Shown here: piece by piece, positions 1 through 64,000 of the stretch | Layout of the letters: each line of letters begins with the position of its first letter | How positions within the stretch are numbered: position 1 is the stretch's first letter | DNA from: Phycisphaera sp. | GTDB lineage: Bacteria > Planctomycetota > Phycisphaerae > Phycisphaerales > Zrk34 | Direction of reading: 5' to 3' | Assembly (NCBI GenBank): GCA_016125285.1 | Contig: WGMA01000020.1 | Span: forward strand, 62,001 to 126,000 | Length of the DNA stretch: 64,000 nucleotides | The notes under the pieces: generated by a model | Databases searched by the model: none | Told to the model about the DNA's origin: nothing | What the model saw: the letters and a program-made list of their open reading frames with translations, nothing else | Position numbers and translations under genes: made by a program

Positions 1-1010
1 TGAGGCTGCTGCTGACAGGTGGGGCCGGTTACGTGGGCAGCGCCTGCCTGCGGTGGCTGTTGCGCCACGGGCACGATCCGTTCGCGTACGACAACCTCAG
101 CGAGGGGAACACGGCGTCGGTGCCTGGCGATCGGCTGATCGTCGGCGACGTGGGCGATCGCGACGCGCTGGCCCGTGCGATGCACGAGGTGGGCGCCCAG
201 GCCGTGATGCACTTCGCCGCGCTGGCGTCGGTGCCGCAGTCGATCAGCGACCCCGACACGTACTGGCGCGTCAACGTCGGCGGCACGAAGAACGTGCTCG
301 ACGCCATGCGCGACGTCGGCGTCGACCGCGTGCTGTTCTCATCGACGGCCGCGACGTACGGCTTCGACGCCGCGATGCCGCTGACGGAGGACTCACCCCA
401 GCAGCCGCAGACGCCGTACGGCACGACCAAGCTCGCCTGCGAGTGGATGATCAAGGAGTACAGCCGGGCGTACGGCATCGGCTACGCGATCCTGCGTTAC
501 TTCAACGCCGCGGGCGCCGACCCGGACGGCCGATTCGGTGAATGCCGGCGTCACGAGGGGCACCTGATCCCGCTCGTGCTCTACGCGGCGCAGGGCAAGC
601 GTGACAAGATCCTCATCTACGGCGGCGACTGGCCGACGCCCGACGGCACCTGCGTCCGCGACTACATCCACACCGACGACCTCGCGCAGGCGCACCAGCT
701 TGCCGTCGAAGCGTCGAAGCCCGGCGGCGGGGCGGTGTACAACCTGTCCAACGGCGCCGGCGTCTCGGTCATGCAGGTCGTCCAGACGTGTGAGCAGGTC
801 GTCGGGCGACCGATCCCGCACGAGGTGGTCGACCGTCGCCCGGGCGATCCGCCGACGCTCATCGCCAGCTCCGCCCGTATCCAGTCCGAGCTGGGCTGGT
901 CGCCGCGTTACCCCGACATCCGCGACATCGTCGAAACCGCGTGGCGATGGCACCACACCCATCCGCACGGCTACGCCGACCAACACGCCGAGACCAAGCA
1001 GCATGACTGA
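1..1010 (+). CDS. galE: UDP-glucose 4-epimerase, 5' end cut
   Basis: Extended SDR epimerase interconverting UDP-glucose and UDP-galactose with bound NAD, supplying precursors to the polysaccharide cluster that follows. The window opens on the last two bases of a probable start codon (xTG), so only about one base is missing; the frame is read from base 3 as RLLLTGGAGYVGS, which contains the complete NAD-binding GGxGxxG motif. A GTG at 33 is in frame but would delete that motif, so it is not the start. Further marks are the SSTAATYGF active-site strand and a YGTTK catalytic Tyr/Lys pair near residue 139. About 336 residues is the normal family length. The stop codon lies inside the start of gmhA, indicating co-translation. 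Another UDP-sugar epimerase specificity cannot be excluded. Confidence 0.9.
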   Translation, partial: RLLLTGGAGYVGSACLRWLLRHGHDPFAYDNLSEGNTASVPGDRLIVGDVGDRDALARAMHEVGAQAVMHFAALASVPQSISDPDTYWRVNVGGTKNVLDAMRDVGVDRVLFSSTAATYGFDAAMPLTEDSPQQPQTPYGTTKLACEWMIKEYSRAYGIGYAILRYFNAAGADPDGRFGECRRHEGHLIPLVLYAAQGKRDKILIYGGDWPTPDGTCVRDYIHTDDLAQAHQLAVEASKPGGGAVYNLSNGAGVSVMQVVQTCEQVVGRPIPHEVVDRRPGDPPTLIASSARIQSELGWSPRYPDIRDIVETAWRWHHTHPHGYADQHAETKQHD

Positions 1011-1587
1011 CACCATGAGCAACACGCACGCCGACATCGTCGACTCGCTCCGCACCAGTTCCGCGGTGATCGCCTCGCTGGAGAGCCAAGCCGACACGCT
1101 GGCGGCGATCTGCGACGCGGTCGTCGGCGCGCTGCAGAACGGCAACAAGCTGTTGACGGCGGGGCACGGCGGCAGCGCGGCTGAGGCGTTGCACATGGCC
1201 GAGGAACTGCTCGGGCGGTTCAAGTCGAACCGCCGTCCGCTGCCGGCGGTGGCGCTCGTGGCCGACCCGACGTTGATGACCTGCATCGCCAACGACTTCG
1301 GCTTCGAGGCGCTGTTCCCGCGGCAGGTCGAGGGGCTCGGACAGCCCGGCGACGTGCTGGTGATCTTCACGTCGAGCGGCAACGGCGACGGATTTCTCCA
1401 GGCCGTCGACGTCGCGCGGGGCAAGGGCATGATCAGCGTCGGTCTGATCGGCAAGGACGGCGGCCCGCTCGCCGGGCGATGCGACCACGAGCTGATCGTC
1501 GCCCACGACGAGACCGCCCGCGTGCAGGAGGCGCACACCGTGATCCTGCACGTGATCCTCGAGGCGGTCGAACGCGCGTTCACGTGA
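1003..1587 (+). CDS. gmhA: Phosphoheptose isomerase (SIS domain)
   Basis: Predicted sedoheptulose-7-phosphate isomerase making D-glycero-D-manno-heptose 7-phosphate, the first step to activated heptose for surface glycans. The 194-residue product is one SIS domain. Visible marks are the N-terminal helical segment, the phosphate-binding HGGSAAEALHMAEEL stretch followed by LLGRF, the TSSGNGDG loop and the C-terminal RVQEAHTVILHVI segment, where GmhA carries its metal or catalytic His. ATG 1003 overlaps the galE stop by 8 bases; ATG 1015 is the alternative start. Its place inside a polysaccharide operon fits heptose supply. No other heptose-pathway gene (gmhB, hddA, hldE) is visible here, so DiaA-like or other SIS functions remain possible. 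Confidence 0.85.
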   Translation: MTDTMSNTHADIVDSLRTSSAVIASLESQADTLAAICDAVVGALQNGNKLLTAGHGGSAAEALHMAEELLGRFKSNRRPLPAVALVADPTLMTCIANDFGFEALFPRQVEGLGQPGDVLVIFTSSGNGDGFLQAVDVARGKGMISVGLIGKDGGPLAGRCDHELIVAHDETARVQEAHTVILHVILEAVERAFT

Positions 1588-1611
1588 TCCGTCCCGTTCG
1601 TAGGAGTCGCG

Positions 1612-2448
1612 ATGACGCCCCGCCCAGAGGATGACACTTCGACGCCGCCCCCCGGCTCGGCCGACACGGTGGTCCTCGATGGCGTGTCGCTGGCGGCGAT
1701 GACCGAGCGGGGCTGTATCGATCGCGTTCTGGACGACCTCGACGCCGGCGTGGGTGGGTGGCTGGTGACGGTGCACCTGGACATGCTGCGTCGGGTTCGC
1801 CGGGTCGATGAACTCCGTGAGTTGATCGGCGCCGCGACGCTGCGCGTGGCCGACGGCATGCCGTTGGTGTGGGCCAGTCGCCTGCAACGCACGCCGCTGC
1901 CGGGCCGCGTGGCGGGGTCGAACCTCGTCGATACGCTCAGCGGCGCGGCGGCGGAGCGTGAGCGGTCGGTGTTTCTGCTGGGCGGCAACCCGGGCACGGC
2001 GGACGCGGCGGCCGCGGAGCTGAGGCGCCGCTACCCCACGCTGCGTGTGGCCGGCACGCACTGTCCCCCCATCGGCTTCGAGCAGGACGACGAGCAACTG
2101 CAACGGATCGGCGAGGCGATCGACTCGGCGCAGCCCGACATCGTTTACGTCGCGCTCGGCTTTCCGAAGCAGGAGCGTCTGATCGCCCGGCTGCGCGATC
2201 GGCGGCCGGCGGGGTGGTGGATCGGCGTGGGTATCAGCTTCAGCTTCCTCTGCGGCGAGGTGACGCGGGCGCCGGGCTGGATGCAGAGGCTCGGAATGGA
2301 GTGGCTGCACCGGCTGTGGCAGGAGCCGCGGCGACTTATCGGTCGGTACCTGCTCTGTCTGCCCTTCGGCGCGGGCCTGCTGGTCCGTTCGGCGCTGCGC
2401 GGGGTGGGTTGTCGAAATCGTATCTGTGTGAGCCGGACCCTGCTATAA
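1612..2448 (+). CDS. WecG/TagA/CpsF-family glycosyltransferase
   Basis: GT26-family glycosyltransferase, a group that adds the second sugar to an undecaprenyl-linked intermediate at the inner membrane face. Recognised by the family order: VTVHLDML near the start, ADGMPLVW, the RVAGSNLVDTL segment, FLLGGNPGTADAA, PDIVYVALGFPKQE and the C-terminal GVGISFSFLCGEVTRAP followed by a basic EWLHRLWQEPRR tail. At 278 residues it is near normal length. TAGGAG lies eight bases before ATG 1612. Its stop codon overlaps the -10 element of the next promoter. The exact donor and acceptor sugars cannot be read from the sequence. Confidence 0.88.
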   Translation: MTPRPEDDTSTPPPGSADTVVLDGVSLAAMTERGCIDRVLDDLDAGVGGWLVTVHLDMLRRVRRVDELRELIGAATLRVADGMPLVWASRLQRTPLPGRVAGSNLVDTLSGAAAERERSVFLLGGNPGTADAAAAELRRRYPTLRVAGTHCPPIGFEQDDEQLQRIGEAIDSAQPDIVYVALGFPKQERLIARLRDRRPAGWWIGVGISFSFLCGEVTRAPGWMQRLGMEWLHRLWQEPRRLIGRYLLCLPFGAGLLVRSALRGVGCRNRICVSRTLL

Positions 2449-2449
2449 T
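2441..2449 (+). promoter_or_regulatory. Extended -10 promoter TGCTATAAT
   Basis: Perfect TGn-TATAAT extended -10, about 40 bases upstream of ATG 2490; no convincing -35. It sits across the wecG-like gene's TAA stop and would give a leader of about 35 bases containing AGGAGAAGG. It would let the co-polymerase and transferase part of the cluster be transcribed separately from galE-gmhA. Confidence 0.6.
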
Positions 2450-2489
2450 CACGATCTGGAGGTTGAGGCAGGAGAAGGATTTGTCGCTC

Positions 2490-3470
2490 ATGATCCACCA
2501 GAAGTTCAGTCAGTCCGCCCAAGGGACGCAGTCCAAGGATTCAACCCTTGAACTCCCCGCGCAGCTGCGCAAGCTCAGGGCTGTCGTCTTGCTGAGTGGG
2601 ATGATCCGGCCGACGCGGCTGTACACCGCGCTCGGAACGTCGCTGCTGGATCTGCCCATCGACGGCCGACGGCGTCTGCTCAATTACTGGGGTGATCACG
2701 TCAGCGATCTGGCCGCGGCTCTCGATCGTGAGACGATTCCGGTGCGTGTGTTGATCGATCGCACCTCGAGCGAGCCCGTGACGCGCCACGACAGCTCCGT
2801 CGTTGGCTTCAGCGTGGAACGCGATCTGCAGGAGCTCCGCGGAACCGGCGGCGTGCTGCACGACATGTCCGCAGATTATCACGACGACGACTATTTGCTC
2901 GTGGCGAACGGCACGCAGGTGTTGACCGAGCCGCTGTATCGCCTGGCGTGGGAGCTGGCGGGCCTGCGCAGCGACGTGAGCCTCGTGGCGCACGACGACG
3001 GCGTGCCGAGCGGCCTGATGCTCGTCCGGTGCGGCGCGTTGCGCGACATCGCGCCGCGCGGCTTCATCGACATGAAGGAACAGGCGCTGCCGCAGATCGC
3101 TCAATCCTACAGGGTGACCGTGCTGCGTCGCGCTCGCACGACAGGGCTGCCGATCCGCTCGCTGCTGGATTACATCGACGCGCTGCTTTACTCGCACGCA
3201 CGCCTCGCCAGCGTCGACGGCGTCGTCGAACTGTCGACGCTGGAGCCGTCGCTGCAGTCGACGTTCTCCATCATCGAACCCACCGCGAAGGTGCATCCGT
3301 CGGTCCGCGTGCACAACTCGGTGATCATGGACGGCGCCACGGTGGAAGAGGGCGCCGTCGTCGTGCGATCGATCGTCTGTCCCCAATGCGTTGTCGGCCC
3401 CGGTAGCATCGTCGTCGGCGAGATCGCGACGAATCGACCAATCAAGGAAAACCAGGCCCGTTTGGCCTGA
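2490..3470 (+). CDS. Degenerate sugar nucleotidyltransferase-like protein with beta-helix tail
   Basis: A 326-residue protein that seems to combine an N-terminal nucleotidyltransferase-like fold (residues ~30-240) with a C-terminal left-handed beta-helix of hexapeptide type (TAKVHPSVRVHNSVIMDGATVEEGAVVVRS, split here only by description, residues ~272-310). The NTP-binding GGxGTRL signature of active NDP-sugar pyrophosphorylases is missing; the corresponding segment reads LLSGMIRPTRLYTALGTSLL. DDDYLLVANGTQVLTE may correspond to the metal-binding strand. I infer a catalytically changed or regulatory relative. ATG 2490 was chosen because AGGAGAAGG lies 11-15 bases upstream and the region before it is the wecG-like gene in another frame. 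It is followed within 6 bases by the co-polymerase gene. Confidence 0.7.
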   Translation: MIHQKFSQSAQGTQSKDSTLELPAQLRKLRAVVLLSGMIRPTRLYTALGTSLLDLPIDGRRRLLNYWGDHVSDLAAALDRETIPVRVLIDRTSSEPVTRHDSSVVGFSVERDLQELRGTGGVLHDMSADYHDDDYLLVANGTQVLTEPLYRLAWELAGLRSDVSLVAHDDGVPSGLMLVRCGALRDIAPRGFIDMKEQALPQIAQSYRVTVLRRARTTGLPIRSLLDYIDALLYSHARLASVDGVVELSTLEPSLQSTFSIIEPTAKVHPSVRVHNSVIMDGATVEEGAVVVRSIVCPQCVVGPGSIVVGEIATNRPIKENQARLA

Positions 3471-3476
3471 TCGTGG

Positions 3477-5942
3477 ATGATGGACCCCATACACCTGCCC
3501 AGCCCCGCCCGCCGGAGCCTCGCCGATCTGATCGAAGAGGATCGTCCCGCTGCGCCCGCCTCACCGATCGAACGCCTGATGGTCGCCCTGCGCGGGCGTT
3601 ACCTGTTGCTGGCCTTTCTCGCGACAGCGCTCGGCGTCGCGGGCGGGTTTGCGGGGTGGTCCATCAAAGCGCCGACGTACCGCAGCACCGCCAGCATCGG
3701 CTTCGAGCCGGTCATGCCGAAAGTGATGTACGCGACCGACGAGAACCGCGTCATGCCGCTGTTTGACCAGTACGTGCTCAAGCAGGTCGAGATGATCGGC
3801 AGCCCGCAGGTGCTCCGCAAGGTTGTCGAAGACCCCGAGTGGAAGACCACCGGCCTCGCCTCAGACGAAGCCGCCATCGCGATGCTCGAGCGCCAACTCG
3901 ATATCGAATCAACCTTCCGTCGCCAGAACGTCGACGTGGTCTATGTCGATCCCAACCCGAACGTCACGCGCATCATCGTGAGCCTCGTCGTCAAGCACTA
4001 CCTTGAGCTCCACCGCAACGAGGCCGAGAACAGCGTTGCCCACCGGCTCGAGACGCTGACCGAACGTGAGAGCGAACTCCAGGCCGAGCTCGACACGATC
4101 CGCGAAAAGCGCCTGGCGTTCAGCAAGGAGTACGGCACGGATAATCTGGCCCAGCTCTACAGCGACCAGCTGGCCGAGATCAATAAGCTCAAGGCCGATC
4201 TGGTCGAGTTCGACCTGGCGATCAAGCTCTACAAGTCCGCCGAGAACGCGCCGAAAGAGGGTGACGCGGCGACCGGAGTCAAGGATCAGCTGACGGTAGC
4301 CCAGATCGCGGCGCTGGACCCGGTGATGCGCAGCTACGTCCAGCAGCGTGAAGGCGTCGAGCAGGAGATCGCTCGCATGTCGATCAGCTATGGCGAAGAG
4401 CACCGCGAGCTGGTTCAGGCCAAGACCCTGCTCGCTCAGATCAACAGCAAGATCGAACAGCACGCGAAAGAGTACATGGAGCTCTACCGCAAGCAGGTGA
4501 TCGACCAGCCCAATCTGATGATGCGCGACAAGGTGGGCTGGACGAACGTCGCCAGCCTCGCGCAGCTGGAGGAGCGGTACCGCCTGAAGAGTGCGCTGCT
4601 CGAAAAGATGGAGGCGGAGCATCAGACGCTTTGGGAAAAGAAGCAGCAGATGGACGCGATCCAGCAGAACGACGCGCTCATCGAGGCACGCCTGGTCGAG
4701 ACGCAGAAGGCGCGTGACGCGCTCGAGCTGGAGTCTCAATCGAGCGTCTCGGGACGCGCATCGGTGCTGCGCGAGGCCAGCTATCCGCAGCTCGCTTCGA
4801 ACCCGCGCAGGCAGCTGGCGGTCCTCGGCGCCATCGCCGGTGTCTGCTTAGGCATCGGCATCGTCGCGATGATCGGCTTCACCGACCTGCGTCTGCGCAG
4901 CATGGTCGATGCGCAGGACGTGCTCGGCGAAATACACCAGCTCGGCATCCTGCCGCAACTGCCGGAAGACCTGGCCGACCCCGATCAGGCCGCACTCACC
5001 GCGCACTGCGTGCACCGCATCCGCACGCTGCTTCAGATCGGCACGCCCGGCAGTTCCCGCCGCGTGTTCGCCATCACGAGCCCGGGCTCGCAGGACGGCA
5101 AGACCACAATGGTCGTGGCGCTGGGCATGTCGTTTGTCGTCTCCGGGTCACGCACGCTGCTGATCGACTTCGATATCGTCGGCGGTGGGCTCAGCTCCCG
5201 CACCGACGCGCGGCGGCCCAGGCGGATCGGGCGCATCCTTCAACGCGAGCACGACCTGACCGACGGCCAGCTCGACGATGCCCTGGCGCTCGTGCACGAA
5301 CGCGGCCTGCGGATGGGTGAGGCGCTCGTCGAGCTAGGCTACGTCAGCGCCGAGGCCGTCGAAGAAGCACTGGCGATCCAGCCCGAGGACTTCGTCGGAA
5401 TCCTCGACGTAGCCGACGGCGAACCGATCCTCGAGTGCGTCAGCCCCAGCGGCGTCGAGGGCCTGTTCGTGCTGCCGATCGGCAGCGCCGAGCCCGAAGA
5501 CGTCAGCGCGATCTCGCCGGCTACCGCCCGCGCCGTGATCGATGCAGCCTGTGAAGCGTTCGACACCGTGCTTGTCGACACGGGCCCGGTCCCCGGCAGC
5601 CTCGAGGCGGCTCAGGTCGTCGGCGAAGTCGACGGCGTCCTGCTCGTGGTCACCCTCAACGAGAACCGCAAGCTGCTGGGCAAGGCCATGGAGCACCTCC
5701 AGTCGGTCGGCGCCAAGGTCATCGGATACGTGTTCAACCGGGCGGTCGGCCGCGACGTTCACGAGGTGGCCGAGTCGTCGATGTCTGGATCTGTGAATCA
5801 GACGGTGGGGCGTCGTCGCTCCGGCCGCGCACCGGTGACGCGGGTCGAGCCGCCGTCACGCCTCGGGCCGATCGCGCGCGCGGTCGCGTCGGCATCGGGC
5901 AAGCCAGTCAAGGGCGCGTCGCGCAAGCAGCACGAAACATGA
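3477..5942 (+). CDS. Wzz/BY-kinase co-polymerase with inserted GspE-N-like domain
   Basis: Polysaccharide co-polymerase with a cytoplasmic P-loop kinase-like domain, 821 residues. Order: Wzz-type region with membrane segment at ~41-62 (YLLLAFLATALGVAGGFAGW), a long periplasmic coiled coil (~180-410), second membrane segment ~445-465, then a CpsD/CapB-like ATPase with Walker A SPGSQDGKTT (535-544) and Walker A' LLIDFD (561-566). Between the A' strand and the usual following GILDVADGE stretch (641 on) lie about 55 extra residues (~583-638) with two copies of an [RI]xGxxLxxxxxxxxxxLxxAL pattern, as in the N-terminal domain of GspE/MshE ATPases. The C-terminal tail has no tyrosine cluster. It lies between the nucleotidyltransferase-like gene and the sugar transferase it overlaps by 4 bases. 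It should set chain length and gate export; kinase activity is unproven. Confidence 0.85.
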   Translation: MMDPIHLPSPARRSLADLIEEDRPAAPASPIERLMVALRGRYLLLAFLATALGVAGGFAGWSIKAPTYRSTASIGFEPVMPKVMYATDENRVMPLFDQYVLKQVEMIGSPQVLRKVVEDPEWKTTGLASDEAAIAMLERQLDIESTFRRQNVDVVYVDPNPNVTRIIVSLVVKHYLELHRNEAENSVAHRLETLTERESELQAELDTIREKRLAFSKEYGTDNLAQLYSDQLAEINKLKADLVEFDLAIKLYKSAENAPKEGDAATGVKDQLTVAQIAALDPVMRSYVQQREGVEQEIARMSISYGEEHRELVQAKTLLAQINSKIEQHAKEYMELYRKQVIDQPNLMMRDKVGWTNVASLAQLEERYRLKSALLEKMEAEHQTLWEKKQQMDAIQQNDALIEARLVETQKARDALELESQSSVSGRASVLREASYPQLASNPRRQLAVLGAIAGVCLGIGIVAMIGFTDLRLRSMVDAQDVLGEIHQLGILPQLPEDLADPDQAALTAHCVHRIRTLLQIGTPGSSRRVFAITSPGSQDGKTTMVVALGMSFVVSGSRTLLIDFDIVGGGLSSRTDARRPRRIGRILQREHDLTDGQLDDALALVHERGLRMGEALVELGYVSAEAVEEALAIQPEDFVGILDVADGEPILECVSPSGVEGLFVLPIGSAEPEDVSAISPATARAVIDAACEAFDTVLVDTGPVPGSLEAAQVVGEVDGVLLVVTLNENRKLLGKAMEHLQSVGAKVIGYVFNRAVGRDVHEVAESSMSGSVNQTVGRRRSGRAPVTRVEPPSRLGPIARAVASASGKPVKGASRKQHET

Positions 5943-7387
5943 TCACGTCAGTCGCACAGAACGTCGGTGCGGCATGCTCGGACGTGCCGATCGCCGAGCC
6001 GACCATCTGGGGGCTGACGCCGGTCCAGATGCATGACCGGTTCTGGGTGTCGCGCCGGATCCAGGTGATCCGACTCGGCGAGCCGATCCCCCTGGCGTTT
6101 CAGGCCGACTTCTTCCTGCTCACGAACCCCAAGCTCCTGACGCTGTTTTCCTACCCGCAGCTCATGCGTCACCTCCGCTGGCGCATGCCGGACGTGCTGG
6201 TGCTGAGGCTCCGCGCCGAGCTCGAGCACGAGTACCGCGAACTGGTGCGATCGGACGCCGACGGGAATTTCCTGCGTGTCGAACGCGTGTACAACGCCGC
6301 GGATTCGCGGTTTGGTCGCGTCGCGGTGACGCCCCGTCGCGACCTGGCCGAGGTCTGGCAGGCGATCGACGATCCCGCCGAAGCCTGGCGCATGCTCCGC
6401 GCGTCCGTGCCGAAACGCAACCGCCGCGCCGCGTCCCTCGTCGGGCGTATCTACACGACCGACCTGCCGAAGGAACGCATGCAGCTCATGCACGACCTGA
6501 TCTCGCGCTGGCGTTACCCGCACGCCAGCGTCACGCGCGCCAACTCCGCCAGGAAGGGCGTGTGGACGGACACCAACGCCACACTGCACGAAGACGCACG
6601 CTTCATCGGGCCCGCCTGGATCGGCGCCGGACGCGAGGTCGGCGCCGACGTCGATGTCGTCGGCCCGGTGGTGATGTGGGACAAACCCGACGCGCGACCG
6701 AACGTCGAAGACCCGATCTGGCCCACGGCGGTCAAACGCGTCAACGAACGCATCAAGATTCCGGTCGTTCCGCGATCGAACTGGTACCGCGTGAGCAAAC
6801 GCGCCTTCGACATCGCGTTTGCCGTCGTGATGCTCGCGCTCACGCTGCCCTTCTATCCGCTGGTCATGCTCGCGATCTGGATCAACGACGGCAGGCCGTT
6901 CTTCTTCGGACACGAGCGCGAGTCGCTGAACGGACGCCCCTTCGAGTGCATCAAGTTCCGATCGATGCACAACAACGTTAAGCGGCGCAAAGAAGAGCTC
7001 GTCGCGCACGACACCGTCGACGGGCCGCACATCTACATCCTGCCGGACAACGACCCGCGTGTCACCGCGGTCGGGCAGTTCCTGCGCGAGTTCTACATCG
7101 ACGAACTGCCGCAGTTCATCAACGTGTTGCGCGGCGACATGTCCGTGGTCGGGCCCCGGCCCAGCCCGCGGATCGAGAATCAGGGCTGCCCGCCCTGGCG
7201 CGAGGCCCGGCTGAGCGTGCGGCCGGGCATTACCGGCCTCTGGCAGGTGATGCGCACACGCGAGGAGGACCTCGACTTCCAGGAGTGGATCCGCTACGAC
7301 ATCGAGTACGTCGAGCGCGCTTCGTGGAAGCTCGACCTGTTCATCCTCTGGCGCACCGTCCTTGTGTTCCTCCACCTCACGAAGTAG
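5939..7387 (+). CDS. Polyprenyl glycosylphosphotransferase with beta-helix N-terminal region
   Basis: Initiating sugar-phosphate transferase that loads a hexose-1-phosphate onto undecaprenyl phosphate. Residues ~285-482 form the bacterial sugar transferase domain: RVSKRAFDIAFAVVML leading into one membrane hairpin, FECIKFRSMH, the TAVGQFLREFYIDELPQ segment, FINVLRGDMSVVGPRPS, and RPGITGLWQV. The N-terminal ~280 residues are not the usual four-helix membrane domain. They end in short hexapeptide-like turns (ATLHEDARFIGPAWIGAG) and recall the nucleotidyltransferase/beta-helix protein encoded two genes upstream. ATG overlaps the preceding TGA (ATGA), so the two are translationally coupled. Membrane-bound with a large cytoplasmic N-terminal part; sugar specificity unknown. 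Confidence 0.9.
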   Translation: MITSVAQNVGAACSDVPIAEPTIWGLTPVQMHDRFWVSRRIQVIRLGEPIPLAFQADFFLLTNPKLLTLFSYPQLMRHLRWRMPDVLVLRLRAELEHEYRELVRSDADGNFLRVERVYNAADSRFGRVAVTPRRDLAEVWQAIDDPAEAWRMLRASVPKRNRRAASLVGRIYTTDLPKERMQLMHDLISRWRYPHASVTRANSARKGVWTDTNATLHEDARFIGPAWIGAGREVGADVDVVGPVVMWDKPDARPNVEDPIWPTAVKRVNERIKIPVVPRSNWYRVSKRAFDIAFAVVMLALTLPFYPLVMLAIWINDGRPFFFGHERESLNGRPFECIKFRSMHNNVKRRKEELVAHDTVDGPHIYILPDNDPRVTAVGQFLREFYIDELPQFINVLRGDMSVVGPRPSPRIENQGCPPWREARLSVRPGITGLWQVMRTREEDLDFQEWIRYDIEYVERASWKLDLFILWRTVLVFLHLTK

Positions 7388-7407
7388 TCCATCGCCGAGT
7401 CAGCGCC

Positions 7408-7962
7408 GTGCAGATCCTGCCTACCGAAATCCCCGACGTGAAGATCATCGTGCCCCGACGCTTCGAGGACGCGCGCGGCTTCTTCAGCGAAACGTGGAAC
7501 CGCAAGCGCATGGCCGACATGGGGATCGACATCGAATTCGTCCAGGACAACCACTCGTGGTCGGCGGACGCCGGCGTCTTGCGCGGGCTGCACTTCCAGT
7601 CGCCGCCGCACGCGCAGACGAAGCTCGTGCGTGTCACCCGCGGACGCGTGCTCGACGTGGCCGTCGACCTGCGGCGCGGCTCGGCGACCTACGGCCGGCA
7701 CGTCGCCGTCGAACTCGCCGCCGCGAACTGGCGTCAACTGCTCGTCCCCGCCGGGTTCGCCCACGGCGTGCTGACGCTCGAGCCCGACACCGAAATCCAG
7801 TACAAGGTGGACGCCTACTACGCGCCCGAGCATGACAAGGGCGTGATCTGGAACGACCCCGATCTGGGCATCGACTGGCCGGTCGACGCCGACGACGTGA
7901 TCCTTTCGGACAAAGACCTGAGGCAGCCGCGGTTCGCCGACCTGCCCGCCTACTTCAACTGA
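7408..7962 (+). CDS. rmlC: dTDP-4-dehydrorhamnose 3,5-epimerase
   Basis: Cupin epimerase converting dTDP-4-keto-6-deoxyglucose to dTDP-4-keto-L-rhamnose. The 184-residue product starts at GTG 7408 and shows ARGFFSETW, QDNHSWS, the active-site GVLRGLHFQ (His62), VPAGFAHGVLTL and the C-terminal YYAPEHDKGVIWNDPDLGIDWP that closes over the substrate. Size and motif order are those of RmlC. It starts 20 bases after the sugar transferase and precedes an SDR gene and rmlD, so the rhamnose genes are embedded in the polysaccharide operon. A longer in-frame reading begins inside the transferase gene and was rejected. Confidence 0.95.
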   Translation: MQILPTEIPDVKIIVPRRFEDARGFFSETWNRKRMADMGIDIEFVQDNHSWSADAGVLRGLHFQSPPHAQTKLVRVTRGRVLDVAVDLRRGSATYGRHVAVELAAANWRQLLVPAGFAHGVLTLEPDTEIQYKVDAYYAPEHDKGVIWNDPDLGIDWPVDADDVILSDKDLRQPRFADLPAYFN

Positions 7963-7978
7963 TTGTGGAGACGCCTTC

Positions 7979-9016
7979 GTGCAACGCGTTCTGGTAACCG
8001 GCGCCGGTGGATACATCGGCACCACGCTCGTGCCCATGCTGCTCGACGCGGGCTACGCCGTGCGGGCGCTGGATCGATTCTTCTTCGGCGCCGATCTGCT
8101 GACGCCGCGCGACGGGCTCGAACTCGTGCGCGAAGACAGCCGACGCATCACGCCTGCGCACCTCACCGAGATCGACCACGTGATCGATCTCGTGGCCGTG
8201 TCGAACGACCCGAGCGGTGAGCTCTACCAGCAGGCGACGTGGCAGATCAACCACGAGTCGCGCGTCCGCACGGCGCGGATGGCGAAGGAGGCCGGCGTCA
8301 AACGCTACCTGCTGCCGTCCTCCTGCAGCATCTACGGGTTCCAGGCGCCCGACGTGATCTGCACCGAGCAGCACGCGATCAACCCGCTGACCACCTACGC
8401 GAAGGCGAACCGCGCCGCGGAGGAGGGCGTGCTGCCGCTGGCCGACGACGGCTTCACCGTGATCGTGCTGCGGCAGTCGACGGTGTTCGGGTACGCGCCG
8501 CGCATGCGGTTCGACCTGGCGATCAACGGTATGACCTACGGCGCATACACCACCGGCAAGCTGCCGTTGCTGCGCGACGGCACGCAGTGGCGGCCGATGG
8601 TTCACGTCGCCGACACCGCCGCGGCGCAGATGTTCATGATCGGCTTCGGCGACCCGGCCCGCATCAACGGGCAGATATTCAACGTCGGCTCCGACGCCAA
8701 CAACTACCAGCTCCGCCCGCTCGCCGAGACCGTCCGCGACACCGTCCGCGAAGCGACCGACCGCGACGTCGAGATCGAGTGGTACGGCGAGCCGGACGAT
8801 CGCTCCTACCGCGTGAACTTCGACAAGGTCGAGGCCCTGGGCTGGAAGGCGCAACGCACCGCGGGCGACGCGGTGGTCGAGATCTGCCGGAAGCTCCAGT
8901 CCGGCGGCCTGGACAAGACGCCGAAGACGATCACGCTGCAGTGGTACAAGGAGCTGGATCGCTGGCACCAGATCATCCGTGACGTCGAGATGTACGGAGG
9001 CATCCTGAACCTGTGA
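7979..9016 (+). CDS. NAD-dependent sugar epimerase/dehydratase (extended SDR)
   Basis: A 345-residue extended short-chain dehydrogenase acting on a nucleotide sugar. It opens with the Rossmann motif VTGAGGYIGT, followed by the DHVIDLVAVSNDPS strand, the active-site region PSSCSIYGF and a TYAKANRAAEE Tyr/Lys pair, and ends with NVGSDANNYQLRPLAE substrate-binding sequence. GTG 7979 follows TGGAG by 8 bases, 16 bases after rmlC. It lies where rmlB might be expected, but the sequence lacks features that would let me call it dTDP-glucose 4,6-dehydratase, and no other rmlB is in the window. The likely role is modification of a sugar nucleotide for the same glycan. Confidence 0.85.
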   Translation: MQRVLVTGAGGYIGTTLVPMLLDAGYAVRALDRFFFGADLLTPRDGLELVREDSRRITPAHLTEIDHVIDLVAVSNDPSGELYQQATWQINHESRVRTARMAKEAGVKRYLLPSSCSIYGFQAPDVICTEQHAINPLTTYAKANRAAEEGVLPLADDGFTVIVLRQSTVFGYAPRMRFDLAINGMTYGAYTTGKLPLLRDGTQWRPMVHVADTAAAQMFMIGFGDPARINGQIFNVGSDANNYQLRPLAETVRDTVREATDRDVEIEWYGEPDDRSYRVNFDKVEALGWKAQRTAGDAVVEICRKLQSGGLDKTPKTITLQWYKELDRWHQIIRDVEMYGGILNL

Positions 9017-9888
9017 AGATCGCCGTCCTGGGACCGAACGGTCAGCTCGGCCGCGACCTGATGGCGTGCGCAGGCTGGCCGGCCGACACGACGGTCACGC
9101 CGATCGGGCGTGACCGGCTCGACGTGTCGCGCCTCGACGCCATCGACGGGGCGCTGGGCGCGGCGGACTTCGACGTGCTGATCAACTGCACGGGCGACCA
9201 CAAGACCGACGACGTCGAGTCGCACGCCGACCGCGCGTTCGTGATCAACGCCCACGCGGTCGGCGCGCTCGCGCAACACTGCGACCGCCGCGGCGCGCGG
9301 CTCGTCCACATCTCGACCGATTACGTGTTCGCCGGCGACACGAACGCGCCGTACATCGAGGTCGACGCGCCGGGACCCGTCAACGTCTACGGCGCGACCA
9401 AGCTGATGGGTGAGTCGCTCGCCCGCGCGGCGTGTCGCGACACGCTGGTCCTACGCACGGCGTCGCTGTTCGGCGTCGCGGGTTCGAGCGGCAAGGGCGG
9501 CAACTTCGTGGAGACCATGCTGCGTGTCGGCCGCGAGAAGGGGGCGCTGCGTGTCGTGGCGGACCAGGTGATGTCCCCGACGTACGCGGGCGACCTGGCG
9601 TCGTGGATCGTGCGTGCGATCGGTCGGCGGATCGCGCCGGGCGTCTACCACGCGGTCAACACCGGGCACGCGTCGTGGTACGAGTTCGCGAGCCGGATCA
9701 TCGAGCGGGCGGGTGTGGAGGCGACGGTCGAGCCGATCCCCGCCAGCGCGTATCCGCTGCCGGCGCGTCGTCCGGCGTATAGCGCTCTGTGCAACGATCG
9801 GCTCGCTACGCTGATCGGGCCGATGCCGTCGTGGCGGGACGCGCTGGATCGCTATCTCGTCGCGAAGGGGCACACGGCCGGGCTGTAG
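9013..9888 (+). CDS. rmlD: dTDP-4-dehydrorhamnose reductase
   Basis: NAD(P)H-dependent SDR reductase for the last step of dTDP-L-rhamnose synthesis. The 291-residue protein starts at GTG 9013, overlapping the stop of the preceding SDR gene by 4 bases, with the nucleotide-binding AVLGPNGQLGRDL at the very N-terminus. RmlD marks are the short DVSRLDAIDGAL segment, ISTDYVFAGD, the NVYGATKLMGE catalytic Tyr/Lys pair, RTASLFG and a Pro-rich C-terminal region ending in W-R-D-A-L. With rmlC here and rmlA on the opposite strand only 50 bases beyond, three of the four rhamnose steps are present. It is the last gene of the plus-strand polysaccharide cluster. Confidence 0.93.
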   Translation: MKIAVLGPNGQLGRDLMACAGWPADTTVTPIGRDRLDVSRLDAIDGALGAADFDVLINCTGDHKTDDVESHADRAFVINAHAVGALAQHCDRRGARLVHISTDYVFAGDTNAPYIEVDAPGPVNVYGATKLMGESLARAACRDTLVLRTASLFGVAGSSGKGGNFVETMLRVGREKGALRVVADQVMSPTYAGDLASWIVRAIGRRIAPGVYHAVNTGHASWYEFASRIIERAGVEATVEPIPASAYPLPARRPAYSALCNDRLATLIGPMPSWRDALDRYLVAKGHTAGL

Positions 9889-9908
9889 CATCCCGGCGGC
9901 AGGTGGCG

Positions 9909-9941
9909 GGCCGCGGGAGCGAGAGTCCGCGGCTTGTTTTA
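9909..9941 (+). terminator. Rho-independent terminator after rmlD
   Basis: GCCGCGG (9910-9916) pairs with CCGCGGC (9927-9933) around a 10-base loop, followed by TTGTTTTA. It lies between the convergent ends of rmlD (+) and rmlA (-); the T-rich side serves the plus strand. Confidence 0.65.
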
Positions 9942-10676
9942 TGCGCCCGGCGCGTGGTTCGCGCCGCCCTGGGCGACGAAGCCCGCGGCGCGGTGGAGGC
10001 TCTCGAACGTGCCGGCGTCGGTCCACCAGCCGTCGAGTTCGCTCCACGTCAGATCGCCGCGTCGCAGGTAGTGGTTGTTGACGTCGGTGATCTCGAGCTC
10101 GCCGCGCCCCGACGGGCGGAGCGACTTGCAGATCTCGAACACGTCGTTGTCGAAGAAGTAGATGCCCGTGACGGCGAAACGCGAGGGCGGATCGGCGGGC
10201 TTTTCGATGATCTCGGCGATGTCGCCACCGTCGAAGCGCGGCACGCCGAACCGCTGCGGGTCGGGCACCTCTTTGAGCAGCAGGCGGGCGCCGCTGGGCT
10301 GTTTGCGGAACGCCTCCGCGGCGTCGCGGATGTGGCGTTCGATCAGGTTGTCGCCGAGGATCACGCACACGCGGCCGCCGTCGGCGAAATCCTCCGCGAG
10401 CTTCAGCGCGTCGGCGATGCCGCCGTTGCCCTCCTGGTACGCGTACTCGAGGTGGCGGACGCCGAGCTGTTTGCCGTTCTTCAGCAGCTTCAGGAAGTCG
10501 CCGGCGTGCTCGCCTCCGGTCACGACGAGCACGTCGTCGATCCCGGCGTTCAGCAGGGTCGTGACGGGGTAATAGATCATCGGCCGGTCGTACACCGGCA
10601 GCAGGTGCTTGTTGGTGACCAGCGTCAGCGGCTGGAGCCGCGTGCCGAGACCGCCGGCGAGGATTACGCCTTTCAT
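9939..10676 (-). CDS. rmlA: Glucose-1-phosphate thymidylyltransferase, short form
   Basis: Nucleotidyltransferase making dTDP-glucose from dTTP and glucose-1-phosphate. At 245 residues it is shorter than the ~290-residue RmlA1 and resembles the compact type. It begins MKGVILAGGLGTRLQPLT, the complete NTP-binding signature, continues with TNKHLLPVYDRPMIYYP (substrate-binding Lys), ILGDNL (metal-binding Asp) and FGVPRF..IAEIIEKP, and ends with ELDGWWTDAGTFESL. The start is ATG 10676; sequence upstream in the same frame is the kinase gene in another frame. It is 50 bases downstream of the receptor kinase gene on the same strand, so the two may be co-transcribed. It faces rmlD, completing the rmlACD set. 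Confidence 0.92.
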   Translation of the reverse strand: MKGVILAGGLGTRLQPLTLVTNKHLLPVYDRPMIYYPVTTLLNAGIDDVLVVTGGEHAGDFLKLLKNGKQLGVRHLEYAYQEGNGGIADALKLAEDFADGGRVCVILGDNLIERHIRDAAEAFRKQPSGARLLLKEVPDPQRFGVPRFDGGDIAEIIEKPADPPSRFAVTGIYFFDNDVFEICKSLRPSGRGELEITDVNNHYLRRGDLTWSELDGWWTDAGTFESLHRAAGFVAQGGANHAPGA

Positions 10677-10726
10677 CGCGTCGGGCCTTTCAACTGATGG
10701 TGGGGGTGGAACTTCACGTGTACCGC

Positions 10727-13700
10727 TTACGGTCCGATGCCGATGATGCTGACGGCGCTGAGCACGGGGTTCTTGTCGCCGCCGGACTTGCGGAACTCGA
10801 TGGACAGCCCGGCGTCCTTGACGGTGATCGGCTCGTAGACTTCCCAGTAGGGTTTGAACGCGGCGCCCTTGGTCCCCTTGAGAATCTCGAAGTTCTTCTC
10901 GTAGACCTTGCCCTCGATCTTGACCTCCATCTGACGCTTGCCGAACTCCGTGTCCGCGTTGGGCTCGGCGTAGAAGAGGATGACCTTGTAGTTGCCCTTG
11001 GGGACCATGGCGCGGAACGCCTTGATGTTGTTCCAGTAGGTGCCGATCAGTGGATCGCCCTTCATGCCCGCGATCGTCTCGGCCTTGCCGCCGTTGTTGG
11101 ATTCGTAGCCGGCGACGGTCTTGTCCTTGACCCACTTGGGCGCGGCCTTCCACGTCTTGCCGCGCGGGTCGTTGAAGTCGTCCCCGCCGACATTGAAGTA
11201 GTATTCGACGTCCTTCGGGTCCGCGGCGACCGTGAGGTTGTCGTTGGCCTTGGCGGCCCCGTTGGGCTTGTCCGGCGTGACGACCGCCGGCGCGGACTCG
11301 GCCGAGAGCTTCGCCTTGTCAGACGTCGACGTGGCGAGGATCCGGAAGCAGCCGAGGTTCAGCCGGTTCGAGATCGTGAACGTGAGCGTCGAGCCGTTGG
11401 GCCCGCCGACCGGTTCGGTCGTCATGACGATCGCGACGCGCGCCTCGCGGGGCTTGTTGATCACGGCCCACGCCGTGCCGGTTGAGCCGTCGATCATCTT
11501 GTCGGCCGTGTTGCGCTCGTCGGAGTAGTCCGCCGAGGCGCCGGTGAGGTTCACGCGCACCGTCTTGTTCGGCGCGCCCTTCGGCGCGGCCTCGACGGCG
11601 AACTCCGCGACCGCGAAGTTGCCGCGCGCCAGGCCCGGGCCGCCCTCCGGCAGGCTGTCGTCGGGCAACGCCTCGAGCCGGAATCCCGTGATGCCGGCGA
11701 TGTCGGTGTCCGCGGTGACGGTGTACACGTCGCCGCCCGCGTCGCCCTCGACGAGCACCGTGCCGTCCGACTTGATCGCGACCTTTGCGCCGTCCTTCGA
11801 CGTGACCTTCGACGGGACCAGCGCGATGAAGCCGACGTCGCTCAGCGGACGCTGCTTCGTCGGTTCGTCCTTGAGGGCGTGCGGCGTCTTCGACGTCGTG
11901 GCGCTGAGGCGGAACCGGCCCAGCACGTGTCGCGCGTGCGGTGTCTTCTGAGCGATCGTGATGGTCAGCAACACCGGGTCGTCGGGCGTCGCGTCGCGCC
12001 AGTTCGGCGCCTTGAACACGAGGTGGTGTGACTGGCCGGTCTTGCCGTAGATGCCCCAGCCCGTCTTCGTCGCGTCGCCGTCGATCGCCGCCTCCGCCTT
12101 GTAGTCTCCCTGCTCGAAGTCGGCCTTGGCGTCCGAGAGCTTCGCGGCCTTCAGGTCCGACGGGCGGTTGGACGTCGCGGACTCCACCTGGATGTCGGTG
12201 ATGATGAAGTTGCCGTTGCCGTCCGAAAGGCCCGGTCCGCCCTTGGGCAGTGAGGCGTGCGTCATCGCGTCGAGGCGATACGCCTGGATCTTGCTGAGTG
12301 TGGTGACGGCCTTGAGCGTGTAGATGTCGTTCGCGGGCGTCGCGCCGCTGACCATGATCGAGCCGTCGTCGGCCTTGGTGAACGACAACCCGGATTCCGA
12401 CGTCGCCTCGACGATATCGAGGACGTTCCAGCCGCCCTCGTCGGCGAGCTGCGCGTTCGGCGGGTACAGCGGCGGCAGCCTGGTCGTCTTGGCCGTGCTG
12501 GCGACGGTCGGCGCGGGTTCCGGCTTGGCCGCGGCGGGCTGACCGCTCTTGAACGAGAAGTCGAAGATGCGGTGCTTCGAGTTCTCGCCGCCGGTCGCCG
12601 CGGTGAACCCGATGAACGCCGCGCCGTCCTTGTCGAGCCGGCTGCGTGTCTTGATCTTCGTGAGATCGGCCTTGACCACCTTGCTGAGGCTCTTCGACGC
12701 GTCGTTGGGATCGGTCACGTCGATGTGCAGCTCGTGCGCCTTGGCGTCGTAGGCGATGGTGGTGGGGTAGACGCGGCCGTCGGCCATGTTGAACTGTGGC
12801 TTGGTGGTGCCGTCGACGTTGTAGTTCTGCCGCGCGTTGAGGCTGCCGTTCTGGACGCAGTGCACCGTGATGCCATCCTCGTCGCCACCTTCGTTCTTGT
12901 AGGTGTCGAACTCGATGGCGAGCCCCTCGCGGATGGCGGCCTTCTGCTCGGGCGCGTCGCTGCGGTTCGGGTCGTCCGCGTAGCCCAGGCCGCCACCGGT
13001 CGACCCGAGCGACTCGGGCCCGTCGGGCGTGAGGACGAACGCGAACCCGTCGGCCGCGATGCCGCTGTTCTCGATCTTGAACCGGAAGTTGACGGTGAAG
13101 CCGTCCTTCAGCAGTGCGCGTCCCTTGTAGAACGCCGAGCCGCGTTTCTCGTTCTCCGCCGGCGTGAGCGTCAGCGACCCGTCGCCCTCGATGCGCGCGT
13201 CACCGTTGAGCTGCGTCGTGTCGGGCGAGAACTTGTTCTGATCGATCCTGAAGTCTCGCACGATCGGATACGACTCCGGCGGCTTCGACGGCGTCGTGGT
13301 CGTGGGGCTGTTGTTCGTCGGCGTGCCGGTCGACGCCTGCTTGATGTACTTCGACGGGTCGTTGAGCGAGAGCCATTTCCACTCGCCCTGGCCGAACTCG
13401 CAGACAACCGTCGGCAGCGACCAGCTCGACGCGTCGTAGCCCGCGGACTCCCACCCGCTGAACTTCGTCCGCGTGGCGTTCCACGAGTCGTCGGTGATGA
13501 ACACCTGCTCGCGGTCGTTGCCGTAGCCGACCACGAGCTTGCCGACGACGCCCGCGTTGCCGCTGTTGTTCTTCGCCTCGATGCCGATCACGTTGTCGCC
13601 GCGCTTGAGGAATGCGGTAACGTCGGCCATGACGGGTGTCTGCCAACCCTTTTGCTCGCCGACCTTCCGTCCGTTGACGTAGATGCTGCACTCGTCGTCG

Positions 13701-15427
13701 GCCGAGACCGCAAACTGAGCCAGGTGCGGCGTCGACTCGAGGTCGATACGCGTGCGGAAGTACGCCGTCTGATTGTCGGCGCGCGGCTCGACCCATATCC
13801 ACTTCGGGCGCGGCTCGTTGACGAGGATGGGCCACGCCGGCTCGGTGGGCAGGTCGGCGAACGCGGGCTTCGGCGCGGGTGTCGGCGTCGGCTTGGACGG
13901 CGTGTTGTTGGCCGGCTTGTTCGGCGCGGGCTTCGACGGGGTGGGCTTGGGCTGCGGCGTTGGCTTGTCGGGCTGGGTGTTCTTCGTGACGTTCGCCGGC
14001 CCGGCGGGCTCCTCGGTGCGCGTCAGCTTGTAGTAGCCGATCGCCATCGCGACGAGAAAGATCACGACCGCGGTGAGGATCAGCGGCAGCTGTGACTCGC
14101 GCGCCTTGGCGACGGGGATGTGACCGGTGCCCATCTTCGGCAGCGACTTCGACGAAGTCGACGCCGCGGCCGCCGCGATGGCCGCGGTGCCAGCGGCGTT
14201 GTCGATGCGCGCCGTCTTGCCGCTGGAGCGTGGCGGGGCGGGCGGACGATCGGGGCGCGAGCGCGCCGCGGGCGTCGCGCCCGGCGAGTCGGGCCGAGCG
14301 GGGCGGTCAGGCCGTTCGGGACGCTGCGGACGCGACGGCGTGCGCGCGGGGCTCGGCTCCATCGCCGCGCCACCGCCACCGCCCGCCGCGGCCGCCAGCG
14401 CGCCAAGCGCTCCGGCGTCGTCGGCCGGCTCTTCGTAGACGGGTTCCTCGTAGACGGCGTCGCCACCGCCACCGCCTCCGCCCCTGCCGCCGTCCACCTC
14501 GTACGAATCCAGCTTCGCTCGCGCGTCCTTGAGGTCGGCGATCAGCTCGTCGTAGGTCTTGTAGCGGTTGTTGACCGGGTCCGGCTCGAGCATCCGCGCC
14601 ACCACCTCGCTGGTGCGCGGGTGGATGTCCGGCTTGATGTCGATCAGCGGCGGCGGCAGCTCGCGCAGCCGCTTCTTGATCACCGCAATCGCGTTTTCCG
14701 CCGTGAACGGGGGCCGACGAGACAGCAGGTGAAACAGCGACGCGCCGAGGCTGTAGATGTCGGCCTGATGCGTCGTCGCCTCGCCCTTGACCACTTCCGG
14801 CGCGACGTAGTAGGGCGTGCCGACGATCTGGTCGCTCTGCTTCTTGCCCGCCTGCGCGACGCCGAAGTCGATCAGCTTCGCGCTCTTCTGCCGGTCGAAC
14901 AGCATGTTGGCCGGCTTGACGTCCATGTGCACCAGCCCACGCTGATGCGCCGCCTTGAGTCCCTCGGCCACGTCGATCGCCAGGTCGAGGATCTTCGCCT
15001 CGTCGATCGGCTGCTTGAACAGGTCCTGCACGCTGCCGCCGTCCAGCAGTTCCATGACGATGTAGTGCTGGTCGCGGTACTCGCCGATCGTGTGCACCTG
15101 CACGACGTGCGGGTGGTTCAGCGACGCCAGCGCCCGCGCCTCGCGGGTGCACGCCTTGACCAGTTCGGCGTTGTCGTCGCCGCGCTTGAGGATCTTGATC
15201 GCGACCTGCCGGTGCAGCTTCTGGTCCAGCGCCTTGCAGACGATGCCCGCGGCGCCCTGGCCCATCGCGCTGATGAGCAGGTAGTCCCCGAACAACGCCG
15301 GCACCGTGACCTTGTTCCCGCACTTGGGGCATTTCAACGACGACAGCGGCTTGACCTTCGCCGGGTCAAGCGCGTGGCCACACTTGCCACAATTCAATTG
15401 GTCGACGCGTTCTGCGAGCAGGTCCAT
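10727..15427 (-). CDS. Transmembrane Ser/Thr kinase with lectin and malectin ectodomains
   Basis: A 1566-residue single-pass receptor kinase. Order: zinc ribbon (CGKCG and CPKCG, Cys 13/16/33/36); Hanks-type kinase (~48-310) with GQGAAG, VAIK (Lys78), HMDVKPAN (Asp169) and DFG (Asp187); Gly/Pro/Arg-rich linker; one membrane helix (~444-465); Pro-Lys-Thr spacer; a rhamnosidase-N-like beta-sandwich (~544-690); an L-type-lectin-like domain (~719-960); two galactose-binding-like repeats with GFRLEALPDDSLPEGGPG as in planctomycetal PSD1/PSCyt cytochromes (~975-1400); and a C-terminal malectin-like domain (YYFNVGG, ~1415-1566). The kinase should be cytoplasmic and the sugar-binding domains outside. 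ATG 15427 is preferred: an extended -10 lies at 15486-15494, leaving GTG 15484 at or before the transcript start, and an AGGA precedes the ATG. Ligand unknown; a cell-wall or exopolysaccharide sensor is inferred. Confidence 0.85.
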   Translation of the reverse strand: MDLLAERVDQLNCGKCGHALDPAKVKPLSSLKCPKCGNKVTVPALFGDYLLISAMGQGAAGIVCKALDQKLHRQVAIKILKRGDDNAELVKACTREARALASLNHPHVVQVHTIGEYRDQHYIVMELLDGGSVQDLFKQPIDEAKILDLAIDVAEGLKAAHQRGLVHMDVKPANMLFDRQKSAKLIDFGVAQAGKKQSDQIVGTPYYVAPEVVKGEATTHQADIYSLGASLFHLLSRRPPFTAENAIAVIKKRLRELPPPLIDIKPDIHPRTSEVVARMLEPDPVNNRYKTYDELIADLKDARAKLDSYEVDGGRGGGGGGGDAVYEEPVYEEPADDAGALGALAAAAGGGGGAAMEPSPARTPSRPQRPERPDRPARPDSPGATPAARSRPDRPPAPPRSSGKTARIDNAAGTAAIAAAAASTSSKSLPKMGTGHIPVAKARESQLPLILTAVVIFLVAMAIGYYKLTRTEEPAGPANVTKNTQPDKPTPQPKPTPSKPAPNKPANNTPSKPTPTPAPKPAFADLPTEPAWPILVNEPRPKWIWVEPRADNQTAYFRTRIDLESTPHLAQFAVSADDECSIYVNGRKVGEQKGWQTPVMADVTAFLKRGDNVIGIEAKNNSGNAGVVGKLVVGYGNDREQVFITDDSWNATRTKFSGWESAGYDASSWSLPTVVCEFGQGEWKWLSLNDPSKYIKQASTGTPTNNSPTTTTPSKPPESYPIVRDFRIDQNKFSPDTTQLNGDARIEGDGSLTLTPAENEKRGSAFYKGRALLKDGFTVNFRFKIENSGIAADGFAFVLTPDGPESLGSTGGGLGYADDPNRSDAPEQKAAIREGLAIEFDTYKNEGGDEDGITVHCVQNGSLNARQNYNVDGTTKPQFNMADGRVYPTTIAYDAKAHELHIDVTDPNDASKSLSKVVKADLTKIKTRSRLDKDGAAFIGFTAATGGENSKHRIFDFSFKSGQPAAAKPEPAPTVASTAKTTRLPPLYPPNAQLADEGGWNVLDIVEATSESGLSFTKADDGSIMVSGATPANDIYTLKAVTTLSKIQAYRLDAMTHASLPKGGPGLSDGNGNFIITDIQVESATSNRPSDLKAAKLSDAKADFEQGDYKAEAAIDGDATKTGWGIYGKTGQSHHLVFKAPNWRDATPDDPVLLTITIAQKTPHARHVLGRFRLSATTSKTPHALKDEPTKQRPLSDVGFIALVPSKVTSKDGAKVAIKSDGTVLVEGDAGGDVYTVTADTDIAGITGFRLEALPDDSLPEGGPGLARGNFAVAEFAVEAAPKGAPNKTVRVNLTGASADYSDERNTADKMIDGSTGTAWAVINKPREARVAIVMTTEPVGGPNGSTLTFTISNRLNLGCFRILATSTSDKAKLSAESAPAVVTPDKPNGAAKANDNLTVAADPKDVEYYFNVGGDDFNDPRGKTWKAAPKWVKDKTVAGYESNNGGKAETIAGMKGDPLIGTYWNNIKAFRAMVPKGNYKVILFYAEPNADTEFGKRQMEVKIEGKVYEKNFEILKGTKGAAFKPYWEVYEPITVKDAGLSIEFRKSGGDKNPVLSAVSIIGIGP

Positions 15428-15485
15428 CGGGCAACAATCCTGACATGTGTCCACCCCGGGACAGGTGTGGCGGACATGAGCCACT

Positions 15486-15494
15486 ATTGTAGCA
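15486..15494 (-). promoter_or_regulatory. Extended -10 promoter TGCTACAAT
   Basis: On the minus strand this reads TGC-TACAAT, 58 bases before the preferred kinase start. No good -35 is visible. The expected transcript start falls around 15478-15480, which argues against translation from GTG 15484. Confidence 0.45.
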
Positions 15495-15561
15495 GAATCA
15501 CACGGAGTTTAAACCACCGAGGCCCTCCAGATTCCGCCCTTTACGCCAGCGCCGCAAGCCG

Positions 15562-16365
15562 TTACGTCAGCAGGATCCGCGGCCCCGATTCCTCGCCGCG
15601 AGCCTCCGTCCGCCGGGCCTTGATCCGCACGTACGGCGCGATCCATTCGCTGCGGTCGCCCCACGATCCGGGCTTCGCCGACCGGTCACCGTGGTACGGC
15701 TCCGACAGATCCTCCACCACGAACCCGCTGCGGCAAAGCCCGCCGATCAATTCTTCCCAGCGGTGCAGGAACTCCACCGTCCCCGCCTCGCGGTGCAGCG
15801 AGCCGTTCACCTCGAACAGCGGCTCAGTCTTTTTACGGTAGTACGGCGTGAGCAGTTCGTACCCGCGCGGCGACCGGCGGATATCCGCCTGCAGGCTCGT
15901 CGGCGTCTTGTGCTGCGAGACGTACAGCCCGCCCGGGCGGATCACCCGCGCCACCTCGCGGTACACCGCCACGACGTCCGGCACGTAGCACGTCGCCACC
16001 GGGTGCACCACGATGTCGAACTCCATGTCCGCCACCGGCAGCTTGTCCATCGGCGCGCACACCGTCTGGATGTCCATCCGCTTCGCCGCCGCGATCTTGC
16101 GATCCATCTCCAACTGCACGTCGGAGATGTCGTTGACCGTTACGAACGCGCCCGCCGCGGCGTACAGCGGCCCGTGCCGACCGCCGCCCGACGCCAGGCA
16201 CAGCACCCGCTTGCCCGTGATGTCACCGCCCAGCCAGCCGCGCGGGTCGACCACCTTCAGCGGCTCCTTGAGCTCGTCATCCTTCGCCGGCCGCGTAAAC
16301 CGCGCCTGCTCACGCGCCCGCTGGTCCCACGCCTGTCGGTTGTGTTCCAAAGGATCTGTTGGCAT
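15562..16365 (-). CDS. Class I SAM-dependent methyltransferase
   Basis: A 267-residue cytoplasmic methyltransferase of unknown substrate. The SAM-binding glycine-rich loop is VLCLASGGGRHGPL (motif I), followed by VTVNDIS with the acidic residue of motif II, then MEFDIVVHPVATCYV and VIRPGGLYVSQH of the post-motif region, the UbiE/Methyltransf_11 layout. ATG 16365 was chosen because the in-frame sequence before it is the AT-rich repeat arm of the upstream spacer; no clear Shine-Dalgarno is seen. The C-terminal part (YHGDRSAKPGSWGDRSEW) resembles methyltransferases in planctomycete and cyanobacterial genomes, by recollection only. It lies between the peptidase and the receptor kinase on the same strand. 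Confidence 0.8.
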   Translation of the reverse strand: MPTDPLEHNRQAWDQRAREQARFTRPAKDDELKEPLKVVDPRGWLGGDITGKRVLCLASGGGRHGPLYAAAGAFVTVNDISDVQLEMDRKIAAAKRMDIQTVCAPMDKLPVADMEFDIVVHPVATCYVPDVVAVYREVARVIRPGGLYVSQHKTPTSLQADIRRSPRGYELLTPYYRKKTEPLFEVNGSLHREAGTVEFLHRWEELIGGLCRSGFVVEDLSEPYHGDRSAKPGSWGDRSEWIAPYVRIKARRTEARGEESGPRILLT

Positions 16366-16470
16366 TTTCGATTTTCGATCTTTGATTTTCGATCTATCCA
16401 CGGACAACGAGCGCGACATTAGCGTCGTGCGCACCACAAATCAAAAATCAAAATTCAAAAATCGAAATTC
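16364..16470. repeat. AT-rich element with inverted arms
   Basis: Two AT-rich arms (16364-16395 built on GATTTTCGATC, and 16437-16470 built on AATCAAAAATC) are rough reverse complements and flank a ~41-base GC-rich core. The arms contrast strongly with the surrounding GC-rich DNA. A similar element lies at 44874-44972. Confidence 0.5.
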
Positions 16471-16475
16471 CCGGC

Positions 16476-19400
16476 CTATTCCCGCGAGCCCGGCGTGATC
16501 TTCAGCTTCACGTCCTTGCCGTCGCGCTGGACCGTCACGGTCGTCTCCACGCCGATCTTCACGTCGCCGATCGCGTAGGTGTAGTCGTAGATGTTCTCGA
16601 CCTTCTTGCCGTTGAACTCGACGATGATGTCGCCCGTGCGCAGGCCCGCCTTGTCCGCCGGGCCGTCCTTCGCCACGCCCGACAGCTTCACGCCCTTCAG
16701 GTCGCCCTGCGCGTAATCCGGGATCGTGCCGAGGTAAGCACGCAGCCCGCCGCCGCGACCCGCCGTCGGACGCTTCATCGCGATGTAGTCCGGTTGCGTG
16801 TCCGCCATCGTCAGCGAGCGCGTGATCAGGTAGACGAACTTCGCCACCCGCGCCATGTCGTCGTAGTTCAGCAGGTCCGGCGTGTCGCGCGGCGTGTGGT
16901 ACTCGTCGTGCGAACCGGTGAACGCCGCGAGGATCGGCACGCCGTGCGTGTAGAACGGCGTCGAGTCCGTCGGCAGGTACGCGTCGGCCTGCGTCACGAT
17001 GTTCAGCCCGACCGGCACGTTCGCCCGCTCGATCATCGAGCTCCACGCGTCGCTCGACCCCAGGCCCTGCACGATCAGCTTGTCGCGGTACCGGCCGACC
17101 ATGTCCATGTTCACGTACGCCGCGATCTCACGTTCCTTCGCCGCCGCGCCGTGCGCGTGCTCGCCGCTCGCCGGCTTGGCATCACCATGCGGCGCATCCT
17201 TCGCATCGTCCTTCGCCTCGCCGTGCGGCGCTTCGTGCGCCGCCGCCGCGTGCTCATGTCCGCCGCCGTGCGCCGGCTTGATCATCTTGTCTACGAACGC
17301 GCTCGATCCGAGCAGGCCCAGCTCCTCGCCGGACCACGCCGCGAAGATCACGTCGCGCTTGAGCTTCAGCTTGCCCGAACGCTTGGCGTCGGCCATGTAC
17401 TGCGCGATCTCGAGCATCGACGCCGTGCCCGACGCGTTGTCGTCGGCGCCGTAGTGGATCTTGTTCTCCTCGTCCTTGCGGGCGCGCGACCCGGACGCGC
17501 CGTGGCCGAGGTGGTCGACGTGTCCGCCGACGATCACGACCTCCTTGCTCGGCGCGTCGCCCGCGTTGAGCCGCGCCAGCACGTTCCGCCCGGTGCGCTT
17601 CTCCTTGAGGATGTCGACGTTCGCGCCGAGCTTAACGCCCTTGAGGTCGAAGCTCATCACCATCTCGCCCTTGTCCAGCGTGTCCTGCAGCGCCTTGAGG
17701 TCCTTGCCCGACGCCGCGAGCCACGCCGACGCGACCTCGTCCGTCACGCTGATCGCGGCGATCGACGTGCCCGCCAACGACGTGTCGAACTGCAGCGGCA
17801 CGAGCTGGTCGTTCACCTTCGAATTCGGCCCGCTGACGACGATGATCCCCGCCGCGCCCTTGTCGCGCGCGATCATCGCCTTGTGACGCAGCGCCGCGTA
17901 ACGCGCCAGCTCCGTGCGGCGGTCCTTGTCGATGTTCTCCGGCTGATACCGAAGCACCATCACCCACTTGCCCTTGACGTCCGAGTGCACGTACGAGTCG
18001 TACTCGTCGCCGGTCTTGTCGCCCGGCGCGACGATGCCGTAGCCCGCGAACGTGATCTCCGTCGGGTCGACCTTGCCGACCTGCGAGAACGCCATCGGCC
18101 GCCACTGATCGTCCGCCTTGTACGACACGTCGGCCGCGCCCTCGCGCTTCATCGCCAGCGTGTTGCCCTCGCCGAGCTTCACGCCCGACGTGAAGGTGAA
18201 CGGCATGAAGTACCCGCCGTCATCGCCCGCGGGCTCGAGCCCGTAGTGCTTGAACGCCTCGGCGACGTACTCGGTGGCCATCTGCTCGCCGGGCGTGCCG
18301 GTCAGGCGGCCCTCGAGCGGGTCCGACGCGAGCACCGCGATGATCTGCCGCAGGTCCGTCGCGTCGATGGCGGGCGCCGCGCCGAAGGGCGTCGTGAGAC
18401 CTTCCTTCAACAGGTTCTTCATCGCGGCGTGCAGCGCGTCCTTCGTCGACGCGTCGCCCTGGTTCGCCACGGCATCGCCGTCCAGCCCCAGCAGCTTCGT
18501 CGCTTCCTTGTCGTTCCAGTCCGCGATGTAGATCTGCGACTGCTTCTTCGGCGTGCGGTTCGTCGTCCACGCCAGCTTCTTGCCGTCCGGGCTGAACACC
18601 GGCAGGCCGTCGAACCCCGGCGTGTACGTCACACGCACCGGCTCGTGCTCGCCCATCGCGTCGACCATATACAGCTCGAAGTTCGCGAACCCGTGCTTGT
18701 TCGTCGCGAAGATCAGGTACTTGCCCGACGGGTGGTAGTACGGCGCCCACGACATCGCGTTGAGCTTCGTGATCTGCCTCACGTCCGAACCGTCGAGGTT
18801 CATCGTGTACACCTCGGCGAGCAGGCCGTCAGGCGTGAACCGACGCCAGCAGATCCGCTTGCCGTCGGGGCTGAAGAACGGCCCGCCGTCGTACCCCTTC
18901 ACGTCCGTTAGCCGCCGCACGTTCGAGCCGTCGGCGTTCATCAGGTAGATGTCCATCATGTACGACTTGTCACGCTCGAACGTCGCGGCGTCCTCGGCCG
19001 AGAGCTTCTCGGTGTACCCCGCGCGGTTCGACGCGAACGCGATCAGCTTGCCGTCCGGCGAGTACGATCCCTCGGCGTCGTAGCCCAGCGTGTGCGTCAG
19101 GTTGCGGTACCGCTTCGTGTCGGCGTTGTACTCGATGATGTCGAAGTGCTCGTCATAGTCCCACGAGTAGCGGCGCTGCTTGCCCGACGCGCGGAACTCC
19201 AGCTCGGCCGTCTGCTTCGCCTTCGCCTCGGGGTCCTCCTGCGTCGAGGCGAACATCACACGCTTGCCGTCGGGGTGGATCCACGCGCACGTCGTCTTGC
19301 CGTACCCGGGCGAGACGCGCTCCGTGTCGCCGGTCTCGAGGTCGAGCACGTAGATCTGATAGAACGGGTTGTCGTCCTGCCGCTCGGACTGGAACACCAT

Positions 19401-19589
19401 CTTCGTGCCGTCGGCGTTGAAGTAGCCCTCGCCGCTGCGCTTGCCGTCGAAGGTGAGCTGGCGGGCGTGGCCGAGCAGGGTGGCCTCGGCGCTCGCGGGG
19501 TCGACTTTCTCCTCGTCCGCCGCGCGGATGGCGGTCGTGGTCAGCAGGGTCGCGACGACGAAAAACGCGATGCGTGTGATCTTTGTCAT
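16476..19589 (-). CDS. Secreted M28 metallopeptidase with TolB propeller and PDZ domain
   Basis: Exported 1037-residue multidomain aminopeptidase. A signal peptide (MTKITRIAFFVVATLLTTTA, cleavage after IRAA) leads into a PD40/TolB-type beta-propeller (~35-350) with repeated SPDGK-type strands, a linker, a PA-like insert (GYGIVAPGDKTGDEYDSY, ~520-600) and the M28 zinc catalytic region: GGHVDHLGHG, GADDNASGTASMLE, AAWSGEELGLLGS, VNMDMVGR, and HDEYHTPRDT. A His/Ala/Asp-rich stretch of about 45 residues (~770-815) interrupts the catalytic domain. A PDZ domain (~950-1037, GLRTGDIIVEFNGKKV) closes the protein. The predicted job is extracytoplasmic peptide breakdown. It follows the small membrane protein gene by 56 bases. 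Confidence 0.9.
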   Translation of the reverse strand: MTKITRIAFFVVATLLTTTAIRAADEEKVDPASAEATLLGHARQLTFDGKRSGEGYFNADGTKMVFQSERQDDNPFYQIYVLDLETGDTERVSPGYGKTTCAWIHPDGKRVMFASTQEDPEAKAKQTAELEFRASGKQRRYSWDYDEHFDIIEYNADTKRYRNLTHTLGYDAEGSYSPDGKLIAFASNRAGYTEKLSAEDAATFERDKSYMMDIYLMNADGSNVRRLTDVKGYDGGPFFSPDGKRICWRRFTPDGLLAEVYTMNLDGSDVRQITKLNAMSWAPYYHPSGKYLIFATNKHGFANFELYMVDAMGEHEPVRVTYTPGFDGLPVFSPDGKKLAWTTNRTPKKQSQIYIADWNDKEATKLLGLDGDAVANQGDASTKDALHAAMKNLLKEGLTTPFGAAPAIDATDLRQIIAVLASDPLEGRLTGTPGEQMATEYVAEAFKHYGLEPAGDDGGYFMPFTFTSGVKLGEGNTLAMKREGAADVSYKADDQWRPMAFSQVGKVDPTEITFAGYGIVAPGDKTGDEYDSYVHSDVKGKWVMVLRYQPENIDKDRRTELARYAALRHKAMIARDKGAAGIIVVSGPNSKVNDQLVPLQFDTSLAGTSIAAISVTDEVASAWLAASGKDLKALQDTLDKGEMVMSFDLKGVKLGANVDILKEKRTGRNVLARLNAGDAPSKEVVIVGGHVDHLGHGASGSRARKDEENKIHYGADDNASGTASMLEIAQYMADAKRSGKLKLKRDVIFAAWSGEELGLLGSSAFVDKMIKPAHGGGHEHAAAAHEAPHGEAKDDAKDAPHGDAKPASGEHAHGAAAKEREIAAYVNMDMVGRYRDKLIVQGLGSSDAWSSMIERANVPVGLNIVTQADAYLPTDSTPFYTHGVPILAAFTGSHDEYHTPRDTPDLLNYDDMARVAKFVYLITRSLTMADTQPDYIAMKRPTAGRGGGLRAYLGTIPDYAQGDLKGVKLSGVAKDGPADKAGLRTGDIIVEFNGKKVENIYDYTYAIGDVKIGVETTVTVQRDGKDVKLKITPGSRE

Positions 19590-19645
19590 GGTGAATGACG
19601 ATATCTCTGCACATGAGCGCAGACAAGGATTCTAAAGGTGTGAAA

Positions 19646-19882
19646 TCACTCCGACATGTCGTCCTCGACGCGGTACAAACTAAGCGCCGACGCGAGAAAC
19701 GCGAGTGATGTGAGCGAAAACAATACGCCTCCCCAAAATGCGACTTCCTGAAACTGGCCCCATCCCGCATATAAGCCCGCAGCGCCAGGGAGCGCCCACA
19801 CGAATGCAAATCCCAGGCACGCGCTCCTTTCGAGACATCTTTTCTTAGGCGATTTCGCGGTTGGTTCGTCTCGAGACGGCAT
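19646..19882 (-). CDS. Small two-helix membrane protein
   Basis: A 78-residue product: a charged N-terminus (MPSRDEPTAKSPKKR), two hydrophobic helices (about residues 20-41 and 46-66, the second GGVLFSLTSLAFLASALSL) and an acidic tail. I do not recognise a family. The start is well supported: the stop codon of the upstream DUF1080 gene runs into TGAGGA, an overlapping Shine-Dalgarno eight bases before ATG 19882, so the two genes look translationally coupled. Its base composition is less GC-biased than its neighbours. It may be an accessory membrane protein of the DUF1080/peptidase gene string; function unknown. Confidence 0.65.
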   Translation of the reverse strand: MPSRDEPTAKSPKKRCLERSACLGFAFVWALPGAAGLYAGWGQFQEVAFWGGVLFSLTSLAFLASALSLYRVEDDMSE

Positions 19883-19893
19883 CCATTTGTTCC

Positions 19894-21090
19894 TCACGGG
19901 TTCTTCGACAGGATGTCGATGTTCTTGAACTCCACGTGCATGTCCATGCCGCCGTGCAGCTGCAGGCCGAAGTGTCCGACCGACGCGCCGGGGTCGTTCG
20001 TCACCTCCGCGGTCTTGTAGCCGTTGACGTGCACGACCACGCGGCCCTCGTACGCCGAGACGATCATCGTGTTCCACGCGTCCGGCCTGTACCACTTCTC
20101 CACGTCCTTCGCGTCGGGCTTGACCACCCACGCGCGTCCGCCCGTCTCGTACAGCCCGCCGGTGTCCTTCTCCGGATCGATCTCCGCCTGCAGCCCCTTC
20201 ACCGCCACCGCGTCGTTCGTCGGCTCGGCGCGGAAGTAGAACCCGCTGTTGCCACGCACCGACTTGTAGACCACACGCACCGTGAAGTCCGCGTAGCTCG
20301 CGTCGCTCAGCAGCATGCCGTGCTGCGCCTCGCTCTTGTCCGACAGCCCGACGAGCACGCCGTCGTTCACCCGCCACGACCCGCCGGGCAGCTCCTGCCA
20401 GCCCTTCAAGTCTTTGCCGTTGAACAGCGGCTTCCAGTGCTCGATCGGCATCTTCCAGTACTTGATGTTGCGGAAGCGATACGTCTTGTTGTAGTTGCCG
20501 TCGTGCTGAATCGCGATGTGCCCCGACAGGCGCTCGGCGTCGTAGATGTCGTCCACGAGCTGCCGGTTGACGTACGTGCGGATGTGCGCCCCGACCGCCT
20601 CGATGCGGATGTGGTTCCACAGCCCGTCGCGGAACGCGTCCTTCTTCGGGTCCGGCTCGCCGTCCGCCAGCCAGCCGCGCTGCGAGTCGTACACGCTGCC
20701 GCTGCGCCGCTGACGCGTCGAGTCGATCTCCGCCTGGTACCCCAGCACGTCCCCGTCCTTCGCGTCTTCGTCGGCGCGGAACAGGATGCCGCTGTTCGCG
20801 CCCTCGGGGATGTTCGCCTCGGCCTCGAGGATGAAGTCGCCCATCACACGGTCGAACACCAGGTAACCCTTGCCGGACGTCGTCGACCCCACGAGCGTCT
20901 CGCCGACCCACTTCCAGTCCGCGTTGCCGAACTTGTGCCAGCCGTTGAGCGTCTGCCCCTGGAACATCGGGATCAGCAGCTCCTTCTTTTCGTCGCCACG
21001 CGTCGCGCCCGGCGTGACCAGCGCGAACGCCACCGCCAGCGTCGTGAGAAGCGGGACGACGATTCGATTACCTCGGAACATGTCAGTCAT
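19894..21090 (-). CDS. Tandem DUF1080 (3-keto-disaccharide hydrolase-like) exported protein
   Basis: A 398-residue exported protein with a signal peptide (hydrophobic core VVPLLTTLAVAFALV) and two DUF1080 domains, residues ~38-205 and ~220-395. Each domain opens with FxGxxLxGW (FQGQTLNGW; FNGKDLKGW), has a VGxT/VGLS strand, an NSG(I/F)xFR motif, YQAEID or LQAEID, and a closing F(R)NI strand. This is a concanavalin-like sandwich family very common in planctomycetes and annotated from studied members as acting on 3-keto-glycosides. It starts five bases after the stop of the single-domain paralogue, so the pair is one transcript. Periplasmic or surface sugar processing is the likely role; the substrate is not readable. 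Confidence 0.9.
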   Translation of the reverse strand: MTDMFRGNRIVVPLLTTLAVAFALVTPGATRGDEKKELLIPMFQGQTLNGWHKFGNADWKWVGETLVGSTTSGKGYLVFDRVMGDFILEAEANIPEGANSGILFRADEDAKDGDVLGYQAEIDSTRQRRSGSVYDSQRGWLADGEPDPKKDAFRDGLWNHIRIEAVGAHIRTYVNRQLVDDIYDAERLSGHIAIQHDGNYNKTYRFRNIKYWKMPIEHWKPLFNGKDLKGWQELPGGSWRVNDGVLVGLSDKSEAQHGMLLSDASYADFTVRVVYKSVRGNSGFYFRAEPTNDAVAVKGLQAEIDPEKDTGGLYETGGRAWVVKPDAKDVEKWYRPDAWNTMIVSAYEGRVVVHVNGYKTAEVTNDPGASVGHFGLQLHGGMDMHVEFKNIDILSKNP

Positions 21091-21095
21091 GATGG

Positions 21096-21824
21096 TTACT
21101 TGCTCAGTTCTTTGATGCGGAGATTGCGCCAGCGGACGAACTCGGGCTCCGTCTTCTTGCCGACGCCGTGAACCTGCAGCCCGATGAAGCCCGACGGCGT
21201 GAGGTCGTCGGTGATCTCGGCGCGCGGCTCGCCGTTAAGCCACGTCTTGATCGAATCGCCCTTCGCCTCGACGCGGATCTTGTTCCAATCGCCGACCTTG
21301 TAGAGCTTTTTGCCCTGCTCGGTGACCGCCGCCGCGTCGCCGCCCTTGGCGCCGGGGAACAGCCACCCGCGCCGACCCTCGTCGTAGATCCCGCCGACCC
21401 ACATGCGGTTGAGCTTGTCGGCGTCGATTTCGATCTGGTAGCCGTGCACGCGACCCGCCGCGATCTTCTTGCCCGCCTCCGTGACCTCCTTGTCGTGCGC
21501 GTTCGAGCGGATCTGCACGCCGCTGTTCAGGTCCACCGCCTTGAACTCGTACTCGAGGATAAAGTCGGTGTAGATCTTCTTCGTGCACAGGAAGCTGTTG
21601 GGCGTGTTGGGGACGGACTGCCCGACGATCGCGTCACCCTCGATCGAGTACTTCGCCACGCCGCCTTTCTGCTCGAAGTTGTCCAGATCCTTGCCGTTGA
21701 ACAGCGAGACGAAGCCGTCGTCGTCCGCCGCCTGGGCGCGGGTCGACAGGCCGAACGAGCCCGCCGCAACGAGCAGGGCGGCGACGGTGCACAACGTCAT
21801 TACGCGCGTGAACTTCGTGGTCAT
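21096..21824 (-). CDS. DUF1080 exported protein
   Basis: A 242-residue single DUF1080 domain with a signal peptide (MTTKFTRVMTLCTVAALLVA, cleavage near TRAQA-AD). The domain shows FNGKDLDNFE, SIEGDAIVGQS, FILEYEFKAVDLNSGVQIRS, GYQIEIDADK and the closing FVRWRNLRIKEL. An AGGAC lies 8-9 bases before ATG 21824; earlier in-frame codons do not encode signal-like sequence. It is probably the first gene of the minus-strand string that includes the tandem paralogue, the small membrane protein and the M28 peptidase. As for its neighbour, 3-keto-disaccharide hydrolysis is a family inference. Confidence 0.9.
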   Translation of the reverse strand: MTTKFTRVMTLCTVAALLVAAGSFGLSTRAQAADDDGFVSLFNGKDLDNFEQKGGVAKYSIEGDAIVGQSVPNTPNSFLCTKKIYTDFILEYEFKAVDLNSGVQIRSNAHDKEVTEAGKKIAAGRVHGYQIEIDADKLNRMWVGGIYDEGRRGWLFPGAKGGDAAAVTEQGKKLYKVGDWNKIRVEAKGDSIKTWLNGEPRAEITDDLTPSGFIGLQVHGVGKKTEPEFVRWRNLRIKELSK

Positions 21825-21999
21825 GGATGGGGTGTCCTGTTGTGGGGTGAAACGCAGGGCCACGGGAGATCGCGACCTTCGACGACCATGATACGTGGAC
21901 GCGGGTAGACAGACAACACGGCGAAATCAGGGCGTGCGACGCTCATCGCTAATGTGTACGCCGCCCGCGGGATCGTCGTTCGCGCGGGTTTCGCCCGTG

Positions 22000-24900
22000 T
22001 CACTTGTCGCCCAGGCACAGCACGCGGCCGTCGGTCGTGCTCAGGTACACGCGGCCGTTGGCGATCGACAGGCCGTCCCACAGCGGCGGGGCGACCGTCT
22101 GGCTCGCGACGACCTTGCCGTCGGCGGTCGAGCGGATCTGCACGTGGCCGTCGGACAGGGCGACGTACACGCGGTCGCCCGCCCAGACCATCGCCTGCAC
22201 GGCCGCGCCTTTCGCGACATCCTTCGCGGCGGCGTCGGCGATCGGCGCCTTCCACGTCGCGTCCTTCGCGAGGCGCGCGCTGGGCCACGCCTCGCCGTCG
22301 GCCTTGTTGCTTTCGCCCGAGCCCGTCCAGCCGGTGATCCACTTCGGGACGAACTTCTTGAGGCTCGCGTCGTCGAAGTCGCGCCGGTACAGCGACCGGC
22401 GGTCTTCGGTGCAGCCGATCACCGAGCTCGCCTTGAACGCGACCAGCGCGCGCATCGGGTCGAACGTTTTGGTGCGCTGCTGATTGCGCGGGGCGTACGT
22501 CCAGCAGCCGCGCGGCGCCCACACCTGCCCGTCGCCGGTGTCGAACTTCGCGAACACGTTCCACGGCTGCACGCTCATCTCGCCGTTGCCGCGGTCGAAC
22601 GACCACCGCGACATCGACACGCCGTCGCCTTCCTTGAACAGCAGGTCGAAGTTGTCGAACTCGAGGCCCGAGCTGTTGTAGAAGCCCTTCTGCGGCACCG
22701 AGTTCAACCGCTGCGACCACTTCAGCTCGCCGCTGCGCGGGTCGACCGCGAACACGAAGATGCCGCCGTCGGCCAAAGGCTGTCGGCCCGACGCGTAGTA
22801 CGCCGTATCGTCGATCACCAGCACGCTGCCCGGCACCGGCCACGGCGACTCGACCTGCCCGTACGCCACGATCCGCTCGTCGAGCGGCGCGGCGCTGCGA
22901 CGCCACACCATCGCGCCGTTGTCGGCGCGCAGGCAGTACACCCAGCCCGCCTTCGAGCCGAACAGGCACAGCCCGTTGTGCAGCGTCGGTGCGGTGTCGA
23001 CGCGGCCGTCGGCGCGGAAACGCCAGCGCACCTTGCCCGTCGCCGCGTCCATCGCCACCACCTCGTGCGCGTCCGGCCGGGCCACGACCGCCAGGCCGTT
23101 CGACACGACCGCCGGCGTCACCGGGCCCTTCGCGAACGGGTCCTCCGCCCAGTCCAGCGCCAGCGGTTCGGACACGACGCTCTGCCCGAGTGCCACGCTC
23201 CACAGCGTGTCGAGCTTCGCGGGGCCCGCCGCCGCGGTCGCACCGCTGCGGTTGGCGTCGCCGCGGTAGATCGGCCAGTCGGTGTCCGCCGGCTTCGCTT
23301 CGCTCGCCTCGGGCGCCTTGGCGTCGCCGCGCTCGATTGCAAAGTCGATCTCGCCGATCGGCTTCGTCGCGGGGTTGCCGTTGGGGCGCTCTGCGGCGAG
23401 CGCGGCGTATCCGCGCAGCATCGGCCAGCACACGCAGTGCTTCGGCGCGACGTACAGCAGGCCGTTCGCCGGGATCCAGCCCGCGTCACGCCCGCACGCC
23501 GCCTTGGTGATCTGGTTCGCGTCGGTCTGCCCGTTGGCGATGTCGGTCAGGTTCATCTCGCCGGAGAGGATGAACCGCGGCGTGGCGACGGGCGGGAAGC
23601 AGTGCGCGAGTCCGGCGGGGTAGGTCTGCGAGGTGACGCCGGTGTGGAAGTTGATCGCCGAGACCTGCGTCGGCTCGCTCGTCTTGCCCTCGCCTCGCCC
23701 GCCGTGCAGCACCCACATGTCCTCGCCGACGAACATCGCGCGGGCCTGTCGCATGTGGCTCTGCGCGGGCAGGTACGGGTGGTCGAGCACGGGCTCGCCG
23801 GTCAGCGCCGACAGCAGGTGCAGCGCGTTGCCCGGGCCGTCGTTGTTCAGCGTCGACACCTCGTACGCGATCACGTCGTGGTAGGCGACGCATCGGTTGA
23901 CGCCCGCGATCCACTCGTCGCCGTCGCGCTTCCACAGCGGCTTGCCGGTCTCGGCGTCGAGCGCGACGGCCGCGGGCTTCTGACCGCGCCGCGGGTCGCC
24001 GGTGATCAGCCCGACGCGCCCGGCGTGGTACACCAGGTTCCGCGGCGCGATCGCCTCGTAACGCCACTTGCGCTGACCGCTCGCCACGTCGAACGCCGAC
24101 ACCGCGTCATCGCCGACCGCGATCATCACGCCCGCCTCGGCCACGACCTGCTTCGGCTTGCCCGCCTCCTTGAACGCGTGCGCCACCTCGCCGGTCGCGC
24201 CGTCCATCGCACGCAGCTCGCCCTCGTCGTACACGAACAGCAGCCCGCCGTCCGCGACGGGCGGCACGCTGTCGGCCGTGACGCGGTACCCGAACCCGCC
24301 GCGCGCCGGCGTCGGCGTCAGCCCCTTCTGCCACAGCCGCAGCCCGTTGAACGCGTCACGCACCAGCACGCCGCCGTAGTAGTTGCGGCCGGCCTCGCTG
24401 ATCATGCTGCTGACTTCCTGCCAAGGCCCGGCCACCCAGCGGATGCGCCGCGGCGGGCCCACGATCGTGTCGTTCGACACCGTGTTGCCGTTGGCGCCGT
24501 GGCCCGGGTGCGACCACGTGTCCATCTCCTTCGGCCAGGGCTTGCGACCGCTGATCCACTTGCCGCCCGACGCGTCGCTCGCCTGCTTGATGTCCGTCAG
24601 CCCCATCGCCGTGAGCCGCGCCGCGTCGACCTCGCCCGCGTCGGCCAGCACCAGGCCGTTGGGGCACAGCACGCGGCTCGCCTCGTCCCAATCGATCCGA
24701 CCGGCCTGCCCGCCGCGGATGATCAGCACGTTGACCAGCCGCTCGGTGTAAGGCAGATGCTTGACGTCGTCGCGCCGCTCGATCGAGATCGTGCCGTACA
24801 GTTTCGCCGCACGCTGCTGCGCCGCGTCGACCGCCTTCGCGTCGGTGTCCAGCACGTGGACGAGGTACCGACCGTCCGCCGCCAGCGCCGACGCCAGACC

Positions 24901-25095
24901 GGTGTCCGCCGCGCCGACCTGAACGCACAGCCCGCCGTGCACCCCCAACGCCTGCACGAACCGCACCTGCGCCGCGCCGTCCGCGCCGCTTGCCTCCGGC
25001 GTGTCCTTCGCCCGCAGTGCGCCCGCGATCAACACGATGAGGCACGCCGCGGCCGTCATGACCCGGCGCGTACCGACCGTTGTCCACATGCCCAT
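22000..25095 (-). CDS. Exported methyltransferase-like / PQQ-propeller fusion
   Basis: A 1031-residue exported protein. After a signal peptide (core MTAAACLIVLIAGALRA) come ~160 residues with the shape of a class I SAM methyltransferase: GLCVQVGAADTGLASALAA, HVLDTDAKAVDAA and LVNVLIIRGGQAGRIDWDEASRVLCPNGLVL. The SAM loop is degenerate. From ~200 on there are repeated PQQ-enzyme/BamB-type blades such as VVAMDAATGKVRWRF, VALDAETGKPLWKR, VFAVDPRSGELKWSQ and the closing VYLSTTDGRVLCLG, enough for an eight-bladed propeller plus insertions. GGAG lies eight bases before ATG 25095. Such proteins are probably extracytoplasmic; PQQ binding, methyl transfer or simple scaffolding cannot be separated by eye. 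Confidence 0.8.
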   Translation of the reverse strand: MGMWTTVGTRRVMTAAACLIVLIAGALRAKDTPEASGADGAAQVRFVQALGVHGGLCVQVGAADTGLASALAADGRYLVHVLDTDAKAVDAAQQRAAKLYGTISIERRDDVKHLPYTERLVNVLIIRGGQAGRIDWDEASRVLCPNGLVLADAGEVDAARLTAMGLTDIKQASDASGGKWISGRKPWPKEMDTWSHPGHGANGNTVSNDTIVGPPRRIRWVAGPWQEVSSMISEAGRNYYGGVLVRDAFNGLRLWQKGLTPTPARGGFGYRVTADSVPPVADGGLLFVYDEGELRAMDGATGEVAHAFKEAGKPKQVVAEAGVMIAVGDDAVSAFDVASGQRKWRYEAIAPRNLVYHAGRVGLITGDPRRGQKPAAVALDAETGKPLWKRDGDEWIAGVNRCVAYHDVIAYEVSTLNNDGPGNALHLLSALTGEPVLDHPYLPAQSHMRQARAMFVGEDMWVLHGGRGEGKTSEPTQVSAINFHTGVTSQTYPAGLAHCFPPVATPRFILSGEMNLTDIANGQTDANQITKAACGRDAGWIPANGLLYVAPKHCVCWPMLRGYAALAAERPNGNPATKPIGEIDFAIERGDAKAPEASEAKPADTDWPIYRGDANRSGATAAAGPAKLDTLWSVALGQSVVSEPLALDWAEDPFAKGPVTPAVVSNGLAVVARPDAHEVVAMDAATGKVRWRFRADGRVDTAPTLHNGLCLFGSKAGWVYCLRADNGAMVWRRSAAPLDERIVAYGQVESPWPVPGSVLVIDDTAYYASGRQPLADGGIFVFAVDPRSGELKWSQRLNSVPQKGFYNSSGLEFDNFDLLFKEGDGVSMSRWSFDRGNGEMSVQPWNVFAKFDTGDGQVWAPRGCWTYAPRNQQRTKTFDPMRALVAFKASSVIGCTEDRRSLYRRDFDDASLKKFVPKWITGWTGSGESNKADGEAWPSARLAKDATWKAPIADAAAKDVAKGAAVQAMVWAGDRVYVALSDGHVQIRSTADGKVVASQTVAPPLWDGLSIANGRVYLSTTDGRVLCLGDK

Positions 25096-25530
25096 GTCCT
25101 AAGCTCCGTATCGAGATCTGTTACGCGGCATTGTACCCCACGACCACGCGCCGGGCCGCGCAGGTCGACTGTTCTATTTGGACGCGGTGGCACAGGCCTC
25201 GCGGCGTCGACGCACGGGGTGCGATTGCTTGCGGGGGGAGGGTTGATTCTTCATTTTCCATTTGCCAATTTCCATTTTCCATTTTTCGGGGGGGGAGGGG
25301 CCCGACGCGGTGGGTTTCGTTCTGAGCCTGCCCGTCGCATGTTTATGGCAGCCGTTGGATCTCACCTGATTCCCCCCTTGCGCACCGAAAAACCGGCCAT
25401 GACACGCTGTGTCAGGCCAAACACCCCGTAAAACGGGCATAATGTCACATTCAGTATTGTATGCAGCGAGCGGCAGAATATCCAATCAAAAACCGAACAA
25501 AACCGGATTATGCTGCGTGCTGGGCTGGCG
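25096..25530. other. 435-base spacer with hairpins and AT-rich tract
   Basis: No gene is seen. The stretch holds the upstream region of the PQQ fusion gene, an AT-rich tract at 25243-25286 built of repeated ATTTTCC/ATTTGCC units, and two adjacent hairpins: GGCC(A)TGACAC with GTGTCAGGCC (25395-25418) and CCCGT with ACGGG (25425-25437). Neither is followed by a T-run on a strand that needs a terminator. Confidence 0.5.
25243..25286. repeat. AT-rich degenerate repeat tract
   Basis: Short imperfect repeats of CATTTTCCATTT and CCAATTTC type in otherwise GC-rich DNA. Similar in texture to the arms at 16364-16470 and 44874-44972, but only one arm is present. Confidence 0.4.
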
Positions 25531-27291
25531 TCAGGATTTCGGCGTGGCGGGGGTCAGCCAGCGGACCTGATAGGGCGCCAATGGGGCGAGGCCGGGCGTC
25601 GGGAGGGTCTCATCGGTCAGCAGGTCGCGCGCCGGGGGCTTCGCGAAGGGCACGCCGCACTTTGACACGTCGGCGTCGACGGGCTGGTTGGTCAAGTTGT
25701 GCACGCAGCAGATCGACTGGTCGTCGGCCTTGCGTGTGAACACGAGCAGCTCGTCGCCGAGGCGGTGCACCTTCTGGGCGGCGTCGGGGTCAAACGCGGG
25801 TTGGGCGGCGCGGAGGCGGATCACGCGGCCGTATTCGTCGAACACGCGAGCGTGGACGGTGTCCGGGTCGTCGAGCAGCGCGGCGAGCTTGTCGTGCTCC
25901 CACTTGTGCCGGTTGATCGCACGCGGGTAGCCGCGCATCTTCACGTTGAGGTGATCGTTGGGCGTGGCGACGAGGCTGTGGAAGTACATCGCCGGCACGC
26001 CGCGCAGGCCCAGGGCGATCAGCTGCGAGCAGAGGAAGCGGCGGACCTTCATGTCGGCGTCGTCCTCGCCGGGGCGCGCCATCGCGTCGAAGTACGCGAT
26101 GTTCAGCTCGTAGGGGCTGGTCGAGCCGTCGGAGTTGGACTTCTCGGAGACGTGGCCGCCGAGCTGCTTGACGGTGTCGGCGAGCTCGGTGATCTGCTTC
26201 TTCGGCAGCAGGCCCTCGAGTGGACGCACGCCGACGCCGTCGTGCGACGCGGTGAAGTTGAGGTACGTGCAGCCGGGCGGCGGATCGGACAGCGACGCGG
26301 CCCACTTCGTGAGGTGTTTCGCGGTGCCGGTCTGCAGCGCGTGCAGCGTCAGCGGCGGCAGCGAGAAGTTGTAGACCATGTGCGCCTCGTCGCCGTCGCC
26401 GAAGTAGCTGACGTTCTGCTCGTGCGGGACGTTGGTCTCGGTGAGCAGCACGACGTGTGGCGCCATCAGCTCGAGCACGTCGCGCATCAGCTTCACGACT
26501 TCGTGTGTCTCGGGCAGGTGGATGCACGGCGTGCCGATCGTCTTCCACAGGTACGCGATCGCGTCGAGGCGGATGATGCGGGCGCCGTTAACGACGTACG
26601 TCAGCAGGATCTCCAGGAACTCCATCAGCACGTCGGGGTTCGCGAAGTTCAGGTCGACCTGGTCGGCGGAGAAGGTCGTCCAGACCCAGCGGTCGCCGGC
26701 GCGCGTGCGGACCTTGGTCAGCAGGGGCGACTGCCGCGGGCGCGTCACGGCCGAGAGGTCCGTGCCGGGCTCGACCTCGTGGAAGAAGTAGCGCGGCGGG
26801 GCGATGCCGGTGAGGTAGTCGCGGAACCAGCCGCTGCGGCTCGAGCAGTGGTTGAGCACGAGGTCGAACATCAGGCGGAAGTCGTGCTGCAGCGCGCGGA
26901 TGTCGTCCCAGTCGCCGAGGTTGGCGTCGACCTTCGTGTAGTCGATCACGGAGAACCCGTCGTCGCTGGACCACGGGCAGAACGGCAGGATGTGGATCGT
27001 GTCGACGACGCCGGCGAGTCGCTCGCGGCAGAATTGGCCGAGCGTTTCGAGTGGCGGCGTCTTCGCGCCGGCCTGCGTGACGCGGACGGTGTCGCCGTAG
27101 GTGATCAGCACGTTGTCGGCCGCGGTCCAGCGGGGCGCGTCGTCGTCGGCGATCGGCGGCAGCGCGGTGTCGTACCGGCCCAGCAGCAGGCGCACGCGGC
27201 GCAGCGTGTCCGACGCCGCGTTGGGGTACAGCCGCTTGATGCGCGCGGTGAGCTGATCAAAGATTCTGCGGCTCTGCATTCCGTGTCGCAT
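25531..27291 (-). CDS. GH13_18 sugar phosphorylase, probably glucosylglycerate phosphorylase
   Basis: A 586-residue sucrose-phosphorylase-family enzyme, cytoplasmic, cleaving an alpha-glucoside with phosphate to give glucose-1-phosphate. Visible GH13 marks: ILPFCPWSSDDGFSVIDY (~101-118), MFDLVLNHCS, RLDAIAYLWK with nucleophile Asp243, LLTETNVPH with acid/base Glu285, and LNFTASHDGVGVRPLEGLL with transition-state Asp351. The HDGVGVRP form and the length match glucosylglycerate and sucrose-6-phosphate phosphorylases more than classic sucrose phosphorylase (~500 residues), as far as I recall. It follows the GT4 gene by 32 bases on the same strand and faces, across the divergent region, a gpgS gene. 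That context makes glucosylglycerate turnover the preferred role. Confidence 0.85.
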   Translation of the reverse strand: MRHGMQSRRIFDQLTARIKRLYPNAASDTLRRVRLLLGRYDTALPPIADDDAPRWTAADNVLITYGDTVRVTQAGAKTPPLETLGQFCRERLAGVVDTIHILPFCPWSSDDGFSVIDYTKVDANLGDWDDIRALQHDFRLMFDLVLNHCSSRSGWFRDYLTGIAPPRYFFHEVEPGTDLSAVTRPRQSPLLTKVRTRAGDRWVWTTFSADQVDLNFANPDVLMEFLEILLTYVVNGARIIRLDAIAYLWKTIGTPCIHLPETHEVVKLMRDVLELMAPHVVLLTETNVPHEQNVSYFGDGDEAHMVYNFSLPPLTLHALQTGTAKHLTKWAASLSDPPPGCTYLNFTASHDGVGVRPLEGLLPKKQITELADTVKQLGGHVSEKSNSDGSTSPYELNIAYFDAMARPGEDDADMKVRRFLCSQLIALGLRGVPAMYFHSLVATPNDHLNVKMRGYPRAINRHKWEHDKLAALLDDPDTVHARVFDEYGRVIRLRAAQPAFDPDAAQKVHRLGDELLVFTRKADDQSICCVHNLTNQPVDADVSKCGVPFAKPPARDLLTDETLPTPGLAPLAPYQVRWLTPATPKS

Positions 27292-27323
27292 GCTTCACGT
27301 CCGATCGTTCGTCGGTCAATCCG

Positions 27324-28580
27324 TCACTCGCCGAGCACGTTGGCGATCAGCGCCTGCAGCTTTCGCCGCGCCACGCCGTAGCTGAAGAACTTCGACGCCA
27401 CCTCGTAGTTGTGCTCGACCGCGTCGCGGCGGTGTTCGGGGTTCTCCATCAGCTCGCGGACCTCCTCGACGACGCGCCGCGTGACCACGCCGTCGATGGT
27501 GGGCACGCGGAAGCCTTTCGGCTCGATGTCGCGCGCGTAGATCTCGTAGCGGTTGAGCACGAGCGGCACCTTGAAGTACATCGCCTCCAGCAGCGCGTTG
27601 CCGAAGCCCTCGTACGTGCTGAAATACGTCACCAGGTCCGCGTGCGGGTACAGGTCCCACAGCGTGTAGATCTTGCGGCCCTCGAGATCGAGCTGTCGCA
27701 CCTCGCCGATGCGCGTCGAGATGAACCGCACGTCGACGCCGGACTCCTTGGCGAGTTCCGACACGACGTGGAAGTAGTCGAAGCCCTCGTCGCCGGCGTC
27801 GTGCGAGACGACGAGCTTGTACTTCGGGTCGCCGAGCATCTGCACGAGCTTGATCGCGTGCTCGATGCCCTTGCGTGGGACGATGCGTGTGGGCTGGAGG
27901 ATCATGACGTCGTCGGGCTCGAGGCCGATGGCCTGGCGGAGGTCCGACGAGTAGTGGTCGGTCTGCGGCGGGGGGTTCTCGAAGTCGAACACGTTGGGCA
28001 GCAGGATCGACGGGATGCCCTTACGCCACGACAGCTCCTCGCGCTGTCCCTGGTTGATCACGACGTGCTGGATCGACGGCAGGCGCGGCGGGAAGGCCAT
28101 GTCGAGGTAGTCGTCCATCGCGCTGTTGGAGAAGCGGACGCGCTCCCAGTAGAAGTCGTGGTGGTGACCGATGGCGGGCAGGCCGGTCTCGGCGATGAAC
28201 TGCGTGACGGCGATGCCGAGCGGGACGTGCATCGGGATCGTCACGACGTTCTGCAGGACGAGCAGGTCGATGTTGAACCGATCGACGAACGCGTAGAGTG
28301 AGTCCTTGAGGAAGTCGGCGAGCTCGTGGATGCGTCGCGTGACGGCGGGGTCGCGTCGCGTCGTGCCGAGCAGGCGCTTGTTGATCCACGTGTTGGACGG
28401 GTGACCGAAGTACGCCTCGGGCACGCAGTGGCTGACCTCGGGCGCGCGGTCGAGTCGGCCGGCGTACCAGTAGCTGGTGTGCTGAAGGTCCCAGAGGACC
28501 TCGGCCCACTTGGCGCTTTCCAACGACACGCCGTCGGTCCCGGCGAAGCGGGTCGAGATGAATCCGATGCGATGTCCCAT
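27324..28580 (-). CDS. GT4 glycosyltransferase of the glucosylglycerate cluster
   Basis: A 418-residue GT-B glycosyltransferase. The N-terminus MGHRIGFISTRFAGTDGVSLE is the acceptor-side loop; the donor side shows ILQPTRIVPRKGIEHAIKL, a YFSTYEGFGNALLEAMYF EX7E motif and VPLVLNRYEIY. ATG 28580 was preferred to an in-frame TTG at 28601 because GAGGGG lies about ten bases before the ATG. With GpgS and a GH13_18 phosphorylase adjacent, it may add a second sugar, as in mannosylglucosylglycerate synthesis, or work on a related solute; that is inference from gene neighbourhood. It is the first gene of the minus-strand arm of the divergent cluster. Confidence 0.85.
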   Translation of the reverse strand: MGHRIGFISTRFAGTDGVSLESAKWAEVLWDLQHTSYWYAGRLDRAPEVSHCVPEAYFGHPSNTWINKRLLGTTRRDPAVTRRIHELADFLKDSLYAFVDRFNIDLLVLQNVVTIPMHVPLGIAVTQFIAETGLPAIGHHHDFYWERVRFSNSAMDDYLDMAFPPRLPSIQHVVINQGQREELSWRKGIPSILLPNVFDFENPPPQTDHYSSDLRQAIGLEPDDVMILQPTRIVPRKGIEHAIKLVQMLGDPKYKLVVSHDAGDEGFDYFHVVSELAKESGVDVRFISTRIGEVRQLDLEGRKIYTLWDLYPHADLVTYFSTYEGFGNALLEAMYFKVPLVLNRYEIYARDIEPKGFRVPTIDGVVTRRVVEEVRELMENPEHRRDAVEHNYEVASKFFSYGVARRKLQALIANVLGE

Positions 28581-28643
28581 GCGTATCCCGCCCCTCTGCA
28601 AAACCGGCCGGCCACGCGCGCCGGTAACAAACCCACGTCAGAT

Positions 28644-28671
28644 ATGCTAAGGTGACAGGTGTCGATGTCAA
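28644..28671 (-). promoter_or_regulatory. Promoter TTGACA-16-TAGCAT for the GT4-phosphorylase arm
   Basis: On the minus strand a perfect -35 TTGACA (28671-28666) and a -10 TAGCAT (28649-28644) are separated by 16 bases. The expected transcript start lies near 28637, giving a ~57-base leader to ATG 28580. It sits in the 152-base space between the divergent arms. Confidence 0.5.
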
Positions 28672-28732
28672 AGGTTTTTACGGTTGCGGCGTGTGACGCG
28701 CGACCGGAGAGCCGAATCAGGAGCGGAACATC

Positions 28733-29908
28733 ATGCCGGATACCATCGAGGACGTGCTCGGTCGGCTGCCGGATATCCGCGACGCGACCCGGGACCTCAA
28801 AGAGACGTTGCTGGCGAACCTGGTGATGACCGGCGAGATCCCTGCGCCGACGTTTCAAGAGGCGAATCGCGGGCAGTTCCTGCGCGACCGGTTCAGCGAG
28901 TGCGGGCTGAGCAGCGTGTCCGTCGACGAGGTCGGCAACGTCATGGGCATCCGCGAGGGTTCCGACGGCGACAGCGCACGCAACGTCCTGCTGGTGGCGC
29001 ACCTCGACACGGTGTTCGATGCGCGGGCGGACCACACGATCGAGGTCCGCGAGGACCGGGTGATCGGCGCGTCCGTCGGCGACAACGCGCTGGGCGTCGC
29101 GACGCTCGCCACGCTGCCGAGTCTGCTCGACATGCTCGGCGTGGAGATGCGGTCGAACCTGATGCTGATGGGCTCGACGCGCTCCTTGGGGCGCGGCGAC
29201 CTCGAAGGCATGCGGTTCTTCCTAGAAAACACGGATCGACCGATCCACTCCGGCGTGTGCGTCGAGGGCGTGCAGATCGGGCGGCTGAGCTACACGTCGC
29301 TGGGCATGGTGCGCGGTGAGATCACCGCGGAGGTGCCCGACGCGTACGACTGGACGCGCTTCGGCGCCAGCGGGGCGATCCGCCAGCTCAACGACGTGAT
29401 GACCGCGATCAACCGCATCCCGCTGCCGCAGACGCCGCGCACGAGCATCGTGTTCGGCTCGATCCACGGCGGCACGTCGTTCAACACGATCGCGACGCAG
29501 GCCGCGCTGCGGTTCGAGGTGCGCAGCGACTCGAGCGACGAGGTCCGCCGCGTGCACGAACGCATCGCCGAGATCGCCGAGGAGCAGACCGCCGAGACCG
29601 GCGCGAACGTGAAGCTGGACATCGTGGCGCAGCGTGAGCCGGGCGGCGTGCCGTTCGGGCATCCGCTGGTCAAGCACACGCGCGCGGTGATGGACCGGCT
29701 CGACATCACGCCGCGCGTCTCGCCGAGCACGTCGGAGCTCGCGGTGTTCATCCGGCGGAACGTCCCGGCGGTCACGCTCGGCGTCAGCACCGGCCGCAAC
29801 CTGCACGAGGCCGAGGAGTCGGTCGAGATCGAGCCGATGTTCACCGGTCTGGCGCAGCTCGTGGGCGTCGTGATAGCCATCGACGAGGGGCTGTGCGATG
29901 AAGATTGA
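28733..29908 (+). CDS. M20-family protein lacking catalytic glutamates
   Basis: A 391-residue M20 metallopeptidase-fold protein. Retained family marks are VLLVAHLDTVF (first metal His/Asp), ASVGDNALG (bridging Asp), the VCVEGVQIG acidic ligand region, an Ile-hGGTSFNTIATQA dimerisation/bridging segment, and PAVTLGVSTGRNLHEAEES with the final His. Where active relatives carry the catalytic Glu-Glu pair (VGEEGxGDLRGMR), this protein reads STRSLGRGDLEGMR; the dimer-domain HSWGxFG is YDWTRFG. I infer loss of peptidase activity or a new reaction. ATG 28733 starts the plus-strand arm and the gene overlaps gpgS by 11 bases, so it is tightly tied to glucosylglycerate synthesis. Confidence 0.8.
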   Translation: MPDTIEDVLGRLPDIRDATRDLKETLLANLVMTGEIPAPTFQEANRGQFLRDRFSECGLSSVSVDEVGNVMGIREGSDGDSARNVLLVAHLDTVFDARADHTIEVREDRVIGASVGDNALGVATLATLPSLLDMLGVEMRSNLMLMGSTRSLGRGDLEGMRFFLENTDRPIHSGVCVEGVQIGRLSYTSLGMVRGEITAEVPDAYDWTRFGASGAIRQLNDVMTAINRIPLPQTPRTSIVFGSIHGGTSFNTIATQAALRFEVRSDSSDEVRRVHERIAEIAEEQTAETGANVKLDIVAQREPGGVPFGHPLVKHTRAVMDRLDITPRVSPSTSELAVFIRRNVPAVTLGVSTGRNLHEAEESVEIEPMFTGLAQLVGVVIAIDEGLCDED

Positions 29909-30878
29909 ACGCTGGCTCAAAGATCACACGTTCCACCACTCCGAGTTCTGGGACCTGCGCGCGATGGTCGCCGAGAAGGAGAAGCAGAACCTCAAGATCT
30001 CGCTGTGCATCCCCACGCTCAACGAGGAGAAGACGATCGGCAAGGAGATCGTCATCTTCAAGAGCGAGCTGATGAACCGCTACCCGCTGCTCGACGAGAT
30101 CGCGGTGGTGGACTCCGGCTCGGAGGATCGCACGCTGGAGGTCGCGCGGGCGTTCGGCGCCGACACGTACTACTCCGGCGACATCCTCAAGTCGCAGGGC
30201 TTCAAGCGCGGCAAGGGCGAGAACCTGTGGAAGGCGATCCATCAGCTGACCGGCGACGTGATCGTCTACGTCGACGCCGACATCAAGAACATCCACCCGC
30301 GGTTCGTGTACGGATTGGTCGCGCCGCTGATCTATCGGCCGGCGATCAAGTACGTCAAGGCGTTCTACGAGCGCCCGCTGGCGGTGAGCAAGACGCACAT
30401 CCGCCCGTCGGGCGGCGGGCGCGTCACGGAGATCCTCACGCGGCCGCTGTTCAGCCTGTTCATCCCGGAGCTGACCGCGATCATCCAGCCGCTGAGCGGT
30501 GAGTACGCGGTGCGGCGCGAGGTGCTCGAGCAGATCCCGTTCCCGATCGGCTACGGCGTCGAGACGGCGCACCTGCTGGACGTGCACGCGAAGTTCGGCC
30601 TCGAGGCGTTCGGCCAGACCGACCTCGACCAGCGTGTGCACCGCAACCAGGAGACGCGCTCGCTGGGCAAGATGGCGTTCGGCATCCTGCAGACGTTCCT
30701 CGGCCGCGCCGAGGCGCTGGGGATGATCGACGGCCTGCCCGAGCTGCACAAGGTGCTCAACCAGTTCCAGGTGAAGGACAACGAGCACGAGCTCGTCGGC
30801 TTCAAGATCACCGAGGAGGAGCGCCCGCCGATGATCGAGATTCCGGAGTATCAGCAGCGGTTCCAGAGGACGGTATGA
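29898..30878 (+). CDS. gpgS: Glucosyl-3-phosphoglycerate synthase (GT81)
   Basis: GT-A-fold enzyme joining glucose from an NDP-glucose donor to 3-phosphoglycerate, the committing step of glucosylglycerate synthesis. The 326-residue protein shows SLCIPTLNEEKTIGKEI (~35-51), VVDSGSEDRT, SGDILKSQGFKRGKGENLWKA (around Lys107), VIVYVDADIKNIHPRF with the metal DAD at 126-128, PSGGGRVTEILTRPLFS, PLSGEYAVRREV and GYGVETAHLLD. These segments and their order are diagnostic of GpgS. It overlaps the M20-like gene by 11 bases and the next glycosyltransferase by 4 bases. Cytoplasmic; probably used in osmotic or nitrogen stress, by analogy with other bacteria. Confidence 0.92.
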   Translation: MKIERWLKDHTFHHSEFWDLRAMVAEKEKQNLKISLCIPTLNEEKTIGKEIVIFKSELMNRYPLLDEIAVVDSGSEDRTLEVARAFGADTYYSGDILKSQGFKRGKGENLWKAIHQLTGDVIVYVDADIKNIHPRFVYGLVAPLIYRPAIKYVKAFYERPLAVSKTHIRPSGGGRVTEILTRPLFSLFIPELTAIIQPLSGEYAVRREVLEQIPFPIGYGVETAHLLDVHAKFGLEAFGQTDLDQRVHRNQETRSLGKMAFGILQTFLGRAEALGMIDGLPELHKVLNQFQVKDNEHELVGFKITEEERPPMIEIPEYQQRFQRTV

Positions 30879-32365
30879 ACGGGCCCGTTCAATCCGTCGC
30901 CATCGTGCATTACCACCTGCGATCGGCCGGGGTGACACGCGTGATCGGACACGCGGCGGAGGCGCTGCGCCGGCGCGGCGTGCAGGTGGTCGTGCTGAGC
31001 GGCGAGCCGGCTGTCGCGGGCGTCGAGGTGATCGAGCACGCGGAGATCGTGGTGCTCGGCGGGCTGGGTTACGACGAGACGCGCGCGGCGTGGGAGGAGC
31101 GTGAGCTGGCGGAACGCATGCGCGCCGCGGCGGCGAAGGCGCTGGGCGGGCCGCCGGACCTGTGGCACGTGCACAACCATTCGCTGGGCAAGAACGTCGC
31201 GTTGCCGGGTGCGGTGAAGTTGATTGCCGAGGACGGCGAGCGCGTGCTGTATCAGCCGCACGACTTCGCGGAGGACGGCCGCCCGGCGAACTACGGCAAG
31301 CTGCTGGACCACGCGGGCGGGGACCACGCGGCGCTCGGCGCGGCGCTGTACCCGGTCGCCGATCACGTGCATTACGTCACGCTGAACACGCGCGACCACG
31401 GGCACCTCGTCGCGGCGGGGTTGGACGCGTCGCACGTGCACGTGTTGCCCAACGCGGTGGACCTGGACGTGGACGAGAACCCGGCCGAGGCGCACGCGGT
31501 GGCGTTCGACGAACCGGTCGAACGGTTCTTTCTGTATCCGACGCGCGCGATCCGGCGGAAGAACGTGGGTGAGTTGCTGCTGTGGTCGGCGATGGCGGAG
31601 CCGGGCGATCGGTTCGCCACGACGCTCGCGCCGAAGAGCCCGGCGGACCTGCCGATCTACGACGCCTGGAAGCGGTTCGCCAGCGAGCGTGACCTGCCGG
31701 TGTGGTTCGAGGTCGGCACGTCGTCGGACGCGTCGTTCCTCGCGCTGCTGCGGTCGGCCACGGCGCTGGTGACGACGAGCGTGGCGGAGGGGTTCGGCAT
31801 GGCGTTCCTCGAGCCGTGGCTGGTGGGCCAGCCGCTGGTGGGGCGGAACCTGCCGAGCATCACCGCGGACTTCGCGGAGACCGGCGTCGACCTGTCGCCG
31901 CTGTACGAACGCCTCGACGTGCCGATCGGCTGGATCGGCGAAGACACGCTGCGCGACCGCGTGCGCGACAAGCTCGGCGAGGTGTACGGGGCGTATCGCC
32001 AGCCGCTGAGCGATGGGGCGGTGGACGCGGTGATCGCGTCGATGGTGCGCGACGGGCGGGTCGATTTCGGGCGGATCGACGAGTCGATGCAGCGCACGGT
32101 GATCGCGCGCGTGCTGGACGACGCGGCGGCGCGCGGGCAGATCACGCCGCCGCGGCTTGTCGGTGATTCGCCCGACGCCGGGCGGATCGCCGCGAATCAG
32201 CGTGCGGTGCGGGAGCGGTTCAGCCTCGACGCGTATGCCAAGCGGCTGTTGGGGCTCTATGCTGAGGTAGCGGCCTCGCCGCGCTCGGGGCTCGACAGCG
32301 TGTCGGCCGAGCGCGTGTTGCAACGGTTCCTGGGGCCCGATGAGTTCAACCTGCTGAGGACGTGA
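30875..32365 (+). CDS. GT4-like glycosyltransferase
   Basis: A 496-residue GT-B glycosyltransferase. The N-terminal acceptor domain begins VAIVHYHLRSAGVTRVIGHAAEAL and contains LWHVHNHSLGKN; the donor domain has FLYPTRAIRRKNVGELLLW and VTTSVAEGFGMAFLEPWL, an EX7E-type motif. The last ~130 residues are extra helical sequence. It overlaps gpgS by 4 bases (ATGA) and is followed within 2 bases by the HAD gene, so it belongs to the same translationally coupled set. It may extend or modify glucosyl-(phospho)glycerate; it does not closely resemble the other GT4 of this cluster. No signal peptide. Confidence 0.82.
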   Translation: MNGPVQSVAIVHYHLRSAGVTRVIGHAAEALRRRGVQVVVLSGEPAVAGVEVIEHAEIVVLGGLGYDETRAAWEERELAERMRAAAAKALGGPPDLWHVHNHSLGKNVALPGAVKLIAEDGERVLYQPHDFAEDGRPANYGKLLDHAGGDHAALGAALYPVADHVHYVTLNTRDHGHLVAAGLDASHVHVLPNAVDLDVDENPAEAHAVAFDEPVERFFLYPTRAIRRKNVGELLLWSAMAEPGDRFATTLAPKSPADLPIYDAWKRFASERDLPVWFEVGTSSDASFLALLRSATALVTTSVAEGFGMAFLEPWLVGQPLVGRNLPSITADFAETGVDLSPLYERLDVPIGWIGEDTLRDRVRDKLGEVYGAYRQPLSDGAVDAVIASMVRDGRVDFGRIDESMQRTVIARVLDDAAARGQITPPRLVGDSPDAGRIAANQRAVRERFSLDAYAKRLLGLYAEVAASPRSGLDSVSAERVLQRFLGPDEFNLLRT

Positions 32366-32366
32366 C

Positions 32367-33284
32367 ATGGCAGATACGACAGAAACAACGGAGCATCGCG
32401 ATGCGTTGGTCGAGCGGATCCGTGCGCTGTGCGAGCCGCTCGAGCCGCGCGCGACGGAGACCGAGGCGGTGCTGTCTTCGTTCGAGGGCATCCGCGCGGT
32501 GGTGTTCGACGTGTACGGCACGCTGCTGATCTCCGCGTCGGGCGACATCGGCGTCAACACCGCGGAGGATCGCGGCGCGGCGCTCGGCGAGGCGGTCGAC
32601 GCGGTCGGCGGCGAGCTGAACGGCCTGGACACCGACGACCGCGGCGTCGAGCTGCTGCACAGGCACATCCACCGCTTCCACGAGCGGCTTCGCGCCGAGG
32701 GCGTGGCCTACCCGGAGGTCGACATCCGCACGGTGTGGCGGGACGTGCTGACGGAGCTGGCCGGTGAAGACCTCGTCGCGGACATGCCGGAGTCGGTCGT
32801 CGAGGCGCTGGCGATCGAGTACGAGTGCCGCGTGAACCCGGTGTGGCCGATGCCTGGGCTGATCGCGGCGCTGGCGTCGGTGCGCGAGGCGGGGCTGATG
32901 CTGGGCATCGTGTCGAACGCGCAGTTCTTCACGCCGCTGCTGTTCGACGCGTTGCTCGACGCGTCGGTCGAGTCGCTGGGGTTTGACGAGGCGCTTTGCG
33001 TGTGGTCGTACGCGATGCTGGAGGCCAAGCCGTCGACGGCGCTGTACGAGCGGCTGATCGCGACGCTGGGCGAGCGGGGCGTCGAGCCGTCGCAGGTGCT
33101 GTACGTGGGCAACGACGTGCGGAACGACATCCGTCCCGCGGCGGCGGTGGGGCTGCGGACGGTGCTGTTCGCGGGGGATCGCCGGTCGCTTCGGCTGCGT
33201 GCCGACGACCCGACGTGCGCGGACGTGAAGCCTGACGCGGTGGTCACCTCGCTGGATCAGGTGGCGGGGCTGTACGGCGCGTGA
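32367..33284 (+). CDS. HAD-superfamily hydrolase with DxY motif
   Basis: A 305-residue HAD class I protein. Motif I is VVFDVYGTLL with nucleophile Asp48, but the usual second Asp is Tyr50, as in haloacid dehalogenases; motif II is GIVSNAQF, motif III AKPS, and motif IV LYVGNDVRNDI. A helical cap lies between I and II. The gene starts one base after the GT4 stop and ends the gpgS arm, where a glucosyl-3-phosphoglycerate phosphatase would be expected. I call it the candidate phosphatase by position, while noting that the DxY form does not favour ordinary phosphomonoesterase chemistry. The 27-base space to the next, convergent gene holds nothing visible. Confidence 0.82.
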   Translation: MADTTETTEHRDALVERIRALCEPLEPRATETEAVLSSFEGIRAVVFDVYGTLLISASGDIGVNTAEDRGAALGEAVDAVGGELNGLDTDDRGVELLHRHIHRFHERLRAEGVAYPEVDIRTVWRDVLTELAGEDLVADMPESVVEALAIEYECRVNPVWPMPGLIAALASVREAGLMLGIVSNAQFFTPLLFDALLDASVESLGFDEALCVWSYAMLEAKPSTALYERLIATLGERGVEPSQVLYVGNDVRNDIRPAAAVGLRTVLFAGDRRSLRLRADDPTCADVKPDAVVTSLDQVAGLYGA

Positions 33285-33311
33285 GCGCGGGCGACGCCGC
33301 GAGCGATCCGA

Positions 33312-33887
33312 TCAGATGTACTCGATGAGCAGCTCTTTGCTCGGACGCGGGATCGTCAGCGCGCTGACGAGCAGGCCCTTGGCGACGATGACTTCCTTCG
33401 CCGCCTCGACGCCCGCCGCACACGACGCGACGCTGCCGGCCATGAGCATGAACGCCTTGCCGCCCAGCGCCATCGCCAGGTGGATGCGGAACAGCGTGAT
33501 GTCGGCCGCCTTCGCCGCGGCGTCGGCCGCCTCGAGGATCACGGCCGCGGAGTACGACTCGACGATGCCCATCGCGTCAGGCACGGCGTCCTTGTCGTCC
33601 TTCTTGCCGACGGTCAGCTGCACGGACTGACCGAGCGCGGGGAACACCGATTCGTGCACGTTGGGGACGATCATGTGATCGATCACGCCGTCGGGCGCCG
33701 CGTCGAGACCGGCCTCCATCGACGCCTGCACCGACGCGACGTTGCCCGCCACGAGGTTGATGTACTTGCCCGAGCAGATCGTGCGCCCGAGCACGAGCTT
33801 CACGTCGGCGGCCTTGAGCATCGCGTCCTGCACGGCGTAGCCGATACCGACGCTCGTCAACTCGATCATCCCGATGGACCTGTGCAT
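33312..33887 (-). CDS. pduT: Tandem-domain microcompartment shell protein, PduT type
   Basis: A 191-residue BMC-T protein: two BMC domains (about 4-90 and 98-185), giving pseudohexameric trimers in a microcompartment facet. The N-terminal domain starts SIGMIELTSVGIGYAVQDAMLKAADV and carries GRTICSGKY with Cys38, the residue that in PduT holds a [4Fe-4S] cluster at the trimer axis. The second domain begins AMGIVESYSAAVILEAADAAAKAADI and has ALGGKAFMLMAGSVASC. AAGGAG lies ten bases before ATG 33887. It is 61 bases downstream of the PduS-like gene on the same strand. No other shell gene or encapsulated enzyme is in the window. Confidence 0.92.
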   Translation of the reverse strand: MHRSIGMIELTSVGIGYAVQDAMLKAADVKLVLGRTICSGKYINLVAGNVASVQASMEAGLDAAPDGVIDHMIVPNVHESVFPALGQSVQLTVGKKDDKDAVPDAMGIVESYSAAVILEAADAAAKAADITLFRIHLAMALGGKAFMLMAGSVASCAAGVEAAKEVIVAKGLLVSALTIPRPSKELLIEYI

Positions 33888-33948
33888 CGCTTCCAGTCTC
33901 CTTCCGGCCGTCACGCGCGGATCATTTTGCGTATCTCTGTCTTGCGCT

Positions 33949-35262
33949 TTACGCGTCGATGACGACGTTGCCGTTCACGGCCGTCACCTTACCGCGGATC
34001 GACGCGTGGATCGGCACGCCGAGCTTGCCCGCGGGCGGGCGTCCGATCACGTCGCCCACGTTCACCGTGTCGCCGACCTTCACCGTCGGCTCGGCGGGCG
34101 CGCCGATGTGCATCTGCAGCGGGATCGTCACACGCGGCGGGGCGGGCGCGGGGTCGATCAGCGGGCCCTTGTTGACGTAGTCGATCAGGCCGAGCTTGCG
34201 GATCAGTCGGCCGATCGGCACGCGGCGGTTGTCGAGGTGCGTCTCGGCGCGGGTTTCGACGAACGGCGCGTCCTGCCACTTCACGCCCTCGCCCGCGCGG
34301 CGACGCTTGTTCTGCGTGCACACGTTCTTCGGGTCGAGGTCCTCCGGGCACGCCATCATCGTGCAGAGGTTGCACTCGCAGCAGAAGTCGGTGCCGATGA
34401 CGTTCGCCTCGCCGATCTCGCTGTAAACCAGCGAACGCATCGCGCGGTGCGGCTCGATCGGGTGGCCGAGCAGGTAGCGCGGGCAGAACTCGGTGCAGAA
34501 CGAGCACTGGTCGCACGCGCTGGCGCCGATCGTGGCGATCTGCTTCCACTGCTGCGCGTAGCGTCGGTAGAGGAAGTGGTCACGCGGAACGACGATCAGG
34601 CCGCCGGTCGTCTTGGTGACGATCTGGCTGAAGTCGGTGCAGAGCTTGCCCATCATCACGCCGCCGACGATCGCGATGGGGTCGGCGCAGTTCGCGCCGC
34701 CCGCGAGCTTGATGCAGTCCTCGAACGTCGTGCCGATCGCCACGTCGATGGTGACGGGGTTCGCCACGTCGCCCGCGACCGTGAGGTACTTGCGCGTGAC
34801 GGGCTTCGCCCGGGCGATGTTGAGTGCGGTCTCGACGTTGATCACGACGCAGCCGACGTTCAGCGGGATCTTGCCGGGCGGGATGATGCGGCCGGTGCAG
34901 TCGTACACGAGGATGAACTCGTCGCCGCTGGGGTAGCTGTCGGACAGCCGCTGGATCGACGTGTTGGCGTCGCCGCTGATCGCGGCCTCGATCTGCTCGA
35001 TGACGTCAGTGTACTTGCCCTTGATGCCGACTACTGCCTGACCCGCGCCGACGAGCTTGCGTGCCGCCTCGAGGCCGTCGAGCACCTCGCGGGTGTGCAC
35101 ACGCAGCAGTTCCTTGTCCTTGTGCAGCAGCGGCTCGCACTCCGCGGCGTTGAGCAGGATATACTCGGCCTGGGCCTTGAGCTTCACGTGCGTCGGGAAG
35201 CCCGCGCCGCCCGCGCCGACCACGCCGCACGCCTCGATCTGATCTACCGTAACTGCGTTCAT
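33949..35262 (-). CDS. pduS: PduS/RnfC-like iron-sulfur flavoprotein
   Basis: A 437-residue soluble electron-transfer protein of the PduS type, which in propanediol microcompartments is a flavin- and Fe-S-dependent cob(III)alamin reductase. The N-terminal half is the Complex1_51K/RnfC fold: GVVGAGGAGFPTHVKLKA, LLNAAECEPLLHKD, SYPSGDEF, and VGCVVINVETALNIARA. An SLBB-like strand set follows. Two cluster motifs are seen: CDQCSFCTEFCPRYLLGHP (~247-257) and CCECNLCTMMACPEDLDP (~292-304). The C-terminal ~80 residues are a barrel-sandwich region (VHVGDVIGRPPAGKLG-like). AGGAG lies ~12 bases before ATG 35262. Its partner PduT lies directly downstream, so electrons could cross a shell through the PduT cluster. 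Confidence 0.92.
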   Translation of the reverse strand: MNAVTVDQIEACGVVGAGGAGFPTHVKLKAQAEYILLNAAECEPLLHKDKELLRVHTREVLDGLEAARKLVGAGQAVVGIKGKYTDVIEQIEAAISGDANTSIQRLSDSYPSGDEFILVYDCTGRIIPPGKIPLNVGCVVINVETALNIARAKPVTRKYLTVAGDVANPVTIDVAIGTTFEDCIKLAGGANCADPIAIVGGVMMGKLCTDFSQIVTKTTGGLIVVPRDHFLYRRYAQQWKQIATIGASACDQCSFCTEFCPRYLLGHPIEPHRAMRSLVYSEIGEANVIGTDFCCECNLCTMMACPEDLDPKNVCTQNKRRRAGEGVKWQDAPFVETRAETHLDNRRVPIGRLIRKLGLIDYVNKGPLIDPAPAPPRVTIPLQMHIGAPAEPTVKVGDTVNVGDVIGRPPAGKLGVPIHASIRGKVTAVNGNVVIDA

Positions 35263-35334
35263 CGCTTGTCTGCCACTCCTGTGCCCTGAGCGTACTGGGG
35301 CCGCCGACGTCCTCGGACACCGGCGAGACCGGGG

Positions 35335-35343
35335 ATGATAGCA
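35335..35343 (-). promoter_or_regulatory. Extended -10 promoter TGCTATCAT for pduST
   Basis: Minus-strand TGC-TATCAT with a weak TTTAAA 18 bases upstream (35364-35359). The expected leader to ATG 35262 is about 65 bases. It lies in the space shared with the divergent PQQ gene. Confidence 0.45.
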
Positions 35344-35426
35344 GACTTCGGCCGGGTATTTAAACGCCTACGCCGACCGAGCCGCCTGTCGCCCTGATAT
35401 AGCGGTGATCGCGGGATATTACTGCG

Positions 35427-35432
35427 TATAAT
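35427..35432 (+). promoter_or_regulatory. -10 TATAAT set for a leaderless mRNA
   Basis: A consensus TATAAT (in GCGTATAAT) ends only six bases before ATG 35439, so transcription should start at or beside the A of the start codon. No Shine-Dalgarno precedes the ATG. Confidence 0.55.
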
Positions 35433-35438
35433 CGTCAC

Positions 35439-36749
35439 ATGAACTCGATTACTCCCGCACGTGCTCACATCACCGCTTTTTTGATGACTCTACTGACGCT
35501 TGCGATCGCGTCCGGCGTGACGCGCGCCGAGCCGTGGCCCGCGTGGCGCGGTGACGTGGCGGGGTCCGGCGTCACGACCGCGAAGGACCTGCCGCTGGAG
35601 TGGGGCAAGGGCAAGAACGTCCGCTGGCGCGTCGCGCTGCCCGAACGCGGCAACTCGACGCCCGCCGTGTGGGGCGACCGCGTGTTCGTCACGCAGGCCG
35701 TCAACGCCGAGCACTTCCGCGGCCTGATGTGCTTCAACCGCGCCGACGGCAAGCTGCTGTGGAAGGCGGGCCTGACCTACGACAAGCCCGAGCGCACGCA
35801 CAACGCCAATCCCTACTGCTCGTCGTCACCGGCGACGGACGGCGAGCGCGTCGTCGCGGCGTACGGCTCGGCGGGCATGGTCTGTTACGACATGAACGGC
35901 AACGAGCTGTGGCGTCGCGCGCTCGGCGCGATCAGTCACGTCTGGGGCCACTCCAGCTCGCCGGTGATCTACGGCGACATGGTCATCCACTACCACGGCC
36001 CCGGCGACGGCGCGTACCTCATCGCCCTCGACAAGAAGACCGGCGAGCCCGTCTGGCGTGTCGACGAGCCGGTGTGGAAGACCGGCCCGCGCACCGACGG
36101 GTTCAAGGGGCAGGAAGACAAGGGCGTCGTCGGCTCGTTCAGCACGCCGATCATCGTCCGCAGCGGCGACCGCGACGAACTGGTGATGAGCTTCCCGATG
36201 GAGGTCCGCTCGTACGACCCGGCGACCGGCAAGGAGCTGTGGCGATGCGGCGGGCTCAACCCGCTGGTGTACACGTCGCCCGTCTACGCCGACGGCGTGA
36301 TCGTCGCGATGGGCGGCTACTACGGCAACTCGATCGGCGTAAAGACCGGCGGGTCCGGCGACGTGACCGACTCCGCCCGGCTCTGGCGCGAGGTGCGGCA
36401 CAACGGCGGCATCGGCTCGGGCGTCATCTACAACGGTCACCTCTACTATCACAACTCCGGCGGCGTGACGTACTGCCTGAAGATCGACACCGGCGAGACG
36501 CTGTGGCAGGCGCGCCTCCCGGGCATGGGCAAGTCGTGGGGCTCGTTCATGCTGGCCGGTGATCGCGTCTACACGCTCAGCCAGTCCGGCGAGACGGTCG
36601 TGTTCAAGGCGGACCCCGCGGAGTTCAAGCCGCTGGCGGAGAACACCGTCGGCGAGATGACCAACTCGTCGCTCGTCGTCAGCGACGGCGACATTTTTAT
36701 CCGCACGCACGAGGCGTTGTGGTGCGTCGGCGCGCCGAACGAGCGGTGA
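35439..36749 (+). CDS. Exported PQQ-like beta-propeller protein
   Basis: A 436-residue periplasmic propeller. The signal peptide has core FLMTLLTLAIASG and a TRAE cleavage region; the mature protein starts EPWPAWRGDVAGSGVTTAKDLPLEW, the typical opening of planctomycete PQQ_2/BamB-family proteins. Repeating blades include LMCFNRADGKLLWKAGL, LIALDKKTGEPVWRVDE, VRSYDPATGKELWRCGG and LKIDTGETLWQARLPG, with a final SDGDIFIRTHEALWCVGAP. No catalytic PQQ-dehydrogenase signature is seen, so a binding or scaffold role is as likely as an enzyme role. The -10 hexamer lies so close to ATG 35439 that the mRNA looks leaderless. It converges with a second, related propeller gene. Confidence 0.88.
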   Translation: MNSITPARAHITAFLMTLLTLAIASGVTRAEPWPAWRGDVAGSGVTTAKDLPLEWGKGKNVRWRVALPERGNSTPAVWGDRVFVTQAVNAEHFRGLMCFNRADGKLLWKAGLTYDKPERTHNANPYCSSSPATDGERVVAAYGSAGMVCYDMNGNELWRRALGAISHVWGHSSSPVIYGDMVIHYHGPGDGAYLIALDKKTGEPVWRVDEPVWKTGPRTDGFKGQEDKGVVGSFSTPIIVRSGDRDELVMSFPMEVRSYDPATGKELWRCGGLNPLVYTSPVYADGVIVAMGGYYGNSIGVKTGGSGDVTDSARLWREVRHNGGIGSGVIYNGHLYYHNSGGVTYCLKIDTGETLWQARLPGMGKSWGSFMLAGDRVYTLSQSGETVVFKADPAEFKPLAENTVGEMTNSSLVVSDGDIFIRTHEALWCVGAPNER

Positions 36750-36785
36750 TCCGCCGCGTTCGCGCTGCCGCGCACGTTACCCACG

Positions 36786-38060
36786 TCACTTGCTGCCCAC
36801 GCACCACAGGTGGGTCATGCCCGTCATGTAGATGCGGCCGTTACTGATCGCGGGCGTGGGGTGGTTCGCGTCGCCCAGGTCGTTGCTGGCCAGCAGCTCA
36901 AACTTCGGCCCCGCCTTCACCACCGCGCTCTTGCCCGCGCTGGCGAAGTAGAGTCGGCCGTCCGCCGTCGCGATCGGGCTCGCCCACGTGCTGCTGACGG
37001 GGATGCGCTCGGTGTAGACGGCCTCGCCGGTCGTCACGTTCCAGCACTTCAGCACGCCGCCGGACACGACGCGGTAGACGTAGTCGCCGACGATGATCGG
37101 CGAGCCGATCGCCTCGCCGTAGCGGTCCGTCGTCCAGCGCACGTGCGTGGCGCTCACGTCGCCGGCGCCCGTTGGGTCGACCGCCGTGCCGTTGCCGCCG
37201 CGCCCGCTGTCGAAGAACACCAGGCCGTGACCGACCGCCGGTGACGACGACTCGCCGCCGCCCGCGCACCACCAAAGCCGCTCGCCCGTCGCCGGGTCGA
37301 AGCTCTGCAGCGCCTCGCCGCCGATTCCCATCGAGCCGGACAGCACGAGCATCTGATCCTTGCCGTTGATCGGCGTGATCACCGGCGTGCTGTGCCCGAA
37401 CCCAAACGGCTCCTTCGCCTCCCACTTGATGTGCCCCGTCGCCCGGTCGAACGCGACGATCCGCGAGTCCGGCTTCTTGGCCATCATGCACACAAAAACA
37501 ATCGTGTCCTTATAGAAGACCGGGCTCGTGCCGATCGTCACGTCGAACGTGTACGGCTCGATCGACTGTCGCCACGCGAGCTTGCCTTCGTGATCCAGCG
37601 CCGCGATCACCGACGAGCCGAACACCACGTACACGCGATCGGCGTCCACGCACGGCGTCGGCGCCGCGTAGCCGCCGCCCGCGCCGGAGCGGAAGTCGCT
37701 GCGCACCCACGGCCCGGGCTCGATCTGCGTCTGCCAGAGCTGCGAGCCGTCCTTCGTCGAGTAGCACGTGACGAAGTGGTCTGGGATGACCTTCTTGCGG
37801 TCGGCGGTGCCGTCGGGCCACTGCACGGTGCAGACGAACACGCGGTCGCCCCACACGACGGGGCTCGCGTGTCCCTCGCCGCGCAGCGGCGACTTCCACA
37901 TGACGTTCGTGCCGTCCTCCGCGCTCCACGTCAGCGGCAGGTCCTTTTCCGTGGAGTAACCGAGCCCGGTCGGGCCGCGGAACTGCGGCCAGTTTTCGGC
38001 GTGTGACGTCGTGGCGCACACGATGGCGAGCGCGGCGGCGATAGCGCAGAGTCTGATCAT
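36786..38060 (-). CDS. Exported PQQ-like beta-propeller protein (second copy type)
   Basis: A 424-residue relative of the convergent neighbour. The signal peptide is MIRLCAIAAALAIVCATTSHA, followed by ENWPQFRGPTGLGYSTEKDLPLTWS; blades include VTCYSTKDGSQLWQTQ, IAALDHEGKLAWRQS, IVAFDRATGHIKWEAKE, LQSFDPATGERLWWCAG and LKCWNVTTGEAVYTE, closing with SNGRIYMTGMTHLWCVG. ATG 38060 has a strong AGGAGG eight bases upstream. Sequence further upstream in the frame runs through the tRNA-Ser gene and is not coding. The two propellers share layout and closing strand, so they look like products of an old duplication with inversion. Function unknown beyond a periplasmic propeller. Confidence 0.88.
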   Translation of the reverse strand: MIRLCAIAAALAIVCATTSHAENWPQFRGPTGLGYSTEKDLPLTWSAEDGTNVMWKSPLRGEGHASPVVWGDRVFVCTVQWPDGTADRKKVIPDHFVTCYSTKDGSQLWQTQIEPGPWVRSDFRSGAGGGYAAPTPCVDADRVYVVFGSSVIAALDHEGKLAWRQSIEPYTFDVTIGTSPVFYKDTIVFVCMMAKKPDSRIVAFDRATGHIKWEAKEPFGFGHSTPVITPINGKDQMLVLSGSMGIGGEALQSFDPATGERLWWCAGGGESSSPAVGHGLVFFDSGRGGNGTAVDPTGAGDVSATHVRWTTDRYGEAIGSPIIVGDYVYRVVSGGVLKCWNVTTGEAVYTERIPVSSTWASPIATADGRLYFASAGKSAVVKAGPKFELLASNDLGDANHPTPAISNGRIYMTGMTHLWCVGSK

Positions 38061-38080
38061 GAAACGTGCCTCCTGCGACG

Positions 38081-38086
38081 AGTATA
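38081..38086 (-). promoter_or_regulatory. -10 TATACT for the second propeller gene
   Basis: Minus-strand TATACT, 20 bases before ATG 38060, with a leader just long enough for the AGGAGG site. The -35 side is poor. Confidence 0.4.
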
Positions 38087-38110
38087 GGCTCGCACAGCCG
38101 CGTGCGGAAC

Positions 38111-38119
38111 TGATACAAT
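38111..38119 (+). promoter_or_regulatory. Extended -10 TGATACAAT for tRNA-Ser
   Basis: TGA-TACAAT, an extended -10, about 75 bases upstream of the tRNA. It would give a pre-tRNA leader of roughly 68 bases; -35 not evident. Confidence 0.45.
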
Positions 38120-38193
38120 CGTCGCGCCGGACGCCGACCGCGTCGCCCGGCCGCCAAACGATGTTCCTGCGGAAGCGCGGGTGGATCGACGCT

Positions 38194-38281
38194 GGTGGGA
38201 TGGCGGAGCGGCTGAACGCGCCGGTCTTGAAAACCGGTTTCGGGCTCGTCCCGAACGTGGGTTCGAATCCCACTCCCACCG
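38194..38281 (+). tRNA. tRNA-Ser (anticodon UGA)
   Basis: A class II tRNA of 88 bases. The acceptor stem GGTGGGA (38194-38200) pairs with TCCCACC, with discriminator G at 38281. The anticodon arm is CCGGT-CTTGAAA-ACCGG with TGA at 38228-38230. The long variable arm pairs CGGG-CTCGT-CCCG, and the T arm is GTGGG-TTCGAAT-CCCAC. The CCA end is not encoded. It decodes UCA and related serine codons. It lies between two minus-strand genes and ends three bases before the stop codon of the TPR gene. Confidence 0.96.
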
Positions 38282-38283
38282 TT

Positions 38284-40962
38284 TTACTTCTTCAGGAATG
38301 GATCCACGGGCGCCTTCGGGTCGAGCTCGCGCGCCTTGAGGGCGGCGGCGTTGGCTTCGGCGACCTTGCCCATGCGGTGCAGGAGCGCGGCGAGGCGCGT
38401 CTCGTGGATCGCCAGCTCCGGCTCGATCACGGTCAGCGCGCGGACGTGACGCAGCGCGGTCTCGTTGTCGCGGCGCTGCAGCGCGACCGTCGCGGCGGCC
38501 TCGCGGAGCGTCGCGTTGTACGGCTGACGCATCAACGCGCGATGGGCCGCTCGCTGCGCGTCGTCGAGGCGACCGAGCTTGCGGTAGATCGACAGCAGAC
38601 GCACCGCGTTGCTGCCGTCGGTCTGGTCGAGCAGGTCGAGGTTCTCGAGATAGGGCACGGCCAGTTCCGGCTGGTTGCTGCGCATCGCGACCTCGGCGAT
38701 CTTCTCGTCCGCCCACGGATCGACCGGGCGCGCCGTCGCGTATCGCAGCAGCATCGCCAGCGTCGCGCGATCGTCGAGCCCTTCGAGCGACTTGACCGCC
38801 GCCCACTGCAGCAGGTCCGGGTGATCCGGGTAGACCTGCATCAGCTTCTCCACGGCCTCGCGCCCGCCGCCCGCCTCGTTGATCTTCAGCAGCAGCTCCT
38901 GCGTTGTGGGCGTCGGCGCCAGACCCCACGACACCACCTGCTCGTGCGCCCACTTCTTGAACCCCGCGAGGAACGTTTCGGGGTCCTGCCCGGTGGCGGT
39001 CGGCACCAGCTCGGGCTGCGGCACGCCCTGCTTGCACAGGTCGAGCATCTTGAGGATCGTGTCGTGCCCGAAGTGGGCGGTGATGTACTGGTACATCCAG
39101 TGCGCCTGGGCGTAGGCCTGGGCGCGGTCGGTGGGCTTCTGCGGACGCACAAACGCCCAGTTGATCTGATCGAGGTCGAACAGCTCGTTGTTCGCCAGCG
39201 CGCCCGCGAGGAGTTTGCACGTCGAGTAGTCGCGCGGGCCGGGCTCCTGCGACACGGCGCACGCCTCGGTGAACCAGTGTGGGATGCGGTTGCCGGTCTG
39301 CTCCAGCGTGACGGTGTGCACGAACTCGTGCCGTAGCACGCGGGCCCAGTCGAACGCGCCGGACTGGTTGCGTCCCTCGCGCGGCGGCGTCAGCGCGATC
39401 ACCGGACCCGTCGCCGCGCCGATCGTCCAGATGTCCGGCATGCCGGTGATCCGCACCGCGAAGTACTTCTTGTCGGGCATGATCTCGATCGCCGTCTTGC
39501 CCTTCGGCGAGTAGCCGAACGCGCTGGTCACCTCGGCGTGGAAGCCCTCGAGGATGTCCGGCATGTCGCCCGCCAGCGCCGAGTCGATCGGGTCGCGGTA
39601 CTTGATCACGAAGTGCGGCGTCTCGATCTCGTGATACTCGGCCAGGTCTTCGAGCATCTTCAGCACGTTGGCCGCGCGCTTGTTGAACGGGTCGAGCTGC
39701 ACGACCGGGCGGAGGACCGCACGCGACTCGGCCTCCTTGCCCGACTGGTTCAGCAGCAGGCCCAGCTCGAGCTGCGGCTGCACCCAGTTGGGGTGCTGCT
39801 CGATGGCGCCCTTGAGCATCTTCTCCGCCGCGTCGTACTGGCGTGCCAGCGACATGTAGCGGCCCGCGGTGTACAGCGCCAGCGGGTACTTGCCGCAACG
39901 CTTGTCGTACTCGGCCAGGGCGTTCTTGAACATGTCGGCGTTGTGTAGCAGCGCCGCGGCGGCGACCTGCGCGGCGCGGAGCTCGTGGTGATTCGGGTAG
40001 CGCTTCAGCGCGCCGTCCAGCACGTGCAACGCCGCGTTGGGATCCTTCTCCAGCAGGTACGACTCGGCCTCGAGCACGTCGGCCAGCGGGTGGTGCGGCT
40101 CGATCTTCCGCAGCGTGTCCATCGCGCGGACGGCCTCGGGGAAGTTGTAGCCCCGCAGCGCGATGCGGCCGAGCTGGTACCACGCCTCCGACGACGTGCC
40201 GTTGAGCGTCAGCGCCTCGTGCAGCGCCGACACGGCCTCGACGGCGTTGTCCTTGTCCACGAGCACGTTCGCCTCGGCGATCATCGCGGGCCAGTACAGC
40301 CGGTCGGCCTGCCGCGCCTTGCCCAGCAGGTCGATGACGGTGTGGTAGTCCTGCGCGGCGCGCCCCTCGAGGATCGCCAGCTGCGCGATCGCCTCGGCGG
40401 CGTTCGTCAGGTCCGCCGCGGTGGTGAATTTGTCGGCCTCGGCCTGGACACGCAGCGGCGACAGCGTGGCGATCGCCTGCTGGTACAGGCCCAACTCGTG
40501 CTGCGCCGTGCCGCGCAGCAGACGGGCCTCGGTCGTGTCGATGTCCGCGAGCATCGCCGCGACGTCGCTCAGGTCGCCGCGCCGATACGCCGCGCGGGCG
40601 CGCAGCATGACCGGCGTGTCGTCCTTGTTGAGCAACGCGTCGTTGAGCCGCCACGTCGCCAGCGCGTAGGCGGCGGTCTGCTGCGTCGCTTCGTCAACCT
40701 CGTTGATCAGACCGTGGAACAGCTTCAGCCGTTCGCGCTCGGCGGGCTTGAGCAGCGTGTCGTCGACGAGGGCGCGCACGGTCCGTGAGACCGGCACGTC
40801 GACGGGCACGATGCTCGGCTTCTGCGGACGCTGCGGCGCGTCTTTGGTGTCCTGCTGGTCCTGCGCGCGACAGGCGCCGGAGGAGGCGGTCAACACCGCG
40901 GCCACCATGATCGCAAAGATTGCGGAAGGGCGCGGCGTGATACGGTGGAGGTACGAATGCAT
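38284..40962 (-). CDS. Exported TPR protein with MA-clan metalloprotease domain
   Basis: An 892-residue protein with a signal-like N-terminus (core AIFAIMVAAVLTASSG, then ACRAQ). Most of the length is TPR-like helix pairs (for example AEAYKA-type segments such as AQHELGLYQQAIATLSPL, and ALRKIEPHHPLADVLEAESYL). Around residue 543 lies RVLRHEFVHTVTLEQTGNRIPHWFTEACAV: an HExxH zinc motif with a downstream Glu in WFTEA, the peptidase MA/gluzincin layout. A second TPR block follows to the end. ATG 40962 follows a TATAAT so closely that the leader would be only a few bases. It could be a peptidase that docks protein substrates by its TPRs; the substrate is unknown. Confidence 0.85.
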   Translation of the reverse strand: MHSYLHRITPRPSAIFAIMVAAVLTASSGACRAQDQQDTKDAPQRPQKPSIVPVDVPVSRTVRALVDDTLLKPAERERLKLFHGLINEVDEATQQTAAYALATWRLNDALLNKDDTPVMLRARAAYRRGDLSDVAAMLADIDTTEARLLRGTAQHELGLYQQAIATLSPLRVQAEADKFTTAADLTNAAEAIAQLAILEGRAAQDYHTVIDLLGKARQADRLYWPAMIAEANVLVDKDNAVEAVSALHEALTLNGTSSEAWYQLGRIALRGYNFPEAVRAMDTLRKIEPHHPLADVLEAESYLLEKDPNAALHVLDGALKRYPNHHELRAAQVAAAALLHNADMFKNALAEYDKRCGKYPLALYTAGRYMSLARQYDAAEKMLKGAIEQHPNWVQPQLELGLLLNQSGKEAESRAVLRPVVQLDPFNKRAANVLKMLEDLAEYHEIETPHFVIKYRDPIDSALAGDMPDILEGFHAEVTSAFGYSPKGKTAIEIMPDKKYFAVRITGMPDIWTIGAATGPVIALTPPREGRNQSGAFDWARVLRHEFVHTVTLEQTGNRIPHWFTEACAVSQEPGPRDYSTCKLLAGALANNELFDLDQINWAFVRPQKPTDRAQAYAQAHWMYQYITAHFGHDTILKMLDLCKQGVPQPELVPTATGQDPETFLAGFKKWAHEQVVSWGLAPTPTTQELLLKINEAGGGREAVEKLMQVYPDHPDLLQWAAVKSLEGLDDRATLAMLLRYATARPVDPWADEKIAEVAMRSNQPELAVPYLENLDLLDQTDGSNAVRLLSIYRKLGRLDDAQRAAHRALMRQPYNATLREAAATVALQRRDNETALRHVRALTVIEPELAIHETRLAALLHRMGKVAEANAAALKARELDPKAPVDPFLKK

Positions 40963-40973
40963 GTTCACGGCCC

Positions 40974-40979
40974 ATTATA
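40974..40979 (-). promoter_or_regulatory. -10 TATAAT with nearly leaderless start
   Basis: Minus-strand GCG-TATAAT; ATG 40962 lies 11 bases after the hexamer and an in-frame GTG 40968 five bases after it. The predicted transcript starts within a few bases of the start codon. Confidence 0.5.
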
Positions 40980-41026
40980 CGCGTCACCAGCGGTGCGGGG
41001 GGCCTTGTGACAAAGGTTGCGACAGC

Positions 41027-41794
41027 CTACTTTCCGCCGGTTTCCTGCCGCCACCCGGCCGGGGCGGACGTGTCGAACTCCCGGGCCATGTCGGCGTCGC
41101 TCATCGCGTTGACCTTGCTGTTCCGCAGCGTCACCGTCGTCATGCCCTGATCGTCGATCGTCACGACCTTCGTCGGCAGCAGCGACTCGCGGTCGAACCA
41201 CAGGTCGATCCGCTCGAATTCCTTCTGGCTCTCGATCTTCGGGGCGTCGGGCTTCTGCTTGAAGCGCAGGTGCACGGTGTCGCCCGCGTTGTCCTCGGGC
41301 TTGTCGGTCATGATCTGCACGTTGAACCGCGCCAGCACTTCCTTACGCTTCTGCCCGATCGGCAGCGGGAACGGCCCGTCGAGGTTCAGCGGGTCCAGCG
41401 ACTCGCCGGGCTTGACGACCTGACGCTTGATGAACACCTTCCGCTTGTGCTGTTTCTCGGCCAGCCAGCGGCCGTCGAAGATGTACTCGACCTTGTCGTC
41501 GTCCTTGCGGGTGTCGACCACGACCCAGTCGAAGCGGATCGCGAACCGCGCAGGGGTCTTCTTTTCGCTGTCGGCCGCGGCGTACTCGACCCGCCCGCCG
41601 CGGATCTGGCGCTCGCCGGTCAGGTCGTTGAGCTTGTTGTAGGTCACGTCGGACTCGAGCGAGCGGATCTCGTTGCCGCGGTGCTCGAGGGCGTCGAGCC
41701 ACTCGGTGACCGATTTCGGCTCGTCCGCCGCGCCGAGGCTCGTGAGCCCCGCGACGAGGACCATCATCCATGTGAGCGTCTGTACCATCATCAT
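41027..41794 (-). CDS. LolA-like exported protein
   Basis: A 255-residue exported protein with signal peptide (MMMVQTLTWMMVLVAGLTSL, cleavage near GAA-DE). The mature part has the half-barrel strand pattern of LolA/LppX-type lipoprotein carriers: IRSLESDVTYNKLNDLTGERQIRGGRVEY (two strands), FAIRFDWVVVDTR, YIFDGRWLAEKQHKRKVFIKR and IDLWFDRESLLPTKVVTIDDQGMTTVTLRNSKVN. It probably binds lipid or lipoprotein in the periplasm. Such single genes are common in planctomycetes. It is divergent from the membrane NTPase gene. LolA itself is usually ~200 residues, so a distinct role is possible. Confidence 0.75.
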   Translation of the reverse strand: MMMVQTLTWMMVLVAGLTSLGAADEPKSVTEWLDALEHRGNEIRSLESDVTYNKLNDLTGERQIRGGRVEYAAADSEKKTPARFAIRFDWVVVDTRKDDDKVEYIFDGRWLAEKQHKRKVFIKRQVVKPGESLDPLNLDGPFPLPIGQKRKEVLARFNVQIMTDKPEDNAGDTVHLRFKQKPDAPKIESQKEFERIDLWFDRESLLPTKVVTIDDQGMTTVTLRNSKVNAMSDADMAREFDTSAPAGWRQETGGK

Positions 41795-41898
41795 TGGGTC
41801 CTACGGCGGCATTTCGCCGCGTGTTCGAGTCGATCCATCGTGTCCGTAGCATAGCGATGTGAGCGACGCGTGAAACCCACAGCGGCGTTGCGGCGGCG

Positions 41899-41904
41899 TA
41901 TAGT
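41899..41904 (+). promoter_or_regulatory. Possible -10 TATAGT for the membrane NTPase gene
   Basis: GCG-TATAGT about 82 bases upstream of ATG 41987; same GCG-TATA context as other candidate promoters here. No -35 found. Confidence 0.3.
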
Positions 41905-41986
41905 GGCGGGGGCGGCTTGCCCCGCGTGCGATCCTTACGTTTAATGGCCCAACCGCCCGGTACGTTCAGCAGTCCAAGGTGAACCC

Positions 41987-43504
41987 ATGCAGGTAGACGC
42001 ATTCTGGAAGCACTGGAAAGTCTCGGAAGACCCGTTCGTTGCCGAGGAGGCGAGGGACGATCCGATCTACATGCGTCTGATGGACGCCAACACCGCGCAC
42101 CCGGAGTTCCAGAAGGTGTTCGGCCAGCCCGACAAGCCCGCCGCGGCGGTGGTGTTCGGCGAGAAGGGCAGCGGCAAGACCGCCCTGCGCCTGCTCTGCG
42201 AAAAGCACATCCAGGCGTTCAACGAGAAACACCCCAACGAACGCGTGTGGGTCGTGCGGTACGACGACCTGAACCCCGTGCTCGACAACTTCACGCACTC
42301 CACGCGGCGGTACAACCAGTCCGATGACAAGGTGCTCAAGAAGTTCAAGCTGATCGATCACCAGGACGCGATCCTGTCGCTGCTGGTCACGCGGCTGATC
42401 GACGGGCTGCTGACCGACCGCGACGACATCCAGTTGCCCGACGACGCCGTCGAGCGCATCCGCAAGATGCCGCGCAACCGCCGGGCCGACCTCGCCGTGA
42501 TCACCGCGCTCTACGATCAGCATCACACCGGCCAGTTCAGCACACGCTGGAAGGCCGTGCGGAAGATGCTGCACCTGTCGAAGTTCCCGATTCTTCCGTT
42601 CGCGAAGTGGACCGGCCTCGTGCTCGCCGCGATCACGGTGCTGGCGCTGCTCTATATCAAGCTGTTTGTGAAGGGCGCGCCCGACCTGACGACGAAGGGG
42701 CTGATCGGACTGGCGGGCTTCGGCGGCGTGGCGGGGCTCGGCTACTGGGCGTGGACGAACCTGCGGCTGTGGATGGCCGGTCGTCGGATCGGCGCGGCGA
42801 TGCGCACGGTGCACCGCACGGCCGGGCAGGTCCGCCAGGCGTTCGCGGAGATCGGGCGGCGCGACCTCGAGGGCGTGCCGTTCCCGGAGGTCGACGACCA
42901 CGACAGCCGGTACCAGCTGACCGGCCGCCTGCTCGACATCCTGCGTGACCTGGGCTACCAGGGCATGATCGTGCTGGTCGACCGGATGGACGAGCCGTCG
43001 ATGATCAACTCCGACGCCGAGAAGATGAAGTCGCTGGTCTGGCCGATGCTGAACAATAAATTCCTCCAGCAGGACCGCGTGGGCGTGAAGCTGCTGCTGC
43101 CGATCGAGCTGCGGCACCTGCTGCGGCGTGAGGACGCGGACTTCTTCCAGCGTGCCCGCCTCGACAAGCAGCACATGATCGACCGCCTGACCTGGAGCGG
43201 GGCGACGCTTTTTGACCTGTGCACCCGCCGTCTTCAGGCTTGTCGAATCGACGGCGTCGAATCGGTCACGCTGACCGATCTGTTTGACGACGACGTGTCC
43301 ACGACGGACCTGATCGACGCGTTGGACCAGATGCAGCAGCCCCGCGACGCGTTCAAGTTCATCTATCAGACGATCCAGGAGCACTGTTCTAACGTGCCGC
43401 AGGATCAGCCGATATGGAAAATCCCCAAGCTGACGCTCAACCAGGTGCGCAAGCAGCAAAGCCAGCGCGTGCAGGAGTTGCAACGGGGATTGACACCCGC
43501 ATAA
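41987..43504 (+). CDS. Membrane-embedded P-loop NTPase, KAP-like
   Basis: A 505-residue P-loop ATPase. Walker A is FGEKGSGKT (Gly58-Thr65) and Walker B is MIVLVDRMDEP (~327-337, Asp332 and Asp335/Glu336). Between them two hydrophobic helices (~208-227 WTGLVLAAITVLALLYIKLF and ~237-256) are inserted, the hallmark of KAP-family NTPases, whose nucleotide site sits on the cytoplasmic face of the membrane. The N-terminus has a WKHWKVSEDPFVAEEA segment, and after Walker B comes a DRVGVKLLLPIELRHLLRR helix and a C-terminal helical tail. AAGGTGA precedes ATG 41987. No partner gene is in an operon with it; function unknown, with scaffold or stress/defence roles known for KAP relatives. Confidence 0.75.
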   Translation: MQVDAFWKHWKVSEDPFVAEEARDDPIYMRLMDANTAHPEFQKVFGQPDKPAAAVVFGEKGSGKTALRLLCEKHIQAFNEKHPNERVWVVRYDDLNPVLDNFTHSTRRYNQSDDKVLKKFKLIDHQDAILSLLVTRLIDGLLTDRDDIQLPDDAVERIRKMPRNRRADLAVITALYDQHHTGQFSTRWKAVRKMLHLSKFPILPFAKWTGLVLAAITVLALLYIKLFVKGAPDLTTKGLIGLAGFGGVAGLGYWAWTNLRLWMAGRRIGAAMRTVHRTAGQVRQAFAEIGRRDLEGVPFPEVDDHDSRYQLTGRLLDILRDLGYQGMIVLVDRMDEPSMINSDAEKMKSLVWPMLNNKFLQQDRVGVKLLLPIELRHLLRREDADFFQRARLDKQHMIDRLTWSGATLFDLCTRRLQACRIDGVESVTLTDLFDDDVSTTDLIDALDQMQQPRDAFKFIYQTIQEHCSNVPQDQPIWKIPKLTLNQVRKQQSQRVQELQRGLTPA

Positions 43505-43802
43505 TCTGCCTAGCTTTTAAGCACATGTGAGCAGTTTTTAGGCCATCTGCGGCATTCATATGCACGTCCGATAGCAGGCTGCGCGGGGGATCAGTCGTTT
43601 TTTCCTCGCCTCAAGTCTTGCTTAATCTCGTTTTAACGCTAAACAGGCTGCTTAACCGATGGTGGGGTTGCTTGTAGCCCCGTTGCCGGGGCCCCCGTTT
43701 GGCATAAGGTTTGCCAGTGAGGGGGCAATGCAGCAATGGAGCTGTCATTGGATGGATCGTTTTTCACGCATTAGGGTTCCACCCCAGAATAGGAGACACG
43801 TG
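43505..43802. other. Regulatory spacer upstream of the porin
   Basis: 298 bases without a gene. It holds a CACATGTG palindrome inside AGCACATGTGAGCA (43520-43535 region), three TGCTTAA/TTGCTTG-like words, a GGGG...CCCC inverted pair near 43665-43682 and the sigma-54 type promoter at 43700-43714. No transcription terminator for the NTPase gene is clear. Confidence 0.5.
43700..43714 (+). promoter_or_regulatory. Sigma-54 (RpoN) type -24/-12 promoter
   Basis: TGGCAT-AAGGT-TTGC has the GG and GC dinucleotides at exact -24/-12 spacing (TGGCA-N6-TTGC). Transcription would start near 43726 and leave a ~77-base leader before ATG 43803. It is the only good match I noticed in an intergenic region of the window. 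Confidence 0.55.
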
Positions 43803-44714
43803 ATGAGTGGGTTCAAGAAGTTTACGATCGGGTGCGCGGCTGCAGTCCTGGCGATGTCCATGGTCTACACGCCGTCGGCCCGCGCGGAAGGGGAAGAAGC
43901 GGCCGGTCCCAACACCGGTAACGTTTCACTGTCTGTCAGCATCGACGTCGCGACCGAGTACTGGTTCCGCGGCATCGCCCAGGAGAACCAGGGCGCGATC
44001 GTCGAGCCCGGCATCAACATTTCGTTCGCGCTGTGTGACTGGGCCAGTGTCTACTTCGGCACCTGGAACTCGCTGCATGGCCACCAGAACAGCGACGCGA
44101 TCGATGCCGACGTCTGGTACGAGTCTGACTGGTTCGTTGGCACGTCGCTCACGTTCGACAAGATTGGCGTCGACCTGAGCTACGTGAACCTCTACAGCCC
44201 GGCTTTCGCCGGCGTGTTCGCCCAGGAAATCGACCTGAGCTTCTCGTATGACGACTCTGAGTTGCTCGGCGACTGGGCCCTGAGCCCGTCGGTCCTGTTT
44301 GCCTTCGAGTTCGACGGTGGCTCCGACAACGGCAGCAACCACGGCATCTACGCCCAGCTGAGCTTCGGCCCCAGCTTCACGATCATCGACTCGAAGGACT
44401 ACCCCGTCACCCTGTCGGTTCCGTTCACCTTCGGCTTCAGCGTCAGTGACTACTACGAGAACGGCGCCGGCGACGACAACACCTTCGGTTTCGCCCAGAT
44501 CGGGCTTGATTTCTCCGTGCCGCTGGCGTTCATCCCGGCCGACTTCGGCTCGTGGTCCGCTCACGCGGGCGTCAACTTCATCTTCCTTGGAGACTCCGCC
44601 GGCAGCATCGGCAAGGACTTCGTGGACGATGCGGAGACGGTCCCCGGCTTCGGCGTGACCACGCACGACGATTTCTCGGTGTACGGTGTCTTCGGCATCG
44701 GCTTCGAGTACTAA
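43803..44714 (+). CDS. TorF-family outer-membrane porin-like protein
   Basis: A 303-residue beta-barrel outer-membrane protein. Signal peptide MSGFKKFTIGCAAAVLAMSM with cleavage near ARA-EG. The mature protein opens NVSLSVSIDVATEYWFRGIAQ, the characteristic start of the TorF/CHP02001 family (V-A-S-x-Y-x-F-R-G), and continues in alternating polar/hydrophobic strands rich in Asp, Gly and aromatic residues, ending in the terminal Phe-Glu-Tyr. It should form a channel for small solutes. AGGAGA lies before ATG 43803. The upstream sigma-54 type promoter suggests regulation by an enhancer-binding protein, for example in response to a nutrient. A strong terminator follows. Codon use is less GC-extreme than its neighbours. 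Confidence 0.85.
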   Translation: MSGFKKFTIGCAAAVLAMSMVYTPSARAEGEEAAGPNTGNVSLSVSIDVATEYWFRGIAQENQGAIVEPGINISFALCDWASVYFGTWNSLHGHQNSDAIDADVWYESDWFVGTSLTFDKIGVDLSYVNLYSPAFAGVFAQEIDLSFSYDDSELLGDWALSPSVLFAFEFDGGSDNGSNHGIYAQLSFGPSFTIIDSKDYPVTLSVPFTFGFSVSDYYENGAGDDNTFGFAQIGLDFSVPLAFIPADFGSWSAHAGVNFIFLGDSAGSIGKDFVDDAETVPGFGVTTHDDFSVYGVFGIGFEY

Positions 44715-44807
44715 ACCTGACCCTTTTCTTTGCCGGCCTACGGGCCGGAAAAGGGCGGACCGGTGCTCCCGGAACCCGGCACCGTTCGCCTGATGACTCC
44801 ACCCGAG

Positions 44808-44840
44808 CCGCCCGCTGGTCACCCCAGCGGGCGGTTTTTT
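44808..44840 (+). terminator. Strong Rho-independent terminator after the porin gene
   Basis: An 11-base perfect stem, CCGCCCGCTGG (44808-44818) with CCAGCGGGCGG (44824-44834), a 5-base loop and six T residues. Confidence 0.92.
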
Positions 44841-44873
44841 GCGCGCACAGCGCGCGCCGAGAGCGATCGGGTT

Positions 44874-44972
44874 TGAGTCTTGATTCTTGAATCCTGATTT
44901 TTGATTGGGCGTCCAACACGCGTGACGATCGAGCATTGCCAGATCGAAAATCCAAAGTCAAAAATCGAAAAT
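44874..44972. repeat. AT-rich element with inverted arms
   Basis: Left arm 44874-44906 (TTGATTCTTGAATCC type) and right arm 44942-44972 (AATCGAAAATGC type) flank a ~35-base GC-rich core. The arms are rough reverse complements and resemble those at 16364-16470; it fills the gap between the porin terminator and the end of thiG. Confidence 0.5.
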
Positions 44973-44978
44973 GCTGTT

Positions 44979-45830
44979 CTACTCGCCCGGGATGTAGCTG
45001 ATCACGCCGCTCCACGGGCTCGACGCGGTGGCGTAGAGACGCTTGGGGATGCGGCCGGACAGGTAAGACAGGCGACCAGCCAGGCACGCGTGACGCATGG
45101 CGTGCGCCATCTTCACCGCGTCCTTCGCGTGGGCGATGCCGGTGTTGAGCAGCACGCCATCCGCGCCCAGTTCCATGGCGATCGTCACGTCGCTCGCCGC
45201 GCCGACGCCCGCGTCAACGATCACCGGGTACTCCGCGTCGCCGTCCTTGAGCAGCTCGAGGATGATGCGGATGTTGTTGGGATTCAGCACGCCCTGGCCC
45301 GAGCCGATCGGCGATCCGGCGGGCATCACGGTCGTCGCGCCCGCCTCCTTGATCTTCACCGCCATGATCGGGTCGTCCGACGTGTAACACAGCACGCTGA
45401 ACCCGTCGGCGACGAGCTCGCGCGTGGCCTCCAGCGTGCCCTGCGGGTCGGGCAGCAGCGTCTTCTTGTCGCCGAGCACCTCGAGCTTGACCCAGTCCTT
45501 GCCGGGGTTGTCGAGCTGGTCGAGCAGCTCCCGTCCGAGGCGCGCCACACGCACGGCGTCTTCCGCGTTGAAGCAGCCCGCGGTGTTCGGCAGGATCGTA
45601 TAGCGGTCGGTGTCGATGAAATCGAGCAGCGACTCGCCCTTGTCGTTGATCAGCCGCTCGCGGCGCACCGCGACGGTGATCACCTCCGACCCGCTGGCGT
45701 CGAGCGCGGCCTGCATGATCGGGTACGTCTCGTACTTGCCGGTTCCGACGATCAGCCGCGACGTCAGCGTGCGGGCGCCGAGCTGCAGCGGCTTGTCGAG
45801 CGGTTCGTTTGTCGTCTTCGCATCAGTCAT
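44979..45830 (-). CDS. thiG: Thiazole synthase
   Basis: TIM-barrel enzyme forming the thiazole of thiamine from deoxyxylulose-5-phosphate, dehydroglycine or iminoglycine, and ThiS-thiocarboxylate. The 283-residue protein shows [122 protein letters not shown], all in ThiG order. ATG 45830 with GGTGAG seven bases upstream is preferred to an upstream in-frame GTG 45842. thiS lies 65 bases upstream on the same strand. ThiG is usually ~255-265 residues; the extra length is at the C-terminus ([20 protein letters not shown]). Confidence 0.97.
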
Positions 45831-45895
45831 GTTTCGTCTCACCGTTTAGCGACGCCCCGCAGGGGCGTGCGTCACCTGTCACTTGTTCCTTGCCT

Positions 45896-46099
45896 TCATC
45901 CCCCGCCAACCAGCGTCACGACCTCAACCACGTCGCCGTCGTTCAGCGTCGTCGTCGCGTGCTCGCGTTTCGGGGCCAGCCGCTTGTTGACCTCCACGGC
46001 CACGGCCTGCTTTTCCAGCCCCAGCTCGCGCACGAGGTCCGCGACGGTGGCCTCACCGCCGGGCATCTCATACGCATCGCCGTTCAGCGTCAGCTTCAT
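45896..46099 (-). CDS. thiS: Sulfur carrier protein ThiS
   Basis: A 67-residue ubiquitin-fold sulfur carrier. It begins MKLTLNGDAYEMPGGEATVADLV, has EKQAVAVEVNKRLAPKREH and DGDVVEVVTLVGGG, ending in the di-glycine tail that is adenylated and thiocarboxylated before delivering sulfur to ThiG. ATG 46099 is chosen since the -10 TATGAT lies only nine bases upstream, so longer readings would start before the transcript. It lies directly upstream of thiG in the same direction and downstream of tilS. ThiF and ThiH partners are not in the window. Confidence 0.93.
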   Translation of the reverse strand: MKLTLNGDAYEMPGGEATVADLVRELGLEKQAVAVEVNKRLAPKREHATTTLNDGDVVEVVTLVGGG

Positions 46100-46108
46100 A
46101 ATCCGCCA

Positions 46109-46114
46109 ATCATA
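46109..46114 (-). promoter_or_regulatory. -10 TATGAT close to the thiS start
   Basis: Minus-strand TATGAT with nine bases to ATG 46099, implying a leader of only about three bases. It lies between the stop of tilS and thiS. Confidence 0.35.
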
Positions 46115-46161
46115 CAGGCATTCACGGGGGTTTTCACAGCGGCCGATCGCGGGGGCGTCGA

Positions 46162-47175
46162 TCACCGCGGCGTGATGCGGATCGCGTCGAACGTGACCTC
46201 GATCCGCACGCCGGCCAGGTCGAACACGCGTGTCTCGCCGTTGTCGCTTACCGCCGCCTCAACGACCGGCGACAGCGTGTGCGTGGCGAGCTGATCGCTG
46301 GGCGAGCCGCGATCGAGGCACACACGTCGCAGCACCGCGGCGAGCAGGGCGGCGGGCGTCTGGCGTGCCGCGGTTCGGTCGATCACGACGCCGTCAGATG
46401 TCTCCGTCGTGAGCCGCGCCGCGTGTCGGCGCGCGGCAGCGTCAAAGACGCGTGACGCTTCCCGCAGGCGGTCCGCCGTGTCCGTCGCCTTCTTCGCCGC
46501 GTCGGGCCGCAGGTCGCGGAGCACCGGCAGCACGTCGGCACGCAGCCGCGCCCGCCAGCGTGACACGTCGGCGTTCGTCGGGTCTTCACGCCAGGGCTGG
46601 TCGATCTCGTTCAGCAGCGCCACCGCCTCGTCGTGCGTCACGCGCAGCATCGGGCGGACCAGCGTCGCGTCGCAGCCCTTCGTACGCCGTCGCCACGCGA
46701 TGCCCGACATGCCGCGCGCCGACGCGCCGCGCACGATCCGCATCAGCAGCGTCTCGAGCTGATCGTCGGCGTGATGCGCCGTGGCGATGCGGTCCGCGTC
46801 GACCTCCGCCGCGACCTCCGCCAGCGCCGCGTAGCGCATCCGTCGCGCGTTCTGCTCGACGTTGCCCACCGCGCCGCCCGGCCTGATGTCACGCACGTGC
46901 AGCGGAAGCGACAGCGCCTCGGCCAGCTCACGCACGAACGCCGCGTCGGCGTCCGCGTCGTCACGCAGGTCGTGGTTGACGTGGCACACGTGCAGGTCGA
47001 GCGACCATTCCTTGCGACCCGCCAGCGCCGCCATCGCCCGCAGCAACGCCACCGAGTCGGCCCCGCCGCTGACCGCCACGAGCACGCGGTCGCCCGGCTC
47101 CACCCCGCAGCGATCGCGCAGCGACTCGGCGATCTGGCGGACAAACGGGTGGCGATGCAGCATGTCGATTATCAT
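46162..47175 (-). CDS. tilS: tRNA(Ile)-lysidine synthase
   Basis: ATP-dependent enzyme converting C34 of the CAU-anticodon tRNA-Ile to lysidine so that it reads AUA. The 337-residue form shows the PP-loop VLVAVSGGADSVALL, the HVCHVNHDLRDDADADAAFV segment, EQNARRMRYAAL, RIATAHHADDQLETLLMRIVRGA and the PWREDPTNAD substrate region; the C-terminal domain is short, as in small bacterial TilS. ATG 47175 has GGGTGA about five bases upstream; ATG 47163 and ATG 47187 are alternatives. If 47187 is used, its start codon overlaps that of the divergent larC-like gene in a shared CATG. Confidence 0.93.
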   Translation of the reverse strand: MIIDMLHRHPFVRQIAESLRDRCGVEPGDRVLVAVSGGADSVALLRAMAALAGRKEWSLDLHVCHVNHDLRDDADADAAFVRELAEALSLPLHVRDIRPGGAVGNVEQNARRMRYAALAEVAAEVDADRIATAHHADDQLETLLMRIVRGASARGMSGIAWRRRTKGCDATLVRPMLRVTHDEAVALLNEIDQPWREDPTNADVSRWRARLRADVLPVLRDLRPDAAKKATDTADRLREASRVFDAAARRHAARLTTETSDGVVIDRTAARQTPAALLAAVLRRVCLDRGSPSDQLATHTLSPVVEAAVSDNGETRVFDLAGVRIEVTFDAIRITPR

Positions 47176-47185
47176 AACGTCACCC

Positions 47186-47647
47186 ATGGATCAGCCCCCC
47201 ACACAGGTCGTTGAGATCGCCTGCAACCTGGACGACGCGTCCGGCGAGGTCGTCGGCGCGGCGATCGACACGCTGCTGGAAGCCGGGGCGCTCGACGCGT
47301 GGGTCACGCCGATCACGATGAAGAAGCACCGGCCCGGCGTCACGCTCAGCGTGCTGTGCGAATCCGGGCTGATGGACACGATGGCCCGCCTCGTGATCGA
47401 GCTGACCGGCACGTTCGGCGTCCGTTACCGCGACTGGTCGCGCGTCGTGCTCGATCGGCGGCACGAGACGGTTACCACGCGCTACGGCGACTTGCGGATC
47501 AAGGTCGGGTCGATGCACGGCAAGGTGATCCTCGCCAAGCCGGAGTACGACGACGTCGCGGCCGCGGCGGAGCGGCACGGCGTGAGCGTGCGGCGTGTGA
47601 TGGATGCGGCCCGCGCCGCGGCGGACGCGTGGCTCGCGAGGCGTTAA
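47186..47647 (+). CDS. larC: Stand-alone LarC C-terminal domain (nickel insertion protein)
   Basis: A 153-residue protein that corresponds only to the C-terminal half of LarC, the CTP-dependent cyclometallase that inserts nickel into the pincer cofactor of lactate racemase and relatives. The matching segments are VEIACNLDDASGEVVGAAIDTLLEAGALDAWVTPITMKKHRPGVTLSVLCE (read in parts), IELTGTFGVRYRDWSRVVLDR, RYGDLRIKVGSMHGKVILAKPEYDDVAAAAE. The N-terminal LarC1 part is not upstream, where tilS lies on the other strand. In some Firmicutes LarC is made from two frames by a programmed shift; here the domain begins with its own ATG 47186. Whether it works with a LarC1 elsewhere is unknown. Confidence 0.85.
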   Translation: MDQPPTQVVEIACNLDDASGEVVGAAIDTLLEAGALDAWVTPITMKKHRPGVTLSVLCESGLMDTMARLVIELTGTFGVRYRDWSRVVLDRRHETVTTRYGDLRIKVGSMHGKVILAKPEYDDVAAAAERHGVSVRRVMDAARAAADAWLARR

Positions 47648-47679
47648 AGACAAGAACCAATGGCGAAGCCCCGAGCGGC

Positions 47680-48543
47680 TCAGTCGGGCCATTCGCCGCT
47701 GAACACCTCGGTCGCGGGGCCCGTCATGTAGACACGCTTGTCGGACTCGCGCCACTCGAGCGTCAGGTCGCCGCCGGGCAGGTGCGCGAGGATCCTGCGG
47801 TCGGTCTTGCCGGTCAGCACGCCCGCGACGCACACCGCCGACGCGCCCGTGCCGCACGCCAGCGTGATGCCGCTGCCGCGCTCCCACGTCCGCATCGTCA
47901 CCTCGCCGCGGCTGTGTACCTGCACAAAGTGCACGTTGATGCGTCGAGGGAACCACGGGTGATTCTCGATCACCGGCCCGATCGTAGCGAGCGGTATCGC
48001 CTGTACGTCGTCGACGAAGAATGTCACGTGGGGATTGCCCATCGACACGCACGTCATCGCGGGGTCCGGCAGGTCGATGCCGCCCTCGAACGGGTGACCG
48101 ATGACGCGGTCGACGTCGCCGACGCCGGGGATCTTCACGGGGATCTTCGCCGCCTCGATGATCGGCTCGCCCATGTCGACGGTCGCCATCGCGAGCCTGC
48201 CGTTGCCGTTGGTCGTGAAATCGATCGTCAGCACGCCGTTGCCGGTCTGCACGCGCATGGGCTTGGCGTCGGTCAGGCCGTGGTCGTGGGCGTACTTGGC
48301 GACGCAGCGGACGCCGTTGCCGCACATCTCCGACTCGGACCCGTCGGCGTTGAACATGCGCATGCGGACGTGCGCGTCGACGCCTTGCTCGGGCGGCAGC
48401 ACGAGGATCAGCCCGTCGCCGCCGACGCCGGTGTGGCGGTCCGCGATGACCGGCGCGAGCGACGTGGGGTCCGCGACCTTCTCGTCGAAGCCGTTGACGT
48501 AGACGTAGTCGTTGCCGATGCCGTGCATCTTGGTGAAACGCAT
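47680..48543 (-). CDS. dapF: Diaminopimelate epimerase
   Basis: PLP-independent epimerase interconverting LL- and meso-diaminopimelate for lysine and peptidoglycan synthesis. The 287-residue protein has MRFTKMHGIGNDYVYVN, RHTGVGGDGLILV, the first active-site MCGNGVRC (Cys74), PHVTFFVDDV, and the second active-site ITLACGTGASAV (Cys230). GGAGGCGACGCG precedes ATG 48543. The presence of dapF suggests a DAP-based cell wall, which fits the view that planctomycetes keep peptidoglycan. It converges with the larC-like gene and lies 31 bases after the M48 protease gene on the same strand. Confidence 0.97.
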   Translation of the reverse strand: MRFTKMHGIGNDYVYVNGFDEKVADPTSLAPVIADRHTGVGGDGLILVLPPEQGVDAHVRMRMFNADGSESEMCGNGVRCVAKYAHDHGLTDAKPMRVQTGNGVLTIDFTTNGNGRLAMATVDMGEPIIEAAKIPVKIPGVGDVDRVIGHPFEGGIDLPDPAMTCVSMGNPHVTFFVDDVQAIPLATIGPVIENHPWFPRRINVHFVQVHSRGEVTMRTWERGSGITLACGTGASAVCVAGVLTGKTDRRILAHLPGGDLTLEWRESDKRVYMTGPATEVFSGEWPD

Positions 48544-48574
48544 CGCGTCGCCTCCGTGACAGACCCGCAGTTTA

Positions 48575-50005
48575 TCACATGTCGCCGGCGCCGCCGAGGA
48601 TGATCGCGGCGAGGAGCACCGCGGCGCACACCCAGCGGATGCGGCGGACCTTGCGGTCGATCGGGCAGTCGTCGACGCGCTGGCCCACGAGCGTGTCGAG
48701 GTACGCGATGCGCCACGGGATCGAGCCGTGCCGCCAGTTCATCGGCGTCATCGCCTCCCAGATCGTCGAGGGTCGCCCCAGCGGGATGTGGTTCATCTTC
48801 GCCACCTGCGTCAACGCCTCGGTGACCACGTGCACCGCCTCGGCTGTGATGACGCCCGGCGCCGCGGGGTCACCGAGCCGCTCGGTCATGTGCTGCACGG
48901 CGAACGTGTCGGCCTGCCGCTCGAAGCGGCGCGAGATGTAGCCGAACACCACCGCGAAACCCATCGTCAGCACGAAGATGATCGGCACCTGCACGTTGGG
49001 GTCCTGCTCCCAGGTCTCGGGCATCCGCCAGCCGAGCGATTCCGCGGCGAGTTGTACGCCGGAGATCGCCATCGCCACGACGCTGATCGACGCGGCGGCG
49101 CAGACCAGCATCCACGGGATGTGGCGGCGTGTGACGTGCCCGAGCTCGTGCGCCATCACCGCCTCGACGTGGTCGGGGTCCATGCGTTCGATGAGGCCGT
49201 CGGTCAGCAGGATGTAGCGGAGGCGGCCGACGATGCCCATGACCGCGCCGTTGACCATCCCGCCATGCGTGCGCCACATCAGCAGCGTGCGGACGCGCAC
49301 GTGGTACTTGCGGCACAGGTCCAGCAGGCGATTGTGCAGTTCGCTCGGCGGCAGCGGCACGGTGTCCCAGACGAAGCGGATCATCAGCGGCGCGAACATG
49401 AACACGATGATCAGCCCCGCGGCGCTGACCACGGAGTGATACGGCTCGGCCGCGACGTAGCGGTCGACGATCTGCATCCACCCCAGCAGCAACAGCAGGG
49501 GCGCCATCATCAACAGCAACTGATGGCGGACCTGCGAGGCGATGAACCGCAGGCGCGGGAAGCGGCCCTCGTCGTCGGGATGGGCGCCGCGCAGGTAGCG
49601 GTCGATCGGGTAGTACGCCGCCCACATCAGCATCAGCGCCCCGAACACCGGCGACAGCGCCAGCACGTCGTTGACGAGGATCAGGTCGCCGAGGCGGACA
49701 CGCAGCCACTCCAGCCAGCCCAGCGCGAACAGGTCGACGAGAAACATCAGGGCCAGGCCCCACTGGCAGATCGACGAGAACATCCGCAGCCGCGTGAGGA
49801 TCGGCTCGCATCGCTCGGGGCGGCGGCGGACGGCGCGGAACGCCGAGTGATAGACGATCCACGCGAACAGCGAGATCACCAGGAACGGCGCGATCGCCAG
49901 CACGGGCACCAGCCACGGCCAGGCGTCGAGGATGGGGTCGGTCTGCGGACCCATCTGGCGGTAGGCCATCAGCCCCATCATCAGGATGATCACGTAAAGC
50001 TGCAT
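48575..50005 (-). CDS. M48-family membrane metalloprotease
   Basis: A 476-residue integral membrane zinc protease. The N-terminal half has several hydrophobic helices (VIILMMGLMAY, WPWLVPVLAIAPFLVISLFAWIVY, WGLALMFLVDLFALGWL, ALSPVFGALMLMWAAYY, and LLLMMAPLLLLLGW). The catalytic motif VMAHELGHVTRRH lies at ~281-293, with the downstream ISRRFERQADTFAV Glu/Asp segment (~375) that supplies the third zinc ligand. The order fits Ste24/CAAX-type M48 proteases more than HtpX. ATG 50005 is used; GTG 50011 is an alternative. It may process or degrade membrane proteins in the cytoplasmic membrane. dapF follows by 31 bases. Confidence 0.88.
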   Translation of the reverse strand: MQLYVIILMMGLMAYRQMGPQTDPILDAWPWLVPVLAIAPFLVISLFAWIVYHSAFRAVRRRPERCEPILTRLRMFSSICQWGLALMFLVDLFALGWLEWLRVRLGDLILVNDVLALSPVFGALMLMWAAYYPIDRYLRGAHPDDEGRFPRLRFIASQVRHQLLLMMAPLLLLLGWMQIVDRYVAAEPYHSVVSAAGLIIVFMFAPLMIRFVWDTVPLPPSELHNRLLDLCRKYHVRVRTLLMWRTHGGMVNGAVMGIVGRLRYILLTDGLIERMDPDHVEAVMAHELGHVTRRHIPWMLVCAAASISVVAMAISGVQLAAESLGWRMPETWEQDPNVQVPIIFVLTMGFAVVFGYISRRFERQADTFAVQHMTERLGDPAAPGVITAEAVHVVTEALTQVAKMNHIPLGRPSTIWEAMTPMNWRHGSIPWRIAYLDTLVGQRVDDCPIDRKVRRIRWVCAAVLLAAIILGGAGDM

Positions 50006-50096
50006 AATCACACCGGGCCGGCGTGCGTCGCCGCGACCCGAAAGAATTGTACGATCGATCGGGCCCGGACATCGACCCCGCCGCCGCGCGCTGTCG

Positions 50097-51545
50097 TCAG
50101 CGGCGGATCACACCCATGTCGATCACCACTTCTTCGGGCTGGTAGTAGTCGACGTTGAGCGTGTCGTGGTCGATGAACGTGAAGACGAGGCCGTTGAGTC
50201 GCTGGCGGCGGATGTTCTTCATATCGCCGAGGCCGGGCCCCGCGTACTGACGGTTTTCCTGCTCCTGCGCGTGGAAGTGGTAGTGCATGAGCGCGGCGTA
50301 GGCGTCGAGCATCATCTGATCGGTCGGGTAGAAGATCAGGTCGTGCCGCCGCATCATGGGCTTGTAGATCTGCGGGTAGGGCGTGCCCTTGTCGTCGAGG
50401 CGGATGAGGCCGCCGTACTCGGTGGTCTTGTCGATCAGGTCGGCGTCGGCCTGCTCGAAGAGCGACGCCGCGGCGTGGCGGTCGCGCATCAGCGCGATCG
50501 CCACGTGCGTCGCGGCCAGGTCGCCCCACGCCAGCTGCGCGGCCCACGTGTGCAGCACCTGCGGGTGATCCTGCATCGGCCCGTCGTAGGTCGGCCCGTG
50601 CAGGTAGTGCGGCTGGCTGTCGACGAACGCCGTCAGCTCGCTGAGCAGCTGCGCCTTGTTCTTGTGCAGCTGGTCGGGCTGGCGGGCGTGGAGGTAGATG
50701 ATGATCGGCAGGTGACGCAGCTGCAGGTCGCGCTTCTGCTCGGGCGTGAGCTGCGAGACCACGAGCTTGGCGCGCTCCCAGAACGCGCCGTACACACCCG
50801 TCCGCAGCATCTGCATCCACGTGATCTCCTGCATGTTGGTCGGCACGACGTTCAGGTCCGTCGCCGCCGCCTTCAGGTCCGTGATCAGCGTGTTGCGCGG
50901 CTCGATGCGGCCGAGCAGGTCGACCAGCTTCTGCCGGTCGCCCAGCAGGCGATACGTGAGCTGCCACGCCGCGGCGCGCTCCTTCGTCTGCTGGGCGCGC
51001 GTCTTCTCGTCGGCACCTTCGTCGGTCTCCGCGGCGAGCACCTCGAGGATGACCTGCTCGACCGGCGCGTCGGGACGCAACGCCTGGATCGCCTTACGCT
51101 CGGGGCGGTCGGCGTCTTTGTACACCGGCGTGGTCTGCGCGTAGTTACGCACCAGCGCGGGCACGAAGTCGGTCCACTTCCGCGCCACCGCGGTGTCGAT
51201 GACGTGCTGAAGCGTCTCCCAGTCGCGGATCAGCACGATGCTCTTGGAGAAAAACGTCTTCGCGTCGGCCTCGTTGACCTTGACGAGCTGGTCGACGGCG
51301 TAGTTGCTGAACTCGGCGGGGTGGCCGCGCATCCACACCATCTTCTGCAGCGCCGACACGCGGGCGGGGTCGGCGAAGCGCTCGGCCTCGGCCTGGTGCG
51401 CCGCCGCCCAACGCACCTCGTAGGTCTCCGACTTGTCCATCATCTTGGCGACCGGGTCGTCGTAACGCGTGCCCTTGGGCACGGAGTCGCAGCCGACGAT
51501 GACGAATGAAAGGGCGAGCAGTGCGGCGATGCATCGATACGGCAT
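50097..51545 (-). CDS. Lipoprotein of unknown function
   Basis: A 482-residue lipoprotein: MPYRCIAALLALSFVIVGC ends in a lipobox with the modified Cys at residue 19. The rest is a soluble, mostly helical domain with repeated helix pairs (VSALQKMVWMRGHPAEFSNYAVDQL, VRKWTDFVPALVRNY-like), HEAT-like in character, and a His/Tyr-rich region (HYHFHAQEQENRQY). I do not recognise a family. GGAGG lies eight bases before ATG 51545. It is 140 bases downstream of nuoC on the same strand. Probably anchored to the outer or inner membrane, facing the periplasm. Confidence 0.75.
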   Translation of the reverse strand: MPYRCIAALLALSFVIVGCDSVPKGTRYDDPVAKMMDKSETYEVRWAAAHQAEAERFADPARVSALQKMVWMRGHPAEFSNYAVDQLVKVNEADAKTFFSKSIVLIRDWETLQHVIDTAVARKWTDFVPALVRNYAQTTPVYKDADRPERKAIQALRPDAPVEQVILEVLAAETDEGADEKTRAQQTKERAAAWQLTYRLLGDRQKLVDLLGRIEPRNTLITDLKAAATDLNVVPTNMQEITWMQMLRTGVYGAFWERAKLVVSQLTPEQKRDLQLRHLPIIIYLHARQPDQLHKNKAQLLSELTAFVDSQPHYLHGPTYDGPMQDHPQVLHTWAAQLAWGDLAATHVAIALMRDRHAAASLFEQADADLIDKTTEYGGLIRLDDKGTPYPQIYKPMMRRHDLIFYPTDQMMLDAYAALMHYHFHAQEQENRQYAGPGLGDMKNIRRQRLNGLVFTFIDHDTLNVDYYQPEEVVIDMGVIRR

Positions 51546-51685
51546 CTTGTACGCCTCCGTGCGAGTGGGCCTCATGTCTCCGCCGCGCATTGTATTCGGT
51601 TCTCGGCGCACGCCAACGTCACACCGACAAAGTGTCGGCTGGTGGGGCGGTCGGACGCCGGTTTGGATGAGGGGGACGCTCTCAA

Positions 51686-52243
51686 TCAGGACGCGTCGCG
51701 GTCGATCACGGCGTACTGCTCGCGCTCGCCGCGGCCGGTCAGCGGGTAGTCCTTACGCAGCGGGAACGCAGGGTAGGACTCCCACAGCAGGATGCGACGC
51801 AGGTCGGGGTGGTTGTCGAAGCGGATGCCGAACATGTCGAACACCTCGCGCTCGTTCCACTCGGCGCCGGGCCAGAGGTCGCACACGCTGGGCAGGTGCA
51901 GGCCGGGGTCGTCGGCGGTGCCCTTCGTGTCGAGCGTGGCGTTGAGCGGCACCTTCACGAAGATGCGCTGGTTGAGCCTGGTCGACACGAGGTTGTACAC
52001 GACGTGGAAGCGGTCGGTCGCCTCGGGGTACTGCAGGTAGTCGATGCCGAACACGTCGGAGAGGAAGTCGTACTTGCACGCGGCGTCGTCGCGCAGGAAC
52101 CGGAGCACGTCGTGCATCCGCTCGCGGGGGACAACGACCGTGGTCTGACCGCGGAATTCCGCCGCACGCAGGCCCTGGCCCGCGAACTCGGTCTTGAGCC
52201 GGTCCACCGTGGGGTGTGTCGGGTTCGCCTCGTTCTCACTCAT
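51686..52243 (-). CDS. nuoC: NADH-quinone oxidoreductase subunit C
   Basis: A 185-residue 30-kDa subunit of complex I, part of the peripheral Q module that bridges to the Fe-S chain. Recognised by FHVVYNLVSTRLNQRIFVKVPL, LPSVCDLWPGAEWNEREVFDMFGIRFDNHPDLRRILL and FPLRKDYPLTGRGEREQY, which contain the family signature E-R-E-x-x-D-[LM]-[FY]-G-[IV]. GGAG lies eight bases before ATG 52243; an in-frame upstream extension has no coding features. No other nuo gene is in the window: accD lies upstream and a lipoprotein downstream. Confidence 0.95.
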   Translation of the reverse strand: MSENEANPTHPTVDRLKTEFAGQGLRAAEFRGQTTVVVPRERMHDVLRFLRDDAACKYDFLSDVFGIDYLQYPEATDRFHVVYNLVSTRLNQRIFVKVPLNATLDTKGTADDPGLHLPSVCDLWPGAEWNEREVFDMFGIRFDNHPDLRRILLWESYPAFPLRKDYPLTGRGEREQYAVIDRDAS

Positions 52244-52324
52244 CGCAGCAACTCCGTGTCGGGCGTGTTTCGAGGCTGTATTAGACGGCAGACGCACGCG
52301 ACTGGCAAGTGAGGCGTCGCGCGG

Positions 52325-53176
<852 letters not shown>

Positions 53177-53280
53177 GTGCGGGATCGCCTCCTGCGTTCG
53201 TTTCGACGGGGTCACGACTAGCGAAACATTATCCGAAATCAAACGGTTCGCTACAACTCGGGGGTCGCGGCCTGGCGTAA

Positions 53281-53310
53281 CGCAAAACGCCCACCGTGGT
53301 GGGCGTTGCG
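53281..53310 (-). terminator. Rho-independent terminator of the DUF2617-like gene
   Basis: AACGCCCAC (53286-53294) pairs with GTGGGCGTT (53299-53307) around a 4-base loop; on the minus strand it is followed by TTTTGCG. Confidence 0.8.
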
Positions 53311-53337
53311 TGTGCGATTTCGTATCCGATGGGCGTA

Positions 53338-53880
53338 TCAGAGGATCTCGAAGATCGACTGGGTGCGGAGGACGAACCCGGCCGCGCCGATCAGGTGATA
53401 GCTCTCGGTGTGGACTTCCTTCTTGTAACGCTCGATGCCGAACACCGACAGGTTGTTCGAACCCTCGGCGTCGACCCATTCGTAGCGCATCGCGCCGCGG
53501 TGCAGCGAGAATTCCTTCATCTCGGCGAGCGTCGCGGCATAGAGGTTGTCCGACAGCAACTCGGTCTGCACGCTGCTGATATAGCGCACCGAATCGTTGA
53601 CGGTGTCCTCGAGCTCCTTCTCGCCGAGGCACGGAAGCGCCTGCAGCAGCCCGCGTTGCGGCAACTGGGGACCCTGGTCGACCACGACCTCGGTCAGGCA
53701 TTCACCGCCGCCCTGGAAGCGAAGGATGTGGCCGCCGGGAATCATCCAGCATTCGACCTCGTATTCAGGCTGTACGACCGCACGACGGTCCTGAATCCCG
53801 AATAGCTCGGGGTGCAGGGGGCGCTGGTACAACATCAGACGATAGGTCTGGACGCTGGGACTTTTATTCGTCAGGCTCAT
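53338..53880 (-). CDS. DUF2617-like conserved protein
   Basis: A 180-residue cytoplasmic protein. The segments RLMLYQRPLHPELFGI, GGHILRFQGGGECLTEVV, LPQRGLLQALPCLGEKE, and the final GFVLRTQSIFEIL match my recollection of the DUF2617 family, which is spread through planctomycetes and has no known function. It is a single alpha/beta domain without signal peptide or membrane helix. It is flanked by its own terminator and by an extended -10 promoter, so it is a single-gene unit. AGGA precedes ATG 53880 by about eight bases. Confidence 0.75.
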   Translation of the reverse strand: MSLTNKSPSVQTYRLMLYQRPLHPELFGIQDRRAVVQPEYEVECWMIPGGHILRFQGGGECLTEVVVDQGPQLPQRGLLQALPCLGEKELEDTVNDSVRYISSVQTELLSDNLYAATLAEMKEFSLHRGAMRYEWVDAEGSNNLSVFGIERYKKEVHTESYHLIGAAGFVLRTQSIFEIL

Positions 53881-53911
53881 AACTCAATCCTGTAAAACGT
53901 AAGAGCTACGC

Positions 53912-53920
53912 AATATAGCA
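53912..53920 (-). promoter_or_regulatory. Extended -10 promoter TGCTATATT
   Basis: Minus-strand TGC-TATATT, about 32 bases upstream of ATG 53880, giving a ~25-base leader that includes the AGGA site. -35 side weak. Confidence 0.5.
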
Positions 53921-54118
53921 CGTAAGCCGGTCCGTTTCACGTGTTGCGGACGGATTTTCAGTTAAAAAGATGAAAATCCAACCGGCCTGAATGGGCCGTA
54001 CTTTGTCTATAGATTCCCGGGGTGTTGGTTTTTGTCGCAACTAGCTTATAAGGCTATTTTTATCAATACGATGCGAATCGCCACCCGCTGGCGGAAGACC
54101 GCGTCATTACGCCATAAG

Positions 54119-54152
54119 AAAAGCCCACGAAGCGGAGGCTCCGTGGGCTTTC
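54119..54152 (-). terminator. Rho-independent terminator of the pilus operon
   Basis: AAAGCCCACG (54120-54129) pairs with CGTGGGCTTT (54142-54151) around a 12-base loop that itself has a short GAG/CTC pair; the minus-strand side ends in CTTTTCTT. It could also act on the plus strand. Confidence 0.8.
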
Positions 54153-54177
54153 AGTAGTTCAGCTTATATAGCGTTGG

Positions 54178-56268
54178 CTAACGTGCGGATACCGACGCGG
54201 TGGCGTCGCGCATCGCTTTCTGGTCCTGCAGGCGACGCAGTTTCGGATCGTCGCGATCGCCCTCGACCGTGCGGGCCTCGATCACATCATTGTCGATCAC
54301 AAGCACGCGTGTGGTCTTGCGCGTCATGCCACGGATGCGGCCGGGCACCTCGATCGTCTGAACGTCGACGACGTAGGCGCCGGTTGAAAAGTCCACGTCG
54401 AGGGGCTGACCTTTGGGTCCCTGAGGCAGGGTCATGGGCCAACCGATCGGATCGCCGGCACGAACCGTGAATTCGCCTTCGCGCCAGTTGCCGGTGAAGA
54501 ACTTGAAGACCTTGAAACGGGCGCTGCCGGAACTGCCGTTGACCAGCCAGTAGTGGCTCATGCTTTCGACGGCGACGGGCTCGGACCACTCCGACCAGTC
54601 GCTGGCGAGCGTGAACTTCTCCTTCATTTCCTTCGCCTGCTCCGCGTCCATCTGCTGCTTGAACAGCGGGTTGTACACGAGCACGCGGACACGGTAGCGG
54701 TAGGTCTTGCCCGACTTGACCTTCAGGTCATGGGCGTAGAGTTCGACGGACTCTTCGCCGAACGTAAAGACGTTGCTGCCGCTGGGGCGTGTGGGCATGC
54801 GACCGTTCGCGACCCCGCCTTCAGGCCCGAACTCGCCGCCGTACAACTGCTCCTCGTAGTTCGCTCCGGGGATGGGCCGGCCGGTGCGCGGGTCGATGCC
54901 TGAGCGGGCGGAGTCGAAGCCGCCGGGCTGCGTGGGATCGAACCCGCCGGGGCCGAACTCGCCACCCTCGAGGGGCGAGCCGCCGGGGAACCCGCCCGGG
55001 GCAATCGGTGACGACGAGGGCGGGGCCGTTCCGGTCTTCTGCTGGTACTGCAGCTGCAACTGCTGCATCTCCTGCTGCACGGCCTGAATCCGCTCCTGAA
55101 GCCGCTGCTGCTGACGCTGTTTGCCCGTCGTTGCGGCGGCACCGCCGGTGACACCACCGATCGAGCCGCCTTCGTATCCGCCTTCCAGGCCGGAATCGAA
55201 GCCGCCTCGCGGCGCGGCGCCCGCCGGTGTCTTGGCGCCGCTGCCGGCGCGATTCAGGCGATCCAACTGAATCTTGAAGTTCTTGATCTGAACTTCCTTG
55301 AGCTTCAGCTGACGCTTGATTTCGGCCAGGCCCAGCTGATTGCCATCCTGCTCGGTTTCCTCAACCTTCGGCTCCGGCGGGCTCCAGGGCTTGACCATCT
55401 TCAGCGGCGTGGGCTGGATGATCTCCGCCTCGCTCTCGCCGATCTTCTGGATCAACTCCTTAGCAAACTCGGGCTTGAAGTTGCGGATTTCGCTGATCTT
55501 CTCCATCTTGCCATCGGCGTCCTGAACGCTGCGGAACGACGGCTGGCCGGGAATCGGCGGCAGCAGGATCGCGTCGGACCAGTTTCCGTCCGCATCGAGC
55601 TCCTGTCGCTCGACCTGAACGTCGACGATCCAGAAGAACGGCGACCAGACGCCGGGCTGCAACGGTTTGACGACCCCGTCCTCAGGCTTGAAGGTCAGTT
55701 CCTGGAACATCTTCTTCGTGTCGAACTGGGCGCGGATAGACGCGTAAGCGAAGTCGTAGGGGCCGCCGGGCGCGAAGATCTTCACCAGGCCGTCACGCGA
55801 ATCGAATTCGGTGGGGACGACCGTGTTCAAATCGGCGCGGGCCGCATACATGGTCGGGGCGGGCACCGTCGGCACGTAGTACTTCGGCCAGACGCCTTGC
55901 TTGCCGCCGCCCTCGGTGTCCGTCGACGGCTTCATGACGACGGCCAGCCCGGTCTGGGCGAACTCGGGATTGCTGATGACGTCCTTCTGCATGGCCACTT
56001 CAAAGTCACCGTTGTAGTCCGGGACCGTGACCTTCTTCAGCAGCGGAGGTAGTTCCGAGCTCTTGAGCTGCGTTTCGAGGTTCACGGCCTCGTCGTGGAT
56101 CGTCTTGTCGATCTGCGAGGGACGAACCGTCTGGCCGTTGAGCTGGATCGTGTACGGGTCCTGCAGCCAGTAGGCGTAGGCCACCCAGCCGAGGACCCCG
56201 ACAGCCAGCAGGACCAGCAGCTTCTCGATGTGCTGTTCAAGGATGTTGACGTTTCGTGTGTTGCTCAT
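54178..56268 (-). CDS. Large membrane-anchored protein of the pilus-type operon
   Basis: A 696-residue protein: short cytoplasmic N-terminus (MSNTRNVNILEQHIEKLL), one membrane helix (~17-36, LLVLLAVGVLGWVAYAYWL), then a large extracytoplasmic part. Residues ~310-400 hold a Gln-rich coiled coil (QRQQQRLQERIQAVQQEMQQ), followed by a Gly/Pro-rich stretch with GGEFGPG and GGEFGPEGG repeats, and a C-terminal beta-rich region (KSGKTYRYRVRVLVYNP, WSEWSEPVAVE; fibronectin-like). I do not recognise a family. It is the last gene of the PilM-fusion operon, 47 bases after the PilO-like gene. Topology and place suggest a PilP-like or periplasmic scaffold role. Confidence 0.75.
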   Translation of the reverse strand: MSNTRNVNILEQHIEKLLVLLAVGVLGWVAYAYWLQDPYTIQLNGQTVRPSQIDKTIHDEAVNLETQLKSSELPPLLKKVTVPDYNGDFEVAMQKDVISNPEFAQTGLAVVMKPSTDTEGGGKQGVWPKYYVPTVPAPTMYAARADLNTVVPTEFDSRDGLVKIFAPGGPYDFAYASIRAQFDTKKMFQELTFKPEDGVVKPLQPGVWSPFFWIVDVQVERQELDADGNWSDAILLPPIPGQPSFRSVQDADGKMEKISEIRNFKPEFAKELIQKIGESEAEIIQPTPLKMVKPWSPPEPKVEETEQDGNQLGLAEIKRQLKLKEVQIKNFKIQLDRLNRAGSGAKTPAGAAPRGGFDSGLEGGYEGGSIGGVTGGAAATTGKQRQQQRLQERIQAVQQEMQQLQLQYQQKTGTAPPSSSPIAPGGFPGGSPLEGGEFGPGGFDPTQPGGFDSARSGIDPRTGRPIPGANYEEQLYGGEFGPEGGVANGRMPTRPSGSNVFTFGEESVELYAHDLKVKSGKTYRYRVRVLVYNPLFKQQMDAEQAKEMKEKFTLASDWSEWSEPVAVESMSHYWLVNGSSGSARFKVFKFFTGNWREGEFTVRAGDPIGWPMTLPQGPKGQPLDVDFSTGAYVVDVQTIEVPGRIRGMTRKTTRVLVIDNDVIEARTVEGDRDDPKLRRLQDQKAMRDATASVSAR

Positions 56269-56315
56269 GGTGTCTCTCCCGGATGATTCGCGGGTGAAGA
56301 TTCTGGTTCGCGGAT

Positions 56316-57764
56316 TTAGAAACGGGCTCCGGCGCCGGTGGCCTTGCCGCCGCCGCTGTTCTGGGGCGCCTGGTAGTTGGGATCACGCGGCGCCAGGCCG
56401 ATGGAGGCGCGGACGCTGTCGGGCATCAGCCCGGCCTGGAAGATGCCGTGCGACTTGACGTACTCGACCTTCTTCTCGTCGGTGAGCTTGTTGAACTCGT
56501 CGTCGGCGGGCAGCGTCGAGGCGTACTCGGCGACGGCGGCTTCGGGCGTGTTGTGACCGGTGATCCACTGCCGCATCCACAGCGTCTCCACCGTCAACTC
56601 GACCTGCGAAACGTTCCGGCCGCCGTAGTGGTACCCGGCCCGCAGCGCCTCGTACTCGTCGACGTTGGTCACCTTGATGCCCAGCACGGTCATGAAGTTG
56701 ACCTTGCTGATCGCGTTGATGACCTGCGGGATCTTCAGCGTGTCGACGTGCATGACCATCGTGGCCTGGCGGACGTCGTAGAGCGGGTTCGACGTTCGGC
56801 CGGTGTGGCTCTGCTTGAAGTTGTCCGGCAGACGCTTGTCGATGTTCTGCTCTTCGGGGTTGGCCTTGCCGACGGTCCCGTCGTTCATCGTGATGCTGAC
56901 CAGGTTCTTGATCGGCGCGGTCAAGACGGACGCACCGGGTTTGTCCATGTCATTACAGAGGCGGATGGCGCGGACGAGATCCTGCTGCACCCACAGCTGC
57001 ATCTGGCCTTCCCAGATCGCGCCCATCGGCGGCAGGGCGCCGGGCTGTGCCCACTTCCCAAGCACGAAGGGCCCGGGATTCCACGAGCCGGGCTGCGAGA
57101 AGTCGAGGTACAGCGGCGTGACGTACACGCCGATGGATCGCGCGTGATCTTCGTGGAGTTGGACCAGCTTCTCGGCTTGCTTCTGCGCGATCTCGGCGAG
57201 TTGGAGGTCGCTGAGGTTCGTCGGGGCCGGGAAGATGTTGCGGACGTATTCTTCCTGCACCGCGGCGAGCGCTTCCTGGATTTCCTTGGCGCCGAGGGGT
57301 TGGCCGGGCTTCAGGGCGTGGTACATCCGCACGATCTCGCTGAGATAAGCGCCGCGTGCGTTGTACGGCTTGGCCTGGTCGACCGGCGCGGGGAACAGCC
57401 CCTGGAGCATGACCTCGTGACCGGCCCGGTTGTGCTCGTTGGCCAGCTTGAAGATCTCGGTGTACTGCGTCTGCAGGTCCTGGTTGATCTGCTGCACGGC
57501 CTCGATGACCTGCGGCTTAATCACCGTGGTGATGCGACGCGGCGGATCATCCGGATTCTCGGCCGGGATCACGATGCTCTTCGAGAAGTACTGCTTGATC
57601 TTGCCGATGTCGCTCGAGCGGGACTCCATCGACTTCACGAAGGCGGTTCCCTGCACGCGGGTCGGCCAGACGAAGGACACCGCCGAGCAGACGATCACGA
57701 CGACGCAGACCACGATCAGCGGGTTCTGCTTGACAATATTGAGGACTTTCCAAACTGCGTTCAT
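56316..57764 (-). CDS. PilO-position membrane protein of the pilus-type operon
   Basis: A 482-residue bitopic membrane protein: a cytoplasmic N-terminus (MNAVWKVLNIVKQNP), one helix (~16-36, LIVVCVVVIVCSAVSFVW) and a periplasmic domain with a helical part (IEAVQQINQDLQTQYTEIFKLANEHN) and a C-terminal alpha/beta part (MVMHVDTLKIPQVINAISKVNFMTVLGIKVTNVDEYEA) that recalls the ferredoxin-like domains of PilN/PilO. It overlaps the PilM-fusion gene by 4 bases. Sequence recognition of PilO is weak; position, topology and the C-terminal domain support the call. It should sit in the inner-membrane platform of a type IV pilus or type II secretion-like machine. Confidence 0.75.
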   Translation of the reverse strand: MNAVWKVLNIVKQNPLIVVCVVVIVCSAVSFVWPTRVQGTAFVKSMESRSSDIGKIKQYFSKSIVIPAENPDDPPRRITTVIKPQVIEAVQQINQDLQTQYTEIFKLANEHNRAGHEVMLQGLFPAPVDQAKPYNARGAYLSEIVRMYHALKPGQPLGAKEIQEALAAVQEEYVRNIFPAPTNLSDLQLAEIAQKQAEKLVQLHEDHARSIGVYVTPLYLDFSQPGSWNPGPFVLGKWAQPGALPPMGAIWEGQMQLWVQQDLVRAIRLCNDMDKPGASVLTAPIKNLVSITMNDGTVGKANPEEQNIDKRLPDNFKQSHTGRTSNPLYDVRQATMVMHVDTLKIPQVINAISKVNFMTVLGIKVTNVDEYEALRAGYHYGGRNVSQVELTVETLWMRQWITGHNTPEAAVAEYASTLPADDEFNKLTDEKKVEYVKSHGIFQAGLMPDSVRASIGLAPRDPNYQAPQNSGGGKATGAGARF

Positions 57765-60112
57765 CGTACGCCCTCCGGCTTGACGGCCGGAACGGTACCG
57801 GCAGTGGGAGTGATGGTCGGGGTCTTCGTGTTCGCCTTCTGCTTCTCGGCTTCCAGCTGAGCCTTGCGGGTGTCCTCGGGGCGGAGCAGTTCAACGGTCC
57901 AGGTGATCGTGAACCGCCAGTCGCCCGTCTTGTCCTCCTTGGCCAACGGATCATTCGGCAGATAGTCGGTGTACTTGGTGGCGATCTTCGCCTCGGTCGC
58001 GCCCTTGGGCGAGTTGCCTCCGGGCAGGTTGCGGCCGATGCCGCCCGGGTTGGTTCCGGGCAGGATGCGTCCACTGGGAGCCCCGGGCAGGACGCGTCCA
58101 CCGGTGGGCGGGACCGGCCCGCCTTCGATGAATTCTTCCCCGCCGAACTCCGAGCCGTAGTCCGATGCGCCGGGACCACCGACGCCCGGCGTGACGGCGG
58201 GTCCACCGATCGCGGCCTTGAAGCCCGCGGCCGAGCTCACCGGCACGACCTGAACGAGGTCGACCTTCTTGATCTTGTAAGGCTTGTCGCGCTTGACGGA
58301 TTCCTGATCGGCCTCGATCTTCTTCAACGCCGCGATAAACGTTTCATTGAGGAAGTTCGGCGCGAGTTCGATCGGCGTGGTGCCGCTGATGGTGATGTCG
58401 AATTTCGGCGGCGGCGCGCCTTCGTCGTTCTCGGCCGGTTTGGCCTTACCCTTCTTGCCCGGCTTGGCGGCGGGGGTCGGGATGGGGGCGGGCGGCGGCG
58501 CCATCGGTCCGGGGCCGAATTCGCCACCAAGCTCCATGCCATATCCGGCGCCGAAATCCACGGCTTCCTGCGACCCGCCGAACGCGTTCGCGTCGGCCGG
58601 GGGCACGTAGTTGTACGTGATCTGCTCGATGTTCACGAGGCGTCGCTCGTTGCGGGGGATCGCCTTGATGCGGGCGATGCGTTCTTTCACGTCGAGCGCC
58701 TTGCCGTCGGGGCCGGTCTGGCTGATCAGCTCCGGCTGCGGCTTGACCGACGCCAGCGCGGTGGCGATGTCGTCGAGGATCGACGGCCAGACGTTGCGGT
58801 AGTCCAGCGTGCGACGCAGGTTCTCGATCTTCTGACGCGGGTCGCTGGCGATGTTCGCCTGGTTGGCCTGACTGGCGTACTGCTCGGCGACCTTCAGGAT
58901 GCGATCGGTGTCGTGCCGGTCGGCGGTGTTCGACTCGTAAGACTGCTGGTCGATCCACAGACGCGAATAGCCCAGGCCCGCGGACAGAGCGATGATGGCC
59001 GCCGCCGCCGCCGCGTAACCCTTCTTGGCGCCCCAGACCTGCTTGCGGATCAGGGACATCGGCAGCAGGTTGCAGGACACCTTCTCGATGTTCAGTCCCT
59101 GAAGCGCCAGGCCGTACGCCGGTCCGAGCGTTACGACGTTCTCTTCGAAGTCCGACGCGTCGCTGGTCGGCCGGATGCGCGAGAACTTCTCGAGCTTCGT
59201 GACCTCCAGCGACAGCTGCTGCTTGAGGAACTTCTTGAGGCCCGGCAGCTGGAACGTGCTGCCCATGCCGATGAGGTTCTTGAGTTCCGCGTCGCGGTTG
59301 AGCGTCTGGTAGAAACCCAGCGAACGCTGCACCTCGTTGACCAGATCGACGAACACCGGACGCATCGCCTGGAAGATCTGGCGGGCGTACTTCGACGTCG
59401 CCGCCTCACGCTTGATCTTCTCGGCCTTGGAGTAGTTGAGCTTGAAGTTGCTGACCAGCGCCTCGGTGAAGTGGTGCCCGCCGATCGGGATCGTGCGGAG
59501 CCACAGGCGGCCCTGCTCGACGATGATCACGTCCGTCGAGTTCGTGCCGATGTCCATCAGGATCGTGCCCGGCGTGTCCTCGTCGTATTCCAGGTCGTAG
59601 CTCAGGGCGTTGTACACCGCGACCGGCGACAGCGAGAGCTTGTGCACCGGCAGCTGCGCCGCGTGGAAACCGGCGAGGTACTGGCCGACGCGGTCCTTGG
59701 TGATCGCGAAGATGCCGACCTCCACGTCCGGCGAGTCGGCGAACTGGAACGTCTGGTAGTCCCACTCGACCTGATCGATCGGGAACGGGATCTGCTGCTG
59801 GGCCTCGTACTGCACGATACCCGCGACGGCCTTCGGCTCGACGGGCGGCAGTTTCGCGAAGCGGGCGAACGCCATGTTGCCCGCGACCGAGGTCACCACG
59901 GTGGATTTCGTCAGATCGTGACGGGCGTTGAACTGGAACAACGCGTCGCGCACGATCTCCTGGGTTTCGGTGTCGGGTGTCGACAGCACCTTGGGGTACT
60001 GGATCACCTCGTACTCCACCATGGCGACATCGTCACCAACGCGTTGCAGCCGGATCGCCTTCAACGCGTTGGAGCCGACCTCGATTCCCCAACTGTCGTT
60101 CGCATTAGGCAT
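57761..60112 (-). CDS. pilM: PilM-PilN fusion, type IV pilus assembly protein
   Basis: A 783-residue fusion. Residues 1-~345 are PilM, the actin/FtsA-like cytoplasmic ATP-binding protein: WGIEVGSNALKAIRLQRVGD, KLPPVEPKAVAGIVQYEAQQQIPFPID, TILMDIGTNSTDVIIVEQGRLWLRTIPIGG, GMGSTFQLPGLKKFL, TLGPAYGLALQGL. Residues ~355-390 (NLLPMSLIRKQVWGAKKGYAAAAAAIIAL) are the junction where PilN begins: cytoplasmic NLLP motif then one membrane helix. The rest is a PilN-like periplasmic domain interrupted by Gly/Pro-rich segments with GGEFGPG, EFGGEEF repeats. In most bacteria pilM and pilN are separate genes. AGGAG lies nine bases before ATG 60112. It heads the operon. Confidence 0.9.
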   Translation of the reverse strand: MPNANDSWGIEVGSNALKAIRLQRVGDDVAMVEYEVIQYPKVLSTPDTETQEIVRDALFQFNARHDLTKSTVVTSVAGNMAFARFAKLPPVEPKAVAGIVQYEAQQQIPFPIDQVEWDYQTFQFADSPDVEVGIFAITKDRVGQYLAGFHAAQLPVHKLSLSPVAVYNALSYDLEYDEDTPGTILMDIGTNSTDVIIVEQGRLWLRTIPIGGHHFTEALVSNFKLNYSKAEKIKREAATSKYARQIFQAMRPVFVDLVNEVQRSLGFYQTLNRDAELKNLIGMGSTFQLPGLKKFLKQQLSLEVTKLEKFSRIRPTSDASDFEENVVTLGPAYGLALQGLNIEKVSCNLLPMSLIRKQVWGAKKGYAAAAAAIIALSAGLGYSRLWIDQQSYESNTADRHDTDRILKVAEQYASQANQANIASDPRQKIENLRRTLDYRNVWPSILDDIATALASVKPQPELISQTGPDGKALDVKERIARIKAIPRNERRLVNIEQITYNYVPPADANAFGGSQEAVDFGAGYGMELGGEFGPGPMAPPPAPIPTPAAKPGKKGKAKPAENDEGAPPPKFDITISGTTPIELAPNFLNETFIAALKKIEADQESVKRDKPYKIKKVDLVQVVPVSSAAGFKAAIGGPAVTPGVGGPGASDYGSEFGGEEFIEGGPVPPTGGRVLPGAPSGRILPGTNPGGIGRNLPGGNSPKGATEAKIATKYTDYLPNDPLAKEDKTGDWRFTITWTVELLRPEDTRKAQLEAEKQKANTKTPTITPTAGTVPAVKPEGVR

Positions 60113-60213
60113 AGCCTGATCTCCTGAATGTCCCTACGTCGCGATGATCGCGTGTGCAGTTTACCCGGAATCGTCAATCTTGCCCGGCGAGGCATGTCGA
60201 CATCAGGCCCCGG

Positions 60214-60219
60214 GTTATA
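60214..60219 (-). promoter_or_regulatory. Possible -10 TATAAC for the pilM operon
   Basis: Minus-strand GCG-TATAAC about 100 bases upstream of ATG 60112, in the same GCG context as the hexamers at 35427 and 40979. Confidence 0.35.
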
Positions 60220-60329
60220 CGCGCCACACGCTCGATGTCTCTGAGGTAGAAATGTTCAGAGCAACCCGTCATCATCGGCGACTTCTTTTCGATAGGGTAT
60301 TTAAGCTCGGGGAGACGATGGGGTCAAGT

Positions 60330-60358
60330 TTGACGGCCGCTATAGCCCCTGTTTTTAT
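60330..60358 (+). promoter_or_regulatory. Promoter TTGACG-17-TTTTAT for argS
   Basis: A near-consensus -35 and a moderate -10 at 17-base spacing; the predicted leader to ATG 60413 is about 48 bases. Confidence 0.4.
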
Positions 60359-60412
60359 GTAAAATTACGTCGCCTTGACGTCGGCACGCTCCGCCTCGAC
60401 CATACCCCGACT

Positions 60413-62191
60413 ATGAATGACCCGCAGACCACGCTCGCTCAGCGGTTCGCCGCCGCCATCGCCGCCGCGTTCGGTGATGAGCACGCCGACACCGACCCGC
60501 TTATCCGTCCCGCGCAGAACCCGAAGTTCGGTGACTACCAGGCCAACGTCGCGATGTCGCTGGCCAAACGCGTCGGCAAAAACCCGCGCGAGGTCGCCGC
60601 GGCGATCATCGACCGGCTCGACGTCGCCGAGCTCTGCGAGACGCCCGACGTCGCCGGGCCCGGCTTCATCAACCTCAAGCTCCGCACCGACTACCTCCAG
60701 CGGCTCGCCGCCGACCTCGCCGCGGACCCGCGCCTCGGCGTCGCCGCCGTCGCGCAGCCGCAGACCGTCGTCGTCGACTACTCCTCGCCCAACGTCGCCA
60801 AGGAGATGCACGTCGGCCACCTCCGCTCGACCGTCATCGGCGACGCTCTCGCCCGCGTGCTCGAGTTCCTCGGCCACAACGTCATCCGCCAGAACCACCT
60901 CGGCGACTGGGGCACGCAGTTCGGCATGCTCATCGAATACCTCGCGGACACCGGCCAGGCCGAGTCCGCCGCGTCCGGGTCCGCGGCGATCGCCGACCTC
61001 AACCAGTTTTACAAACAAGCCAAGGCGAAGTTCGACGCGGACGAAGACTTCGCCGAGCGGTCGCGCAAACGCGTCGTGGCGCTGCAGGGCGGCGATGAAG
61101 CCACGCGACGGCTGTGGCAGCAGCTGATCGAGGCGTCGAAGCATCACTTCAACGAGGCGTACGGCAAGCTCAACGTGACGCTGGTCGACGAGCACATCTG
61201 CGGCGAGTCGTTCTACAACGACCTGCTCGATGAGACCGTCGCCATGCTGATGGACAAGGGCATCGCGGTCGAGACCGAAGGCGCCGTCGGCGTGTTCGTG
61301 CCCGGGTTCAACAACAAGGAAGGCGACCCGGTGCCGCTGATCGTCCGCAAGAGCGACGGCGGGTACGGATACGCGGCGACCGATCTTTCGGCGATCCGCT
61401 ACCGCGTCGGCACGCTGCACGCGGACCGCATCGCGTACGTCGTCGACGCCCGGCAGTCGGATCACTTCGAGCAGGTGTTCTGGACGGCGGAGCAGGCGGG
61501 CTGGCTCGACGCGGCGCACGCCGCGGAGCACGTGAAGTTCGGCACGATCCTCGGCGAGGACCACAAGCCGTTCAAGACGCGGGCGGGTGAGACGGTTCGG
61601 CTCGCGGACCTGCTCAACGAGGCCGGGGAACGTGCGGCGGCGATCATTGCGGAGAAGGACCCGGAGATGGACGACGCGCGCCGCGCCGCGGTCGCGCACG
61701 TCGTGGGCATCGGCGCGGTGAAGTACGGCGACCTGTCGTCGGACCGCATCAAGGACTACGTGTTCAGCTGGGAGCGCATGCTGGCGTTCGAGGGCAACAC
61801 GGCGCCGTACCTGCAGAACGCCTACGTGCGGGCGCGGTCGATCCTGCGGAAGCTCGGCGTGCTGGCCGAGGACGCGGCCGGGGGCGTCGAGCCCGACGTG
61901 TCGAAGACATCGATCACGCTGGTCGACCCGGTCGAGCACGCGCTGGTGCTGAAGCTGGTGCAGCTCGGCGACGTGGTGGGGCAGGTGGCCGGATCGCTGG
62001 AGCCGCACCGCCTGTGCAACTACCTGTACGAGCTGGCGACGGCGTTCCACAAGTTCTTCGAGGCGTGCCCGGTGATGCGGGCGGAGACCGACGCGCTGCG
62101 CGACTCGCGTGCGGCCCTGTGTGTGGTGACGGCGCGCGCGCTGCGTGCGGGACTGGACCTGTTGGGCATCGACGTGCCCGAGCGCATGTGA
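60413..62191 (+). CDS. argS: Arginyl-tRNA synthetase
   Basis: Class I synthetase charging tRNA-Arg. The 592-residue protein has the N-terminal Add-1 domain (FGDYQANVAMSLAKRVGKNPREVAAAI), the signature VVVDYSSPNVAKEMHVGHLRSTVIGD with HVGH in place of HIGH, NHLGDWGTQFGMLIEYL, YAATDLSAIRYR, KFGTILGEDHKPFKTRAGETVRLADLL and the DALR anticodon-binding domain (~470-592) ending DLLGIDVPERM. KMSKS is absent, as is usual for many ArgS. It is a single plus-strand gene between minus-strand envelope operons. Confidence 0.97.
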   Translation: MNDPQTTLAQRFAAAIAAAFGDEHADTDPLIRPAQNPKFGDYQANVAMSLAKRVGKNPREVAAAIIDRLDVAELCETPDVAGPGFINLKLRTDYLQRLAADLAADPRLGVAAVAQPQTVVVDYSSPNVAKEMHVGHLRSTVIGDALARVLEFLGHNVIRQNHLGDWGTQFGMLIEYLADTGQAESAASGSAAIADLNQFYKQAKAKFDADEDFAERSRKRVVALQGGDEATRRLWQQLIEASKHHFNEAYGKLNVTLVDEHICGESFYNDLLDETVAMLMDKGIAVETEGAVGVFVPGFNNKEGDPVPLIVRKSDGGYGYAATDLSAIRYRVGTLHADRIAYVVDARQSDHFEQVFWTAEQAGWLDAAHAAEHVKFGTILGEDHKPFKTRAGETVRLADLLNEAGERAAAIIAEKDPEMDDARRAAVAHVVGIGAVKYGDLSSDRIKDYVFSWERMLAFEGNTAPYLQNAYVRARSILRKLGVLAEDAAGGVEPDVSKTSITLVDPVEHALVLKLVQLGDVVGQVAGSLEPHRLCNYLYELATAFHKFFEACPVMRAETDALRDSRAALCVVTARALRAGLDLLGIDVPERM

Positions 62192-62263
62192 CGCGTCGCG
62201 GCGCGCGGCGACAGCGGAGTCACTCGACGAACACGGGCAGCGGTGGGGCGGTAACGGACGCGG

Positions 62264-62617
62264 TCACACGGACGCGGCGAGCGCGGACTCGACGTCGTCG
62301 TAGATCTTGAACAGCTCGATGAGGCGGGTTTCCTGGAACACGTCGAGGATGTGGTCACGCGTGCCGGCGACGGCGACGGGGATGCTGTTGCGCGTCAGCC
62401 CTTTGCGGAAGCCCAGCAGGATGCCGAGGCCGAGGCTGTTGACGAAGATGAGGCGGGACAGATCGATGACGACGCGTTTGGGCTTCTGCTCGATGATGGG
62501 CCAGAGCGTGTCCTGGAGGTAGTCGCCCTTGGTGAGGGTGGCGTCGCCGATCAGGCGCACGATGATGTCGTCCTCGCGCGGCTCGATCTGAACGGAAAAT
62601 TCCTCCACCGGATCCAT
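62264..62617 (-). CDS. STAS-domain anti-sigma factor antagonist (RsbV-like)
   Basis: A 117-residue single STAS domain. The core is RVVIDLSRLIFVNSLGLGILLGFRKG with Ser61 at the phosphorylation position of SpoIIAA/RsbV, and the C-terminal helix DVFQETRLIELFKIYDDVESAL is typical. In its unphosphorylated state it would bind the RsbW-like kinase encoded 38 bases upstream, releasing a sigma factor or other target. It is the last of three partner-switching genes in this minus-strand string. No sigma factor gene or PP2C phosphatase is seen in the window. Confidence 0.88.
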   Translation of the reverse strand: MDPVEEFSVQIEPREDDIIVRLIGDATLTKGDYLQDTLWPIIEQKPKRVVIDLSRLIFVNSLGLGILLGFRKGLTRNSIPVAVAGTRDHILDVFQETRLIELFKIYDDVESALAASV

Positions 62618-62655
62618 GTCACCAACCTCGGAATGTGTACGCCCGGCCCTCGCGA

Positions 62656-63090
62656 TCAGCGACCGCTGGAGGAGGTGGCGTGGGTGCGAAACTTGACCAT
62701 GGTCAGGCAGTTGCCCTGATCGTTATAGCTGACCTCGTTCATATAGGTCTTGATGAGCCACACGCCACGACCGTAGGGTTTTTCGATGTTCTCGTCGAGC
62801 GTCGGGTCGGGCACACGCTGAGGGTCGAAACCCGTGCCCTCGTCACAGATGGTGATGGTCAGCTTGCGTTCGTCGACGTGGAACTCGAGCGTGACGTGCT
62901 TGCCTTCGTCGGACTCGTTGCCGTGCTTGATGGCGTTGGCGAGCGCCTCTTCGAGCGCGAGCTTGATGGCGAACTGATCGGTGTCGGAGAAGTTGCAGGC
63001 GACGACGGCTTCGAGCACGACCTTCTCTGCGCGGCTGACTTCGTCGAGCCGGCTATCGAGGACCAATCTCTGATCGTACGATGCTGCCAT
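62656..63090 (-). CDS. RsbW-like anti-sigma factor / serine kinase
   Basis: A 144-residue GHKL ATPase domain of the RsbW/SpoIIAB type. Visible boxes: FAIKLALEEALANAIKHGN (N box with Glu and Asn), TICDEGTGFDP (G1) and GRGVWLIKTYMNEV (G2). Such proteins phosphorylate an RsbV-like partner and bind a target when free of it. Two STAS proteins flank it, suggesting either two inputs or one antagonist and one unrelated STAS. ATG 63090 is preferred; GTG 63096 is in frame. No transmembrane segment. Confidence 0.9.
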   Translation of the reverse strand: MAASYDQRLVLDSRLDEVSRAEKVVLEAVVACNFSDTDQFAIKLALEEALANAIKHGNESDEGKHVTLEFHVDERKLTITICDEGTGFDPQRVPDPTLDENIEKPYGRGVWLIKTYMNEVSYNDQGNCLTMVKFRTHATSSSGR

Positions 63091-63116
63091 GGCCACGCGA
63101 TCACTTTAGAGGGACG

Positions 63117-63476
63117 TTACTTGAACTTACCAACCGCTTCCTCAACCGACTTGTCGATCTCGAAGAGCTTGTAGAGCTTCGTGATGACGAACACTTCGTA
63201 GATCTGCGAGCTGATGTTGCACAGCCGCAGCTGCCCCTTCTTCTGGGTCACCTTCGTGTTGGCGCGGATCAGCGTGCCCAGCGCGGCGCTGGACAGGTGG
63301 TCCACGTTTTCGAAGTTGATCAGGAGTTTGGGGTGGTCGGTTTTAGAGATCAGTTCCAGCATCTCATCGCTGATCTGCTGGATGCTGGATTCCTCGAGGA
63401 TATTACGGTCGAGGAATTCGATGACGGTGACATCGCCTTCCTGGTGAACCACCAGCCTCGACTCGGTTTCAGCCAT
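63117..63476 (-). CDS. STAS-domain anti-sigma factor antagonist (second)
   Basis: A 119-residue STAS domain. KLLINFENVDHLSSAALGTLIRANTKV carries Ser62/Ser63 at the site phosphorylated in RsbV; NISSQIYEVFVITKLYKLFEIDKSVEEAV is the C-terminal helix region. It is upstream of the RsbW-like gene by 26 bases on the same strand, so all three genes are likely one transcript. The partner STAS gene at 62264 is clearly diverged, so the two probably bind different partners. Confidence 0.9.
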   Translation of the reverse strand: MAETESRLVVHQEGDVTVIEFLDRNILEESSIQQISDEMLELISKTDHPKLLINFENVDHLSSAALGTLIRANTKVTQKKGQLRLCNISSQIYEVFVITKLYKLFEIDKSVEEAVGKFK

Positions 63477-63674
63477 CGAATCACTCCCGCCCAGCGGCCA
63501 AGTGGGGAGCCGGGCCAGCTAGGTAAACATCGCGGCCCACCAGCCGTGCTTTCCGCCTCGGGCAAAGACCTGGCATCGGGCCTACCCACAGTTGACGCCG
63601 GGAACCACCCCGGCACAGGCGCCGCACGCGCGTTGGACTGTGCGACGCCTACGTGGTGCAAAGTCGCTGCGCGA

Positions 63675-64000
63675 TTAGAACGCAGCGGCGTTGCCGCCGA
63701 ACAGAGCCGGCGACTGCTCCAGACCCGGGAACAACTCTTCTTCCTTCTCGCTCTGGATCAGGATGGTCGGCTTGACCAGGATGAGCAGCGTGCGCTCGTC
63801 CTTGACCTTCGAGCGGTTGGTGAACAGTCGGTTGACGATCGGCAGACGGCTGAGGACGGGGACGCCGGCCTCGACCTCGATGTCCGCGAACAGGCGCTGG
63901 CCGCCGAGCAGCAGGGTGCCCTTGTCGGGAACGCTGACGGTCGTGCGGACCGTGGTCAGTTCGAGCTCGGGGGCTTCGATCACGCCGCGGGAGACGTCCG
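63675..64000 (-). CDS. Secretin C-terminal part, cut by window end
   Basis: The last ~107 codons of an outer-membrane secretin (PilQ/GspD family). The frame is open to the window edge (DVSRG upstream of VIEAPELELTT), so the start is outside. The family signature is complete: VPDKGTLLLGGQRL, then VEAGVPVLSRLPIVNRLFTNRSKVKDERTLLILVKPTIL (read in parts), which forms the beta-barrel lip. The tail has EKEEELFPGLEQSPALFGGNAAAF. It is the pore partner of the inner-membrane proteins encoded at 54178-60112; the two parts are separated by argS and the partner-switching genes. Confidence 0.9.
   Translation of the reverse strand, partial: DVSRGVIEAPELELTTVRTTVSVPDKGTLLLGGQRLFADIEVEAGVPVLSRLPIVNRLFTNRSKVKDERTLLILVKPTILIQSEKEEELFPGLEQSPALFGGNAAAF

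Follow-up and report, generated by a model that had tools for sequence, protein, structure and literature searches.

An MshEN_N-type domain, a candidate c-di-GMP receptor, inserted into the ATPase of a Wzc-like polysaccharide co-polymerase of Phycisphaerae

Introduction

How does a polysaccharide co-polymerase that lacks a tyrosine-rich tail cycle between its assembled and free states, and could a ligand-binding domain within its ATPase take over that control? It is phosphorylation of its tail that makes the Wzc ring assemble and disassemble (PMC11986026), and the authors of a study of EcpK posed the first of these questions for PCP-2 systems without a tyrosine tail (PMC12004946). Both questions are raised by a gene at nucleotides 3477 to 5942 of the window, by which we mean the whole stretch of 64,000 nucleotides of planctomycete DNA that was analyzed; the initial annotation of this gene proposed that an MshEN-like domain lies inside a BY-kinase ATPase. 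Our explanation, to which we assign a probability of roughly 0.6, is that the gene encodes a PCP-2a co-polymerase with an inserted MshEN_N receptor, through which c-di-GMP would switch ATP turnover or ring assembly. Synthase-type systems (BcsA and NfrB) are known to be controlled by c-di-GMP directly. If our explanation holds, a Wzx/Wzy co-polymerase would be under the direct control of a second messenger instead of a tyrosine-phosphorylation ratchet. Features of the window are on the forward (+) strand except where stated.

Results

The open reading frame at positions 3477 to 5942 is uninterrupted and encodes a protein of 821 amino acids, as originally described. Matches were obtained to the NCBIfam families TIGR01007, TIGR01005, TIGR03007, TIGR03017 (EpsF), and TIGR03029 (EpsG), and CapAB and Wzc were the top matches when a predicted structure of the kinase domain was compared with the PDB using Foldseek. 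The protein has the layout of a PCP-2a, with a transmembrane segment, a long periplasmic domain, a second transmembrane segment, and a cytoplasmic P-loop domain, a topology held in common with Wzc and CapAB. The two transmembrane segments (3600 to 3662, about residues 42 to 62; and 4815 to 4880, about residues 447 to 468) were assigned by eye as hydrophobic stretches in the translation. The periplasmic chain-length-determinant region between them (3663 to 4814, about residues 63 to 446) was assigned from the match to TIGR03007, which aligns to residues 100 to 496, and the ATPase is C-terminal. The 821-residue protein is thus a PCP-2a (Wzc-like) polysaccharide co-polymerase.

The gene is located in an exopolysaccharide/capsule cluster with WecG, Bac_transf, RmlC/RmlD, and epimerase neighbors. 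Upstream lie a WecG/TagA/CpsF glycosyltransferase gene (1612 to 2448; PF03808) and an LbH-like gene (2502 to 3470, start approximate), the product of which has a C-terminal end resembling a left-handed beta-helix; this assignment comes from a weak, sub-cut-off match to PF25084, and the position of the gene is conserved in relatives. Immediately downstream, and with a start (5939) that overlaps the co-polymerase stop, is a bacterial sugar transferase gene (5939 to 7387; PF02397), by family a priming glycosyltransferase, which is syntenic in relatives. The same order of WecG, LbH-like gene, co-polymerase gene, and bacterial sugar transferase gene was found both where the co-polymerase carries the inserted segment described below and where it does not, indicating that these co-polymerase genes are orthologues.

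The P-loop, the DxD of Walker A', and the Asp of Walker B are all kept in the co-polymerase. Walker A (PGSQDGKTT; 5082 to 5108, residues 536 to 544) provides the GK(S/T) signature as G541-K542-T543, with GK invariant in the alignment, and Walker B is TVLVDTGP (5565 to 5588, residues 697 to 704). Walker A' (TLLIDFD; 5154 to 5174, residues 560 to 566) reads DFDIV, so that DxD is present and the Arg of DxDxR is absent. The tyrosine cluster expected at the C terminus was not found, the last 66 residues (5742 to 5939, residues 756 to 821) containing no Tyr in translation. The clan as a whole, carriers and non-carriers of the insert alike, is without a Tyr-rich tail and is also without the Arg of DxDxR, the first Pro of DTPP, and the Glu and first Arg of EX2RX2R. 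These kinase motifs are kept in the canonical relatives (L095 to L126), several of which also keep the Tyr tail. The missing Tyr cluster and the missing parts of the kinase motifs make tyrosine autokinase activity doubtful, and in this respect the BY-kinase label was too strong, while the insertion of the domain into a Wzc-like cytoplasmic ATPase stood. Judging from the tree, the loss of the kinase marks probably predates the gain of the insert.

The intact P-loop GK(S/T) and Walker A' DxD, together with the matches to the tyrosine-autokinase families TIGR01007 and TIGR03029, could also be taken to mean that the co-polymerase is a working tyrosine autokinase whose autophosphorylation is tuned by c-di-GMP. 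Against this stand the tyrosine-free tail here, the lack of a Tyr-rich tail across the clan, and the loss of motif residues that the canonical relatives retain, and we regard such an enzyme as improbable. The match to TIGR03029 amounted to 63.9 bits in three stretches, below the equivalog cut-off of 313.8 bits. In place of the Tyr-rich tail, most clan members have a brief conserved sequence, R(F/L)GP(L/I/V)A.AVA, which in the window protein reads RLGPIARAVAS (residues 790 to 800); this motif is possibly a new docking segment.

Between the Walker A' strand and the next conserved block, which begins with VGILDVADGE at residue 643, lies a segment (5205 to 5399, about residues 577 to 641) that is predicted to be helical and is missing in the orthologues L071 to L126; the position claimed for the insertion was therefore correct. 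Two copies of an MshEN pattern had been proposed at residues ~583 to 638, and these were recovered by the NCBIfam model NF053729 ("c-di-GMP_motif, MshE-related"). All 53 positions of NF053729 aligned to residues 583 to 635 (nucleotides 5223 to 5381), with 41.2 bits (E = 1.1e-10) against the whole co-polymerase and 47.3 bits (E = 1.3e-12) against the insert piece alone, the curated cut-off being 38 bits. The first copy runs from R583-IG to V606 and the second from R612-MG to Q635 with a spacer of 5 residues, which is exactly the 24-5-24 double-motif layout defined for MshEN (PMC5013675). Motif I of the window copy (RIGRILQREHDLTDGQLDDALALV; 5223 to 5294, residues 583 to 606) is imperfect: R, I, G, L17, and L21 are kept, and H, D, and V occupy positions 10, 11, and 24, which typically hold G, a hydrophobic residue, and Q. 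Motif II (RMGEALVELGYVSAEAVEEALAIQ; 5310 to 5381, residues 612 to 635) is perfect, with 6 of 6 ligand positions kept. Among 25 insert sequences, 24 matched NF053729, the best with an E-value of 1.7e-18.

The profile check that the initial annotation suggested, with the Pfam MshEN model PF05157, gave no match in the co-polymerase at E-values up to 1. Elsewhere in the same genome, PF05157 matches begin one base past the NF053729 matches (C34:23731-23889, followed by 23890-24159), indicating that PF05157 models the neighboring, C-terminal alpha/beta half of MshEN. That half is missing from the co-polymerase, and since PF05157 covers it and not the half found here, the absence of a PF05157 match is no evidence against the identity of the insert.

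Structure prediction with AlphaFold2 agreed with the assignment. The kinase part with its insert, modeled from a 59-row alignment, gave a mean pLDDT of 90.6 and a pTM of 0.88, and within this model the insert formed four helices (residues 584 to 592, 596 to 609, 613 to 619, and 625 to 637) at a pLDDT of about 95 to 98. Modeled alone, the insert again formed four helices with a mean pLDDT of 77, which was low only at the cut ends, with blocks at about 84 to 93 over residues 11 to 60 of the piece. In a Foldseek search of the PDB with the insert alone, the leading 13 matches were all MshE/PilF GSPII domains, mostly c-di-GMP-bound, and the best was MshE with c-di-GMP (5htl_B; rmsd of 1.2 over 51 columns, 33% identity, probability of 1.00). 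The fold predicted for the insert thus matches MshEN, as had been anticipated.

Might a helical insert rich in leucine and alanine resemble MshEN by chance? The short query leaves the Foldseek E-values modest (best, 0.056); moreover, the C-terminal domain of FumC gives a weak sequence match to the co-polymerase in addition to structural matches. VIA-align gave a Z of 7.9 for 5htl_B and of up to 6.3 for fumarase C-terminal bundles, so that a fold match without the sequence motif would not decide the matter. The fumarase rows nevertheless rank below the MshEN rows in the structure comparison, and a profile E-value of 1e-12 at the exact 24-5-24 spacing, with 24 of 25 homologues matching, leaves chance with a negligible probability. 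Chance resemblance was ruled out on these profile statistics, and the MshEN-type identity of the inserted domain is near certain.

The insert was present in close orthologues, as the proposed survey required, and had a restricted distribution. At the level of the order, 20 homologues carry the segment, while in nine others (L029, L030, and L032 to L038) Walker A' leads directly to the next block. For the 59 relatives that come from named genomes, the insert region comprises about 140 residues in 24 and 82 to 86 in the rest; the window protein has 140 compared to 82 to 86 in its insert-less orthologues. All carriers are Planctomycetota, labeled mostly as Phycisphaerae, Phycisphaerales, or Phycisphaeraceae. 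Of 400 genomes sampled from the order, 39 carry the insert, at 41 places, and all of these belong to two families (f1 and f6); a phylum-wide sample of 392 genomes yielded 9 carriers confined to the same two families. On a tree of the co-polymerases built without the insert columns, the insert state needs two changes, one gain and one loss, a number as low as which was reached in none of 500 shuffles. Of the 14 rows in one supported clade (100/99), 8 have the insert, with a decayed ligand motif, and 6 have lost it. The insert was gained once, in an ancestor within Phycisphaerae.

Conservation of the putative ligand site was scored in 39 distinct inserts at six positions per motif (R/K, L, G, L, L, and Q); because the insert rows are related by descent, the counts that follow are descriptive. 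Both motif glycines are kept in 21 inserts, in which matches are found at 88% of ligand positions and at 91% of those in the hydrophobic core, compared to 36% and 87%, respectively, in the remaining 18. Since this split used the glycines themselves, the comparison was redone by tree clade. In the decayed clade, none of the 8 inserts has the glycines or the first-position residues, compared to 15/17 and 13 to 14/17 elsewhere, and the core hydrophobics score 0.875 compared to 0.904 elsewhere. The loss of ligand residues by a whole clade that kept the fold indicates that retention of the insert can serve another purpose. The window copy keeps 11 of 12 ligand positions, the exception being the motif I Gln (Val), while decayed members score 2 to 7; its motif I turn, with H-D in place of G-L, is the least typical.

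The motif I Gln, equivalent to Gln32 of MshE, is replaced by A, S, or V in 19 of the 21 glycine-keeping inserts, whereas all 21 have the motif II Gln, so that the two half-sites are unequal throughout the family. In MshE, the motif I Gln contacts ribose/phosphate, and its replacement in nearly all members may reduce affinity for the ligand. A single Gln-to-Glu change in PilF cost about 77- to 158-fold, with a Kd that was still submicromolar, and the four-helix half of MshE alone binds c-di-GMP at about 350 nM (PMC11731258); the missing C-terminal half therefore does not exclude binding by the insert. On the residues retained, most carriers likely bind c-di-GMP, and the window copy may do so as well, though with somewhat less certainty.

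That the window insert is instead a folded relic without useful affinity for c-di-GMP, serving as a structural or protein-docking element, is unlikely but is the alternative to be taken most seriously. It would be in keeping with the 18 of 39 inserts that lost ligand residues and kept core hydrophobics, with the imperfect motif I, with the precedent of XpsE/GspE as a known non-binding domain (PMC5013675), and with the presence of only three GGDEF domains in the window genome. On the other hand, the window copy keeps both RxG triplets, the four leucine-type ligand positions, and the motif II Gln, scores well above the decayed members, and exceeds the NF053729 cut-off curated for binding domains.

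A bundle of this shape might also bind another ligand, such as 3',3'-cGAMP, or a partner protein. MshE binds cGAMP weakly (PMC5013675), and the missing motif I Gln makes the half-sites unequal. The backbone contacts that choose guanine, however, depend on the RxG turn (PMC5013675), which is kept in both halves, and c-di-GMP cyclases were present in every genome checked; we therefore hold this alternative, too, to be improbable. GGDEF domains were found in 30 of 30 genomes, the window genome having the fewest. Loss of c-di-GMP metabolism was considered as a cause of motif decay and was rejected, as genomes with decayed motifs have 5 to 17 GGDEF domains and those with intact motifs have 3 to 12.

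The LbH-like and co-polymerase genes are separated in most relatives by an exosortase gene and EpsI (L047 to L085; e.g., L047:2754-4369), indicating that the ancestral locus was of the exosortase EPS type. Both are absent from the window locus (between 3470 and 3477), and in the decayed-motif clade they are mostly absent, displaced, or diverged. The c-di-GMP site may have decayed in connection with the loss of the exosortase; the exceptions are L066, which has a decayed motif with an exosortase, and the window, which has a mostly intact motif without one. Two exosortase-like genes that score below the curated cut-off occur elsewhere in the window genome (C74:83319-84020 and C81:102472-103170), within large ORFs of 559 and 596 amino acids. 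No PEP-CTERM signals over the cut-off were found in this genome.

Discussion

Under the explanation that we favor, the co-polymerase would regulate the polymerization and export of a Wzx/Wzy-type exopolysaccharide, and a complete MshEN_N four-helix module was inserted once, directly behind the Walker A' strand, which extends to the Mg-ATP site. c-di-GMP would bind between the two half-motifs, as the ligand residues retained in most carriers suggest. Because the insert starts about 10 residues past the Walker A' Asp pair, closing of the bundle on a ligand could be transmitted to the Mg-ATP site or to the subunit interface, and clamping and release would presumably shift this region and so switch ATP turnover or ring assembly. 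High c-di-GMP might then lead to more polymer, a direction suggested by analogy with NfrB, MshE, and BcsA. Since the clan has lost the Tyr tail that drives the Wzc ring cycle, the ligand may supply control in place of tail phosphorylation.

NfrB of Escherichia coli, a proven c-di-GMP-activated polysaccharide synthase with an MshEN domain (PMC8669469), is a precedent for such a use, and by analogy with it, control of polymer output by c-di-GMP appears to be the best-supported role for the insert. The NfrB domain is 41% identical to the insert of one relative (L048). NfrB likewise joins MshEN to an exopolysaccharide machine, but its domain is fused C-terminally to a synthase-type glycosyltransferase and not to a Wzx/Wzy co-polymerase. 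The MshEN_N domain of MshE from Vibrio cholerae (5htl) has the four-helix fold and the 24-5-24 motif in common with the insert, in which the ligand residues are largely kept and the motif I Gln is replaced. In MshE, however, the domain stands at the N terminus of a pilus ATPase and is followed by the alpha/beta MshEN_C, whereas here the N half alone lies inside another ATPase fold. Compared with Wzc and CapAB, the co-polymerase has the insert after Walker A' and is without the Tyr tail, the Walker A' Arg, and EX2RX2R.

EpsG, the kinase of exosortase-type EPS loci, matches the co-polymerase in its kinase part, and the loci of the relatives likewise have exosortase and EpsI. Positions 4 to 58 of the EpsG model (TIGR03029) match the insert and are N-terminal to the kinase part of the model, so that in EpsG, as deduced from these coordinates, the motif precedes the kinase, while in the co-polymerase it is internal; it thus appears that kinases of this class have acquired a c-di-GMP-type motif in two topologies. 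The co-polymerase joins EpsF-like (TIGR03017) and EpsG-like parts in one protein. Searches of the open-access literature turned up no description of an MshEN domain inside a PCP-2 protein or BY-kinase and none of direct c-di-GMP control of a PCP-2, and plasmid records searched with an insert returned T2SS/T4P ATPases, NfrB, glycosyltransferases, and others, with no annotated BY-kinase. The view that the arrangement is new to Wzc proteins accordingly holds for what that literature describes, with the qualification that the EpsG model already pairs the motif, N-terminally, with a kinase.

EcpK/EpsV and other BY-pseudokinase PCP-2 proteins also apparently function without tyrosine phosphorylation, but EcpK has neither Walker motifs nor a ligand domain, whereas the co-polymerase has an intact P-loop and an added sensor domain (PMC12004946). 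The insert family would offer a concrete answer to how rings might cycle without a tyrosine tail, namely, a ligand switch inside the ATPase. We put forward tentatively, at somewhat less than even odds, the fuller proposal that this PCP-2a works independently of phosphorylation and that c-di-GMP drives its ring cycle by way of an MshEN domain in the ATPase core, acquired a single time in Phycisphaerae and, in one lineage, subsequently degraded and lost. As we picture its history, the insert was gained once and has been kept up in most lineages; in one clade the binding site decayed inside a preserved fold, and deletion followed. Intact, decayed, and deleted inserts at one operon position constitute a natural comparison set.

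Two further observations concern the window genome. The window genome encodes a second, distant PCP homologue (C46:5716-7362), with a PF02563 polysaccharide-export match just upstream (C46:4710-7362 overall) and no NF053729 match in the homologue itself. Adjoining the EPS locus on the reverse strand (10727 to 15484, -) is an ORF of 1585 amino acids in which, by eye, an N-terminal Ser/Thr protein kinase is followed by long extracellular lectin/malectin-like repeats.

Follow-up and report, generated by a model that had tools for sequence, protein, structure and literature searches.

LarC encoded as two unlinked genes in Phycisphaerales: a stand-alone larC2 and a remote larC1

LarC is a two-domain nickel insertase in which LarC2 holds the CTP site and LarC1 accounts for the rest, including nickel handling, a division that draws in part on the deposited LarC2 structures. 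The product of LarB and LarE, P2TMN, is the substrate of LarC, which carries out CTP-dependent cytidinylylation of P2TMN, nickel insertion and phosphoanhydride hydrolysis (PMC11796402, PMC9283937). The 64,000-nucleotide stretch of a Phycisphaera sp. genome analysed here (hereafter, the window) encodes the LarC2 domain alone. Does this gene work with a LarC1 encoded elsewhere, has it acquired a role of its own, or is it a relic?

The open reading frame encodes 153 amino acids from an ATG start. Its product covers only the last third of the Pfam Ni_insertion model (PF01969, positions 243–375 of 375; E = 5e-45) and the full NCBIfam LarC2 model (NF052512, positions 1–118 of 118; score 146 bits, cut-off 50), and on these scores both matches lie far above chance. 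LarC1 and LarC2 are separate NCBI models, and the LarC2 domain is therefore a recognised unit. The window LarC2 is 42–59% identical to 26 split-type relatives, and an AlphaFold model built from an alignment of these 27 proteins, its own sequence included, reached a mean pLDDT of 95.2. By far the top fold matches are the solved LarC2 structures of Lactiplantibacillus plantarum, 6bwo (TM 0.80 by query, E = 3e-16) and 6bwq (TM 0.75, E = 1e-16); there are weak matches to CutA1 and PII proteins (best E 3e-4 to 1e-3). Because the LarC2 model is matched in full and the predicted structure best matches solved LarC2, the domain is complete, with its own start codon, and the original prediction of a stand-alone LarC2 gene was exact to the coordinate. 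The ATG overlaps by two bases the longest reading of the divergent tilS, which has further in-frame ATGs.

The larC2 gene lies between a tilS, thiS and thiG group and a pair consisting of dapF and an M48 peptidase gene (Table 1), and the only other PF01969 match of the genome is on a different contig, in agreement with the earlier statement that LarC1 is absent from the neighbourhood. The thiS and thiG genes also occur by tilS and larC2 in three other genomes (G002, G004 and G007). Two further open frames of the window gave no Pfam match at E 0.001.

Table 1. Coordinates of the features discussed (window positions unless a genome and contig are given; G000 is the genome of the window)
Feature	Location	Strand	Evidence or remark
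larC2, stand-alone C-terminal domain of LarC	47186..47647	+	PF01969, NF052512, AlphaFold model, fold match
tilS, divergent neighbour of larC2	46162..47187	-	PF01171, TIGR02432, synteny
thiS, thiG, following tilS	44979-46165	-	
dapF, neighbour	47680..48543	-	TIGR00652, synteny
M48 peptidase, neighbour	48575..50011	-	PF01435 E 6e-17, synteny
Open frame, 505 aa	41987-43504		
Open frame, 504 aa	50097-51611		
larC1, LarC1-only gene	G000:C15:33839-34822	-	PF01969 1-234/375, E 5e-81; TIGR00299 205 bits vs cut-off 90
Two genes downstream of larB	L141:2249-4649 (G000:C16)		resemble ADP-dependent NAD(P)HX dehydratase and bioD
LarC1-only gene, other planctomycete genus	G569:C35:15894-16709		
LarC1-only gene, other planctomycete genus	G619:C7:133816-134616		
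LarC1-only gene, other planctomycete genus	G669:C108:18634-19467		
LarC2-type match within a 696-aa open frame	G740:C70:12506-12907		

The genome of the window (6.1 Mb in 90 contigs, 97% complete) was searched with profiles for the remaining Lar genes. Its single other PF01969 match is a LarC1-only gene on contig C15, and larB (276 bits) and larE (299 bits), both above cut-off, lie on a third contig, C16. LarC1 and LarC2 are thus on different contigs, neither one chain nor adjacent frames. The suggestion that LarC2 may act with a remote LarC1 is therefore supported by genome content; the alternative suggestion, a metal-handling role of its own, gained no support from this analysis. The gene set proposed for the search was recovered in three of its parts (the LarC1-only gene, larB and larE); the fourth, larA, had no match in this genome to PF09861, the LarA N-terminal model. 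The opposite outcome envisaged at the start, a full-length larC elsewhere combined with decay of this gene in relatives, is not what we found: the PF01969 search returned no full-length larC in the genome, and relatives keep the gene with low dN/dS. Downstream of larB are two genes, one resembling an ADP-dependent NAD(P)HX dehydratase gene and the other resembling bioD.

The arrangement is widespread in the order. In a sample of the class, 100 of 198 genomes had PF01969 matches; the halves were apart in all eight such genomes from the order of the window, and in most of the other 92 the match was one full-length gene, with partial or multi-piece matches in the rest. A sample of the order gave PF01969 matches in 42 of 400 genomes, and LarC occurs as separate halves in 32 of the 42: both halves in separate places in 27 (a half being cut by a contig end in G002, G242 and G302), and one half in five, namely LarC1 in four genomes that are 70–85% complete and LarC2 in one, G329, that is 83% complete. 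The front of the long larC2 frame in G329 reads, by eye, as antisense of an opposite-strand tilS. The remaining ten genomes have fused genes, and split and fused copies were found together in none of the 42. Both halves lie on one contig (3.5–5.2 Mb) in six genomes (G149, G195, G210, G212, G218 and G224), separated by about 0.8 to 3.2 Mb in linear coordinates. Across the phylum, 286 of 392 genomes had PF01969 matches, and 21 genomes picked for low scores or several matches, many of them cut by contig ends, were rechecked. Three of three examined genomes of another planctomycete genus (90–97% complete) have LarC1-only genes and no LarC2 match; one genome (G740) has a LarC2-type match within a longer open frame and no LarC1 match.

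The split genes group together in every tree that we computed (FastTree, unrooted, SH-like supports). They fall on one side of a single branch in the concatenated tree (32 of 72 sequences, support 1.0), the LarC1 tree (30 of 70, support 1.0) and the LarC2 tree (27 of 67, support 0.92). With a wider set of sequences the split side comprised 25 of 141 (concatenated, support 0.999), 30 of 150 (LarC1, support 1.0) and 27 of 145 (LarC2, support 0.90, one outside fused sequence included). Because the split copies of the order form one clade, they probably stem from one old fission of larC. The ten fused genes of the order are a clade of their own (support 1.0, concatenated), and in the seven fused loci retrieved with longer flanking sequence larE lies beside larC every time and larB in five cases. 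The simplest reading of these trees and loci would be one old fission and a separate acquisition of a fused lar cluster.

Each half has a recurring neighbour. Of 28 split-type larC2 loci, 22 have a divergent tilS next to the gene; in two of the others the contig stops on the tilS side (G254 and G287), and four are without tilS (G149, G224, G281 and G290). Likewise, sppA is next to larC1 at 27 of 31 loci, with two cut on the sppA side (G242 and G302) and two without sppA (G002 and G007). In the family of the window, the M48 peptidase–dapF pair lies by larC2 in G000, G004 and G007; it was not seen by larC2 in G006, and in G002 the contig stops at larC2. Of the 24 larC1 loci of the sister family, 17 have the M48 gene nearby and 12 have dapF; a number of the remaining loci were retrieved with a flank of only about 1.4 kb, but G257, with a long flank, is without both. 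A pair located between the halves in one ancestor would explain both arrangements, as after an inversion that broke the larC linker; no genome with this ancestral order was seen.

Sequence conservation indicates that the halves have been retained. We took as fixed those positions that are at least 95% identical in 39–40 fused proteins, a definition by conservation and not by CTP contact. Of the 24 fixed positions of LarC2, 19 are kept by at least 90% of the 27 split proteins and five are not; LarC1 keeps 43 of 50 at the same level. One LarC1 position is aromatic in 39 of 39 fused proteins from the class and order and in 61 of 64 other fused proteins, and is V, T or I in all 30 split ones. For 13 chosen, partly saturated pairs of relatives, dN/dS was 0.105–0.46 for LarC2 (10 of 10 computed pairs) and 0.07–0.31 for LarC1 (11 of 13 pairs), and it was below 0.5 in every computable comparison; both halves look to be under purifying selection. 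Among the 32 split genomes, 26 have LarB and 27 have LarE above cut-off. LarB is below cut-off or missing in G248 (96% complete) and G287 (92%), as is LarE in G257 (95%), and G006 (91%) has both halves, yet neither LarB nor LarE above cut-off. Two sampled members of the family that are without LarC (G005 and G008) also have neither protein above cut-off. On balance, a working pathway fits these patterns best.

Some candidate marks of the split state were rejected. A histidine-rich loop (eight His in 20 residues) occurs in 25 of 29 split LarC1 proteins (median, 10 His; fragments G242 and G302 left out) versus 2 of 40 fused proteins of the class and order (median, 4). The loop is not diagnostic, since 30 of 64 other fused LarC proteins also reach eight. 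Nor is the loss of a LarC2 cysteine, which 38 of 40 fused proteins have and all 27 split ones lack: only 37 of 64 other fused ones have it. Partner co-evolution was also discarded: LarC1 and LarC2 distances correlate with rho 0.43 in 25 split genomes versus 0.51 in 30 fused proteins, for which shared descent suffices. Some split LarC1 proteins carry a His-rich tail at the C terminus, the site at which LarC2 is attached in fused proteins (L149, L143 and L147, from G078, G149 and G281), as do the Chloroflexi proteins L268 and L271.

We consider it highly probable, on comparative grounds, that larC2 of the window is one of two unlinked genes derived from an old larC fission and that its product and LarC1 function together in trans as a nickel insertase. 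The gene would have broken between its two domains to leave two unlinked genes, and LarC2, as a separate chain, would assemble with LarC1 into the usual LarC enzyme. LarC2 would contribute the CTP site and LarC1 the remainder, including nickel handling, and the pair would turn the P2TMN made by LarB and LarE into nickel-pincer nucleotide (NPN). Binding between the halves and activity of the pair are what we infer here. Four deposited entries of full-length LarC (12bi–12bl) together contain 24 chains, a count that may mean oligomers in which LarC1–LarC2 contacts form; LarC1 and LarC2 of the window's genome both match these entries by sequence.

Known LarC proteins differ from this arrangement mainly in linkage. 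The L. plantarum enzyme (6bwo, 6bwq and 6bwr) has the same two domains, and window LarC2 is 40% identical to it over 141 columns of the structural match. There, two adjacent reading frames are joined by a programmed frameshift, whereas the halves described here are separate genes on different contigs. The L. plantarum LarC locus tags are lp_0106/lp_0107 (PMC8305020). LarC of Moorella thermoacetica, which cytidinylylates P2TMN (PMC11796402), is by contrast a single fused chain. In a pattern scan of named genomes, which is not a fair sample, the best 80 loci of at least 578 relatives had LarC2 in one frame with LarC1 in 65 cases, LarC1 in a nearby separate frame in eight, and no LarC1 in the fetched flank in seven (three Phycisphaeraceae, three Chloroflexi and one Domibacillus). 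The eight loci with a nearby separate frame belong to Bacillaceae, lactobacilli, Caldicoprobacter and Verrucomicrobiota; their two frames lie close together on the same strand, unlike the unlinked halves described here, and some such pairs may be joined by frameshifting. In Anaerobutyricum the lar genes are called scattered, yet larC1 and larC2 have consecutive locus tags (PMC7702098).

The closest parallel is in Chloroflexi, in which three genomes (G915, G916 and G917) have LarC1 and LarC2 on different contigs with the same break point as the Phycisphaerales split; in G915 the end of LarC1 runs into a contig end, so that separateness there rests on the LarC2 side. Because these copies make up a separate clade (support 0.991, concatenated) whose nearest relative is a fused Anaerolineales LarC, unlinked splitting has, by this phylogeny, arisen at least twice, independently in Chloroflexi. 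MK0293 of Methanopyrus kandleri (PDB 3c19) is likewise a stand-alone LarC2-type chain, and differs in being archaeal. A literature search, for which subscription papers were mostly outside reach, found no account of unlinked larC in planctomycetes.

The LarA result extends beyond the window's genome. PF09861, a single Pfam model that a very divergent LarA could escape, had no match in nine of nine genomes of the family. Among the order's 32 split genomes it was found in 15 and had no match in 17, including two single-contig genomes of the sister family (G212 and G218) that hold LarB, LarE and both LarC halves. This absence is the more notable because Planctomycetota are listed among the phyla richest in LarA homologues (PMC11770544). 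It also counts against the proposed pair, whose product would have no known user in the window's family. A divergent LarA below the PF09861 threshold, or one in an assembly gap, may explain the lack of matches.

Could LarC2 instead have left LarC for a metal- or nucleotide-handling role of its own, such as that of a regulator that binds CTP or a metal, with LarC1 working alone or on another target? MK0293 is a precedent for a stand-alone chain, the Domibacillus genome (L198 in G918, completeness not given) has LarC2 with no LarC1 found, the LarC1-only planctomycete genus shows the converse, and the CutA1 and PII matches hint at such functions. We nevertheless regard this as unlikely: the halves occur together in 27 of 32 split-clade genomes, every exception being at most 85% complete, larB and larE usually accompany them, most positions fixed in fused LarC2 are kept, and solved LarC2 structures are by far the best fold matches.

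That larC2 is a decaying remnant of a pathway being lost in the family would suit both the lack of LarA matches there and the two members without LarC and without LarB or LarE above cut-off. However, the intact frame, the high-confidence predicted fold, the low dN/dS and the largely conserved residues make this very improbable, and G212 and G218 retain LarB, LarE and both halves while also having no LarA found. In a genome of 90 contigs one might suspect that a normal larC was broken by faulty assembly or sequencing, but this is scarcely credible when the same arrangement recurs in 27 genomes, six with both halves on one contig, and when sppA and tilS recur beside their respective halves.

The enzyme is a known one, LarC; what is unusual is its encoding by two unlinked genes. 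In the family of the window and in G212 and G218, the split nickel insertase might supply NPN to an enzyme other than LarA, and so to an undiscovered NPN protein family; we put this forward tentatively. Genomes with larB, larE and larC and without larA make up about 15% of more than 1,000 genomes in one study, from which other NPN proteins were inferred (PMC11796402). Members of this order in which the NPN pathway is retained and no larA was found, among them the single-contig G212 and G218, offer a practical starting point in the search for the non-LarA NPN protein that this study suspects.

For annotation, the lesson is that a larC gene of half length is not necessarily a pseudogene. Separate, far-apart genes can encode the two LarC domains, and a clade has kept them so. 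Nature has here taken apart an unusual organometallic enzyme into halves that can each be made, assayed and swapped alone.
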